From Bryobacterales bacterium (GTDB taxonomy: Bacteria; Acidobacteriota; Terriglobia; Bryobacterales; Bryobacteraceae), in contig JAFAQY010000101.1 in NCBI GenBank assembly GCA_019261985.1, positions 1-36,864 on the forward strand: a stretch of DNA of 36,864 nucleotides. The letters run 5' to 3'. Position 1 is the stretch's first letter, and each line of letters begins with the position of its first letter. Both the position numbers and the translations under genes were made by a program. Below the pieces are notes generated by a model, which was given only the letters and a program-made list of their open reading frames with translations, was not told the origin of the DNA and ran no database searches. Shown here piece after piece: positions 1 through 36,864 of the stretch.

Positions 1-1026
1 TTTCTCGGCGCGCAGGCGCACAACTTGAAGGGAATCGATGTTGCAATCCCGCTGAACCTTATGGTCGCGATTACGGGAGTCTCGGGTTCCGGGAAATCGA
101 CGCTCGTGCACGATGTCATTTATCAATCGTTGCAGAAGCGCATGGACAGGCAGATGACTTTGGATGCGCCAGCCGAGGAGTGGGGCGCGGCGCCGGAGAA
201 GCAGACGTGCCGCAAGGTGGATAATGCGGGATTGCTCACCCAGGTTGTGCTCGTAGATCAATCGCCGATCGGCCGCACGCCGCGCTCTAACCCGGTGACG
301 TATATCAAAGCATTCGACTTGATCCGCGAGTTGTTCGCGTCCACGCCCGAAGCCGACGGCCGCGGCTACAGCGCGGGTCACTTTTCGTTCAACATCCCAG
401 GGGGCCGATGCGAAACGTGCCAGGGCGACGGCACCGTGACTGTGGAGATGCAGTTCCTCGCGGATGTCGAGTTAATCTGCGACGATTGCAAAGGCACCCG
501 CTATAAGCCCGGCATCTTGGAGGTTCTCTACAAGGGCCTGAATATCCATGAAGCGCTGCAATTGACGGTGAAGGAGTCGCTTTCGTTCTTCTCCTCGACT
601 CCACGCCTTGTCGATCGTTTGCGGGTGCTGAACGATGTCGGGCTCGGATACTTGCGCCTGGGCCAATCGGCGACCACACTCTCTGGCGGCGAGGCGCAAC
701 GCGTGAAATTGGCCGCGCACCTGGCGCAGGCGACGAGCCAAGGAACGCTGTACATTTTCGATGAGCCTACTACCGGTTTGCATTTCGACGATATCGCCAA
801 ATTGCTCGACGCGTTCGACCGGCTTCTAAGATCGGGGGGCAGCATCCTGATCATCGAGCACAACCTCGAAGTGATCCGCCGCGCTGATTGGGTCATCGAT
901 CTTGGCCCGGAGGGCGGGGAAGCCGGGGGCCGAATTGTGGCCGAGGGTACGCCGGAACACATTGCTACCGTGGAGGGATCATATACAGGAAAGTATCTCC
1001 GCGCTGCAGAGATTGGAAACCGGTGA
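1..1026 (+). CDS. uvrA: Excinuclease ABC subunit A, C-terminal part (5' end outside window)
   Basis: This is the C-terminal half of a UvrA ATPase, the damage-recognition subunit of nucleotide excision repair. The frame is open from base 1, beginning FLGAQAHNLKGI, so the TTG at 25 is not a real start. Visible are the second Walker A (GVSGSGKST), the second zinc-binding module with two CxxC pairs (CETC and CDDC), the ABC signature LSGGEAQR, and a Walker B region ending FDEPTTGLH with a downstream H-loop (IIEHN). The gene ends with TGA at 1024-1026. A complete second uvrA lies at 23033-25987, so the organism carries two copies within 26 kb. The two proteins differ in sequence and are paralogues, not a recent duplication. 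Which one is the housekeeping copy cannot be told from this fragment. Confidence 0.95.
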   Translation, partial: FLGAQAHNLKGIDVAIPLNLMVAITGVSGSGKSTLVHDVIYQSLQKRMDRQMTLDAPAEEWGAAPEKQTCRKVDNAGLLTQVVLVDQSPIGRTPRSNPVTYIKAFDLIRELFASTPEADGRGYSAGHFSFNIPGGRCETCQGDGTVTVEMQFLADVELICDDCKGTRYKPGILEVLYKGLNIHEALQLTVKESLSFFSSTPRLVDRLRVLNDVGLGYLRLGQSATTLSGGEAQRVKLAAHLAQATSQGTLYIFDEPTTGLHFDDIAKLLDAFDRLLRSGGSILIIEHNLEVIRRADWVIDLGPEGGEAGGRIVAEGTPEHIATVEGSYTGKYLRAAEIGNR

Positions 1027-1044
1027 CAATGAATTCGGTGATAT

Positions 1045-1326
1045 ATGACAAATAAAGTCAGTGTGGTGATCGAGCAGGACGAACACGGCTGCTATGCCTG
1101 GTGCCCGGAGCTGAAAGGCTGCCAATCACAGGGAAAAACAATCGAAGAGGCTTTGGAAAATATTCGAGAGGCTATCGAACTCTACCTGGAGACTTTGTCC
1201 GACGAGGAGAGATTAGCTGCCTTTAGTAAGGAGAGACCCTTACTACCGCAGTCGAGGTGCATGCCTACCACACTACACCCGAAGATCGTGAAGCAAGTCC
1301 TCGAAGCTATCGAAGAAACGCGATAG
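1045..1326 (+). pseudogene. Decayed hicB-hicA toxin-antitoxin remnant
   Basis: The open frame encodes 93 residues. Residues 1-63 are a clear HicB-like antitoxin (VVIEQDEHGCYAWCPELKGC, then TIEEALENIREAIELYL and LSDEER). HicB proteins of this type usually end with a segment like 'EVLTTAVEV'. That segment (TLTTAVEVHA) is present, but in another frame starting at 1236, so a frameshift lies near 1231-1236. The open frame therefore runs instead into MPTTLHPKIVKQVLEAIEE from the ATG at 1261, which resembles the N-terminus of a HicA toxin, and stops at 1326. No catalytic HicA part remains before the convergent peptidase gene at 1335. I infer a hicB frameshift plus hicA truncation. The alternative is a lone HicB-like protein with an unusual tail. 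Confidence 0.7.
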
Positions 1327-1334
1327 TTTTTCCC

Positions 1335-3440
1335 TCACTTCACCCCAAGCTGATCGAATAAAAACGCCGTTACATCCGCCTGCTGCGCGATGCGCTCGCT
1401 CAGCGCCGTGCCGATGCCGTGACCCGCCGCATCTGTCGTGCGGAGCAGAACAGGACGTTTGGTCCCGCTCGCCTGCAATCGCGCCGTCATTTTCCGGGAA
1501 TGGGATGGGTCGACGCGCGGATCGTTCGCGCCGGTGAGGAAAAGCACCGCCGGGTACTGCACCCCTTCTTTCACGTGATGATAAGGGGAGTACGCGTACA
1601 ATGCACGGAATTGGTCCGCTTCTTTCACCGTGCCGAATTCCGTGACGTTGAAGGCGCCGTTCGGTTGCAGTTCCACTCGCAGCATGTCGTAGATCCCGAC
1701 GTGCGAAACGACGGCGCGGAAAAGATCGGGGTGCTGGGTGAGCGCAGCGCCCATCAGCAGGCCGCCGTTGCTGCCGCCCTCGATTGCGAACCGCGACGAG
1801 TTTGTATATCGGTGATCGATTAGCCATTGCGCGGCTGCCGCAAAATCGTCGAAAACGTTCTGCTTTTTCGTCAGCATGCCGGCGCGGTGCCATTCCTCCC
1901 CATATTCGCCGCCACCGCGCAGATTCGCATAAACGTACACTATGCCGCGATCGAGCAGCGGCCGCAGCGCCAGGTTATACGACGGTTCCAGGTTGACCCC
2001 ATAGCCGCCGTAGCCGTACAGCACTGTAGGGTTATTGCCGTCCAGCTTTGTTCCTTTACGCCGGATGATGTTCAACGGAACCTTAGTTCCGTCCTTCGAG
2101 GTCGCAAACTCGCGCACCACCTCGCAGTCGCTGAAGTCCGCTGCGCCTTTCTCGACGAGCGCCGTCGGGGTCAGCTTGTCCGCGGCTCCATCGAAGCGAA
2201 ACCAGGCGGGCGGGGTCAAGTATGTAGCGGTGTTAACAAGAATCTCATCGCCCTTCGTCCGCAGCACTTCGCGCACCGACGAGATCGGCTGCAGCGGAAC
2301 TGTACCTTGCGCGGCGCCGTTCAGTGCAAATACGCGAATGTCGGACGGACCGCCCGCCTGATCGGCAACATACAACCGGGTCGCCGCCGGAATCACGCTC
2401 TTGATCGCCCCCTCGGCTTCAGGAACCACGGTCTGAGCATTCGCCAGCGCTGGCCGGTTCAGCGGAACCCGGATGATTTTGCCCATGGGCGCGTTTTGGC
2501 GTGAGAGCAAATACAAATTGCCGTCCAGGCCGAATGCAGCCTCGGGAATCTGATCGGCCAGGCGCGTTACTTGCACCCAGTCCCCCGTCGGACCGTGCAG
2601 GTAAAAGGCGAAGTCGCCACCGTCGCCATTGGCCATGCGCGCGAGCACGTATTTACCGTCCTCGGAAGTGTTCAGCATGATCTCGGCGATCCGGGGAAAA
2701 TCCTTGCCCAGCGAATACGTGTCCTGCTCCGGCTTCGTGCCGAGCTTGTGAAAATAAACCTGCTGGTAAAAGTCGAGATCGGCGGCTGGCCGCTCACCGG
2801 TGTGCGGATAGCGCGTGTAGTAAAAGCCCGAAGCATCCGCATTCCATGCGAGGCTTCCTCCGGCCGTGCCTCCGTTCACGCGCGGGATTACCTCGGCAAG
2901 CTGCTTCCCGCTCGCGACGTCGTAAACGTAAACGTCGCCGCTTTCGCTTCCGCCTTTGGACATCGAGACAGCCACCAGCCGCCCATCCACCGAAGGCACA
3001 TAGAAGTCGATCTCTGTGCCGCCTTTGGCGTCGATCTGATTGGGATCGACGATCACGCGTTCCGATGCCGGGTCATCCGCGGATTTCAACGTTACCAGCA
3101 TCGGCTGTTCTTTCGGAGGCTGCGTCTTCATCGCGAACAATAGGCCCCGCCGGTATTCCAGCGCGCTATAGCGCGGCGACTGCTGCGAGAACAATTTCTT
3201 GAGCTCGTCGTAAGTCTTGGCCCGCTGCGGCAGCGCGTCCAGATATTGGCGCGCCGTTCTATTCTGCGCATCACTCCACGCCTTCACCGCGGGATCGGAC
3301 GCGTTTTCAAGCCAGCGGTAATCGTCGGTTACCGTTGTGCCGTGATACGTATCCGTCACCGGCTTCTTGGGTGTGGCGGGAGGCTGAGCAAATATGGTAG
3401 ACAACGCCACGGTGGGGAGAACAAATTTTCCGATGTGCAC
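1335..3440 (-). CDS. Secreted prolyl oligopeptidase (peptidase family S9A)
   Basis: This 701-residue serine peptidase should cleave short peptides after proline. It begins with a GTG codon and an N-terminal stretch that reads as a signal peptide (FVLPTVALSTIFAQ), so it is probably exported to the periplasm. Residues ~25-430 form the beta-propeller gate and the C-terminal ~270 residues the alpha/beta hydrolase domain. The catalytic triad is visible as Ser557 in GGSNGG, Asp640 in ANDPRV and His674 in AAGHG, close to the porcine enzyme (554/641/680). Arg642 matches the substrate-binding arginine. Length is normal for the family. It stands alone, converging on the hic remnant. No clear ribosome binding site precedes the GTG, so the start is less certain than the family call. 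Confidence 0.93.
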   Translation of the reverse strand: MHIGKFVLPTVALSTIFAQPPATPKKPVTDTYHGTTVTDDYRWLENASDPAVKAWSDAQNRTARQYLDALPQRAKTYDELKKLFSQQSPRYSALEYRRGLLFAMKTQPPKEQPMLVTLKSADDPASERVIVDPNQIDAKGGTEIDFYVPSVDGRLVAVSMSKGGSESGDVYVYDVASGKQLAEVIPRVNGGTAGGSLAWNADASGFYYTRYPHTGERPAADLDFYQQVYFHKLGTKPEQDTYSLGKDFPRIAEIMLNTSEDGKYVLARMANGDGGDFAFYLHGPTGDWVQVTRLADQIPEAAFGLDGNLYLLSRQNAPMGKIIRVPLNRPALANAQTVVPEAEGAIKSVIPAATRLYVADQAGGPSDIRVFALNGAAQGTVPLQPISSVREVLRTKGDEILVNTATYLTPPAWFRFDGAADKLTPTALVEKGAADFSDCEVVREFATSKDGTKVPLNIIRRKGTKLDGNNPTVLYGYGGYGVNLEPSYNLALRPLLDRGIVYVYANLRGGGEYGEEWHRAGMLTKKQNVFDDFAAAAQWLIDHRYTNSSRFAIEGGSNGGLLMGAALTQHPDLFRAVVSHVGIYDMLRVELQPNGAFNVTEFGTVKEADQFRALYAYSPYHHVKEGVQYPAVLFLTGANDPRVDPSHSRKMTARLQASGTKRPVLLRTTDAAGHGIGTALSERIAQQADVTAFLFDQLGVK

Positions 3441-3532
3441 TGCGCTTTCAGTGTAGCGCCTGCGCCGCTGTCCTAAGTTTTAAGAGGCGGCTACGGCCCA
3501 TTTTTCTTCTGCACGGCTCAACCTCGGAACAG

Positions 3533-4177
3533 TCAACTCACGCCCGGATTTCTCCGGCGAATCGATGCGTATAGTCTCTCGAAGGTGTAGTGCATTAGTG
3601 CGTCTTGTTGAGCGGTCTCGGGTAGCTGTCCGTCAATGAACAGCATGGCAGCGCCGTGGAAGAGCGCCCACACGAAGCGCGCCATCAGCACCGGATCGTC
3701 TTGAAGTATGTCGCCGGCGTTCTGCTGCTCGACCAGCGCATCGACCAACACCTGGAAGGCAGCCTTGGCCTCGGCAATGAATTGGTCGTTTTTTGCGGCC
3801 GATTCGATGAATCCGCCGAACATCACGCGGTAGTGGGATGCATGCGCGACCGCGAACTGGACGTAGGCCTTGCCCATGGCTTGAAAGCCGGTGCGTCCAC
3901 GCCCATTCCGGTTCCAGGCATCGGCGAGGGCTTGCCGAAGCGTACGGAACCCTTCCTTTCCTACGGCCGCCAGCAAGGACTGCTTGTCCGCAAAATGCCG
4001 GTAGAGCGCGCTCCGGGAAACGCCCAAACGCTCGCCAACGATCCTAAGCGTCAGATGCTCGACGCCGTGCGTTTGGATCGTGCGTAACGCTTCATCGAGG
4101 AGCGCGTGGCGCAAGTCGCCGTGGTGGTAAGGCTTGGCGGGCTTCTTCCCCACTCGCGAATTGGTCGAACGAGCCAT
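3533..4177 (-). CDS. TetR/AcrR family transcriptional regulator
   Basis: A 214-residue one-component repressor. The N-terminal helix-turn-helix is typical (ALLDEALRTIQTHGVEHLTLRIVGERLGVSRSALYRHFADK in pieces over residues ~25-68), followed by a ligand-binding domain that resembles the TetR_C_33/WHG type (FAVAHASHYRVMFGG). The ATG at 4177 (MARSTN) is preferred. A TTG 18 bases further upstream would add six residues. It is divergent from the DoxX-like operon starting at 4267. The 89-base gap holds two inverted repeats of the same design, so it most likely represses that operon and perhaps itself. The inducer is unknown; the neighbouring short-chain dehydrogenase suggests a small organic molecule. 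Confidence 0.92.
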   Translation of the reverse strand: MARSTNSRVGKKPAKPYHHGDLRHALLDEALRTIQTHGVEHLTLRIVGERLGVSRSALYRHFADKQSLLAAVGKEGFRTLRQALADAWNRNGRGRTGFQAMGKAYVQFAVAHASHYRVMFGGFIESAAKNDQFIAEAKAAFQVLVDALVEQQNAGDILQDDPVLMARFVWALFHGAAMLFIDGQLPETAQQDALMHYTFERLYASIRRRNPGVS

Positions 4178-4199
4178 TACCAAAAATTCTAGCAATTAG

Positions 4200-4249
4200 T
4201 GTTGACAGCGTCAACATTGAATGTTAAATTGATGTTGACGATGTTTACA
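4200..4249 (+). promoter_or_regulatory. Promoter with twin inverted-repeat operators (TetR/doxX intergenic)
   Basis: Operator 1 at 4200-4216 is a perfect inverted repeat with 7-base arms and a 3-base centre (TGTTGACAGCGTCAACA). Operator 2 at 4233-4249 has the same 7-3-7 design with two mismatches (TGTTGACGATGTTTACA). Their centres are 33 bases apart, about three helical turns. A third perfect repeat, AACATT-G-AATGTT, lies between them at 4213-4225. A promoter for the rightward operon overlaps: TTGACA at 4202-4207, a 17-base spacer, and TAAATT at 4225-4230. A repressor on either box would block it. The divergent TetR protein is the obvious candidate (inference). Confidence 0.75.
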
Positions 4250-4266
4250 TTGAGGGAGAGGAACCC

Positions 4267-4725
4267 ATGATTCCATTCATCGTTCTGATAATCGCGACAC
4301 TGCTGTTGAGGGGCACCGGCGCCGCAGGTGTGGGCCAGTTTAACAATTGGATCTGGTGCCTCCGGGGAGGGCTGGCAGCGATGTTCTTGTTTACGGCATC
4401 TGCTCATTGGGGAAAGCGGAGGGCCGATCTGATCGCGATGGTGCCGCGTGCCTTTCCGCGTCCTGATCTCATCGTGAGCGCCACAGGCGTGTTCGAAATA
4501 CTTGGGGCGGCCGGACTGTTGATCCCGGCGATTGCATCCATGTCCGCGGCGTGCCTGGCGATGCTGTTGATCGCGCTGTTCCCCGCGAACGTGCGCGCCG
4601 CTCGCGAACGCCTGACGATTGGCGGCAGGGCAGCGACGGCCTTGCCACTGAGGACGCTGCTGCAGGTGGTGTTCCTTGCCGCGGTGCTCGTGGCGGGATT
4701 CCCTGGCATCTTTGGAGTTCGATAG
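4267..4725 (+). CDS. DoxX-like integral membrane protein
   Basis: A 152-residue membrane protein with about four hydrophobic segments. The motif region FTASAHWGKRRADLIAMVPRAFPRPDLIVSATGVFEILGAAGLL (positions ~38-81, quoted in part: HWGKRRADLIAM, TGVFEILGAAGL) is characteristic of the DoxX/DoxX-like superfamily, small inner-membrane proteins often linked to oxidative or thiol stress. The precise substrate is unknown. It is preceded by a purine-rich ribosome binding site (GGGAGAGG) and is the first gene of a three-gene operon under the twin operators at 4200-4249. Its stop codon overlaps the ribosome binding site of the next gene. Confidence 0.8.
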   Translation: MIPFIVLIIATLLLRGTGAAGVGQFNNWIWCLRGGLAAMFLFTASAHWGKRRADLIAMVPRAFPRPDLIVSATGVFEILGAAGLLIPAIASMSAACLAMLLIALFPANVRAARERLTIGGRAATALPLRTLLQVVFLAAVLVAGFPGIFGVR

Positions 4726-4736
4726 GAGGAACGACT

Positions 4737-5147
4737 ATGACCAATGCAACGAAACTGATCGCCGGCTGCCTGCTGATCGCGATAACCACCATTGAGTACG
4801 GCGGCACATTTCTTCTCAGTATCCTTTCGGGCAAGTATGCCGAATTCACCGAGTTTCAGCGCTCGATGTTCCGGGCCGGGCACGCGCACGCAGGCGTGCT
4901 CACGGTTCTCGCGCTTGTTGCACTGTTATTCACAGACCAGGCAACCTTGTCCACGCCAATGGGATGGGCGGTGAGGATCGGATTCGCGGCGGCTCCTGTC
5001 CTGGTGGGTGCCGGGTTTTTCGGCGCGGCAATAGGTAACGGCAGGACCCAACCTGGCGGACTCGTCGCGCTGCTGTGGATCGGGGTGTTTGTGCTGGGCG
5101 GCAGTTTGATCGTCCTCGGAATCCACCTGCTTCAGGCGCGGGGGTAA
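4737..5147 (+). CDS. Small four-helix membrane protein, unknown function
   Basis: A 136-residue protein with four predicted membrane segments. The frame is open further upstream, but the ATG at 4737 follows a perfect AGGAGG at 4724-4729, only 11 bases after the DoxX-like gene, and fixes the start. A conserved-looking stretch, FQRSMFRAGHAHAGVLTV, contains two histidines facing the first or second membrane helix. I do not recognise a named family. Co-transcription with a DoxX-like protein and a dehydrogenase under a TetR regulator suggests a role in a membrane-linked redox or detoxification response (inference). Confidence 0.8.
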   Translation: MTNATKLIAGCLLIAITTIEYGGTFLLSILSGKYAEFTEFQRSMFRAGHAHAGVLTVLALVALLFTDQATLSTPMGWAVRIGFAAAPVLVGAGFFGAAIGNGRTQPGGLVALLWIGVFVLGGSLIVLGIHLLQARG

Positions 5148-5152
5148 GCGAT

Positions 5153-5977
5153 ATGACGACGAATAACAAAAATCACGGCGTTGTTTTGATCACGGGAGCT
5201 TCGTCAGGCATCGGGCGCGAACTGGCGCTGGAGTTCGCCGCACGCGCGGAGACGCTGGTGTTGGTGGCCCGGAGACTGGATCGGCTTGAGAGGCTGCGAG
5301 AGGAACTGCTAAGACGGTATCCGGGATTGGAGGTTGCCGTATTGGCGGCGGATTTATCAGACGAGCATGAGGCCGAGAGGCTGCTCGCGAAAGTATCCGA
5401 GCAGGCCGGCGCGGTGGATGTGCTGGTAAACAATGCGGGATTGGGTGATTCGGTGTTGTTCGATCGCGCGGAGTGGACGCGGACCCGGCAAATCCTGCGC
5501 ACTAACATACTTGCCGTGGCCCAGCTTACGTCGGCATTGGTGCCCCGCATGGTGGAGCGCCGCCGCGGCGGAGTGCTTAACATCGGGTCGGGCGCCGGCC
5601 TGACGGTTCTGCCAAACGCGGCTGCGTATGTAGGGAGCAAGCACTTCGTGGCCGGATTCAGCGAAGCTCTGCGTGCTGACCTTTCAGGCACCGGCGTCAC
5701 GGTGACCGAAGTATGCCCAGGGCCGGTAGAGAGCGAATTCGATCAGGTGTCCGGCTCTCCGGGAGGAATGATCGGGGCGCCCCCGCAATTCTTCCGGATC
5801 TCTGCCGCACAGTGCGCGCGAGAAGCGCTGGCCGGATTCGAGCGCGGAGAGGCCCGAGTCTTTCCAGGCCGGGCCTTTCGGTTTGTTATGAGGGTGCTGC
5901 CCCTGCTGCCGTTGTGGTTGCGACGCAAGCAGGCGGCCCACACGGCCGCCCGGCTGCGAGGGACGCTTAACGGATGA
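5153..5977 (+). CDS. Short-chain dehydrogenase/reductase (classical SDR)
   Basis: A 274-residue NAD(P)-dependent oxidoreductase of the classical SDR family. The cofactor motif TGASSGIG is at residues 14-21, NNAG at 93-96, and the catalytic Ser146, Tyr159 and Lys163 (YVGSK) have standard spacing. Arg40-Arg41 after the second strand (LVARR) favours NADP over NAD. The end (FVMRVLPLLPLWLRRKQ) is hydrophobic and may touch the membrane. Start ATG at 5153, five bases after the previous stop, makes this the third gene of the TetR-controlled operon. The substrate cannot be predicted. Confidence 0.93.
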   Translation: MTTNNKNHGVVLITGASSGIGRELALEFAARAETLVLVARRLDRLERLREELLRRYPGLEVAVLAADLSDEHEAERLLAKVSEQAGAVDVLVNNAGLGDSVLFDRAEWTRTRQILRTNILAVAQLTSALVPRMVERRRGGVLNIGSGAGLTVLPNAAAYVGSKHFVAGFSEALRADLSGTGVTVTEVCPGPVESEFDQVSGSPGGMIGAPPQFFRISAAQCAREALAGFERGEARVFPGRAFRFVMRVLPLLPLWLRRKQAAHTAARLRGTLNG

Positions 5978-6099
5978 TGTGTCGCCATCCGGCGGAATGA
6001 CAGCGGAAACCGCCCGGCTACCGCGATCCGTCGGGCTTTTCCCAGCAGTTGCAGGCAGCTTGCCCGGCGTTACCATCCGGACGCGGCGATGCGCCTCGA

Positions 6100-6165
6100 A
6101 GGTCGGTATAATCTAAGACCACTTCGGTCCGATATTGGCGTATACTGGATATGAACTTAGCTTAG
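6100..6165 (+). promoter_or_regulatory. Possible feo promoter with DtxR-like half site
   Basis: The gap between the dehydrogenase and feoA (5978-6254) contains a perfect TATAAT at 6107-6112, but no convincing -35 element at the right distance. About 45 bases downstream, around 6156-6165, TTAGCTTAGG matches nine of ten bases of one half of the DtxR/IdeR-type iron operator; the second half is poor. Iron control of feoAB would be expected, so this is a weak but sensible candidate. No other feature was seen in the gap. Confidence 0.3.
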
Positions 6166-6254
6166 GGGCTGGATCGGACACTCGGTTGCAACTGGCGTAC
6201 AGGACTAGGATGCCCCAAGGTTTTGAATCTACAGAGACCGAAGTCTATTTTAGG

Positions 6255-6536
6255 ATGGAGATGCAAACGGCTTTCAGAAAGCGGGCGGGGACCAAACAAA
6301 ACCAGGCCGCCCGCAATCTGATGGAGCTGAGGCGAGGCGAACAAGGGGTCCTCGACCGCATCGACCTGCCCGAAGACGATGCCCGGCGGCTGATGGAGCT
6401 GGGCTTCCTCCCGGGGCACACGGTCATTCCGGCGCATTCGGCTCCGGGTGGCGATCCGCGAGTTTTTCGCGTAGACGGCACGGAGATCGCGCTGCGGCGG
6501 GAAACCGCCCGCAAGCTGATTCTGCGCCTGGAGTAG
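6255..6536 (+). CDS. feoA: Ferrous iron transport protein A
   Basis: FeoA is a small SH3-like cytosolic partner of the FeoB iron channel. The conserved core begins at MELRRGEQGVLDRI and runs 71 residues (LMELGFLPGHTV, then ALRRETARKLIL), the usual FeoA size. The core ATG at 6321 has no ribosome binding site. The ATG codons at 6255 and 6261 lie just after a TTTTAGGA stretch and would add about 20 charged residues. The frame is open even further to a TTG at 6135, which is unlikely. The true start is therefore uncertain, between 6255 and 6321. The gene is eight bases from feoB. Confidence 0.85.
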   Translation: MEMQTAFRKRAGTKQNQAARNLMELRRGEQGVLDRIDLPEDDARRLMELGFLPGHTVIPAHSAPGGDPRVFRVDGTEIALRRETARKLILRLE

Positions 6537-6544
6537 GTTCACGA

Positions 6545-8449
6545 ATGAGTGATTGCCACGGTTGCTCCGTCGCCACCGCGACGCTTCCGCCGCCGCCTAT
6601 CACCGCGACCAAGCAGCGGCTGGTGGCGATTATCGGTCCGCCGAATTCCGGGAAATCCACGCTTTTCAACCGCCTTACGGGCCTGCGCCAGAAGGTTGCG
6701 AATTTCCCCGGCGTCACTGTGGAACACCGCATGGGCCGGGCCAAGCTCGACTCAGGCCGCGAAGTTTTTGTCGTCGATCTTCCGGGCGTCTACAGCTTGA
6801 ATCCACGCACCGAAGACGAGCGCGTGACGCACGATGTGCTTCTCGGGGAGATGAAGGGACTGCCGCAGCCCGAGGCGATTCTGCTGATCCTGGATTCGAC
6901 GAATTTGAGCCGGCACCTGGTGCTGGCCGCCCCCGTATTGAGTCTGGGGCTGCCGACGTTGGTTATCCTCAACATGGCCGACGATCTGGCGCGCCGCGGC
7001 GGGGGCGCCAATGTTCAGGAGCTTTCCGAGCAGCTCGGCGCTCCGGTGGCTTTGGTCAGCGCCGCCAAAGGCGAGGGACTGGAAAAAGTCTTTCAGTTCC
7101 TGGATGGCGCCACCGCCATTGCTCACCGCAAGGCTCCGTTGATGGAGCTTCCGGTCATTCAAGACATCCCGAAGTGCCGCGCGTGGGCCGCGAAGGTAGG
7201 GCATCAATCGAAGTACAGGGCGCCGGCGCCCCCCGTTTGGACCAGGCGTTTGGACGCGCTGTTTCTGCATCCAGTGGGCGGCCCGGCGGTTTTTGTGCTG
7301 CTGGTTATCGCTGTCTTTCAAACCATCTTTTCCGCGGGCAAACCTTTGCAAGACTTGCTTCAGCCCGCGATCGATGCATCCGGGAAGTGGGTGGGGTCGT
7401 GGATCGGTAATCAGAGCCTTCACTCGCTGGTAGTGGATGGAATCTGGAGCGGCGTCGGCAACGTGATCGGATTCCTGCCGCAGATTCTGCTGCTATCGCT
7501 GTTTATCGGAATTCTCGAAGATTCCGGCTACCTGGCGCGCGCGGCGCTGATCTCGGACCGTACGATGGCGCGCTTCGGACTGCAAGGTAAGAGTTTCATT
7601 CCGCTACTTTCCGCATACGCGTGCGCGGTCCCGGCCATAATGGCCACGCGGACCATCGAAAATAAGCGCGACCGTATTGCTACGATTTTGATCGCGCCGT
7701 TCATGACGTGTTCAGCCCGGCTGCCGGTTTATACGTTGGTAATCGCCGCATTCATCCCGAGGCGGCCGCTGCTGGGTTCGTTTTTGGGCATGCAGGCGGC
7801 TGCAATGCTCGGGCTATACGTGTTGGGCTTTCTGGCCGCGCTTGCGACGGCGCGTTTGCTGAAGTCGACCATTCTTCGCAGCTCGCGTTCTTCATTCATG
7901 CTGGAGATGCCGCCGTACCGCTGGCCCACGGTTACTTCACTTGGATTGCGGTTGCTGGACCGCTCCAAAGTTTTTCTTGGCCGCGCCGGGACGGTGATTC
8001 TGGCCGTTGCGATCGTTATTTGGGGACTAACGTTCCTTCCGCCGTCCCATGGCGATATCGGCGGGAGCTATGCGGGCCGAATAGGCCATGCGATCGAGCC
8101 GGCGATTCACCCGCTTGGCTTCAACTGGAAAATCGGCATCGGGCTCATCACGTCCCTCGCCGCGCGCGAGACGATCGTGAGCACGCTCGGAACAATCTAC
8201 GGAGTGGAAGGCGAGGGAGGCGAGCACTCTCCTACCCTTCAGCAGGCTCTGCATCAGGATCTCTCGCCGGGAGGCGCTTTCGCGCTACTCGTCTTCTTCG
8301 CGTTCGCGATGCAGTGCATGTCCACCGTGGCTGTCGTGCGGCGCGAGACGGGAGGCTGGAAGTGGCCCGCCGCGCAGTTCGCATATATGACGGGGCTTGC
8401 CTACATGTGCGCATTTCTGGCCAACCGGCTGCTCGCCAGTTGGGGCTAG
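6545..8449 (+). CDS. feoB: Ferrous iron transporter FeoB (GTPase-permease)
   Basis: A 634-residue inner-membrane Fe(II) importer with an N-terminal G-protein domain. G1 GPPNSGKS (31-38), G2 FPGVTVE (54-60), G3 DLPG (78-81), G4 NMAD (143-146) and G5 SAAKGEG (172-178) are intact. The membrane part contains the two Gate regions, including GILEDSGYLARAA and the conserved SAYACAVPAIMATRT segment with its cysteine. It is shorter than the E. coli protein (773 residues), mostly in the linker and C-terminus. A CHGC motif at residues 4-7 may bind metal. It follows feoA by eight bases; no feoC is visible. Start ATG at 6545. Confidence 0.96.
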   Translation: MSDCHGCSVATATLPPPPITATKQRLVAIIGPPNSGKSTLFNRLTGLRQKVANFPGVTVEHRMGRAKLDSGREVFVVDLPGVYSLNPRTEDERVTHDVLLGEMKGLPQPEAILLILDSTNLSRHLVLAAPVLSLGLPTLVILNMADDLARRGGGANVQELSEQLGAPVALVSAAKGEGLEKVFQFLDGATAIAHRKAPLMELPVIQDIPKCRAWAAKVGHQSKYRAPAPPVWTRRLDALFLHPVGGPAVFVLLVIAVFQTIFSAGKPLQDLLQPAIDASGKWVGSWIGNQSLHSLVVDGIWSGVGNVIGFLPQILLLSLFIGILEDSGYLARAALISDRTMARFGLQGKSFIPLLSAYACAVPAIMATRTIENKRDRIATILIAPFMTCSARLPVYTLVIAAFIPRRPLLGSFLGMQAAAMLGLYVLGFLAALATARLLKSTILRSSRSSFMLEMPPYRWPTVTSLGLRLLDRSKVFLGRAGTVILAVAIVIWGLTFLPPSHGDIGGSYAGRIGHAIEPAIHPLGFNWKIGIGLITSLAARETIVSTLGTIYGVEGEGGEHSPTLQQALHQDLSPGGAFALLVFFAFAMQCMSTVAVVRRETGGWKWPAAQFAYMTGLAYMCAFLANRLLASWG

Positions 8450-8478
8450 AAACCGCCCGGCATCGCCATAGGCATCGC

Positions 8479-9276
8479 TCACGAGACCACCTCGAAAAGC
8501 CGTGCCACCTGTTGTTGCAGCCAGTGCGCGGCAAGCTGGGCGAGTTCTTCGGGATCTCCTCCCGCGAATCTCCCCGGTTTTTCCGTCCTGCCGCTGTGGC
8601 CGTTCACCAGCCACAGCGTCGCGCGGAGCTTTGCGTCGCTTGCTTCCAGACGGCCCTCCATCACAAAATCCGCGCCGCATTCGGCTGCGAATTGCCGGAC
8701 ATCGCCCACGCGGCCCATGTAACTGAGCGCGGTGGTTGGCGATACTAATTCGATTCGGCCCAGCTCTCCAAGCCGGACCGCCAACTCTTCGACGAGCGCC
8801 ATGGACTGCCGGCTCAACTCGGCCTCCGAGCGCACCGGCAGAATCAAAATGCAAGGCAGTTCGCCGCCGCTTAACCTAGGGTTATCGGCCCAAACGAAAC
8901 TGAGCACATAGCCCCCGCGATACCGGATATGAATGCGATCCCGGGCGCCCTCATTGCCGTAATATTGCGTCAGCTTTTGGCGCAACCGGCTGATCTCCTT
9001 GCGAACCAACGAATCCGCCTGAGGATCGAAATCCGCACGGCGCAAGACGCTTTCGGCGATCTCCCTTTCGGTCGGAGCGACGCCCCTCTGGTCCAGTGAC
9101 CGGTCTCCCAACCACTTGAGCAGCCTCCGTAATCGTTCGGCTCGCGCAAATGTCGCGCTTGACGTTACTTTTTCCAGATGTGCGTGGCAGAGCGGATCCG
9201 GAACTTGAACTCGGGATCCTTCGTTTCTCCCGGCGCGCGCCATAACGAGTGAAATGCCTTGAACTCCTATGCCCAT
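8479..9276 (-). CDS. Winged-helix-like regulator with C-terminal CadC/TolB-like sensor part
   Basis: Up to 265 residues (254 if the ATG at 9243 is used). Residues ~33-128 form a domain shared with the divergent gene at 9411: LLKWL followed by the pattern FDPQADSLVRKEISRLRQKL, YYG, then DRIHIRYRGGYV. This domain is common at the N-terminus of acidobacterial and planctomycete regulators with TPR or sensor modules and is thought to bind DNA. The C-terminal half (ILPVRSEAEL, LAVRLGELGRIELVSPTTALSY, GADFVMEGRLEASDAKLRATLWLVNG) matches the 'FlgO/TolB N-like' domain seen after CadC-type winged helices. No transmembrane segment is present, so it should be cytosolic. Targets are unknown; the divergent paralogue or feoAB are possible. 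Confidence 0.75.
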   Translation of the reverse strand: MGIGVQGISLVMARAGRNEGSRVQVPDPLCHAHLEKVTSSATFARAERLRRLLKWLGDRSLDQRGVAPTEREIAESVLRRADFDPQADSLVRKEISRLRQKLTQYYGNEGARDRIHIRYRGGYVLSFVWADNPRLSGGELPCILILPVRSEAELSRQSMALVEELAVRLGELGRIELVSPTTALSYMGRVGDVRQFAAECGADFVMEGRLEASDAKLRATLWLVNGHSGRTEKPGRFAGGDPEELAQLAAHWLQQQVARLFEVVS

Positions 9277-9410
9277 CGGTTGTTATTCAATTCCGCCTTA
9301 ATTCCGCGGGTTTGCTTTACTCGAATATACTAGGAAGCAGTCGGAGGTGGTATATTTCCGGCGCGGTTTCGTTCAACTCGGGGATAACGCCCCAATTAAC
9401 CCCAGAGGCG

Positions 9411-10709
9411 ATGTTACCGGAAGTGTACGAAATTACTCACGCGCTTGAGTTAATCCACCGGCAGGCGCATTTGCCTCCGGCGGAGCTTCGGTTTCTGCGG
9501 TATGTCGTCGAGCGGACTCTGGCCGGCGAGCAGGCCAAGGTGAACCAGAAGACAGTAGCCGCCGACGTTTTCGGCCTCGATCTGCTAAAGTTCGATCCCC
9601 GCGCCGATTCCACCGTTCGGACCACCGCCGCAAACCTGCGAATCAGCCTTTTGCGCTATTACGCCGGCCCAGGGCGCGCCGATAGAATAGCGATCGAGCT
9701 TCCGAAAGGCTCCTACGTGCCCCGCTTCCTCCGGCGAGCGCAACTTTCCGTCGCGGCCACAAGCCGTTTGTGGAGCGCGCGGGTGGCATTGGAATCGCGA
9801 ACCGTGTCCGGCTATGCCACCGCCATTGCTCAATTGGACTCGGTCTTGGCGGAAGCGCCAAATTTTTCGCTTGCGCTAGCGCTTAAAGCCGAATCGCTGG
9901 CCTCCCAAGCGATTCACGGATCGCGCCCGCGCCCCTGCCTGGAGCAGGCGCGCATCTGCTCGGACCGCGCTCTAGATACGACAGCGCCGGCTTGGCAGGC
10001 GTGGCTGGCGCGCGGAGCGGTTCTTCAAGCTCTCGATCTCGATTGGACGAGCGCGGAAACCGCGTACGACAACGCGCTGGAATCGAGCGGAGGCGAAGCC
10101 GCCACGCACGTCTGGTACACGGCATTCTTGGTAGGCCGCGGCCGTCCCCGGGAAGCCATCTCTATGTTGCAGCGTACAGTGGACCGCTTCGGCTACTGCA
10201 ATCCGACCTTCCTCGGCGATCTTTCCATGCTGCAAATGCTCGCGCGCGATTACACCGCCGCGCATGAGACCATACACGCGGCGCTCGCGGCCGCTCCGCA
10301 CTATTATCAACATCATTTGAATCGCGCAATTTTGCTCGAGGCGCAGGGCGATGCCGCCGGCGCGCTCCGCGAGCTTGACCAGACGCCTCTCCGCCTCCAC
10401 GAACGTCCCGTCACCTGGGGCCTGCGCGGCCTGTTCGCCGGGTTGAGCGGCAAGCCGGGGATCGCCAGCCGCCGGATCGTTTGGTTCCGAGGCATTCAAA
10501 GAACCGGACGATATATTCCTCCGAGCCAGGTTGCGGCGTGTTGGCTTGGTCTGGGCGATCTTGATGCGGCAGTACATCATCTCGAGTTGAGCGTGGAAGA
10601 TCGGGATCCCCTTGCTGTCTGGTTCCATGCATATCCGTTCTTCCGGCATTTGAACGCTCATCCAGGCTTCCAACGCCTAATCGATCGGATCGGCGTGGTG
10701 AGATATTAG
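9411..10709 (+). CDS. Winged-helix-like/TPR regulatory protein
   Basis: A 432-residue protein. Residues ~1-102 repeat the N-terminal domain of the divergent gene at 8479-9276 (FDPRADSTVRTTAANLRISL, YYAGPGRADRIAIELPKGSYV). The rest is alpha-helical with TPR-like repeats (AIAQLDSVLAEAPNFSLALALKAE, AETAYDNALE, REAISMLQRTVDRFG, AAHETIHAALAAAPHYYQHHLNRA, quoted in parts), a common scaffold for protein contacts. The frame is open from a GTG at 9249, but the ATG at 9411 has a purine-rich AGAGG before it and directly precedes the conserved domain. The 3' end overlaps the convergent methyltransferase gene by 33 bases. The ~170-base divergent promoter region holds AATTCCGC twice, 11 bases apart (9289 and 9300). 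Confidence 0.75.
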   Translation: MLPEVYEITHALELIHRQAHLPPAELRFLRYVVERTLAGEQAKVNQKTVAADVFGLDLLKFDPRADSTVRTTAANLRISLLRYYAGPGRADRIAIELPKGSYVPRFLRRAQLSVAATSRLWSARVALESRTVSGYATAIAQLDSVLAEAPNFSLALALKAESLASQAIHGSRPRPCLEQARICSDRALDTTAPAWQAWLARGAVLQALDLDWTSAETAYDNALESSGGEAATHVWYTAFLVGRGRPREAISMLQRTVDRFGYCNPTFLGDLSMLQMLARDYTAAHETIHAALAAAPHYYQHHLNRAILLEAQGDAAGALRELDQTPLRLHERPVTWGLRGLFAGLSGKPGIASRRIVWFRGIQRTGRYIPPSQVAACWLGLGDLDAAVHHLELSVEDRDPLAVWFHAYPFFRHLNAHPGFQRLIDRIGVVRY

Positions 10710-11243
10710 TCCTCGGCACTTCGGGAAAAACCGACCGGTTGTCTGCATGTAACTGAGATATGCATCGCGCCGAGGACTCCCTAAGAACTCTCGTTCTTCT
10801 CGAAGGGTCGCGCAAATATAGAGACTCGCCATGAAGATTGCCGCAAACGCGAGCGGCAGCCATCCCGTGGCCGCCCACCCGCCGATCCAGACCAGAGTGT
10901 ACGCGCAATAGAACGGATGCCGGACAAACCGGTACGGCCCGCCGCGCACTACAGCCGCCGGGGCGTGATGCTGGAAGCACGCTGCCAGATCATGGCCGCG
11001 TGTTGCGGCGACCGCGCGCCAGAATAGCGCGGCTCCAGCAAGATAAATAGAACCTGCGAGTAACGGGCACATTAACGGCTTTTCCAGAAGCGCGAAGACG
11101 TGCATCGCCGCGAATAGCGGCGCCGCCGCGGCGGTGAGGATCATGCCGGGACTCGGCTTCCCATCACGTCGAAAATGCCGCAACATCCCCCATCCGAAGC
11201 TTGCAAAGCAACCGAGCGCCGCGAAAAACAGGATCCATTTCAT
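10677..11243 (-). CDS. Isoprenylcysteine carboxyl methyltransferase (ICMT/PEMT)-like membrane protein
   Basis: A 188-residue protein with about five membrane helices and the ICMT/PEMT signature at the C-terminal half: GGPYRFVRHPFY (101-112), the REEREF motif (148-153) and YLSYMQTTGRFFPK (162-175). These residues bind S-adenosylmethionine and the carboxylate or lipid substrate in the family. It should methylate a lipidic or carboxyl substrate in the membrane. It begins ten bases after the GNAT gene at 11254-11847 on the same strand, so the two are one operon. Bacteria do not prenylate proteins in the CaaX way, so the substrate is likely a small lipid. Its 3' end overlaps the convergent TPR gene. 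Confidence 0.85.
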   Translation of the reverse strand: MKWILFFAALGCFASFGWGMLRHFRRDGKPSPGMILTAAAAPLFAAMHVFALLEKPLMCPLLAGSIYLAGAALFWRAVAATRGHDLAACFQHHAPAAVVRGGPYRFVRHPFYCAYTLVWIGGWAATGWLPLAFAAIFMASLYICATLREEREFLGSPRRDAYLSYMQTTGRFFPKCRGLISHHADPID

Positions 11244-11253
11244 AGCGCTGTCC

Positions 11254-11847
11254 TCACGCGGTCAGTCCTAACGCTCCGTGATCCGCGCCGATCAGTCCCG
11301 TATACGCGCACAAGATCATATGCATGCCAAAGGGATTCGGCACCGCGATTTCGGGAAATGGATGAAACGTCACTCCCACCTTGCGGCTGTTGATCTCGTT
11401 CAGCCGGACCATCGGCTCCGGGCACATGCTGAAAACGAGGTCCACTCCCAAACTCGCCGCGGCATGAGCCAGAGCGCAAATCAATCCCAGGCCGCACCGC
11501 CGTCCGCCGGCATAGTCAGGGTCCACCGCCACTCGCGAAAATTCGGCGTACGGCTGCTCGTCCAATCGGAAGCTGCGCCCGACGCCCTCCAATGCCGCGG
11601 CTAGCCGGAAGCCCGCTTCTTCCATCGGCATCGGCTGCGGCTTCGCGGGCGTCGAAATGGTAATGCGGCCGCCGGCGACCACGCGATCCTCGTAACCCAC
11701 GAGGATGAGGCTTTGATCATCCGCTGCCTCTGCACGGCCAAAGTCTTCGGTCAACGACGGATAGTGCCTGCGGTATACGCGGCCGCGAAGCTCGAAATAC
11801 TCGGCGAGCACCGTGGGATTTTTTGTGAGGAAAAATTGAAGCGGCAT
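11254..11847 (-). CDS. GNAT-fold N-acyltransferase resembling LuxI/FeeM-type synthases
   Basis: A 197-residue protein with a GNAT fold. Features recall autoinducer synthases and FeeM-like N-acyl amino acid synthases: an N-terminal ELRGRVYRR helix, acidic residues in AADDQSLILVG (around 43-44), GGRI (59-62), and EFSR at 102-105 followed by VAVDPDYAGG. The E-x-S-R arrangement occupies the same position as E101-S103-R104 of LuxI-type enzymes. Family knowledge predicts transfer of an acyl chain from acyl-ACP to an amino-group substrate. The next gene in the operon is an ICMT-like methyltransferase. LuxI versus FeeM versus a generic GNAT cannot be settled by eye. Confidence 0.65.
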   Translation of the reverse strand: MPLQFFLTKNPTVLAEYFELRGRVYRRHYPSLTEDFGRAEAADDQSLILVGYEDRVVAGGRITISTPAKPQPMPMEEAGFRLAAALEGVGRSFRLDEQPYAEFSRVAVDPDYAGGRRCGLGLICALAHAAASLGVDLVFSMCPEPMVRLNEINSRKVGVTFHPFPEIAVPNPFGMHMILCAYTGLIGADHGALGLTA

Positions 11848-11881
11848 GCCCGCACAGCGGAATGCGGGCCTCGGCGCTGCT

Positions 11882-12038
11882 CAAAATAAACGGCGCTATT
11901 TTTCGACCAATTTTCAGCGCGATTTGCGCTCTTGTGTCGAAGCCGGATGTGCTGGACGGAAGCTTCGACGCGGTCCTCACATATGTGAGGGAACATTGCG
12001 CCACTTCCGGTTGGGCGCTCCAGCTTTGGATACTTATT
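11882..12038. repeat. Leader direct repeat, copy A
   Basis: About 155 bases that recur, with small changes, at 14187-14338 (copy B). Each copy lies just upstream of a secreted-protein gene. Conserved inside are three successive inverted repeats: a GCGC-based repeat near 11927-11935, TCGAAGC...GCTTCGA at about 11938-11968, and CCTCACATATGTGAGG at 11975-11990, which is a perfect 16-base palindrome. The 3' part contains the block annotated separately at 11977-12035. It may be a duplicated promoter/operator region, or the DNA of a structured RNA. Confidence 0.85.
11977..12035 (+). promoter_or_regulatory. Shared regulatory block, copy A (upstream of NHL gene)
   Basis: The pattern is TCACAT at 11977, CATT at 11994, CACTTCC at 12002 and GATACTT at 12029. 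The same elements occur with the same spacing at 14276-14334 and, with one base less between the last two, at 15330-15387 before the ECF sigma gene. GATACTT may be a -10-type element. CACTTCC sits 20 bases before it. The palindrome at the left end would suit a dimeric activator. Confidence 0.6.
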
Positions 12039-12081
12039 TTTCAGATTTGGGAACGCGTCGGACAGCAGGAGAGTACAAATT

Positions 12082-13980
12082 ATGAAGGACCTGAATCAGG
12101 GCTCTCGCGCCGCAGCGCGCGTGATATTTCTGGGACCGTTGGTGACCTTATATTGCGCTGCCCAGGTCCCGGTGTTCACGGTCACCACGGTTGCGGGAAG
12201 TGGCGGACCGCGGTCGACGGCTAATCTCTTCGCCGCCGCCGGCCTCGCCTTCGATTCCACGGGTAACCTGTATATTTCAGATGAGCAACAAAGGGTTTTC
12301 AAGCTTACACCGCAGGGGACGTTGACCGCTGTCGCCGGTGGCGGCCCAGCCAGCCCGTTTCTTGGTGATGGCGGCCCCGCGACTAACGCCGAACTGGCCG
12401 GGCCGACGGGTCTGGCAATGGATGCGTCTGGCAATCTTTACATTGCCGACACTTTGGACAATCGCATTCGCAAAATATCCTCCTCCGGCACAATCACGAC
12501 GATTGCGGGAGGCGCTTCCAGCGGTCCACTTGGCGACGGAGGCCCGGCGACGAGCGCCCTTCTCCTAAATCCAAAAGGGCTCGCGCTAGACGCCGCCGGA
12601 AACCTCTACATTGCCGACACAGGCCACAATCGCGTGCGTATGATTGCTCCCGATGGAACCATTACGACCGTCGCGGGAAGCGGAGTGGAGTGCACTACCG
12701 GGCAATGCACAGCCGCTGTTTTCGGCGATGGGGGCCCAGCCGCTAACGCAGCCGTAACTTCACCGGTCGCTATTGCTTTGGACTCGGCGACCAACCTGTA
12801 CATAACGGACCCACTGGGGTTCATCCGCAAAGTGATGAATGGCGTGATTACCACCGTAGCTGGAAACGGGAGCGTCTTCGATTACGGTGATGGAGGTCCC
12901 GGCTCCGCCGCCGGTTTATCCCCGAATCCGCAGGACTTGGCCGTCGACCGCGCAGGGACCATCTACATTTCGGACTCGGCTCACTCCGTGGTGCGCGCTG
13001 TCACTTCCGATGGGACCATCAACACGATCGCAGGGAATTACCCTGCCACGGTGGCTGCGTTTAACACGTTTCCGCCGATCGCGGCGGGTACTCCCGCGCT
13101 CAGCGCCATTATCGATCCCCAAGCTTTGGCGATAGGACCAAGTGGGAACCTATACATTTCTACAATCAACAGCGTCTTGTCTCTGGCCTCAAGCGCGGCA
13201 TCGGTCTCTCCGCCCCCCGCGGTGGCGACCAACTTTGGCGTGGCGGCAATCGAAGCAAGCAGCTTTGGCGGCGATCCCATGCGCCCGATTTCGCTCGGCG
13301 GCTGGGTAGAAATCTATGGGAACTATTTGGCGCCCGATACCCGCGCCTGGGCTGCTTCGGACTTTAACGGGTCGAACGCTCCTACCGCATTGGATGGTGT
13401 TTCTGTCACCATCGGCGGACAGCCCGCTTACGTCAGCTATATCAGCCCCGGGCAGGTGAACGTTCAAGTACCCACCGGCATTGGCACGGGCCCGCAACCC
13501 CTGGTGATTTCGACCGCCCATGGAAAGAGCCCTACCTACGCGATAACCGTCAATGCGGAAGTGCCGGGATTGCTCGCGCCGCCGGTGTTCAACATTAAAG
13601 GCGCTCAGTACGGAGTGGCGCTTTTCCCTGACGGCGTGACATACGCTCTCCCGGTGGGAGCCATTCCGGGTGTGGCTAGCCGCCCCGCGCAGCAAGGCGA
13701 CACCTTAACGTTTTATGGCATCGGCTTCGGGCCGACGTCACCAAATATTTCGGCCGGCGAGATCACACCCTCGCCAAATTCTTTAACGCAAGAACTTACA
13801 GTCTGGTTCGGCACGCCGGACGTTCCGGCCACGGTGCTCTATGCTGGCCTCGCCCCGGGAGTTGTCGGACTGTATCAGTTCAACGTGGTGGTTCCGAAGC
13901 TTCCAGTGGGCGGCGCTCAGCTAGTGATCTTCAGTCTCGGCGCAGCGGGACTAACCATTGTAACGATTGCCACCAAATAA
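12082..13980 (+). CDS. Secreted NHL-repeat protein with TIGR03437 C-terminal domain
   Basis: A 632-residue exported protein. Residues 1-27 are a signal peptide ending CAAQ. Residues ~35-370 contain about six NHL beta-propeller repeats, each with the pattern GLA(L/M)DASGNLYIADT..NRIRKI..GTITTIAG, separated by GDGGPA stretches (quoted in pieces). Residues ~395-632 are the C-terminal domain of the TIGR03437 family, with GGQPAYVSYISPGQVNVQVP and YAGLAPGVVGLYQFNVVVP. This domain is especially abundant in Solibacter-type acidobacteria and its function is unknown. An AGGAGAG ribosome binding site precedes the ATG at 12082. The block at 11977-12035 lies upstream. Probably a cell-surface or extracellular binding protein. 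Confidence 0.92.
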   Translation: MKDLNQGSRAAARVIFLGPLVTLYCAAQVPVFTVTTVAGSGGPRSTANLFAAAGLAFDSTGNLYISDEQQRVFKLTPQGTLTAVAGGGPASPFLGDGGPATNAELAGPTGLAMDASGNLYIADTLDNRIRKISSSGTITTIAGGASSGPLGDGGPATSALLLNPKGLALDAAGNLYIADTGHNRVRMIAPDGTITTVAGSGVECTTGQCTAAVFGDGGPAANAAVTSPVAIALDSATNLYITDPLGFIRKVMNGVITTVAGNGSVFDYGDGGPGSAAGLSPNPQDLAVDRAGTIYISDSAHSVVRAVTSDGTINTIAGNYPATVAAFNTFPPIAAGTPALSAIIDPQALAIGPSGNLYISTINSVLSLASSAASVSPPPAVATNFGVAAIEASSFGGDPMRPISLGGWVEIYGNYLAPDTRAWAASDFNGSNAPTALDGVSVTIGGQPAYVSYISPGQVNVQVPTGIGTGPQPLVISTAHGKSPTYAITVNAEVPGLLAPPVFNIKGAQYGVALFPDGVTYALPVGAIPGVASRPAQQGDTLTFYGIGFGPTSPNISAGEITPSPNSLTQELTVWFGTPDVPATVLYAGLAPGVVGLYQFNVVVPKLPVGGAQLVIFSLGAAGLTIVTIATK

Positions 13981-14186
13981 GTACATGATCTTTGCGATGG
14001 CGCATTGGATCACTTCACAGCCCCGGTCTCTTTCTCGATCCTGGCATTGATGGAAGCCAGCGCGGGAAATCACGCGGGGGCGAAGGCGCGGGAAGGAAGT
14101 GATAATGCGAAACTGTCGCTGTTCGTTTGATGATGTGTCTCCTCGCGGCCACGCACAATACATCGCCGCGCGATCTCGACGACATT

Positions 14187-14338
14187 CAAATAAATCTTCG
14201 TTTTTTACCATTTTCGGGCGCGATTCGCGCTCTTGTATCGAAGCCGGATGCGCGGACGAAGCTTCGGCGCGGTCCTCACAAATGTGAGGGAACATTGCGC
14301 CACTTCCGGTTCTGGGCGTTCTGCTTGGATACTTGTTT
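14187..14338. repeat. Leader direct repeat, copy B
   Basis: This is the second copy of the ~150-base leader at 11882-12038. The palindrome is CCTCACAAATGTGAGG at 14274-14289, with one central mismatch, and the GCGC repeat is GCGCG-ATT-CGCGC. It occupies the 3' part of a 375-base gap (13981-14355) between the NHL gene and the next gene. The first 200 bases of that gap show nothing I can support. Confidence 0.85.
14276..14334 (+). promoter_or_regulatory. Shared regulatory block, copy B
   Basis: TCACAA at 14276, CATT at 14293, CACTTCC at 14301 and GATACTT at 14328 reproduce the spacing of copy A exactly. The downstream gene starts 21 bases after GATACTT, with a strong AAGGAGG at 14345-14351 in between. 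Confidence 0.6.
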
Positions 14339-14355
14339 CACATTAAGGAGGACGT

Positions 14356-14721
14356 ATGAGTGGAAAACGGCTGTTGCTGTTTGGGGCGGCACTGCTGGCC
14401 GCGCCATGGGCGCATGCCCAGCCTGCCCGTTTGGGAAAAAACCTGATCGTCAACGGCGACGCCGAAGCCGGCCCCACGCTCCCCGATGTTCCGGCGCGGG
14501 ACGTTGCGATTCAACAGAACCAATTGGCGACACCCGTTCAGTTCCTGTTCAACTCCACGCCGGTTACGCCCGCATATTTCGGCTTGGCCCCGGGCTACAC
14601 CGGCGTGTATCAATTCAACGTCGTAGTTCCCAACGTCCCGGCCAATAACGCCCTGCCGATTTCCTTCAATCTCGGGGGAGTGAAGGGCGCCCAGACGCTC
14701 TACATCGCAGTTGGAAATTAG
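14356..14721 (+). CDS. Short secreted protein ending in a partial TIGR03437 domain
   Basis: A 121-residue protein with a clear signal peptide (residues 1-22, ending AHAQ). It continues with NLIVNGDAEAGP, a motif usually found at the start of much larger carbohydrate-binding or PEP-CTERM-type secreted proteins. From about residue 58 it matches the last ~60 residues of the NHL protein's TIGR03437 domain (FGLAPGYTGVYQFNVVVPNV beside YAGLAPGVVGLYQFNVVVPK). The central part of a typical family member is missing, so it is either a mini-protein or the product of an internal deletion. A strong ribosome binding site and an intact frame suggest it is expressed. It probably forms an operon with the next gene, 17 bases away. 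Confidence 0.8.
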   Translation: MSGKRLLLFGAALLAAPWAHAQPARLGKNLIVNGDAEAGPTLPDVPARDVAIQQNQLATPVQFLFNSTPVTPAYFGLAPGYTGVYQFNVVVPNVPANNALPISFNLGGVKGAQTLYIAVGN

Positions 14722-14738
14722 AACTCAAGGAGGACGCC

Positions 14739-15290
14739 ATGCAAAAGTATTCAGGAATCCGCGGCCGGCGGATAACGAATTCATCGGCCGGACTTGCCGC
14801 GTTCCTATTTGCGATCACCGGCGCGCTTGGGCCTGGGCTTCACGGACAGGACGTTTCGCAGCGTGCCCTCGACAACGCGCACAATTTCTTGAAAACCAAG
14901 GATCGCGGCAACGATATTCTCGGCTTCCTTCATTTCGGAACCGACTATCATGGCCACGAATTCCGCCAGGCACTGGCCACAGGCCGCGGCAATTTCGCTC
15001 TCGTCTACCGCTTTCACTGGAGTGACGACGACATAACCGACGCCGAGTTCCTGTGCGATTCCCGCGGCGACATAAACGACATCAGGATAATGTCCACCAG
15101 CGCCGTCATCAACCGGCCGTTCTTCCTCGCCGACGCCGCGGTCCAGATATTGGGTAATTTCCTGATCGACGCGGCGAAGGACAAGCTAAGCCCCGCCGAG
15201 CGCAAAATCATTCAAAAGTTCGTCGACAATGCCGACGCCAAAGGGATGCTGATCTGGTGGCTTAGATTCCAACGGGTTTGGGGAGGATGA
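14739..15290 (+). CDS. Secreted protein of unknown function
   Basis: A 183-residue protein with a basic N-terminus and a hydrophobic segment (AGLAAFLFAITGALGPGLHG), most likely a signal peptide. An AAGGAGG ribosome binding site precedes the ATG, 17 bases after the truncated TIGR03437 gene. The mature part has no motif I recognise. It is soluble-looking, with an acidic middle (HWSDDDITDAEFLCDSRGDI) and a helical C-terminus (LSPAERKIIQKFVDNADAKG). Position before the sigma/kinase operon and behind the shared regulatory block suggests membership in that regulon. Function unknown. Confidence 0.75.
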   Translation: MQKYSGIRGRRITNSSAGLAAFLFAITGALGPGLHGQDVSQRALDNAHNFLKTKDRGNDILGFLHFGTDYHGHEFRQALATGRGNFALVYRFHWSDDDITDAEFLCDSRGDINDIRIMSTSAVINRPFFLADAAVQILGNFLIDAAKDKLSPAERKIIQKFVDNADAKGMLIWWLRFQRVWGG

Positions 15291-15329
15291 AAGCGCCCCA
15301 ATCCAATCCCGCGCGTCACTCACAATCGG

Positions 15330-15387
15330 TCACATCCGTGATGTCACATTCGATCACTTCCAATCCGTTTAGCAGTAGCCGATACTT
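15330..15387 (+). promoter_or_regulatory. Shared regulatory block, copy C (upstream of ECF sigma gene)
   Basis: TCACAT at 15330, CATT at 15347, CACTTCC at 15355 and GATACTT at 15381. The first 32 bases match copy A at 23 positions without any gap. Only the CACTTCC-GATACTT distance differs, by one base. The flanking leader sequence is not conserved here, so the conservation is confined to the block. GATACTT ends seven bases before the ATG of the sigma gene. Confidence 0.55.
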
Positions 15388-15393
15388 GCATCC

Positions 15394-16056
15394 ATGCACG
15401 CCGCACAGAGCCGCCGGCCCCCAGGTCAAAAGGAGGCTGCACGGGACGCTGCCGACGACGGGCGAAGTTGTGCCGCGCCGTTATCGGAAACCGGGGCCGA
15501 AGAAATCACGCGCTTGCTCCACGAGGCCCGGCGCGGCAACCGCGCCTCCGCGGACAGGTTGTTGGAAGCCGTGTACACGGACCTGCGAGGCATCGCCCGC
15601 CGCTCCATGGCCGTCGAGCGGCCGGATCATACCCTCCAGCCGACGGCGCTGGTTCATGAGGCCTATCTGCGGATTTTCGAAGGCGCGCCGGTCGATTGGC
15701 AAAGTCGGGCACATTTTTTCGCCGTCGCCGCTTCGCAAATGCGGCGCGTCCTGGTGGATCACGGCCGCGAATTTCGCGCCGCCAAGCGTGGGCGTGGCTT
15801 GAAGGTTGCGCTTGAGGACAGCCGCCATGCCGCGCCGCTGCCGGAATGCGATATCGAGGCCGTGGACGAGTTGCTCGACCGACTTCAGCGCGCCGACGCG
15901 GAGGCGGCGCGTGTGGTCGAGCTGAAGTTTTTCTCCGGCTTGACGGACAAGGAAGTCGCGGAAGCGATGCAGGTTTCGCACTCCACTGTCCGGCGTCACT
16001 GGATTTTTGCGCGCGCGTGGCTGGCCCGCCAGCTCACGCCGAAAAAATCTGACTAA
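15394..16056 (+). CDS. ECF-type RNA polymerase sigma factor (TIGR02999 type)
   Basis: A 220-residue alternative sigma factor. Region 2 spans residues ~36-128, with LLHEARRGNRASADRL, HTLQPTALVHEAYLRI and HFFAVAASQMRRVLVDH, hallmarks of the TIGR02999 (Sig-70_X6) group. Region 4 is residues ~150-212, with FFSGLTDKEVAEAMQVSHST. The first ~35 residues are not conserved. The only in-frame ATG is 15394. A strong AAGGAG near 15427 lies inside the frame without a usable start behind it. Members of this group in acidobacteria and planctomycetes commonly adjoin serine/threonine kinases, as here. No anti-sigma factor gene is seen. The shared block at 15330-15387 suggests autoregulation. Confidence 0.9.
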   Translation: MHAAQSRRPPGQKEAARDAADDGRSCAAPLSETGAEEITRLLHEARRGNRASADRLLEAVYTDLRGIARRSMAVERPDHTLQPTALVHEAYLRIFEGAPVDWQSRAHFFAVAASQMRRVLVDHGREFRAAKRGRGLKVALEDSRHAAPLPECDIEAVDELLDRLQRADAEAARVVELKFFSGLTDKEVAEAMQVSHSTVRRHWIFARAWLARQLTPKKSD

Positions 16057-16102
16057 TTTCATCGCCGTTTTCGCAAATGGATTTGAGAGGAGACCGAAGA
16101 AC

Positions 16103-17449
16103 ATGCTTAAGCAAAGCCTGATCCCGTTCGCATTGGCCGGCATGATCGCCGCCCAGACCCCGGCGCAAACCACTGCGCCCAAGACTCCAGTGGCGGCAAA
16201 GCCCGCCGCCCCATCGCGCGTGGACGAGGTCATTCAACTCGTTAAGGGCGGAATGTCGGAGCCGCGGGTGATCAGAACCCTCCAAAACGAGAACAAGCCG
16301 ATCAACCTGACGACCGCCGACCTGTTGAAGCTTCAAAAAGCGGGAGTATCGGAGAACATCATCAACGTGATGGAGAACCCGAGCGCTGGTGCTGCGCCGC
16401 CGGTTGCCGCCTCCGCTTCCGCGCCTTCATCCAAAGCGCCCGCGGCCGTGGCTGAAACCGGCTCCGCCTGCCCCCTGCCGGCAGCTGTTTCGTCGGCCCC
16501 CGGATCTAAGAAGCGGCGCTTGGCGGTGGAGGCTTTCGATTACTCGGCGGTCCAGACCCAGGTCACGGCGATGTTCAACAACAACGTCAATATCGGCCAG
16601 GGAATTCGAGCCATGCTGACCGAAAGGATGGGTGAATCCAAATCGGTCGTGCTGTTGGAGCGGGAAAAGCTCAAAGTCATTATGGCCGAACAGGATTTTG
16701 GCGCAACCAATCGCGTAAAGCAGGGGAAACAAGCCAAGATCGGCCAAATCACCGGCGCCGATGCTTGGCTGTTGGGAGACATCGTGATCTTCGGCCGGGA
16801 TGACACTCGTAAGAAAAACGGAGCGGCCGGAGCTATACGCTCTGTCCCACTGGTTGGACCTCTCGGCGGCAAAATTGCCGACGCCAAGAAGACGGATAAA
16901 GCCGTCGTTGCCATCAATCTGCGGCTCGTCGACGCGGAAACGGGAGAGGTAATCGAGAACGGGACGGCGGAAGCGCGGGGCGAATCCAAGCGCACCAGCA
17001 CGGACTGGAGCGCAATCGCGGGCAATTGGAAAGGCGCGGCCGCCGCCAGCTCAAGCATGACGAGCTCAAATTTCCAGGAGACAATCATTGGCGAAGCCAC
17101 CAAGGATGCAGTGGACAAAATCGCCGAGTTTATCGATGGGAAGATCCCGGCGCTCGCCGCGAAATCCCGAACGATTGAGGGCCTCGTCGCGAATATCGAT
17201 GGCTGCACCCTGTACATTTCCGCTGGAGCCAACGACGGTGTACAGGTCGGGGATCGTTTCGAGATTCACAAAATCTTAAAGCCGGTGATCGATCCTGAGA
17301 CGAAAGAGGTGATCGACAGGGAAACGGTCAAAGTAGGCGAATTGGTCGTCGGCACGGTACGTGACAAAGTTTCCATCGGCCAGTACGGCGGTCCGCCCCT
17401 TTCGGCCACGTATGACAAAGGTTATGCGGCCCGGCTGGTGACGCAATAG
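16103..17449 (+). CDS. Secreted CsgG-like protein
   Basis: A 448-residue exported protein with a signal peptide (residues 1-~22, IPFALAGMIAAQTPAQ). Residues ~38-93 are a short helical module (VDEVIQLVKGGMSEPRVIRT, then LLKLQKAGVSENIINVM) common in acidobacterial proteins. After a Pro/Ala-rich linker, residues ~137-330 match the CsgG family (RRLAVEAFDYS, then LTERMGESKSVVLLEREKLK and ITGADAWLLGDIVIFG), whose founder forms the outer-membrane pore for curli. The C-terminal ~90 residues (GLVANIDGCTLYISAGANDG, VQVGDRFEIHK) look like a small beta domain. No lipobox cysteine is visible, unlike E. coli CsgG. Start ATG at 16103 follows AGGAG. It sits between a sigma factor and a kinase. Confidence 0.8.
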   Translation: MLKQSLIPFALAGMIAAQTPAQTTAPKTPVAAKPAAPSRVDEVIQLVKGGMSEPRVIRTLQNENKPINLTTADLLKLQKAGVSENIINVMENPSAGAAPPVAASASAPSSKAPAAVAETGSACPLPAAVSSAPGSKKRRLAVEAFDYSAVQTQVTAMFNNNVNIGQGIRAMLTERMGESKSVVLLEREKLKVIMAEQDFGATNRVKQGKQAKIGQITGADAWLLGDIVIFGRDDTRKKNGAAGAIRSVPLVGPLGGKIADAKKTDKAVVAINLRLVDAETGEVIENGTAEARGESKRTSTDWSAIAGNWKGAAAASSSMTSSNFQETIIGEATKDAVDKIAEFIDGKIPALAAKSRTIEGLVANIDGCTLYISAGANDGVQVGDRFEIHKILKPVIDPETKEVIDRETVKVGELVVGTVRDKVSIGQYGGPPLSATYDKGYAARLVTQ

Positions 17450-17475
17450 CGCCGGTCTTTAATTAAGGAATCAAC

Positions 17476-19440
17476 ATGGACACCGCTCGGTTCCTGCGCC
17501 TGCGCGAAATTTTTGATCGCGCCCTTCAACTGCCCGATAGCGAGCGCGAAGCATTGCTGGCTCGCGAATGCGGAGGCGATCCGGCGCTTCAGGCGGAAAT
17601 GCGCGAGCTGTGGGCCGCCCACCTGGCCGCGACCTCGTCCGCACCGGCCCAGTCAGCCCCGTCGGGCGAGCGGTTGATCGGCCCCTACCGCATTCAAGGA
17701 CCTTTGGGAGAGGGCGGAATGGGAACCGTTTATCTCGCCGTCCGCGACGACGGCGCGTTTCAGAAGCAAGTCGCCCTCAAAGTGCTGCGGCGGGATCAGG
17801 CATCGGAGGACCTGGTCCGCCGCTTTCATCAGGAGCGGCAAGTGCTGGCGAATCTCGATCACGCCAATATCGCGCGCATTCTCGACGGAGGCCAAACGCC
17901 GGAAGGGCTGCCGTATTACGTAATGGAGTACGTTCAGGGCGTTCCGCTGGATCACTTCTGCGATCGACGCAAAATCGATCTCGCGGGCCGCGTCCGACTG
18001 CTTCAGGAAATCTGCCGCGCCGTCCAGTACCTACACGACAACCTCGTCGTGCATCGCGATCTGAAGCCCTCCAACATCCTGGTGACGGAAGAGGGCAACG
18101 TCAAGCTACTGGATTTTGGCATCGCCAAATTGCAGATTCCCGCGGCGGGCGAGCTTACCGTCCCAAATAACCGCATGCTGACGCCCGGCCAAGCCAGTCC
18201 GGAACAGCTCTCCGGCGCTCCCGTAACGCGCGCGTCCGATATCTATTCGCTTGGCGTCATTCTCTATCAACTCCTCACGGGCGTGCTGCCTTTTGCGGAT
18301 CCGGCGGCCAAGCTTCACTCGGACCCGTTGCCGCCAAGCCGGCGCATTCGCGAAGACCTGAGCCGGACTCCCGAAACCACGAATCAGCTTCGCAAGCGCC
18401 TCGCTGGCGACTTGGACAATATCGTGCTTATGTGCCTGTGCCGCGATCACCGGCAGCGCTACGCCTCGGCGCGCGAGCTCGCGGATGATCTTCAGCGCTA
18501 TTTGGACGGACGTCCAGTCGCCGCGCGCCCCGGACACGTCACCGAGAGAGCGGTGAAGTTTTTGCGGCGTAACCGCGCCGCCGCAGCGGTTGTCGCGCTG
18601 GTGTTGGCATTGGGCGGATTCGGGGCGTGGCAAACGCTCCGCGCCCAAATCGAGACGCACCGCGCTACGGCTCGCGAAACGGAAATCGCGCGCCTGCTGG
18701 ATCGGTTAAACGCGGGCAGTTCCCGCGCCGCTCCGGGCGGGTCGCGGACCCAGGACCTCCGCAAGCTCCGCCAGGCGATTGAGCGCGATTTCCCGGCTGC
18801 ATTCGCTGCGCGCCCGGGCGCCACGCCCGAGATGGGGGAACTGCTCCGGCGCAGCCTCGCATATCTCGACGCTCTTCAATCCCTCGCGCCACAGGACGCA
18901 GAACTGGTCAGCGAACTTGTCACGACCTATCGGGCTTTGGGATCTGTCGCTCAGCCGGCCTATCCCGACATCGCGCAGGCCGCGTTTCAAGGCGCGGACG
19001 CGACGCTCGCCGCCGCCGCGCCGCCCGCCCCTCAAACGGTGAGGCCGCGCACGGGACGCCAGCCGGCGTCAACGGAGCCGGCTGCGGCCCAGGCCGATTG
19101 GAGGCGTCTCACCCTGCCGGATTCGGCCACCCCCTCAGCGCAGGAAACTCCGCAAAGCGCGCCTGCCGATCCCGGTGGGCTGAAAGAGCTAAGGTCGCGC
19201 ATGGGGGATGTCACAGCGAAAGCCGCTTCGGCGGACGATATGTATGTCTGGCTCCGGCAAACCGCGCAATCCCAGGGGCAAACGCTCGCTTCCGATGTCA
19301 CTGCCGCGTACAGCCGAATGAAGATGGCAGTCGAAGACGCTCAGAGAGATCTGGATGCCGGTCAGTTCGACTCGGCTCGCGAGGAGTTGCAGAAAGCCGA
19401 CGCATACGCGAACAGAATCCTCAAAGCCGGCGGACGCTGA
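17476..19440 (+). CDS. Membrane-anchored serine/threonine protein kinase
   Basis: A 654-residue Hanks-type kinase. Residues ~1-64 form a helical N-terminal extension seen in acidobacterial kinases (LREIFDRALQLPDSEREALL). The kinase domain spans ~68-350: GEGGMG (78-83), Lys102, HRDLKPSN (193-200), DFG (213-215) and SPEQ in place of APE. A single membrane helix follows at about 367-388 (AAAAVVALVLALGGFGAW). The C-terminal ~260 residues should be periplasmic and are helical, rich in Ala and Pro, without a recognisable sensor domain. The activation segment is slightly unusual (TPGQASPEQ instead of the commoner T..YASPEQ). It is third in the operon, 26 bases after the CsgG-like gene. It could link envelope status to the sigma factor (inference). 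Confidence 0.92.
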   Translation: MDTARFLRLREIFDRALQLPDSEREALLARECGGDPALQAEMRELWAAHLAATSSAPAQSAPSGERLIGPYRIQGPLGEGGMGTVYLAVRDDGAFQKQVALKVLRRDQASEDLVRRFHQERQVLANLDHANIARILDGGQTPEGLPYYVMEYVQGVPLDHFCDRRKIDLAGRVRLLQEICRAVQYLHDNLVVHRDLKPSNILVTEEGNVKLLDFGIAKLQIPAAGELTVPNNRMLTPGQASPEQLSGAPVTRASDIYSLGVILYQLLTGVLPFADPAAKLHSDPLPPSRRIREDLSRTPETTNQLRKRLAGDLDNIVLMCLCRDHRQRYASARELADDLQRYLDGRPVAARPGHVTERAVKFLRRNRAAAAVVALVLALGGFGAWQTLRAQIETHRATARETEIARLLDRLNAGSSRAAPGGSRTQDLRKLRQAIERDFPAAFAARPGATPEMGELLRRSLAYLDALQSLAPQDAELVSELVTTYRALGSVAQPAYPDIAQAAFQGADATLAAAAPPAPQTVRPRTGRQPASTEPAAAQADWRRLTLPDSATPSAQETPQSAPADPGGLKELRSRMGDVTAKAASADDMYVWLRQTAQSQGQTLASDVTAAYSRMKMAVEDAQRDLDAGQFDSAREELQKADAYANRILKAGGR

Positions 19441-19501
19441 GCGCGCTACAAGCGGGTGGGGATTTAGCCGGAACAGTTTTGAGACTACATTTGAGACGCG
19501 A

Positions 19502-19530
19502 AAGGCCGGATGCGGTTGGCATCCGGCCTT
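19502..19530. terminator. Strong hairpin terminator between convergent genes
   Basis: Perfect 12-base arms, AAGGCCGGATGC and GCATCCGGCCTT, enclose a 5-base loop. A T-rich stretch (TTGACTTTTATTTCTTT) follows on the + strand. It lies between the kinase stop (19440) and the end of the convergent DUF465 gene (19565), so it ends the sigma-CsgG-kinase operon and may work in both directions. Confidence 0.85.
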
Positions 19531-19564
19531 GACTTTTATTTCTTTAAGAAAACGGTTCTATAAC

Positions 19565-19801
19565 TCAGGCCACCTGCTGGGCTTTGTAGCGGGACAGGAT
19601 CTCGTTCATCTGGTCCTTCAGCCGCAGCTTTACTTTCTTGATTCGCTGCTCTTCGGCTTCGTCCTCCAAGGTGAGGTGAGACTTCGCCTCAAGCTCCTCC
19701 AGTTGCCTATGATACTCGGCATGTTTTTCCGCCAACGAACGAAATTCTTCGTTCGTGGCCATCAAATGCGTTTTCAGTTCTTCCTGTGTGGTTTTTTCCA
19801 T
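19565..19801 (-). CDS. YdcH/DUF465 family small protein
   Basis: A 78-residue charged, helical protein. The pattern EEFRSLAEKHAEYHRQLEEL, LTLEDEAEEQRIKKVKLRLK, DQMNEIL is diagnostic of the DUF465 (YdcH-like) family, small coiled-coil proteins of unknown function. The frame is open to 19885, but the ATG at 19801 follows AAGGTGG, a good ribosome binding site, and matches the family length. It is transcribed alone, ending at the terminator at 19502-19530. Confidence 0.88.
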   Translation of the reverse strand: MEKTTQEELKTHLMATNEEFRSLAEKHAEYHRQLEELEAKSHLTLEDEAEEQRIKKVKLRLKDQMNEILSRYKAQQVA

Positions 19802-19909
19802 CACAGCCACCTTTCTTGCTTCGAATGTTTCCCAGACCGGGGGTGAGTGTTTCGTGTGTCCAGCGATTGTTGCTGGGTAGGTCATGTCTGGTTATGCACC
19901 ATGACAATA

Positions 19910-21973
19910 TCATGAAAAAAAACTCATGACAATAGCGGCTTCAGGGGGTGAGTTGTAATAATTTTCGCGCCGGCCGCAGGGCGCGAAACCCGCCGATTGG
20001 TATAACCGGATCGCGGCAGTGTTGGACTCGCGAACCTCCAGAAACCATGAGGTTTTGCCCCGAGCCAGCTCAGTTTCGAGAAGGCGCTGCGCAATGCCAT
20101 GGCGGCGGTGAGCGGGTTCTACGGCCAGGTTCAGGATTTCACGTTCCCCGGGCGCGGTTTCGCGGGAGACGAGAAAACCCACCGGTTGCAAGGTTCCGGT
20201 TCGGACGGCAACCGTGCAGTCCATCGTGAGATAACTGTGCGGTTCCCACTGCGCAGCCTCGGGCGAAGCGTTTTGAATCGCCGCGATATACGGCAGATCG
20301 CCTTCTGTAGCGGCGCGCAGCAGCAGCCGGTCTCCTGTTATTTCCCGCAGCAACGCGCGCTGACGCCGTCCGATGGCGCGCCAGTCGAATTGCGCGCGGG
20401 CGTGAATTCGCCCGGCTTCGGCAATCCGCGCGCGCAAGGCGGGTTCGCTAATGAGAGTGTCGATGCCTTCGGCCAAGCCGCTCGCCGATTCGGAGATCCA
20501 TGCCGTCACCGCATGTTCCAGCCCCAGACCCGCGCATCCCGAAGGCGTCGAAACCACCGCGCGTTGCGTGGCCAGCGCTTCTAAAACCTTGACATTTGTG
20601 CCTGCCGATTCGAGCGTCGGAACAACCACCACATTGGCTTCGTGATACAGCGGGCGGACGTCGGAAACGAATTCGAGCAACCGTATTCGAGGATTGCCGG
20701 GTGGGCGCAAAGTTCCCGTGAAGTTGCGCCAGTGCAGCCAGGGGTCCGGTCCTGCCACCACCGTCAGCTCGGCATCGGCGAGCCGCGGGAATATCTGTTC
20801 GGCTAGGAACCGGTACGCCACGATATTCGGGAAGTGCCGGAAGGAGCCGATGAACAGCACCCGGCGACCCGGGATCTCGGGCGCGGGCTCAAAACGTTGC
20901 AGGTCGACCCCATTTTCTATCACGACGGTTTTGGCGCCTGGGAGTAGAGCGCGATCTTTGCGGGACATGACTACAACGCGCGAATACCGCCGTACGGCGG
21001 AAGTTTCAAAACGCCGCCAGCGCCACCAATCCCACCAAGCGCCGCGCGTGTTTTTACGCCGGCGAACTTGGCTATAGAGATCGAAGGTGACGTCGTGCTC
21101 TACCAGCATGTCCCCTCCGTACCTCGCCAGATAGGTGTATTCGACTTGCGAGGCATCTGCATCGCGAGACCGCCATAGGCGGAGCATTGCGGGCGAATCG
21201 TACTCGCCAACTTCGGGTGGTGCTAGAGTGGACCATCGCGGCTCGCGATAACGTGGCTTTGGAATCAAGTGGGTCCGGCTTACAAATTCCAGTAATGGAT
21301 CAGTATCGCCTGCTGTTATTTCGCCTTCCGCGAAGCAGTAAAGGATTACATCGAATTCTCTTGCCATCTCTCTCAATAGATGGAATATCCTCACAGCTCC
21401 ACCGTGCGATAGCGGATATGGGAAATAAGGTGTGATGACGGCGATTTTTGAACGTCCCCGCAAAGGGCGGCCCTCTATTATGCGGTGCGCCTCGGGCCGG
21501 ATCGTCTTATCCTTACGCCATGGGACAAGCCAGCGCGGCCGGAGGAAAATCCGGTCGAGCGGTATGCCGCGCAAAAACAGCCATGAGGCAACCGGCTGGA
21601 ACAGCCTCAGATGATGCCGCTCCAGGCGAGCGTTATAGGCCAGGATTTTATGCGGAGCCGCCCAGAATGCCGCGAGGCGCAGCGGTCGATATCTGGGATC
21701 CGCGGTAAAGAGCACCGGCGCGAGCCCAATGCGATACTTCCGGAATCTCCTCCGAACTTCGCCCGCCTCTTCAAGCCGTACTTCGAAATGTCTCCGCGAC
21801 GGTTCCAGGCTGCGAATTTCTTCGCACATGGCATCGGCGAGCGCGTCCTCGCCCGAGCGGAAACACACCACCACGGCTTCGGGATCTTTCCCGAGCATTC
21901 TGAACCACAATTGTTTGAGAAACTGCCTAGCCTGCAACGAAAACAGAATTTTCGGGAACCTCAGCGTCGCCAT
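19910..21973 (-). CDS. GT4 glycosyltransferase fused to RimI-like N-acetyltransferase
   Basis: A 687-residue fusion, counted from the ATG at 21973; a TTG at 22009 would add 12 residues. Residues ~1-165 are an N-terminal domain with YRIGLAPVLFTADPRYRPLR and AYNARLERHHLRL, probably membrane-associated. Residues ~176-540 are a GT-B glycosyltransferase of family GT4: HGGAVRIFHLL near the start, NGVDLQRF, GSFRHFPN, and ESAGTNVKVLEALATQRAVV with the donor-binding glutamate. Residues ~545-687 are a GNAT domain with RRHGIAQRLLE (acetyl-CoA loop) and FLEVRESNTAAIRLYQSAGF plus ENYY, typical of RimI, which acetylates ribosomal protein S18. The glycosyltransferase part likely acts in polysaccharide assembly. 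I see no stop or frame break at the junction. Confidence 0.85.
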   Translation of the reverse strand: MATLRFPKILFSLQARQFLKQLWFRMLGKDPEAVVVCFRSGEDALADAMCEEIRSLEPSRRHFEVRLEEAGEVRRRFRKYRIGLAPVLFTADPRYRPLRLAAFWAAPHKILAYNARLERHHLRLFQPVASWLFLRGIPLDRIFLRPRWLVPWRKDKTIRPEAHRIIEGRPLRGRSKIAVITPYFPYPLSHGGAVRIFHLLREMAREFDVILYCFAEGEITAGDTDPLLEFVSRTHLIPKPRYREPRWSTLAPPEVGEYDSPAMLRLWRSRDADASQVEYTYLARYGGDMLVEHDVTFDLYSQVRRRKNTRGAWWDWWRWRRFETSAVRRYSRVVVMSRKDRALLPGAKTVVIENGVDLQRFEPAPEIPGRRVLFIGSFRHFPNIVAYRFLAEQIFPRLADAELTVVAGPDPWLHWRNFTGTLRPPGNPRIRLLEFVSDVRPLYHEANVVVVPTLESAGTNVKVLEALATQRAVVSTPSGCAGLGLEHAVTAWISESASGLAEGIDTLISEPALRARIAEAGRIHARAQFDWRAIGRRQRALLREITGDRLLLRAATEGDLPYIAAIQNASPEAAQWEPHSYLTMDCTVAVRTGTLQPVGFLVSRETAPGEREILNLAVEPAHRRHGIAQRLLETELARGKTSWFLEVRESNTAAIRLYQSAGFAPCGRRENYYNSPPEAAIVMSFFS

Positions 21974-22128
21974 CGGGACGGTAGAGATCGTCCAGTCTGC
22001 TGCGTCCAATCGTCAACATCAATGAATATTGCGGTTGACACTTCAGTCTTGAGTATAGCCGCCGGCGGCGTGCGGCGGAGGATTTTAATCCGACACCACA
22101 TATTCGCCACTGGCATAATCGTCTGTAC

Positions 22129-23032
22129 GTGCCCACTACAGTCCAGCAAGATTTCAGCGCTGCGCTCGACGCGCTGATCGAACAAGTAAAACTTGACCGA
22201 TCGATCCTCGCCGCGATCCTTTGCGGCAGCCTGTCGCACGATACCGTGTGGGCCAAATCCGACATCGATCTGGTGCTGGTGACGATGGATGAAAAAAAGC
22301 TGCGCGACGGGGGACTTGCGCTTTGGGCCAACGGATTAAATGTGCACGCGATCCTGATGCCTCGGGCGGAGTTTCGTAAATCCATCGAGGGAGCGATCGG
22401 CAATTCCTTCGAGCATTCGTTTCTCGCCAAAGGACGGCTCCTCTATACGCATGATGAAACCATCGCCGATCTTTGCCGCCGCCTCCAGGTTATCGGCGAG
22501 CGGGATATTCAGGTCCAATTGTTGCGCGCAGGCTGTTCCGCGCTGCTGCCGTTTTACAAAGCCCGAAAATGGCTTCTCACGCGAGGCGACCTGGCGTACA
22601 CTGCGCTGTGGATCCTTTATACCGCCACTCCGCTTGCGAAGATTGAGGTCCTCAGCGCGCATCAAGTCGTCGACCGGGAAGTTGTGCCACAAGCGATGAA
22701 GCTGAATCCTGATTTCTTTCGCATCGTGTACGCGGATCTGTTAAACACGAAGAAAACCGAAAAATCCATCAAGACGGCACTGGCGGCGATTGAGAAATAC
22801 CTGGCGGATCGGACGCAGCTTCTTTTCGGCCTGGTCCTGGATCATCTGCGCGAGGTGGGAGAAGCCCGCTCCGCGACCGAAATCGACAATTATTTCGAAC
22901 GCAATTTCGGTGTCGGGTGGGTCACCGGCGTATGCGAATATCTGGCCGACCAATGCCTAATCGGAAAAGCGCCTTTGCCGGTGAGGCTGACGAAACGAAG
23001 CAACATCGACATGGAGGAGTTAGCGTTTTTCT

Positions 23033-23061
<29 letters not shown>
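22129..23061 (+). CDS. Nucleotidyltransferase-domain protein
   Basis: A 310-residue protein starting with GTG at 22129. The polymerase-beta-type nucleotidyltransferase core is visible: GS at residues 33-34 and the metal-binding D45-x-D47 in [20 protein letters not shown]. The rest is helical, without a family I can name. Possible roles include nucleotide or antibiotic modification or tRNA-related transfer; none is shown by the sequence. Its last 29 bases overlap the start of uvrA (ATG at 23033), which points to translational coupling and co-transcription. Upstream, 21974-22128 is a divergent promoter region shared with the glycosyltransferase fusion gene. Confidence 0.82.
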
Positions 23062-25987
<2,926 letters not shown>

Positions 25988-26030
25988 CGCTTTGAAACTC
26001 TCGCTGTTAGGTTTTGCTACAGTGAATCGC

Positions 26031-27425
26031 ATGAAATCGGTCATTCTGATCCTTGCGTTCGCCGTAGCCGTTTACGCCCAGGTCCCATCTGTCCAGTGGC
26101 AGCAACAAAGGGCCGAGATTCTGCGTCACCACCGTTCGCTGGTCCAGATCGATACCAGCAATCCGCCTGGAAATGAAACCAAAGCAGCCGAGTACCTTAA
26201 AAAGGTCTTCGATGCCGAAGGCATTCCTTCGCAGATTTTTGCACTGGATCCTTCGCGCGCCAACATCGTCGCGCGTCTGAAGGGCAACGGAAACAAGCGG
26301 CCGCTTTTGATTCTGGCTCATACGGATGTCGTCGGAGTACAACGCGAGAAATGGCCCATGGACCCATTCGGAGCCGTACTCAAGGACGGCTTTATCTGGG
26401 GGCGCGGCAGCGTGGACGATAAAGACAAGCTCACCGCGAATCTGATGGTCATGTTGTTGCTGAAGCGCAACCAGGCGAAGCTCGACCGCGATGTGATCTT
26501 TCTCGCTGAATCCGGCGAGGAAGGCACTACCGGACCGGGGATCGATTTCATGGTGAATCAACACTTCGACGCTATTAATGCAGAATTCGCGATGACGGAA
26601 GGCGGCGGCGCGACCATCGACAACGGGCATGTAACCACGGTTCAGATTCAAACCACGGAGAAAGTTCCCCGCGGCACCAGGCTGGTGGTGAATGGCACTT
26701 CGGGGCACGGGTCAGTGCCGCGCCTCGACAATGCGGTGGTCCATCTCGCGGCCGCTGTCGGCAAAGTAGGCACATGGGAAACGCCCATGCGCCTGAACGA
26801 CACTACGCGAACCTATTTCGAAAAGCTGGCTGCGATCAGCCCGCCCGACAAAGCCGCACGCTACAACGCGCTGCTCGACCCGAAACGGACGGAAGAAGCG
26901 CAACGCTATCTCCGCGAACGCGAACCTCAGCGCTATTCGATGCTCCGCACCTCCATCGTTCCGACCATTCTCAAAGGTGGTTTTCGCGTAAACGTAATTC
27001 CGTCGGAGGCCGAAGCGACGCTCGACGTCCGCGCCTTGCCTGATGAAGATCTCGACAAGCTCTACGCCGAAATGCGGAAGGTGATCGGCGATCCTGCCGT
27101 CAAGATCGAACGCATCCCCGGCAACGACCGCCCCGTCGGCGCTCCATCGCGATTAGATACGGACATGTATCGCGCTTTGGAGCAGGTGAGCAAACGCGTG
27201 TACCCCGGCGCGATGGTCTTGCCGATCATGGGAACAGGCGCGAGCGACATGGCGCAACTGCGAGCCAAGGGCGTCCAATGCTACGGCATCGGCCCAGCCC
27301 GCACGGAAGAAGACTCGACGAATTACGGCGCCCACAGCGATGTTGAACGGATACCCGAAGCGTCGCTATACCAATTTGTCGAGTTCACCTGGAATGCGGT
27401 GGCCGCGGTGGCCGCGGCGAAGTAA
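26031..27425 (+). CDS. Secreted M20 family metallopeptidase
   Basis: A 464-residue zinc-dependent exopeptidase or amidohydrolase of the M20 (ArgE/DapE/CPG2) family. The signal peptide is MKSVILILAFAVAVYAQ, so the enzyme should be periplasmic. Metal and catalytic residues are in place: His97 and Asp99 (LAHTDVV), Asp129 (GRGSVDDKD), the catalytic Glu163 and ligand Glu164 (SGEEG), and His435 (GAHSDVE). The dimerisation domain sits in the middle (around VNGTSGHGSVPRLDNAV). The frame extends upstream into uvrA, but the ATG at 26031, in front of the signal peptide, is the start. The peptide substrate is unknown; a carboxypeptidase or dipeptidase is likely. Confidence 0.92.
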   Translation: MKSVILILAFAVAVYAQVPSVQWQQQRAEILRHHRSLVQIDTSNPPGNETKAAEYLKKVFDAEGIPSQIFALDPSRANIVARLKGNGNKRPLLILAHTDVVGVQREKWPMDPFGAVLKDGFIWGRGSVDDKDKLTANLMVMLLLKRNQAKLDRDVIFLAESGEEGTTGPGIDFMVNQHFDAINAEFAMTEGGGATIDNGHVTTVQIQTTEKVPRGTRLVVNGTSGHGSVPRLDNAVVHLAAAVGKVGTWETPMRLNDTTRTYFEKLAAISPPDKAARYNALLDPKRTEEAQRYLREREPQRYSMLRTSIVPTILKGGFRVNVIPSEAEATLDVRALPDEDLDKLYAEMRKVIGDPAVKIERIPGNDRPVGAPSRLDTDMYRALEQVSKRVYPGAMVLPIMGTGASDMAQLRAKGVQCYGIGPARTEEDSTNYGAHSDVERIPEASLYQFVEFTWNAVAAVAAAK

Positions 27426-27446
27426 CGAGCGAAGTCCGAAACGGAC

Positions 27447-27707
27447 TTACGATCTCGACCCCGAGGACGGATCTCCGCGTTCATGCAATTCATCCCGAGT
27501 CCAGATAATTAGACCGAGAGTTAGCTTGGATGTCCGGATGATATCGTCCAGATCGGTGGCAGCGGCATGGCGGCTTTCCTTTTCCTGAACTACTTTGGTC
27601 AGAAAATCGCGGAGCATTTAATTGACCGAAGTTTTCCGTTCAAGCGCCACTTTGCGCGCCGCTTGTAGAAGACTCTTGTCCAGGCTTAGAGTTAAGCTTG
27701 TCTTCAC
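27447..27707 (-). pseudogene. VapB/DUF6364-like antitoxin broken by a nonsense codon
   Basis: Reading the minus strand from the GTG at 27707 gives VKTSLTLSLDKSLLQAARKV, then ALERKTSVN, then TAA at 27618-27620, codon 30. The same frame continues MLRDFLTKVVQEKESRHAAA and ends WTRDELHERGDPSSGSRS with TAA at 27447-27449. The two parts together make an 85-codon ribbon-helix-helix antitoxin whose closing 'WTRDELHER' is the usual end of DUF6364/VapB-type proteins. In relatives an amide or charged residue sits where the stop is, so a single base change would explain it. No toxin gene follows; the M20 gene begins its 3' end 22 bases away. It is probably a dead remnant. Confidence 0.75.
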
Positions 27708-27733
27708 GATATATGTGTAGCACGGACTAGGTG

Positions 27734-27779
27734 CCAAATCAGGTGGAGCAGGCTAAAGCCTGCTCCACCCCTGATTTGG
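27734..27779. repeat. Long hairpin, REP-like or terminator-like
   Basis: A 20-base left arm (CCAAATCAGG then TGGAGCAGGC) pairs with a right arm carrying a 2-base bulge (GCCTGCTCCA, CC, CCTGATTTGG) around a TAAA loop. No T-run follows on either strand, which argues against a simple intrinsic terminator. With the antitoxin remnant it fills the gap 27426-27838, where nothing else is visible. Confidence 0.8.
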
Positions 27780-27838
27780 TATTAAAGCCTCCTTGCGAGA
27801 GATCCTGGTCGTCTCTGCAATCAAAGTAAAATGTAGTC

Positions 27839-28444
27839 ATGGCGCGATTGGTTAGCGACCGGGCGGAGAAAACCGATAGCGTCGTTTTGCTCTCTTCGTC
27901 GCTCGAAAATTCGCAGAAAGCGCCGCCCGGAACGTACCGCGTCATCCTGATTTCGATGTGCGGCTCGATTTTTGCGTTCTTCACCGCGCTGGTGATTGCG
28001 TACTATTGGCGCTCGAAGACGCCCCCTTATTGGGATCCGATCCCGCTTCCGAATGCGCTCTGGGTGTCGACCGGCCTGATTCTTGCGAGCAGCGTGAGCT
28101 TCGAAGCCGCGCGCCGTGTATTTCGCAAGGGCGAGTACCGGCTGGCCTCGCGATTCCTGCTGGTAACCGGGTGCCTCGGGGCGGGCTTTCTCGCTTCGCA
28201 ACTCACGGCCTGGCGCGAGCTTGTGATGAAAGGCGCGTTCCTCGCCCAAAATCCTCACAGCTCTTTCTTTTATCTGTTTACAGGCTTGCACGCACTGCAT
28301 TTGGTCGGAGGCATCGTCGCTTTGCTGGTCGTGCTTTTCCGCAGCGCGCCGCGCCGCGAATTAGTAGATGTCGTGACCTATTACTGGCACTTTCTTGGCG
28401 TGCTCTGGCTCGCTCTCTTCGGCGTGTTGCAGACCATCTCGTAA
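27839..28444 (+). CDS. Heme-copper oxidase subunit III family protein
   Basis: A 201-residue protein with five membrane segments of the cytochrome c oxidase subunit III family (PF00510). Telling segments are ASSVSFEAARR, the HSSFFYLFTGLHALHLVGG helix, and YYWHFLGVLWLALF near the end. Short five-helix versions occur in many cytochrome oxidases. It is unusual to find it without subunits I or II; none is in the window, so it is an orphan here. It is followed after one base by lpxA, so the two are translationally coupled. It may assemble with an oxidase encoded elsewhere. Confidence 0.88.
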   Translation: MARLVSDRAEKTDSVVLLSSSLENSQKAPPGTYRVILISMCGSIFAFFTALVIAYYWRSKTPPYWDPIPLPNALWVSTGLILASSVSFEAARRVFRKGEYRLASRFLLVTGCLGAGFLASQLTAWRELVMKGAFLAQNPHSSFFYLFTGLHALHLVGGIVALLVVLFRSAPRRELVDVVTYYWHFLGVLWLALFGVLQTIS

Positions 28445-28445
28445 A

Positions 28446-29234
28446 GTGCCGCTCGATCCCTCCGCGATAATCGCGCCAACCGCGCGTGTGCATCCCGATG
28501 CCCGAATCGAAGCCGGCGTGGTAATCGGCGAATTCGCAATTGTAGAACAGGACGTCACAATTGGCCCGCGAACGCAGCTTGAGCCCTATGTCTACGTTAA
28601 GCGATGGACCACGATGGGCGCAGATAATCGCATTTCGGCGGGAACTGTGCTTGGCACCGATCCGCTCGACAAGAACTTCACAGGCGAACGCAGCTATTTG
28701 AAGATCGGCAACGACAACATCATCCGCGAACATTACACCATTTCGCGCGGCACGGCTGCCGAGTCGGAAACGGTAATCGGTGACGGCAACTTCATCATGA
28801 CGTCCGGCCACATTGCGCATAACTGCCGCATCGGTAATCGTTGCGTCATCGCAAGCTGCGCTCTGGTGGCCGGCTATGTGGAGATAGAAGACGAGGCATT
28901 CGTTTCCGGCGGCGTAGTGGTCCATCAGTATTCGAAGATCGGCCGCCTGGCGATGATTGCGGGCAACACTCGCGTCAACAGCGATGTGCCGCCGTTTTTC
29001 ATGTACGCCGATTACAACATCGCTGCGAAAGGCTTGAACCTTGTTGGTCTGAAGCGTGCTGGCTTTTCTGCGAGCGACATCCAGGCTCTCAAGACTGCCT
29101 ACAAAATCCTTTACCGCTCGGGGCTGAAGTTAGAAGACGCGCTAAGGCGTATCGAGGCTGACATTCCAACCGAGCACACACGGCGCCTCGTGAGCTTCAT
29201 TCGATCAAGTGAGCGCGGAATTTGCCGGGAATGA
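28446..29234 (+). CDS. lpxA: Acyl-ACP--UDP-N-acetylglucosamine O-acyltransferase
   Basis: LpxA catalyses the first step of lipid A synthesis in the cytosol. The product is 262 residues, the same length as the E. coli enzyme. It shows the left-handed beta-helix hexapeptide repeats over residues ~1-190 and the helical C-terminal domain after it. The catalytic His125 lies in GHIAHNC (His122 and His125), the same numbering as E. coli. The open frame begins at 28395, but the GTG at 28446 (MPLDPSAIIAPTARVHP) is the natural start, one base after the oxidase-subunit stop. LpxD, FabZ and LpxB, often clustered with LpxA, are not in this window. Confidence 0.94.
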   Translation: MPLDPSAIIAPTARVHPDARIEAGVVIGEFAIVEQDVTIGPRTQLEPYVYVKRWTTMGADNRISAGTVLGTDPLDKNFTGERSYLKIGNDNIIREHYTISRGTAAESETVIGDGNFIMTSGHIAHNCRIGNRCVIASCALVAGYVEIEDEAFVSGGVVVHQYSKIGRLAMIAGNTRVNSDVPPFFMYADYNIAAKGLNLVGLKRAGFSASDIQALKTAYKILYRSGLKLEDALRRIEADIPTEHTRRLVSFIRSSERGICRE

Positions 29235-29251
29235 AGAGGCCACGGATACCA

Positions 29252-30277
29252 CTATCGATTATCGAGACGAACGTACTTCCGATCGCCCTCCACCCAGTGT
29301 TCGACCATTGCTGTAACTGCGCCTTTTTCATCTTTTAGGAATTCAACTCCGGTTCCCTCCATGGTGAAGAAAGTCGCCGAGTGGGCCACCAGCGGCGTTT
29401 TGCCGGATTGTCCTTCGCCTACCATAAGACGGCCATCTTCTAAAGAAACTACCGCGGGTGGGCGTGTGGCGACCTGGTATTTCCCCACGTACTGTGCCAG
29501 AACATCCGGCGAAATCCGGAATTCCTCTCCGCTCTTTCCCACCAGGTGTTTCGCATCGCGCTCGTTCTCGCAAACGTATTCCATAAGGTCTTCGTCCGGG
29601 ACCAACGCGAACTCCATCGGCAGCGTCCATGGCTTGGTGTAGGCCTTGGGATCGTCCAATGTGATTTGCACATCAAGGTGGCCCACGTCGCGGCGGTGAA
29701 AGCGTTCTGTCATCTGCAAGGCTTCGGTGTGCGGATGGCCGGCCAGGTCAATGGTGCTGCGATCGTTGTACCCTGCCGTGGTGACCACCAGCGTGTCACC
29801 ATCCCATCGTCCAATCGAATAACCCATCCAGGTCGGGTTTGCGTTTTCCGGAAGCGCTCGGCCATCGGTGAAGATTTGGCGGAAAATCGTATCGTACTCG
29901 TGAAGGATGACAACCAGGTCTCGAGTTTGGATGATCTTTATCGGGAAAGGGCCGACGCCGATGGCAGCCTTCGGGCCCGGCGGCAAACAGGCTATTCCGT
30001 CGGTTTCCCGGCGAAAATCGGCTTCACGCTGTTTGTAAAGCGCTGCTGCCCAAGGAAGCATATCGTTGGGCTTGAGGTCCCACGTGAGATAGAAACTTCC
30101 GTTCCGAACCACCCAAACTCCGGACAGGTCCGGTTTGCCATCTCCGAAAAGCGGTGTGGGAGCCGAGAGGTTGGGCTTGCCATCCGGCGTGCGAGGGAGT
30201 CCTGGACTCGCGTGTTTCGGCCACTGCGCCATCAAAGGTACGCCGACCAGTATCAGCATCGTCGCGATCTTATTCAT
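29252..30277 (-). CDS. Secreted acidobacterial protein with PDLSGVW motif, unknown function
   Basis: A 341-residue exported protein with a signal peptide (MNKIATMLILVGVPLMAQ). The N-terminus carries the repeated words TPDGKPNLSAP and DGKPDLSGVW, typical of a large family in acidobacteria. The middle contains PPGPKAAIGVGPFPIKIIQT, EYDTIFRQIFTDGR and WMGYSIGRWDGDTLVV, conserved in the family but without an assigned activity. A strong ribosome binding site (AAGGAGG) lies before the ATG at 30277. It is transcribed towards lpxA, ending 17 bases after it. Many such genes accompany TonB-type transport or polymer degradation; no such partner is here. Confidence 0.8.
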   Translation of the reverse strand: MNKIATMLILVGVPLMAQWPKHASPGLPRTPDGKPNLSAPTPLFGDGKPDLSGVWVVRNGSFYLTWDLKPNDMLPWAAALYKQREADFRRETDGIACLPPGPKAAIGVGPFPIKIIQTRDLVVILHEYDTIFRQIFTDGRALPENANPTWMGYSIGRWDGDTLVVTTAGYNDRSTIDLAGHPHTEALQMTERFHRRDVGHLDVQITLDDPKAYTKPWTLPMEFALVPDEDLMEYVCENERDAKHLVGKSGEEFRISPDVLAQYVGKYQVATRPPAVVSLEDGRLMVGEGQSGKTPLVAHSATFFTMEGTGVEFLKDEKGAVTAMVEHWVEGDRKYVRLDNR

Positions 30278-30441
30278 AAGTCCTCCTTCGCCTCACCCGG
30301 AACGAGACCTCGAACTTGTCGCGAATTTTAGCACAAAATAAATGCTGAGCGTGCTTCCCCGAGGCGAGCTCCCGGCGAATATGCGATCGTAATTTCTCGA
30401 CGACCGCCCCACCGGGCGTGACCGGGAGATCGGAAGGATCT

Positions 30442-33057
30442 CTATTCGCTTCGGAGGGCCGTCATCGGGTCGGCTTTGGCGGCGCGCCGCGCCGGAAACA
30501 CGCACGCCGCGGCTGTGGCCAGAGCGAAGGCCCCCGCCGCAGCAGAAAGTGTTGCCCAATCATCCGTCTGAATGCCTTCGATTACGCTGCCGAGCGCTCG
30601 ATTGAAACCCATGCTGGCTCCAACGCCGATCGCAATCCCAACTCCTGCAAGACGAAGGCCGCGGCCGAGCACCATCCGCGCAACGCGCCCCTTAGTAGCA
30701 CCCAAAGCAATACGGATCCCGATTTCTCGACGCCGGCGGTTTACAAGATAGGACGTTACGCCGAAAACGCCGGCCATAGATAGGATCAACCCCAAGCCTG
30801 CAAAGATGGCCATCAACGTCATACTCGCTCTGGGTGCGGCGATTGCCGAGCCCAGGCGTTCCCGCATGCTCGCCACGTCATACAAGGGCAGATCCGGATC
30901 GATGGCGTGCACGGCCGCGACTGCGGCCGTGGTGAGCTGCTCGGGTGGCATGCCCGGCGATTTCAGCACCAGGAATGCCTCCGGCTCCACAAAATAGCGC
31001 AATGGCGAGTAGATCATATACGGATCGGGCGGGCGCCTTTCCTGCTGCTTTACAGTACCGGCGATGCCGACGATCTCGCGCCACTGCCCTTCGCGCGAAC
31101 CGACTTCAATGCGTTTACCGAGGGCATCTTGTCCGGGAAAAAACTTCGCGGCAAACGCCTCGTTTACGATAGCTACTTGTGGCCCGCTCTCATCCGCGAG
31201 CGCGAAACCGCGGCCGCGCAGAATCGGGATGCCCAACGTTTGAAAGTAATCGGAAGTGATGCCGGCGATCGTGATGGTGGGCCGTCCGCCCGCCGGAACA
31301 TCCGGCTCGCCCTGGATCGAGAGGCCGCCGCGCGATCTGGCTCCGATCACAGGCAAACCGCCTGCCACCGCAGCGGAACTCACACCGGGTATTGTACGCG
31401 CGCGTTCGACCAATCGTGTATAAAAGCCGATCCGGCTGCGGTCATTGCCATATGAATTCGCCGGTAAGGCAACGCGCATCGTGAGCACACCTTCCGGACG
31501 AAATCCCGGATCGGCGGAGGCTAGCTGCACGAATCTTTTGATAAATAACCCCGAGCCCGCCAGCAACACCATGGTCATCGCGATCTCAGCGATCACGAGG
31601 GCGGCTTGCAGCCTTTGCTTGCCCTGTCCAGGAGACTGGCCCTCCTTCATGGCGTCGTGCAAATGAGTTCGCGATGCGGCCATTGCTGGAGCCAATCCGG
31701 AAAGAATGGCGGCGAACACCGCCGTTCCAACTGCAAACATCAATACTGGCCCGTTCATGCGAATTCCGTCCACCAGATGCAGATTTGCGGGAAGGAATGC
31801 GCGCAGCCAAGCCATGCTCCAGAAGGCCAGCCCTACTCCCAATGCTCCGCCCAGAAGGCCGAGCAGAACGCTTTCGGTTAACAACTGCTTCAACAATCGC
31901 GTTCGCCCCGCGCCGACGGCAGCCCGAAGGCACATTTCCCGCTGACGATTCGTCGCGCGAGCCGCCTGAAGTCCGGCAATATTCAAGCAGGCGATCGCTA
32001 ACAGAAGACCTACGGTGGCTTGGAGGATGAGGATCATCTGGCGCACTCCTCCCGTCAGCCAATCCCGCAGCGGAGTCATGCGGACCTCCATGTCCTTGCG
32101 CATGGTGACCATCTGTGGCGGTTCCTCCTGTGCTGTGGAGCGTAGTATGGCGGAAAATTCATCTTTCAGCGCGGCGGGCGCCACTTCCGGCTTTAGTTTG
32201 GCTAGCACGCGGAGCAAACGGAAGTTGAGATCGTCATGCCAGTGCTGGTCCGCCGCTAGCGCCATTGGGACCAAAAGCTGATCGCGAAAATTGTTATCGG
32301 GAAAAACAAAACCAGATGGCAGGACGCCGACGATTGTGCGAGGAATCCCGTTGAGGCGGATGGTCTTGCCGATCACATACGGGGATGCCTCGAACTTACT
32401 CTGCCACAAGCGGTAGCCCAGGATTACGGCAGCGGGGCCGCCGGGGCGGTCCTCATCGGCGGTGAAGTTTCGCCCCAGCGCCATTCGCGTGCCGAGGAGT
32501 TCCAAGAGGTTGGCCGTAACCATTGTGCCTTGGAGACGCTCCGGCTCTCCCCGGCTGGTCAGGTTGAGCGCGTCCGCGCCGCCTCCATATGCCGCGATCC
32601 CATCGGCCAGCTTCGACTTGGCCCTCCAGTTTGCGAAGTCCGGGCTGGGCGGACCGGGCATGATGGGCTCATGCGGCCAGAACTCGGTGACATAGACCAG
32701 CCGCTCCGCGTCGCGATACGGTAGAGCCTGCAGCAGCAGTTTGTGGACGATGTTGAACAGGGCAACGTTTGCGCCAATTCCAAGTGCGAGGGAAACGACC
32801 GCGACACTCGCGAACAGTGGGCTCTTACACAAGACGCGGATTGCGTAGCGGAGGTCTTGCCGGAGCTGGTCGAACCAGACCCAGTGAACGGATTCATAAA
32901 ATCGCTCCCGGGCCAAGGTGACATTGCCGAAGGCTCTCCGCGCGACGTTCGCGGCGTCGGCGGGAGGAACGCCTTCGTTCAGAAGCGTTTCCGTCTCATG
33001 AGCAAGATGCGATTGAATCTCCGCGTCAAAATCCCTGGAATCGCGTTTTCTCCTCAT
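30442..33057 (-). CDS. ADOP-type permease (MacB/FtsX-like, acidobacterial duplicated orphan permease)
   Basis: An 871-residue membrane protein. Residues ~1-65 are the prefix domain seen on these permeases ([20 protein letters not shown]). Two copies of the MacB_PCD-FtsX module follow, each with a large periplasmic domain and four membrane helices. The opening helix is [20 protein letters not shown], and the last module ends with [20 protein letters not shown]. Most such proteins lack their own ATPase, as here; no ABC ATPase gene is nearby. The ATG at 33057 overlaps the PadR stop (ATGA), so both form one operon. The frame is open to 33117, which lies inside PadR and is unlikely. Substrate unknown; efflux of peptides or lipids is guessed. 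Confidence 0.9.
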
Positions 33058-33413
33058 ACGGGTTTCGTTTTCCGTGCGTTGAGAACTCGCCCAATCGCCG
33101 CGACCATTCGCTTCCATTGGCTCAGCTCGTTCGTAAGGGCCTTTTTCCCGCGCGGGGTCAAGCGGTAGAAACGCGCCTTGCGGTTATTGCTGCTGACGCC
33201 CCATTCCGCCGCGATTAAGCCGCGCGCTTCCAGCCGCTGCAGGGCAGGGTAGAGGGAGCCGTGATCGACCAGCAGCTCCTCGGAACTGTCCGTATGAATG
33301 TCACGGGCGATACCCTGGCCGTGCCGTGGGCCAAAAATGAGCGTGCGGAGAATTAGGAGGTCCAGGGTCCCCTGCATTAAGGGGATTGGCGAATGGGGTT
33401 CTTGGGTCGGCAT
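33054..33413 (-). CDS. PadR family transcriptional regulator
   Basis: A 119-residue winged-helix repressor. The core is [20 protein letters not shown], followed by [28 protein letters not shown] and [17 protein letters not shown], the standard PadR pattern. The ATG at 33413 (MPTQEPHS) is chosen because it sits just behind a good promoter; an ATG at 33422 is also in frame. The stop overlaps the start of the permease gene by ATGA, the usual acidobacterial PadR-permease pairing. A perfect palindrome lies over the start codon (33402-33422) and is a candidate site for autoregulation. Confidence 0.92.
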
Positions 33414-33450
33414 CCGACCCAAGAATATACGCGTTTGGGTAGGTTGTCAA
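33402..33450 (-). promoter_or_regulatory. padR promoter with palindrome over the start codon
   Basis: On the minus strand, TTGACA (33450-33445) and TATATT (33429-33424) are 15 bases apart. The predicted transcript start falls about 3-4 bases before the ATG at 33413, so the mRNA may be leaderless. A perfect 9-3-9 inverted repeat (arms TTGGGTCGG and CCGACCCAA) covers 33402-33422, centred on that ATG. A third TTGGGT at 33435-33440 lies between the -35 and -10 elements. PadR is the likely ligand (inference). Confidence 0.65.
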
Positions 33451-33467
33451 CCCGAAGGGGGGCGAAT

Positions 33468-33845
33468 CTAATCGCGCGATTCCTTTTTGTCCAGCTTGAG
33501 ATTGATGGTCGCTATTTTACGGGAGTCGAAAACGCTCAGCGTTTTGGTTCCGCTGGCCAAGTCTCCCATCGCGGCCTTCACCTGATAATCGGTATCGGTT
33601 TTAAGGCCCGCGAAGTGGTAGGTGCCATCTTCTTTGGTCAGGTAGGAACGGATCTGAAGCGTCCGCAAATCCTTTAACTGCACCACGGCATCCTGCACCG
33701 GCTTCTCAGCCGCGTCCGTTACGAGCCCTTGCAGTGTGCGTGTCGCTTCGTCCTCGTTCTTCTTGGGTTTCTGAGCGGTCAGGAGCGCGGCCCATATCAG
33801 AACCATCCCGAAAACCAGAATTAATTTGGATGCCGAATACCGCAT
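33468..33845 (-). CDS. Small secreted carboxypeptidase-regulatory-like protein
   Basis: A 125-residue exported protein. The N-terminus is a signal peptide (LILVFGMVLIWAALLTAQ). The mature part matches the CarboxypepD_reg fold, a small beta-sandwich: RTLQGLVTDAAEKPVQDAVV, then LTKEDGTYHFAGLKTDTDYQ. Standing alone it has no enzyme activity and probably binds protein or polysaccharide. A ribosome binding site (AGAAGG) precedes the ATG at 33845. It shares its orientation with the upstream zinc-ribbon gene, 12 bases away, so the two may be co-transcribed. Confidence 0.82.
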   Translation of the reverse strand: MRYSASKLILVFGMVLIWAALLTAQKPKKNEDEATRTLQGLVTDAAEKPVQDAVVQLKDLRTLQIRSYLTKEDGTYHFAGLKTDTDYQVKAAMGDLASGTKTLSVFDSRKIATINLKLDKKESRD

Positions 33846-33857
33846 TTGTCCTTCTAA

Positions 33858-34103
33858 TTACTCTTCATCTTCGTCGAGATCGTCTTCCTCTTCCTCGTCC
33901 TCGTCGTCGTAATCCTCGTCGAAGTCTTCGTCCTCATCGAAATCTTCGTCGTCCTCATCTGCTGCTTCTGCCGTGAGCTCAAGCGGAGAGACGCCGCTGA
34001 CGCTTAAATTCGCGCCACACTGTTCACACGTAAGGGAATCGCCTTCGTCCAGTTCGTCTTCGTCCACGTCCATCACCTCATTACATTGGGGACAGTTCAC
34101 CAT
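33858..34103 (-). CDS. LysW-like zinc-ribbon protein with long acidic tail
   Basis: An 81-residue protein. The ATG at 34103 follows GGGAGG with good spacing; an upstream in-frame ATG would add six residues. Residues 1-45 form a zinc ribbon with two CxxC pairs (NCPQC and TCEQC) and the phrase SGVSPLELT, closely resembling LysW, the amino-group carrier protein of lysine and ornithine synthesis. LysW ends with EDWGE, whose last glutamate carries the substrate. This protein instead has ~33 residues almost wholly Asp and Glu, with a few Phe, Tyr and Leu. It cannot work as a normal LysW and may be a metal- or protein-binding protein. No LysX/LysZ/LysY genes are nearby. Confidence 0.78.
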   Translation of the reverse strand: MVNCPQCNEVMDVDEDELDEGDSLTCEQCGANLSVSGVSPLELTAEAADEDDEDFDEDEDFDEDYDDEDEEEEDDLDEDEE

Positions 34104-34198
34104 TCGAATCCTCCCGGGCATCGGCGCCCGCCACGCTCCTAATCAAAGGTACAGCCCAAGCCTCAGAAATATATTTACCACGCCGCGCCGCAAAAAGA

Positions 34199-34558
34199 TC
34201 AAGCCGGTTGCAGGACGCCCGCGGCTTGTCTCAGATCCTGCGATGGCACGGTGATCAGAGTTTTCTCCAGATCCTCGGCCGTCTCGATCATCCGGACCAG
34301 ATGGTTGGCCGCCAGCTTCATGCACCACGAGTCCGTGAGCGGATGTCCGCTTTCCTTGCTCAGCGCCAGCAGATCGGGATGCGGCAATGCGATCACCTTT
34401 TCTTGTTTCGGCTCGCCTTCGGTCCAGAGATAATACTTAACGTCCACGGTGTCGGCGTGGCGAATGGAGATTCCGGTTTGCAGCCATTGAAATTCCGCTT
34501 CCCACTTTCGCCCGAAGGGATCGGGCCCGGCGCTGAACCGCCGCAAATTGTCTGGCAT
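34199..34558 (-). CDS. Conserved-looking hypothetical protein
   Basis: A 119-residue protein I do not recognise. The ATG at 34558 (MPDNLRRFSAGPDPFGRKW) is the most sensible start; the open frame runs to 34642. It is soluble, with Trp-rich segments (EAEFQWLQTGISIRHADTVD, YYLWTEGE) and a helical C-terminus (MKLAANHLVRMIETAEDLEK). No signal peptide or membrane segment. It is divergent from the PQQ dehydrogenase gene, whose start is 84 bases away, and downstream genes on the same strand begin about 100 bases further on. Confidence 0.65.
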   Translation of the reverse strand: MPDNLRRFSAGPDPFGRKWEAEFQWLQTGISIRHADTVDVKYYLWTEGEPKQEKVIALPHPDLLALSKESGHPLTDSWCMKLAANHLVRMIETAEDLEKTLITVPSQDLRQAAGVLQPA

Positions 34559-34641
34559 GCTTTCAGCGTAGCAGAGCAGTTGCTCGCGCTTGACTAACGC
34601 TGCCGGAATGCATATAAATGAGAGTCGCGGAACGTAACTCA

Positions 34642-36429
34642 ATGAAACGCATCACCGCAATCGCAACTTCAATCCTGCTGGCAGCCGCCTTGGCCGCTGC
34701 CCAAAACGCGCCGGATTTTCGAAAACCCCCGGGCGATGATTGGCCGTTCGTCGGAGGCGACTGGAGCAACACACGTTATTCCACGCTTACCGGCATCAAC
34801 ACGTCGAACGTGAAGACGATGAAGGGCGCGTGGATGGCGCGCCTGAACTCCGGGTTTGGGGCGCCCTATTCGCAACAGGGGACGCCGGTGGTGCGCGATG
34901 GAGTGATGTATATCACCACGGGGCAGCAGGACATTTTCGCGCTGGACGCGAAGACAGGCGCGACGCTGTGGGAGTATCGCACCACCTCCGACCCAGCGAC
35001 ACCCGATAACAAGGCGAAGCGGGGCGTGGCGGTCGGCGAAGGTTTGGTTTTCTCCGGCGAAATGGACGTTCGCAAGCAGGCGCCAGCCACCGCCGGAGGT
35101 CCACCGAAGCTTGAGCCTGTTACGCGCCTCATCGCTCTTGATCAGAAAACGGGAAAGGTCGCCTGGAAGCATGAAATCGGCGAAGATGTGCCCAAAGACC
35201 TGCGTAAATATGTCACCGCGCCGCCGCTATATTACAAGGGCCTTGTGTACATAAGCATTTCCGGCGGTGATGGCGGTCTGCGGGGGCGCATCACCGCGCA
35301 CGATGCCAAGACAGGCGCGGAAGTTTGGCATTGGTACGCAGTGCCCGCTCCCGGCGAGCCTGGAAGCGAAACCTGGGAAGGCGATTCCTGGAAAAAGGGC
35401 GGCGGCGCGATGTGGGTGCAGCCCGCGGTCGATCCCGACCTCGGACTCATTTACGTCAACACGGGCAATCCTTGGCCGGACTATAACGGGTCAGCCCGGG
35501 CCGGAGACAATCTGTTTACCGATTCCATCGTCGCCTTGGACGCGATGACCGGGAAGTACCGCTGGCATTTCCAGTCGGTGCATCACGATCTCTGGGATTT
35601 CGATATGCCCACTCCGGTCATTTTGTTCGATCAGGTTTATAACGGCCGCATGCACAAGGCGCTTGCCGCGCATTCCAAGCAAGGATGGGTTTACATCCTG
35701 GATCGCGAGACTGGTAAACCGCTAGTGAGTGTGGAGGAGAAGCCGGTTCCGCAGGAGCCGCGCCAGAAAACCGCGGCAACGCAACCGGTCCCGATCGGCG
35801 ATCCGACCGCGCCGCAATGCGCGGAACCGGTAAAGGGCTATGAGCAAGGCTGCATGTTCACGCCGCAGTGGAGCGACACGAACATCGCTCGACCCTCGGC
35901 TTCCGGCGATTGGGCTCCAGGGGCTTACGATCCACAAACCGGATATCTGTTCTTTACGGTTGGGGTTTCGACTCGCAAATTCAGCCCGACGGGCCGGGTA
36001 TCGGTGGTCGGAACCCGCGAATATGGGCTGATCACCGCGCTCGATTCTCGCACGAATAAGAAGATCTGGCAGAAGGAGGTTCCGTATCTGGCCGGATTCG
36101 GTAGCGGAGTTCTGGCCACGGCGGGCGGCCTGCTATTTCATGGCGGGTCGGATGGATTCTTCCGCGCGTTCGATTCGAAGACCGGAGAAGAGCTATGGCG
36201 TTTTCAAACCGGCTTCGGCGCGGACGCTCCGGCTGCAACGTACTCGATTGACGGAGAACAGTACGTGGCCATCGCCGCGGGCGGCAGCCGCGACGGCTAT
36301 CGCGAAGCTCGCGGCGACCTTGTCTGGAGCTTCAAGATTGGCGGAAAGCTGAATCCGCTGAATGGGCCGCCGGTGCCAAAGCCGGTCGTGACCACGGAGG
36401 CGGTGCCCAACCGTCCCGCGGAGCCGTGA
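34642..36429 (+). CDS. Periplasmic PQQ-dependent alcohol dehydrogenase-like quinoprotein
   Basis: A 595-residue protein with a signal peptide (MKRITAIATSILLAAALA then AAQ), an eight-bladed beta-propeller with tryptophan-docking repeats (FALDAKTGATLWEY, ALDQKTGKVAWKHE, AHDAKTGAEVWHWY, ALDAMTGKYRWHFQ, AFDSKTGEELWRFQ), and the quinoprotein active-site layout. Asn276 (NTGNPWPDYN) and the catalytic Asp319 (HHDLWDFD) are in place. The usual calcium-binding Glu appears as Asp210 (SGGDGGLRGRI). The vicinal Cys-Cys of methanol dehydrogenases is absent, and there is no cytochrome c domain. A further upstream ATG (34618) would add eight residues before the signal peptide. Electron acceptor unknown. No PQQ synthesis genes are nearby. 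Confidence 0.9.
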   Translation: MKRITAIATSILLAAALAAAQNAPDFRKPPGDDWPFVGGDWSNTRYSTLTGINTSNVKTMKGAWMARLNSGFGAPYSQQGTPVVRDGVMYITTGQQDIFALDAKTGATLWEYRTTSDPATPDNKAKRGVAVGEGLVFSGEMDVRKQAPATAGGPPKLEPVTRLIALDQKTGKVAWKHEIGEDVPKDLRKYVTAPPLYYKGLVYISISGGDGGLRGRITAHDAKTGAEVWHWYAVPAPGEPGSETWEGDSWKKGGGAMWVQPAVDPDLGLIYVNTGNPWPDYNGSARAGDNLFTDSIVALDAMTGKYRWHFQSVHHDLWDFDMPTPVILFDQVYNGRMHKALAAHSKQGWVYILDRETGKPLVSVEEKPVPQEPRQKTAATQPVPIGDPTAPQCAEPVKGYEQGCMFTPQWSDTNIARPSASGDWAPGAYDPQTGYLFFTVGVSTRKFSPTGRVSVVGTREYGLITALDSRTNKKIWQKEVPYLAGFGSGVLATAGGLLFHGGSDGFFRAFDSKTGEELWRFQTGFGADAPAATYSIDGEQYVAIAAGGSRDGYREARGDLVWSFKIGGKLNPLNGPPVPKPVVTTEAVPNRPAEP

Positions 36430-36864
36430 TAACTCCCGGCGCACTCTACTGGGCGACGCCTTCAGCCTGATCCGCGAGTTTCGTCAGCGCCTGTGCCCAC
36501 GTCCGCGCTTTTCATTTGAAGCATCGTTTGACCGCTTTGGCTACACGATGCTCCGGTCCCCGTCGGCGGCTTTTTAGTCGCTGCAAGGCCGGGCAACATC
36601 GTTACGCAAATGGCCCAGACCGCAATATGCATTGCCATTAGGGCGAGAGCTTCTGGCCACCCACCTCAAACCAATGCAGCGTCGCGAGCGCAACATCCGG
36701 CAACAGTGAAATCGCGAGGACTTTCAATGCTAGCACGCGATACTCGCGCACTGGCTCTAGAGAATTATCCAATGCAAGATGAGCATGAAATCGGACTTGT
36801 TTCCAATGCAAGATGAGCATGAAACTGGGAGGAGCGAGGTAGGCATGCTGCGGCCGGATGCAGG
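36430..36864. other. Gene-free end of window
   Basis: No gene can be supported in these 435 bases. Short open frames on both strands lack ribosome binding sites and recognisable motifs. On the minus strand near 36452-36510, a piece reading KARTWAQALTKLADQAEGVA before a stop looks like the tail of a protein, but the frame is closed a few codons upstream. The region may contain decayed coding sequence. A short direct repeat is annotated at 36768-36824. Confidence 0.4.
36768..36824. repeat. 23-base direct repeat, two copies
   Basis: An identical 23-base unit beginning TCCAATGCAAGATGAG occurs at 36768-36790 and 36802-36824, separated by 11 unrelated bases. Further copies are not seen in the last 40 bases, but the window ends soon after. 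Confidence 0.85.

Follow-up and report, generated by a model that had tools for sequence, protein, structure and literature searches.

A 36,864-nt stretch of DNA from a soil Bryobacterales bacterium (contig JAFAQY010000101.1; hereafter the window) carries the same block of short words upstream of three transcription units, one of which begins with the gene of an ECF sigma factor. This raises the question of which protein reads the block, the sigma factor itself or a separate dimeric activator, and of how far its control extends. All features described below lie on the forward strand.

Copies of the block in the window

Copy A (11977–12035) reads TCAC-N4-GTGA-N5-CATT-N4-CACTTCC-N20-GATACTT and lies 46 nt 5′ of a gene encoding a 632-aa NHL beta-propeller protein with a C-terminal TIGR03437 domain (12082–13980). 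Copy B (14276–14334), with the same layout, is found 21 nt 5′ of a gene whose short product (121 aa; 14356–14721) retains the last part of TIGR03437 only; the second gene after it encodes a 183-aa protein with no Pfam or NCBIfam match (14739–15290). Both TIGR03437 proteins are putative targets, judged to be secreted by eye only. Copy C (15330–15387) has a 19-nt spacer. Since only 6 nt separate its GATACTT from the sole available ATG of the sigma gene, the sigma mRNA would be leaderless.

The words and gaps listed in the first-pass annotation are all present (11, 4 and 20 bases in A and B; 11, 4 and 19 in C), as are the 23 matches in 32 positions between A and C. The annotation describes the flanking sequence as unconserved, which is true of C but not of A and B: the region upstream of the NHL gene (11900–12039) is duplicated at 14201–14338 with 86% identity. 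Because A and B stem from one duplication, they were counted once, which leaves two independent copies and, besides C, a single independent target promoter. The annotation had also missed a degenerate fourth copy, D (GCGA..CATT..CACTTCA-N19-GATCCT; 13994–14042), intergenic and downstream of the NHL gene. Copy D has 3 mismatches in 21 positions with the spacing of C, against a mean of 0.00 in 100 shuffles. The best ungapped segment between A and C scored 14, whereas 1000 dinucleotide shuffles reached at most 13. Among 210 pairwise comparisons of upstream regions across the window, one unrelated pair ties this score, so that the weight lies on the joint pattern and not on the score alone.

No sigma-70 promoter was predicted at A, B or C within 11850–15450, where the only predicted site starts at 14889 (one found; shuffles gave a mean of 1.7). 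The block does not carry a housekeeping pattern (TTGACA-16/18-TATAAT-like), and the first position of its putative −10 box is never a T (6/6 sites). The two boxes lie 26–27 nt apart from start to start, longer than is usual for ECF promoters, and this distance counts against a promoter model, as does the leaderless sigma mRNA that copy C would give. According to PMC8103513, canonical autoregulated ECF promoters have AAC in the −35 and CGT in the −10 element. The block resembles them in that a pair of boxes precedes both the sigma gene and a few target genes. It differs in the boxes, which are conserved as CACTTCY and SATACT, and in their 19–20-nt spacer; the lack of AAC and CGT also counts against the promoter model.

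The sigma factor and its operon

The sigma factor (15394–16056) exceeds both curated cut-offs of its family, with 175.2 bits against PF07638 (cut-off 21.1) and 199.3 bits against TIGR02999 (Sig-70_X6; cut-off 126.15), and its recognition helix reads SHSTVRRHW. Its gene is followed by those of a CsgG-domain protein (16007–17449; true start probably further in) and of a Hanks-type Ser/Thr kinase (Pkinase; 17476–19440). The sigma-CsgG-kinase linkage also occurs in the related genomes G153, G081, G077, G035 and G466; the kinase is linked to sigma in G153, G081 and G466, and by tblastn in G077 and G035. Sigmas of this family are numerous in Acidobacteria: 36 of 61 related genomes match at E 1e-20, some of them with more than 20 copies.

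Region 2.2 lacks the acidic DAED motif and carries QPTA instead, with Thr84 at the position of the phospho-site. Searches for a solved structure of a close relative gave no phmmer match at E 0.01, and weak profile matches to SigL and others. In the weak match to SigL (E 0.009), QPTA aligned to QAED with the Thr on the Glu. Residues Q82, T84 and A85 are invariant among 7 aligned sigmas; QPTA is found in 85 of 126 sigma loci and Q[AST]TA in 28. Because it has QPTA and not DAED, the sigma factor is probably inactive until Thr84 is phosphorylated. By analogy with ECF43 sigmas, the kinase of the operon would probably carry out this step.

ECF43 sigmas paired with a Hanks-type kinase, such as EcfP/PknT of Vibrio parahaemolyticus and EcfK/PknS of Xanthomonas citri, are activated by phosphorylation. 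Region 2.2 of EcfP has STTA in place of DAED (PMC8999054) and the group consensus is QTTA (PMC13147305). The sigma factor studied here shares with them the absence of DAED, a Thr at the phosphorylated position and a linked kinase gene, a likeness by features and not a placement in an ECF group. As a further likeness, no anti-sigma domain was found among the Pfam matches of the three operon proteins. Unlike in those systems, a CsgG-domain gene stands between sigma and kinase, and the presumed targets are TIGR03437 proteins.

Distribution and conservation of the block

In the 6.49-Mb draft genome, A, B and C were the only matches both to the 32-base pattern, with as many as 3 mismatches allowed, and to CACTTCC-N15-25-GATACTT (each reversed control gave 1). 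Without any other 32-base match in its own genome, the block points to a local circuit, and a genome-wide regulon was ruled out. Among 236 other genomes of the family, 12 places match the 32-base pattern with 1–2 mismatches, and as the reversed control gave 1, this part may be in excess over chance. At gaps of 18–21, which cover the expected distance, none of them shows more than 4/6 letters of GATACT. An extension beyond this locus of the regulon of envelope or secreted proteins proposed at first pass is not supported. Ten of the 12 places fall within stop-free stretches of 284–830 aa, and L066 and L073 within stretches of 123 and 131 aa. Eleven lie in ORFs of at least 100 aa, a criterion of little value, since the copies A, B and C themselves sit within stop-free stretches of 131–180 aa. 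The region upstream of copy A gave short matches only in 60 other genomes (best E 0.0016 over 31 bases).

By count, the motif does not stand out: 8 genomes gave 7 matches and their reversed controls 7, and a looser pattern gave 19 against 35 in the reversed control. It is special by its place only. In the whole genomes of G153, G081 and G077, CACTTCY-N19/20-SATACT occurs once each, directly before the sigma gene. A stricter tandem form matches C and the G153 site only and misses A, B, G081 and G077. In G153, G081 and G077, the orthologous sigma gene is preceded by the conserved core of copy C, as the first-pass annotation had expected of an autoregulated gene. In two other genera the form GTGA-N13-CACTTCY-N19-SATACT is kept in diverged flanks. 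Across the three genera represented by C, G153 and G081, GTGA-CACTTC-ATACT is identical at 15/15 positions, which were picked after viewing the alignment (best of 200 shuffles, 9). Beyond the two boxes the alignment has 126 columns, of which 15 agree in all three sequences; five of these form CGTGA. A candidate second site in G153 (CACTTCC-N21-GATACC) stops 1 nt before an ATG and therefore does not fit a −10.

The motif also follows the recognition helix. The helix pattern SH[ST]TV[RK]R was found at 5 of 126 related sigma loci, all five sharing SH[ST]TVRR. Four of these five have the promoter motif compared to 0 of the 121 others, in a comparison where a contig end shortens the upstream DNA of a few loci. 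The regions upstream of 124 other sigma loci contain 3 sites with at most 2 mismatches to the boxes of the window, namely those of the orthologs, against 0.51 expected. The exception is G466: its helix and gene order are the same, but any site in the 20 kb around its sigma gene has at least 2 mismatches, and a relaxed motif pattern gave no match on its contig. Searching 398 genomes from the family of G466 at E 1e-64 gave no further orthologs of its type. The block is also absent before the sigma genes of G035 and of G125, the latter placed in the same sigma clade by a quick tree; their helices differ. In G035, a comparison of 6-base words revealed no alternative motif common to sigma and the 248-aa gene linked to it. 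The absence of the motif at these three sigma loci counts against the promoter model. No viral contig was found to encode a relative.

Acidobacteria have many TIGR03437 proteins. TIGR03437-like ORFs lie near sigma in G000, G153, G081, G077, G035 and, weakly, G117, compared to 2 of 80 named sigma loci. The proposed link between such genes and the sigma operon was thus seen again in G153, G081 and G077.

What reads the block

The motif stands before the sigma gene and the genes behind A and B, and again before sigma in G153, G081 and G077, which supports autoregulation. The choice left open at first pass, between the sigma factor and a dimeric activator, is narrowed: CACTTCY and SATACT follow the sigma helix, and the dyad, partly conserved, may belong to a second protein. 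On sequence grounds, we consider it likely that the block is the promoter module of the ECF sigma at 15394, which would activate its own sigma-CsgG-kinase operon and drive the adjacent TIGR03437 genes. Regions 4 and 2 of the sigma factor would read CACTTCY (around −38) and SATACT (around −12), 19–20 nt apart, as −35 and −10 elements. From copy C the operon would activate itself, and from A and B the same sigma would drive the neighboring TIGR03437 genes. TCAC-N4-GTGA, centered about 58 bp before the predicted start, would be an accessory element of its own, which a dimeric regulator may bind.

We regard it as unlikely that a separate dimeric activator is the main reader, binding this dyad near −58, perhaps together with the CATT/CACTTCC repeats, and recruiting RNA polymerase. 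GTGA is invariant 17 bases before CACTTC in C, G153, G081, A and B, and the dyad in the form [TC]CAC-N4-GTG[AG] is present in A, B, C, G081 and G077; however, its left half is missing in G153. SATACT, with G or C first, is a poor sigma-70 −10, and a general activator would be expected at more sites in the genome; both count against this reading. Class I activator sites such as those of CRP have a TGTGA-N6-TCACA dyad at −61.5. The dyad described here has a similar position, but its half-sites are reversed and it is not genome-wide, so that it is not a CRP-type class I site. A TPR protein with a conserved N-terminal region (9249–10709) may be the second regulator, and in G153 its ortholog (60% identical) sits immediately 5′ of sigma. 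Yet AlphaFold modeled the protein with low confidence (mean pLDDT 62.7; block values of 30–63 in the N-terminal region), and the stretches from G466 and G035 showed no ortholog, while the contigs of G081 and G077 are too short to tell.

That another, unlinked factor reads the block, its nearness to the sigma gene being incidental, seems improbable from the sequences compared. The G466 ortholog without the motif would fit such a factor, but the single occurrence per genome before sigma and the agreement with the helix in four of five loci argue against it. Least probable is that the copies are duplicated DNA without regulatory function, with A and B as one duplication and C and D as older remnants. 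A and B are clearly duplicated and D is degenerate; the same core nevertheless precedes sigma orthologs in other genera despite diverged flanks.

The sigma-driven promoter module thus remains our preferred reading, and probably forms a small self-switching circuit controlling surface or secreted proteins. More tentatively, and with slightly less than even confidence, we propose a sporadically inherited, self-contained Acidobacteria cassette. In it, a kinase-activated ECF sigma with a non-canonical code, GTGA-N13-CACTTCY-N19/20-SATACT matched by SH[ST]TVRR, would control only itself, the CsgG protein and linked TIGR03437 proteins. ECF autoregulation is of a known kind; in the freely available literature searched, we found neither this promoter and circuit, nor a promoter for such a QxTA sigma, nor a description of how TIGR03437 proteins are regulated. 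The predicted sigma-promoter pair, with orthologs that have the motif and orthologs that lack it, makes promoter specificity and the role of TIGR03437 directly testable. If the cassette reading is true, the TIGR03437 family would gain its first regulatory handle, and QxTA sigmas a promoter code.

A promoter-like block in front of three transcription units

The first-pass annotation had proposed that a sigma-CsgG-kinase operon and genes for secreted proteins form one autoregulated regulon. Gapless alignment of the three copies (A, B and C, at 11977, 14276 and 15330) gives the block TCAC-N4-GTGA-N5-CATT-N4-CACTTCC, followed by GATACTT after a spacer of N20 in A and B and N19 in C. All four words, and the gaps between them, are present exactly as annotated, and A and C do agree at 23 of 32 ungapped positions. 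The A-C ungapped score of 14 was reached in none of 1000 dinucleotide shuffles (maximum 13) and was tied by one unrelated pair among the 210 upstream-region pairs in the window. Since the DNA around A and B (11900-12039 and 14201-14338) is 86% identical, these two copies are not independent. A degenerate fourth copy, D (13994-14042, + strand), shows 3 mismatches in 21 and C-type spacing; matches of this type averaged 0.00 in 100 shuffles. Copy D lies in the intergenic DNA behind the NHL gene, some 300 bases ahead of the gene for the truncated TIGR03437 protein.

Downstream of A lies the gene for a 632-aa NHL protein that ends in a TIGR03437 domain, and downstream of B that for a 121-aa protein comprising a TIGR03437 end only. 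The latter is followed by a gene for a 183-aa protein (14739-15290, +), which matched neither Pfam nor NCBIfam and had no relative among the eleven ortholog stretches searched. Judged by eye, the products behind A and B look secreted. The first gene downstream of C encodes the ECF sigma factor (15394-16056; PF07638 and TIGR02999), followed by a CsgG-domain protein and a Hanks-type kinase.

Conservation before sigma orthologs and co-occurrence with a recognition-helix motif

None of 22 other genomes of the genus gave a sigma match at E 1e-53. In the family, with at most 12 candidates scored per genome, the best matches by E-value came from the genomes denoted G153 (68%), G035 (60%), G125 (55%), and G081 and G077 (both 53%). 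Upstream of sigma, G153 carries CACTTCT-N19-GATACT, and G081 and G077 carry CACTTCC-N19-CATACT. When C, G153 and G081 were aligned without gaps, all three agreed over more than one consecutive base only at CGTGA, CACTTC and ATACT; GTGA, CACTTCC and ATACT are also present in copy A, with a spacer one base longer. At fixed spacing, all 15 scored positions, picked after the alignment had been seen, were identical, and the best of 200 shuffles reached 9. The idea of autoregulation thus survives the comparison of copy C with the DNA before orthologous sigma genes, the motif being kept before sigma in two other lineages. The sigma clade holds five lineages; the motif is present in that of the window and in these two, and absent from G125 and G466 (a genome from another family).

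We examined 126 PF07638-type loci: 33 from searches of relatives and of the own genome (part of the matches listed), 12 from the family, 80 from named genomes (best 80 of 566) and G466. Four pairs among them, each joined by zero-length branches, look like one genome present in two collections, and the upstream DNA is short at a few loci. The helix SH[ST]TV[RK]R occurs in five (window, G153, G081, G077 and G466); the motif precedes the first four sigma genes and none of the 121 others. G466 is a clear exception, the helix being the same: it also shares region 2 DHG and the sigma-CsgG-kinase order, and no such block was found before its sigma gene, nor any TIGR03437-like ORF within the 20 kb read around it. 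G125, in the same supported six-row clade as the window sigma (quick tree, SH-aLRT 95), has the helix STATVRRHW and no block; its sister G035 has NIAKFRREW, likewise without the block.

Scans for further copies

The window is one entire contig; the draft genome it belongs to measures 6.49 Mb and is 98.83% complete. Across this genome, the 32-base pattern found A, B and C when up to 3 mismatches were allowed (reversed control, 1), and CACTTCC-N15-25-GATACTT found the same three only (control, 1). In the other 236 family genomes, the 32-base pattern matched with 1-2 mismatches at 12 places (control, 1). At none of them does a box with 5 or 6 letters of GATACT follow at the expected spacing; ten sit within stop-free stretches of at least 284 aa. 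From this scarcity and the missing boxes, we see no sign of a wide regulon in the own genome or in the 236 others scanned. One stretch from the family genome G220 (L073:1501-1532, -) differs from the 32-base block at a single position; 4 of 6 box letters follow at gap 19, and the match is not covered by a long ORF.

The DNA upstream of the other sigma loci, 24.9 kb in all, held 3 sites within 2 mismatches of the window's boxes, against 0.51 expected. A relaxed pattern gave 7 sites in eight genomes (A, B, C, three ortholog promoters and one in genome G150) and 7 in the reversed control; a looser one gave 19 versus 35. Because controls yield as many matches or more, it is the motif's place, not its number, that is informative.

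Operon neighbourhood and a possible kinase-linked circuit

Sigma, CsgG and kinase genes are linked in G153, G081, G077, G035 and G466. A profile made from four domains detected TIGR03437 near sigma at 6 of 10 loci (window, G153, G081, G077, G035 and, weakly, genome G117) and none in G125, G466 or genomes G180 and G063, against 2 of 80 named loci (best 80 of 566), a loose contrast as the latter cover several phyla. In G153, G081, G077 and G035, two tandem proteins beside the operon, one TIGR03437-like, end in a region of about 82 aa with a conserved Cys (44-46% identity; stretches L076:2413-4136 (-), L077:1-1665 (+), L078:6338-8129 (-) and L080:6266-8057 (-)); it had no match within the window. 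CsgG-like sequence occurs twice behind sigma in G035 (L080:13652-15871, -) and G153 (L076:7295-9427, -). After the G153 kinase, the ATG of a 233-aa gene is preceded at one base by CACTTCC-N21-GATACC, a geometry ill-suited to a -10 that may reflect chance.

The TCAC-N4-GTGA dyad is retained in A, B, C and G081 and, with a slight shift, in G077; only its GTGA half is left in G153. Placed some 58 bp ahead of the presumed start, the dyad could be the site of a second protein. As a lead only, the TPR gene at 9249-10709 (+) is a candidate for a DNA-binding role; the N-terminus of its AlphaFold model is poorly modelled. It is 60% identical to an ortholog directly upstream of sigma in G153, and in both genomes a divergently placed relative accompanies it (in the window 8479-9276, -, with a related N-terminal region).

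Two boxes before sigma and neighbouring genes, conserved with sigma and matched to its helix, give the look of an autoregulated ECF promoter. The usual ECF promoter spacer is shorter than that of the block. The sigma protein starts with MHA in the window, G081 and G077. Its start codon follows the presumed -10 so closely that the mRNA would have no leader or almost none; this context fits the autoregulated reading. Autoregulation is reported for about 55% of the ECFs whose regulons have been predicted (PMC8103513). Region 2.2 of the window sigma has QPTA where SigL has QAED (a weak profile match). In ECF43 sigmas, such a Thr is phosphorylated by a linked kinase, restoring RNA polymerase binding (PMC8999054; PMC13147305), and the window sigma is alike in its QPTA and Hanks-type kinase. 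By its sequence, the promoter appears to be of the known autoregulated ECF kind, with boxes that differ from the canonical AAC/CGT; on the ECF43 likeness, the kinase would phosphorylate sigma, which would then act at copies A, B and C.
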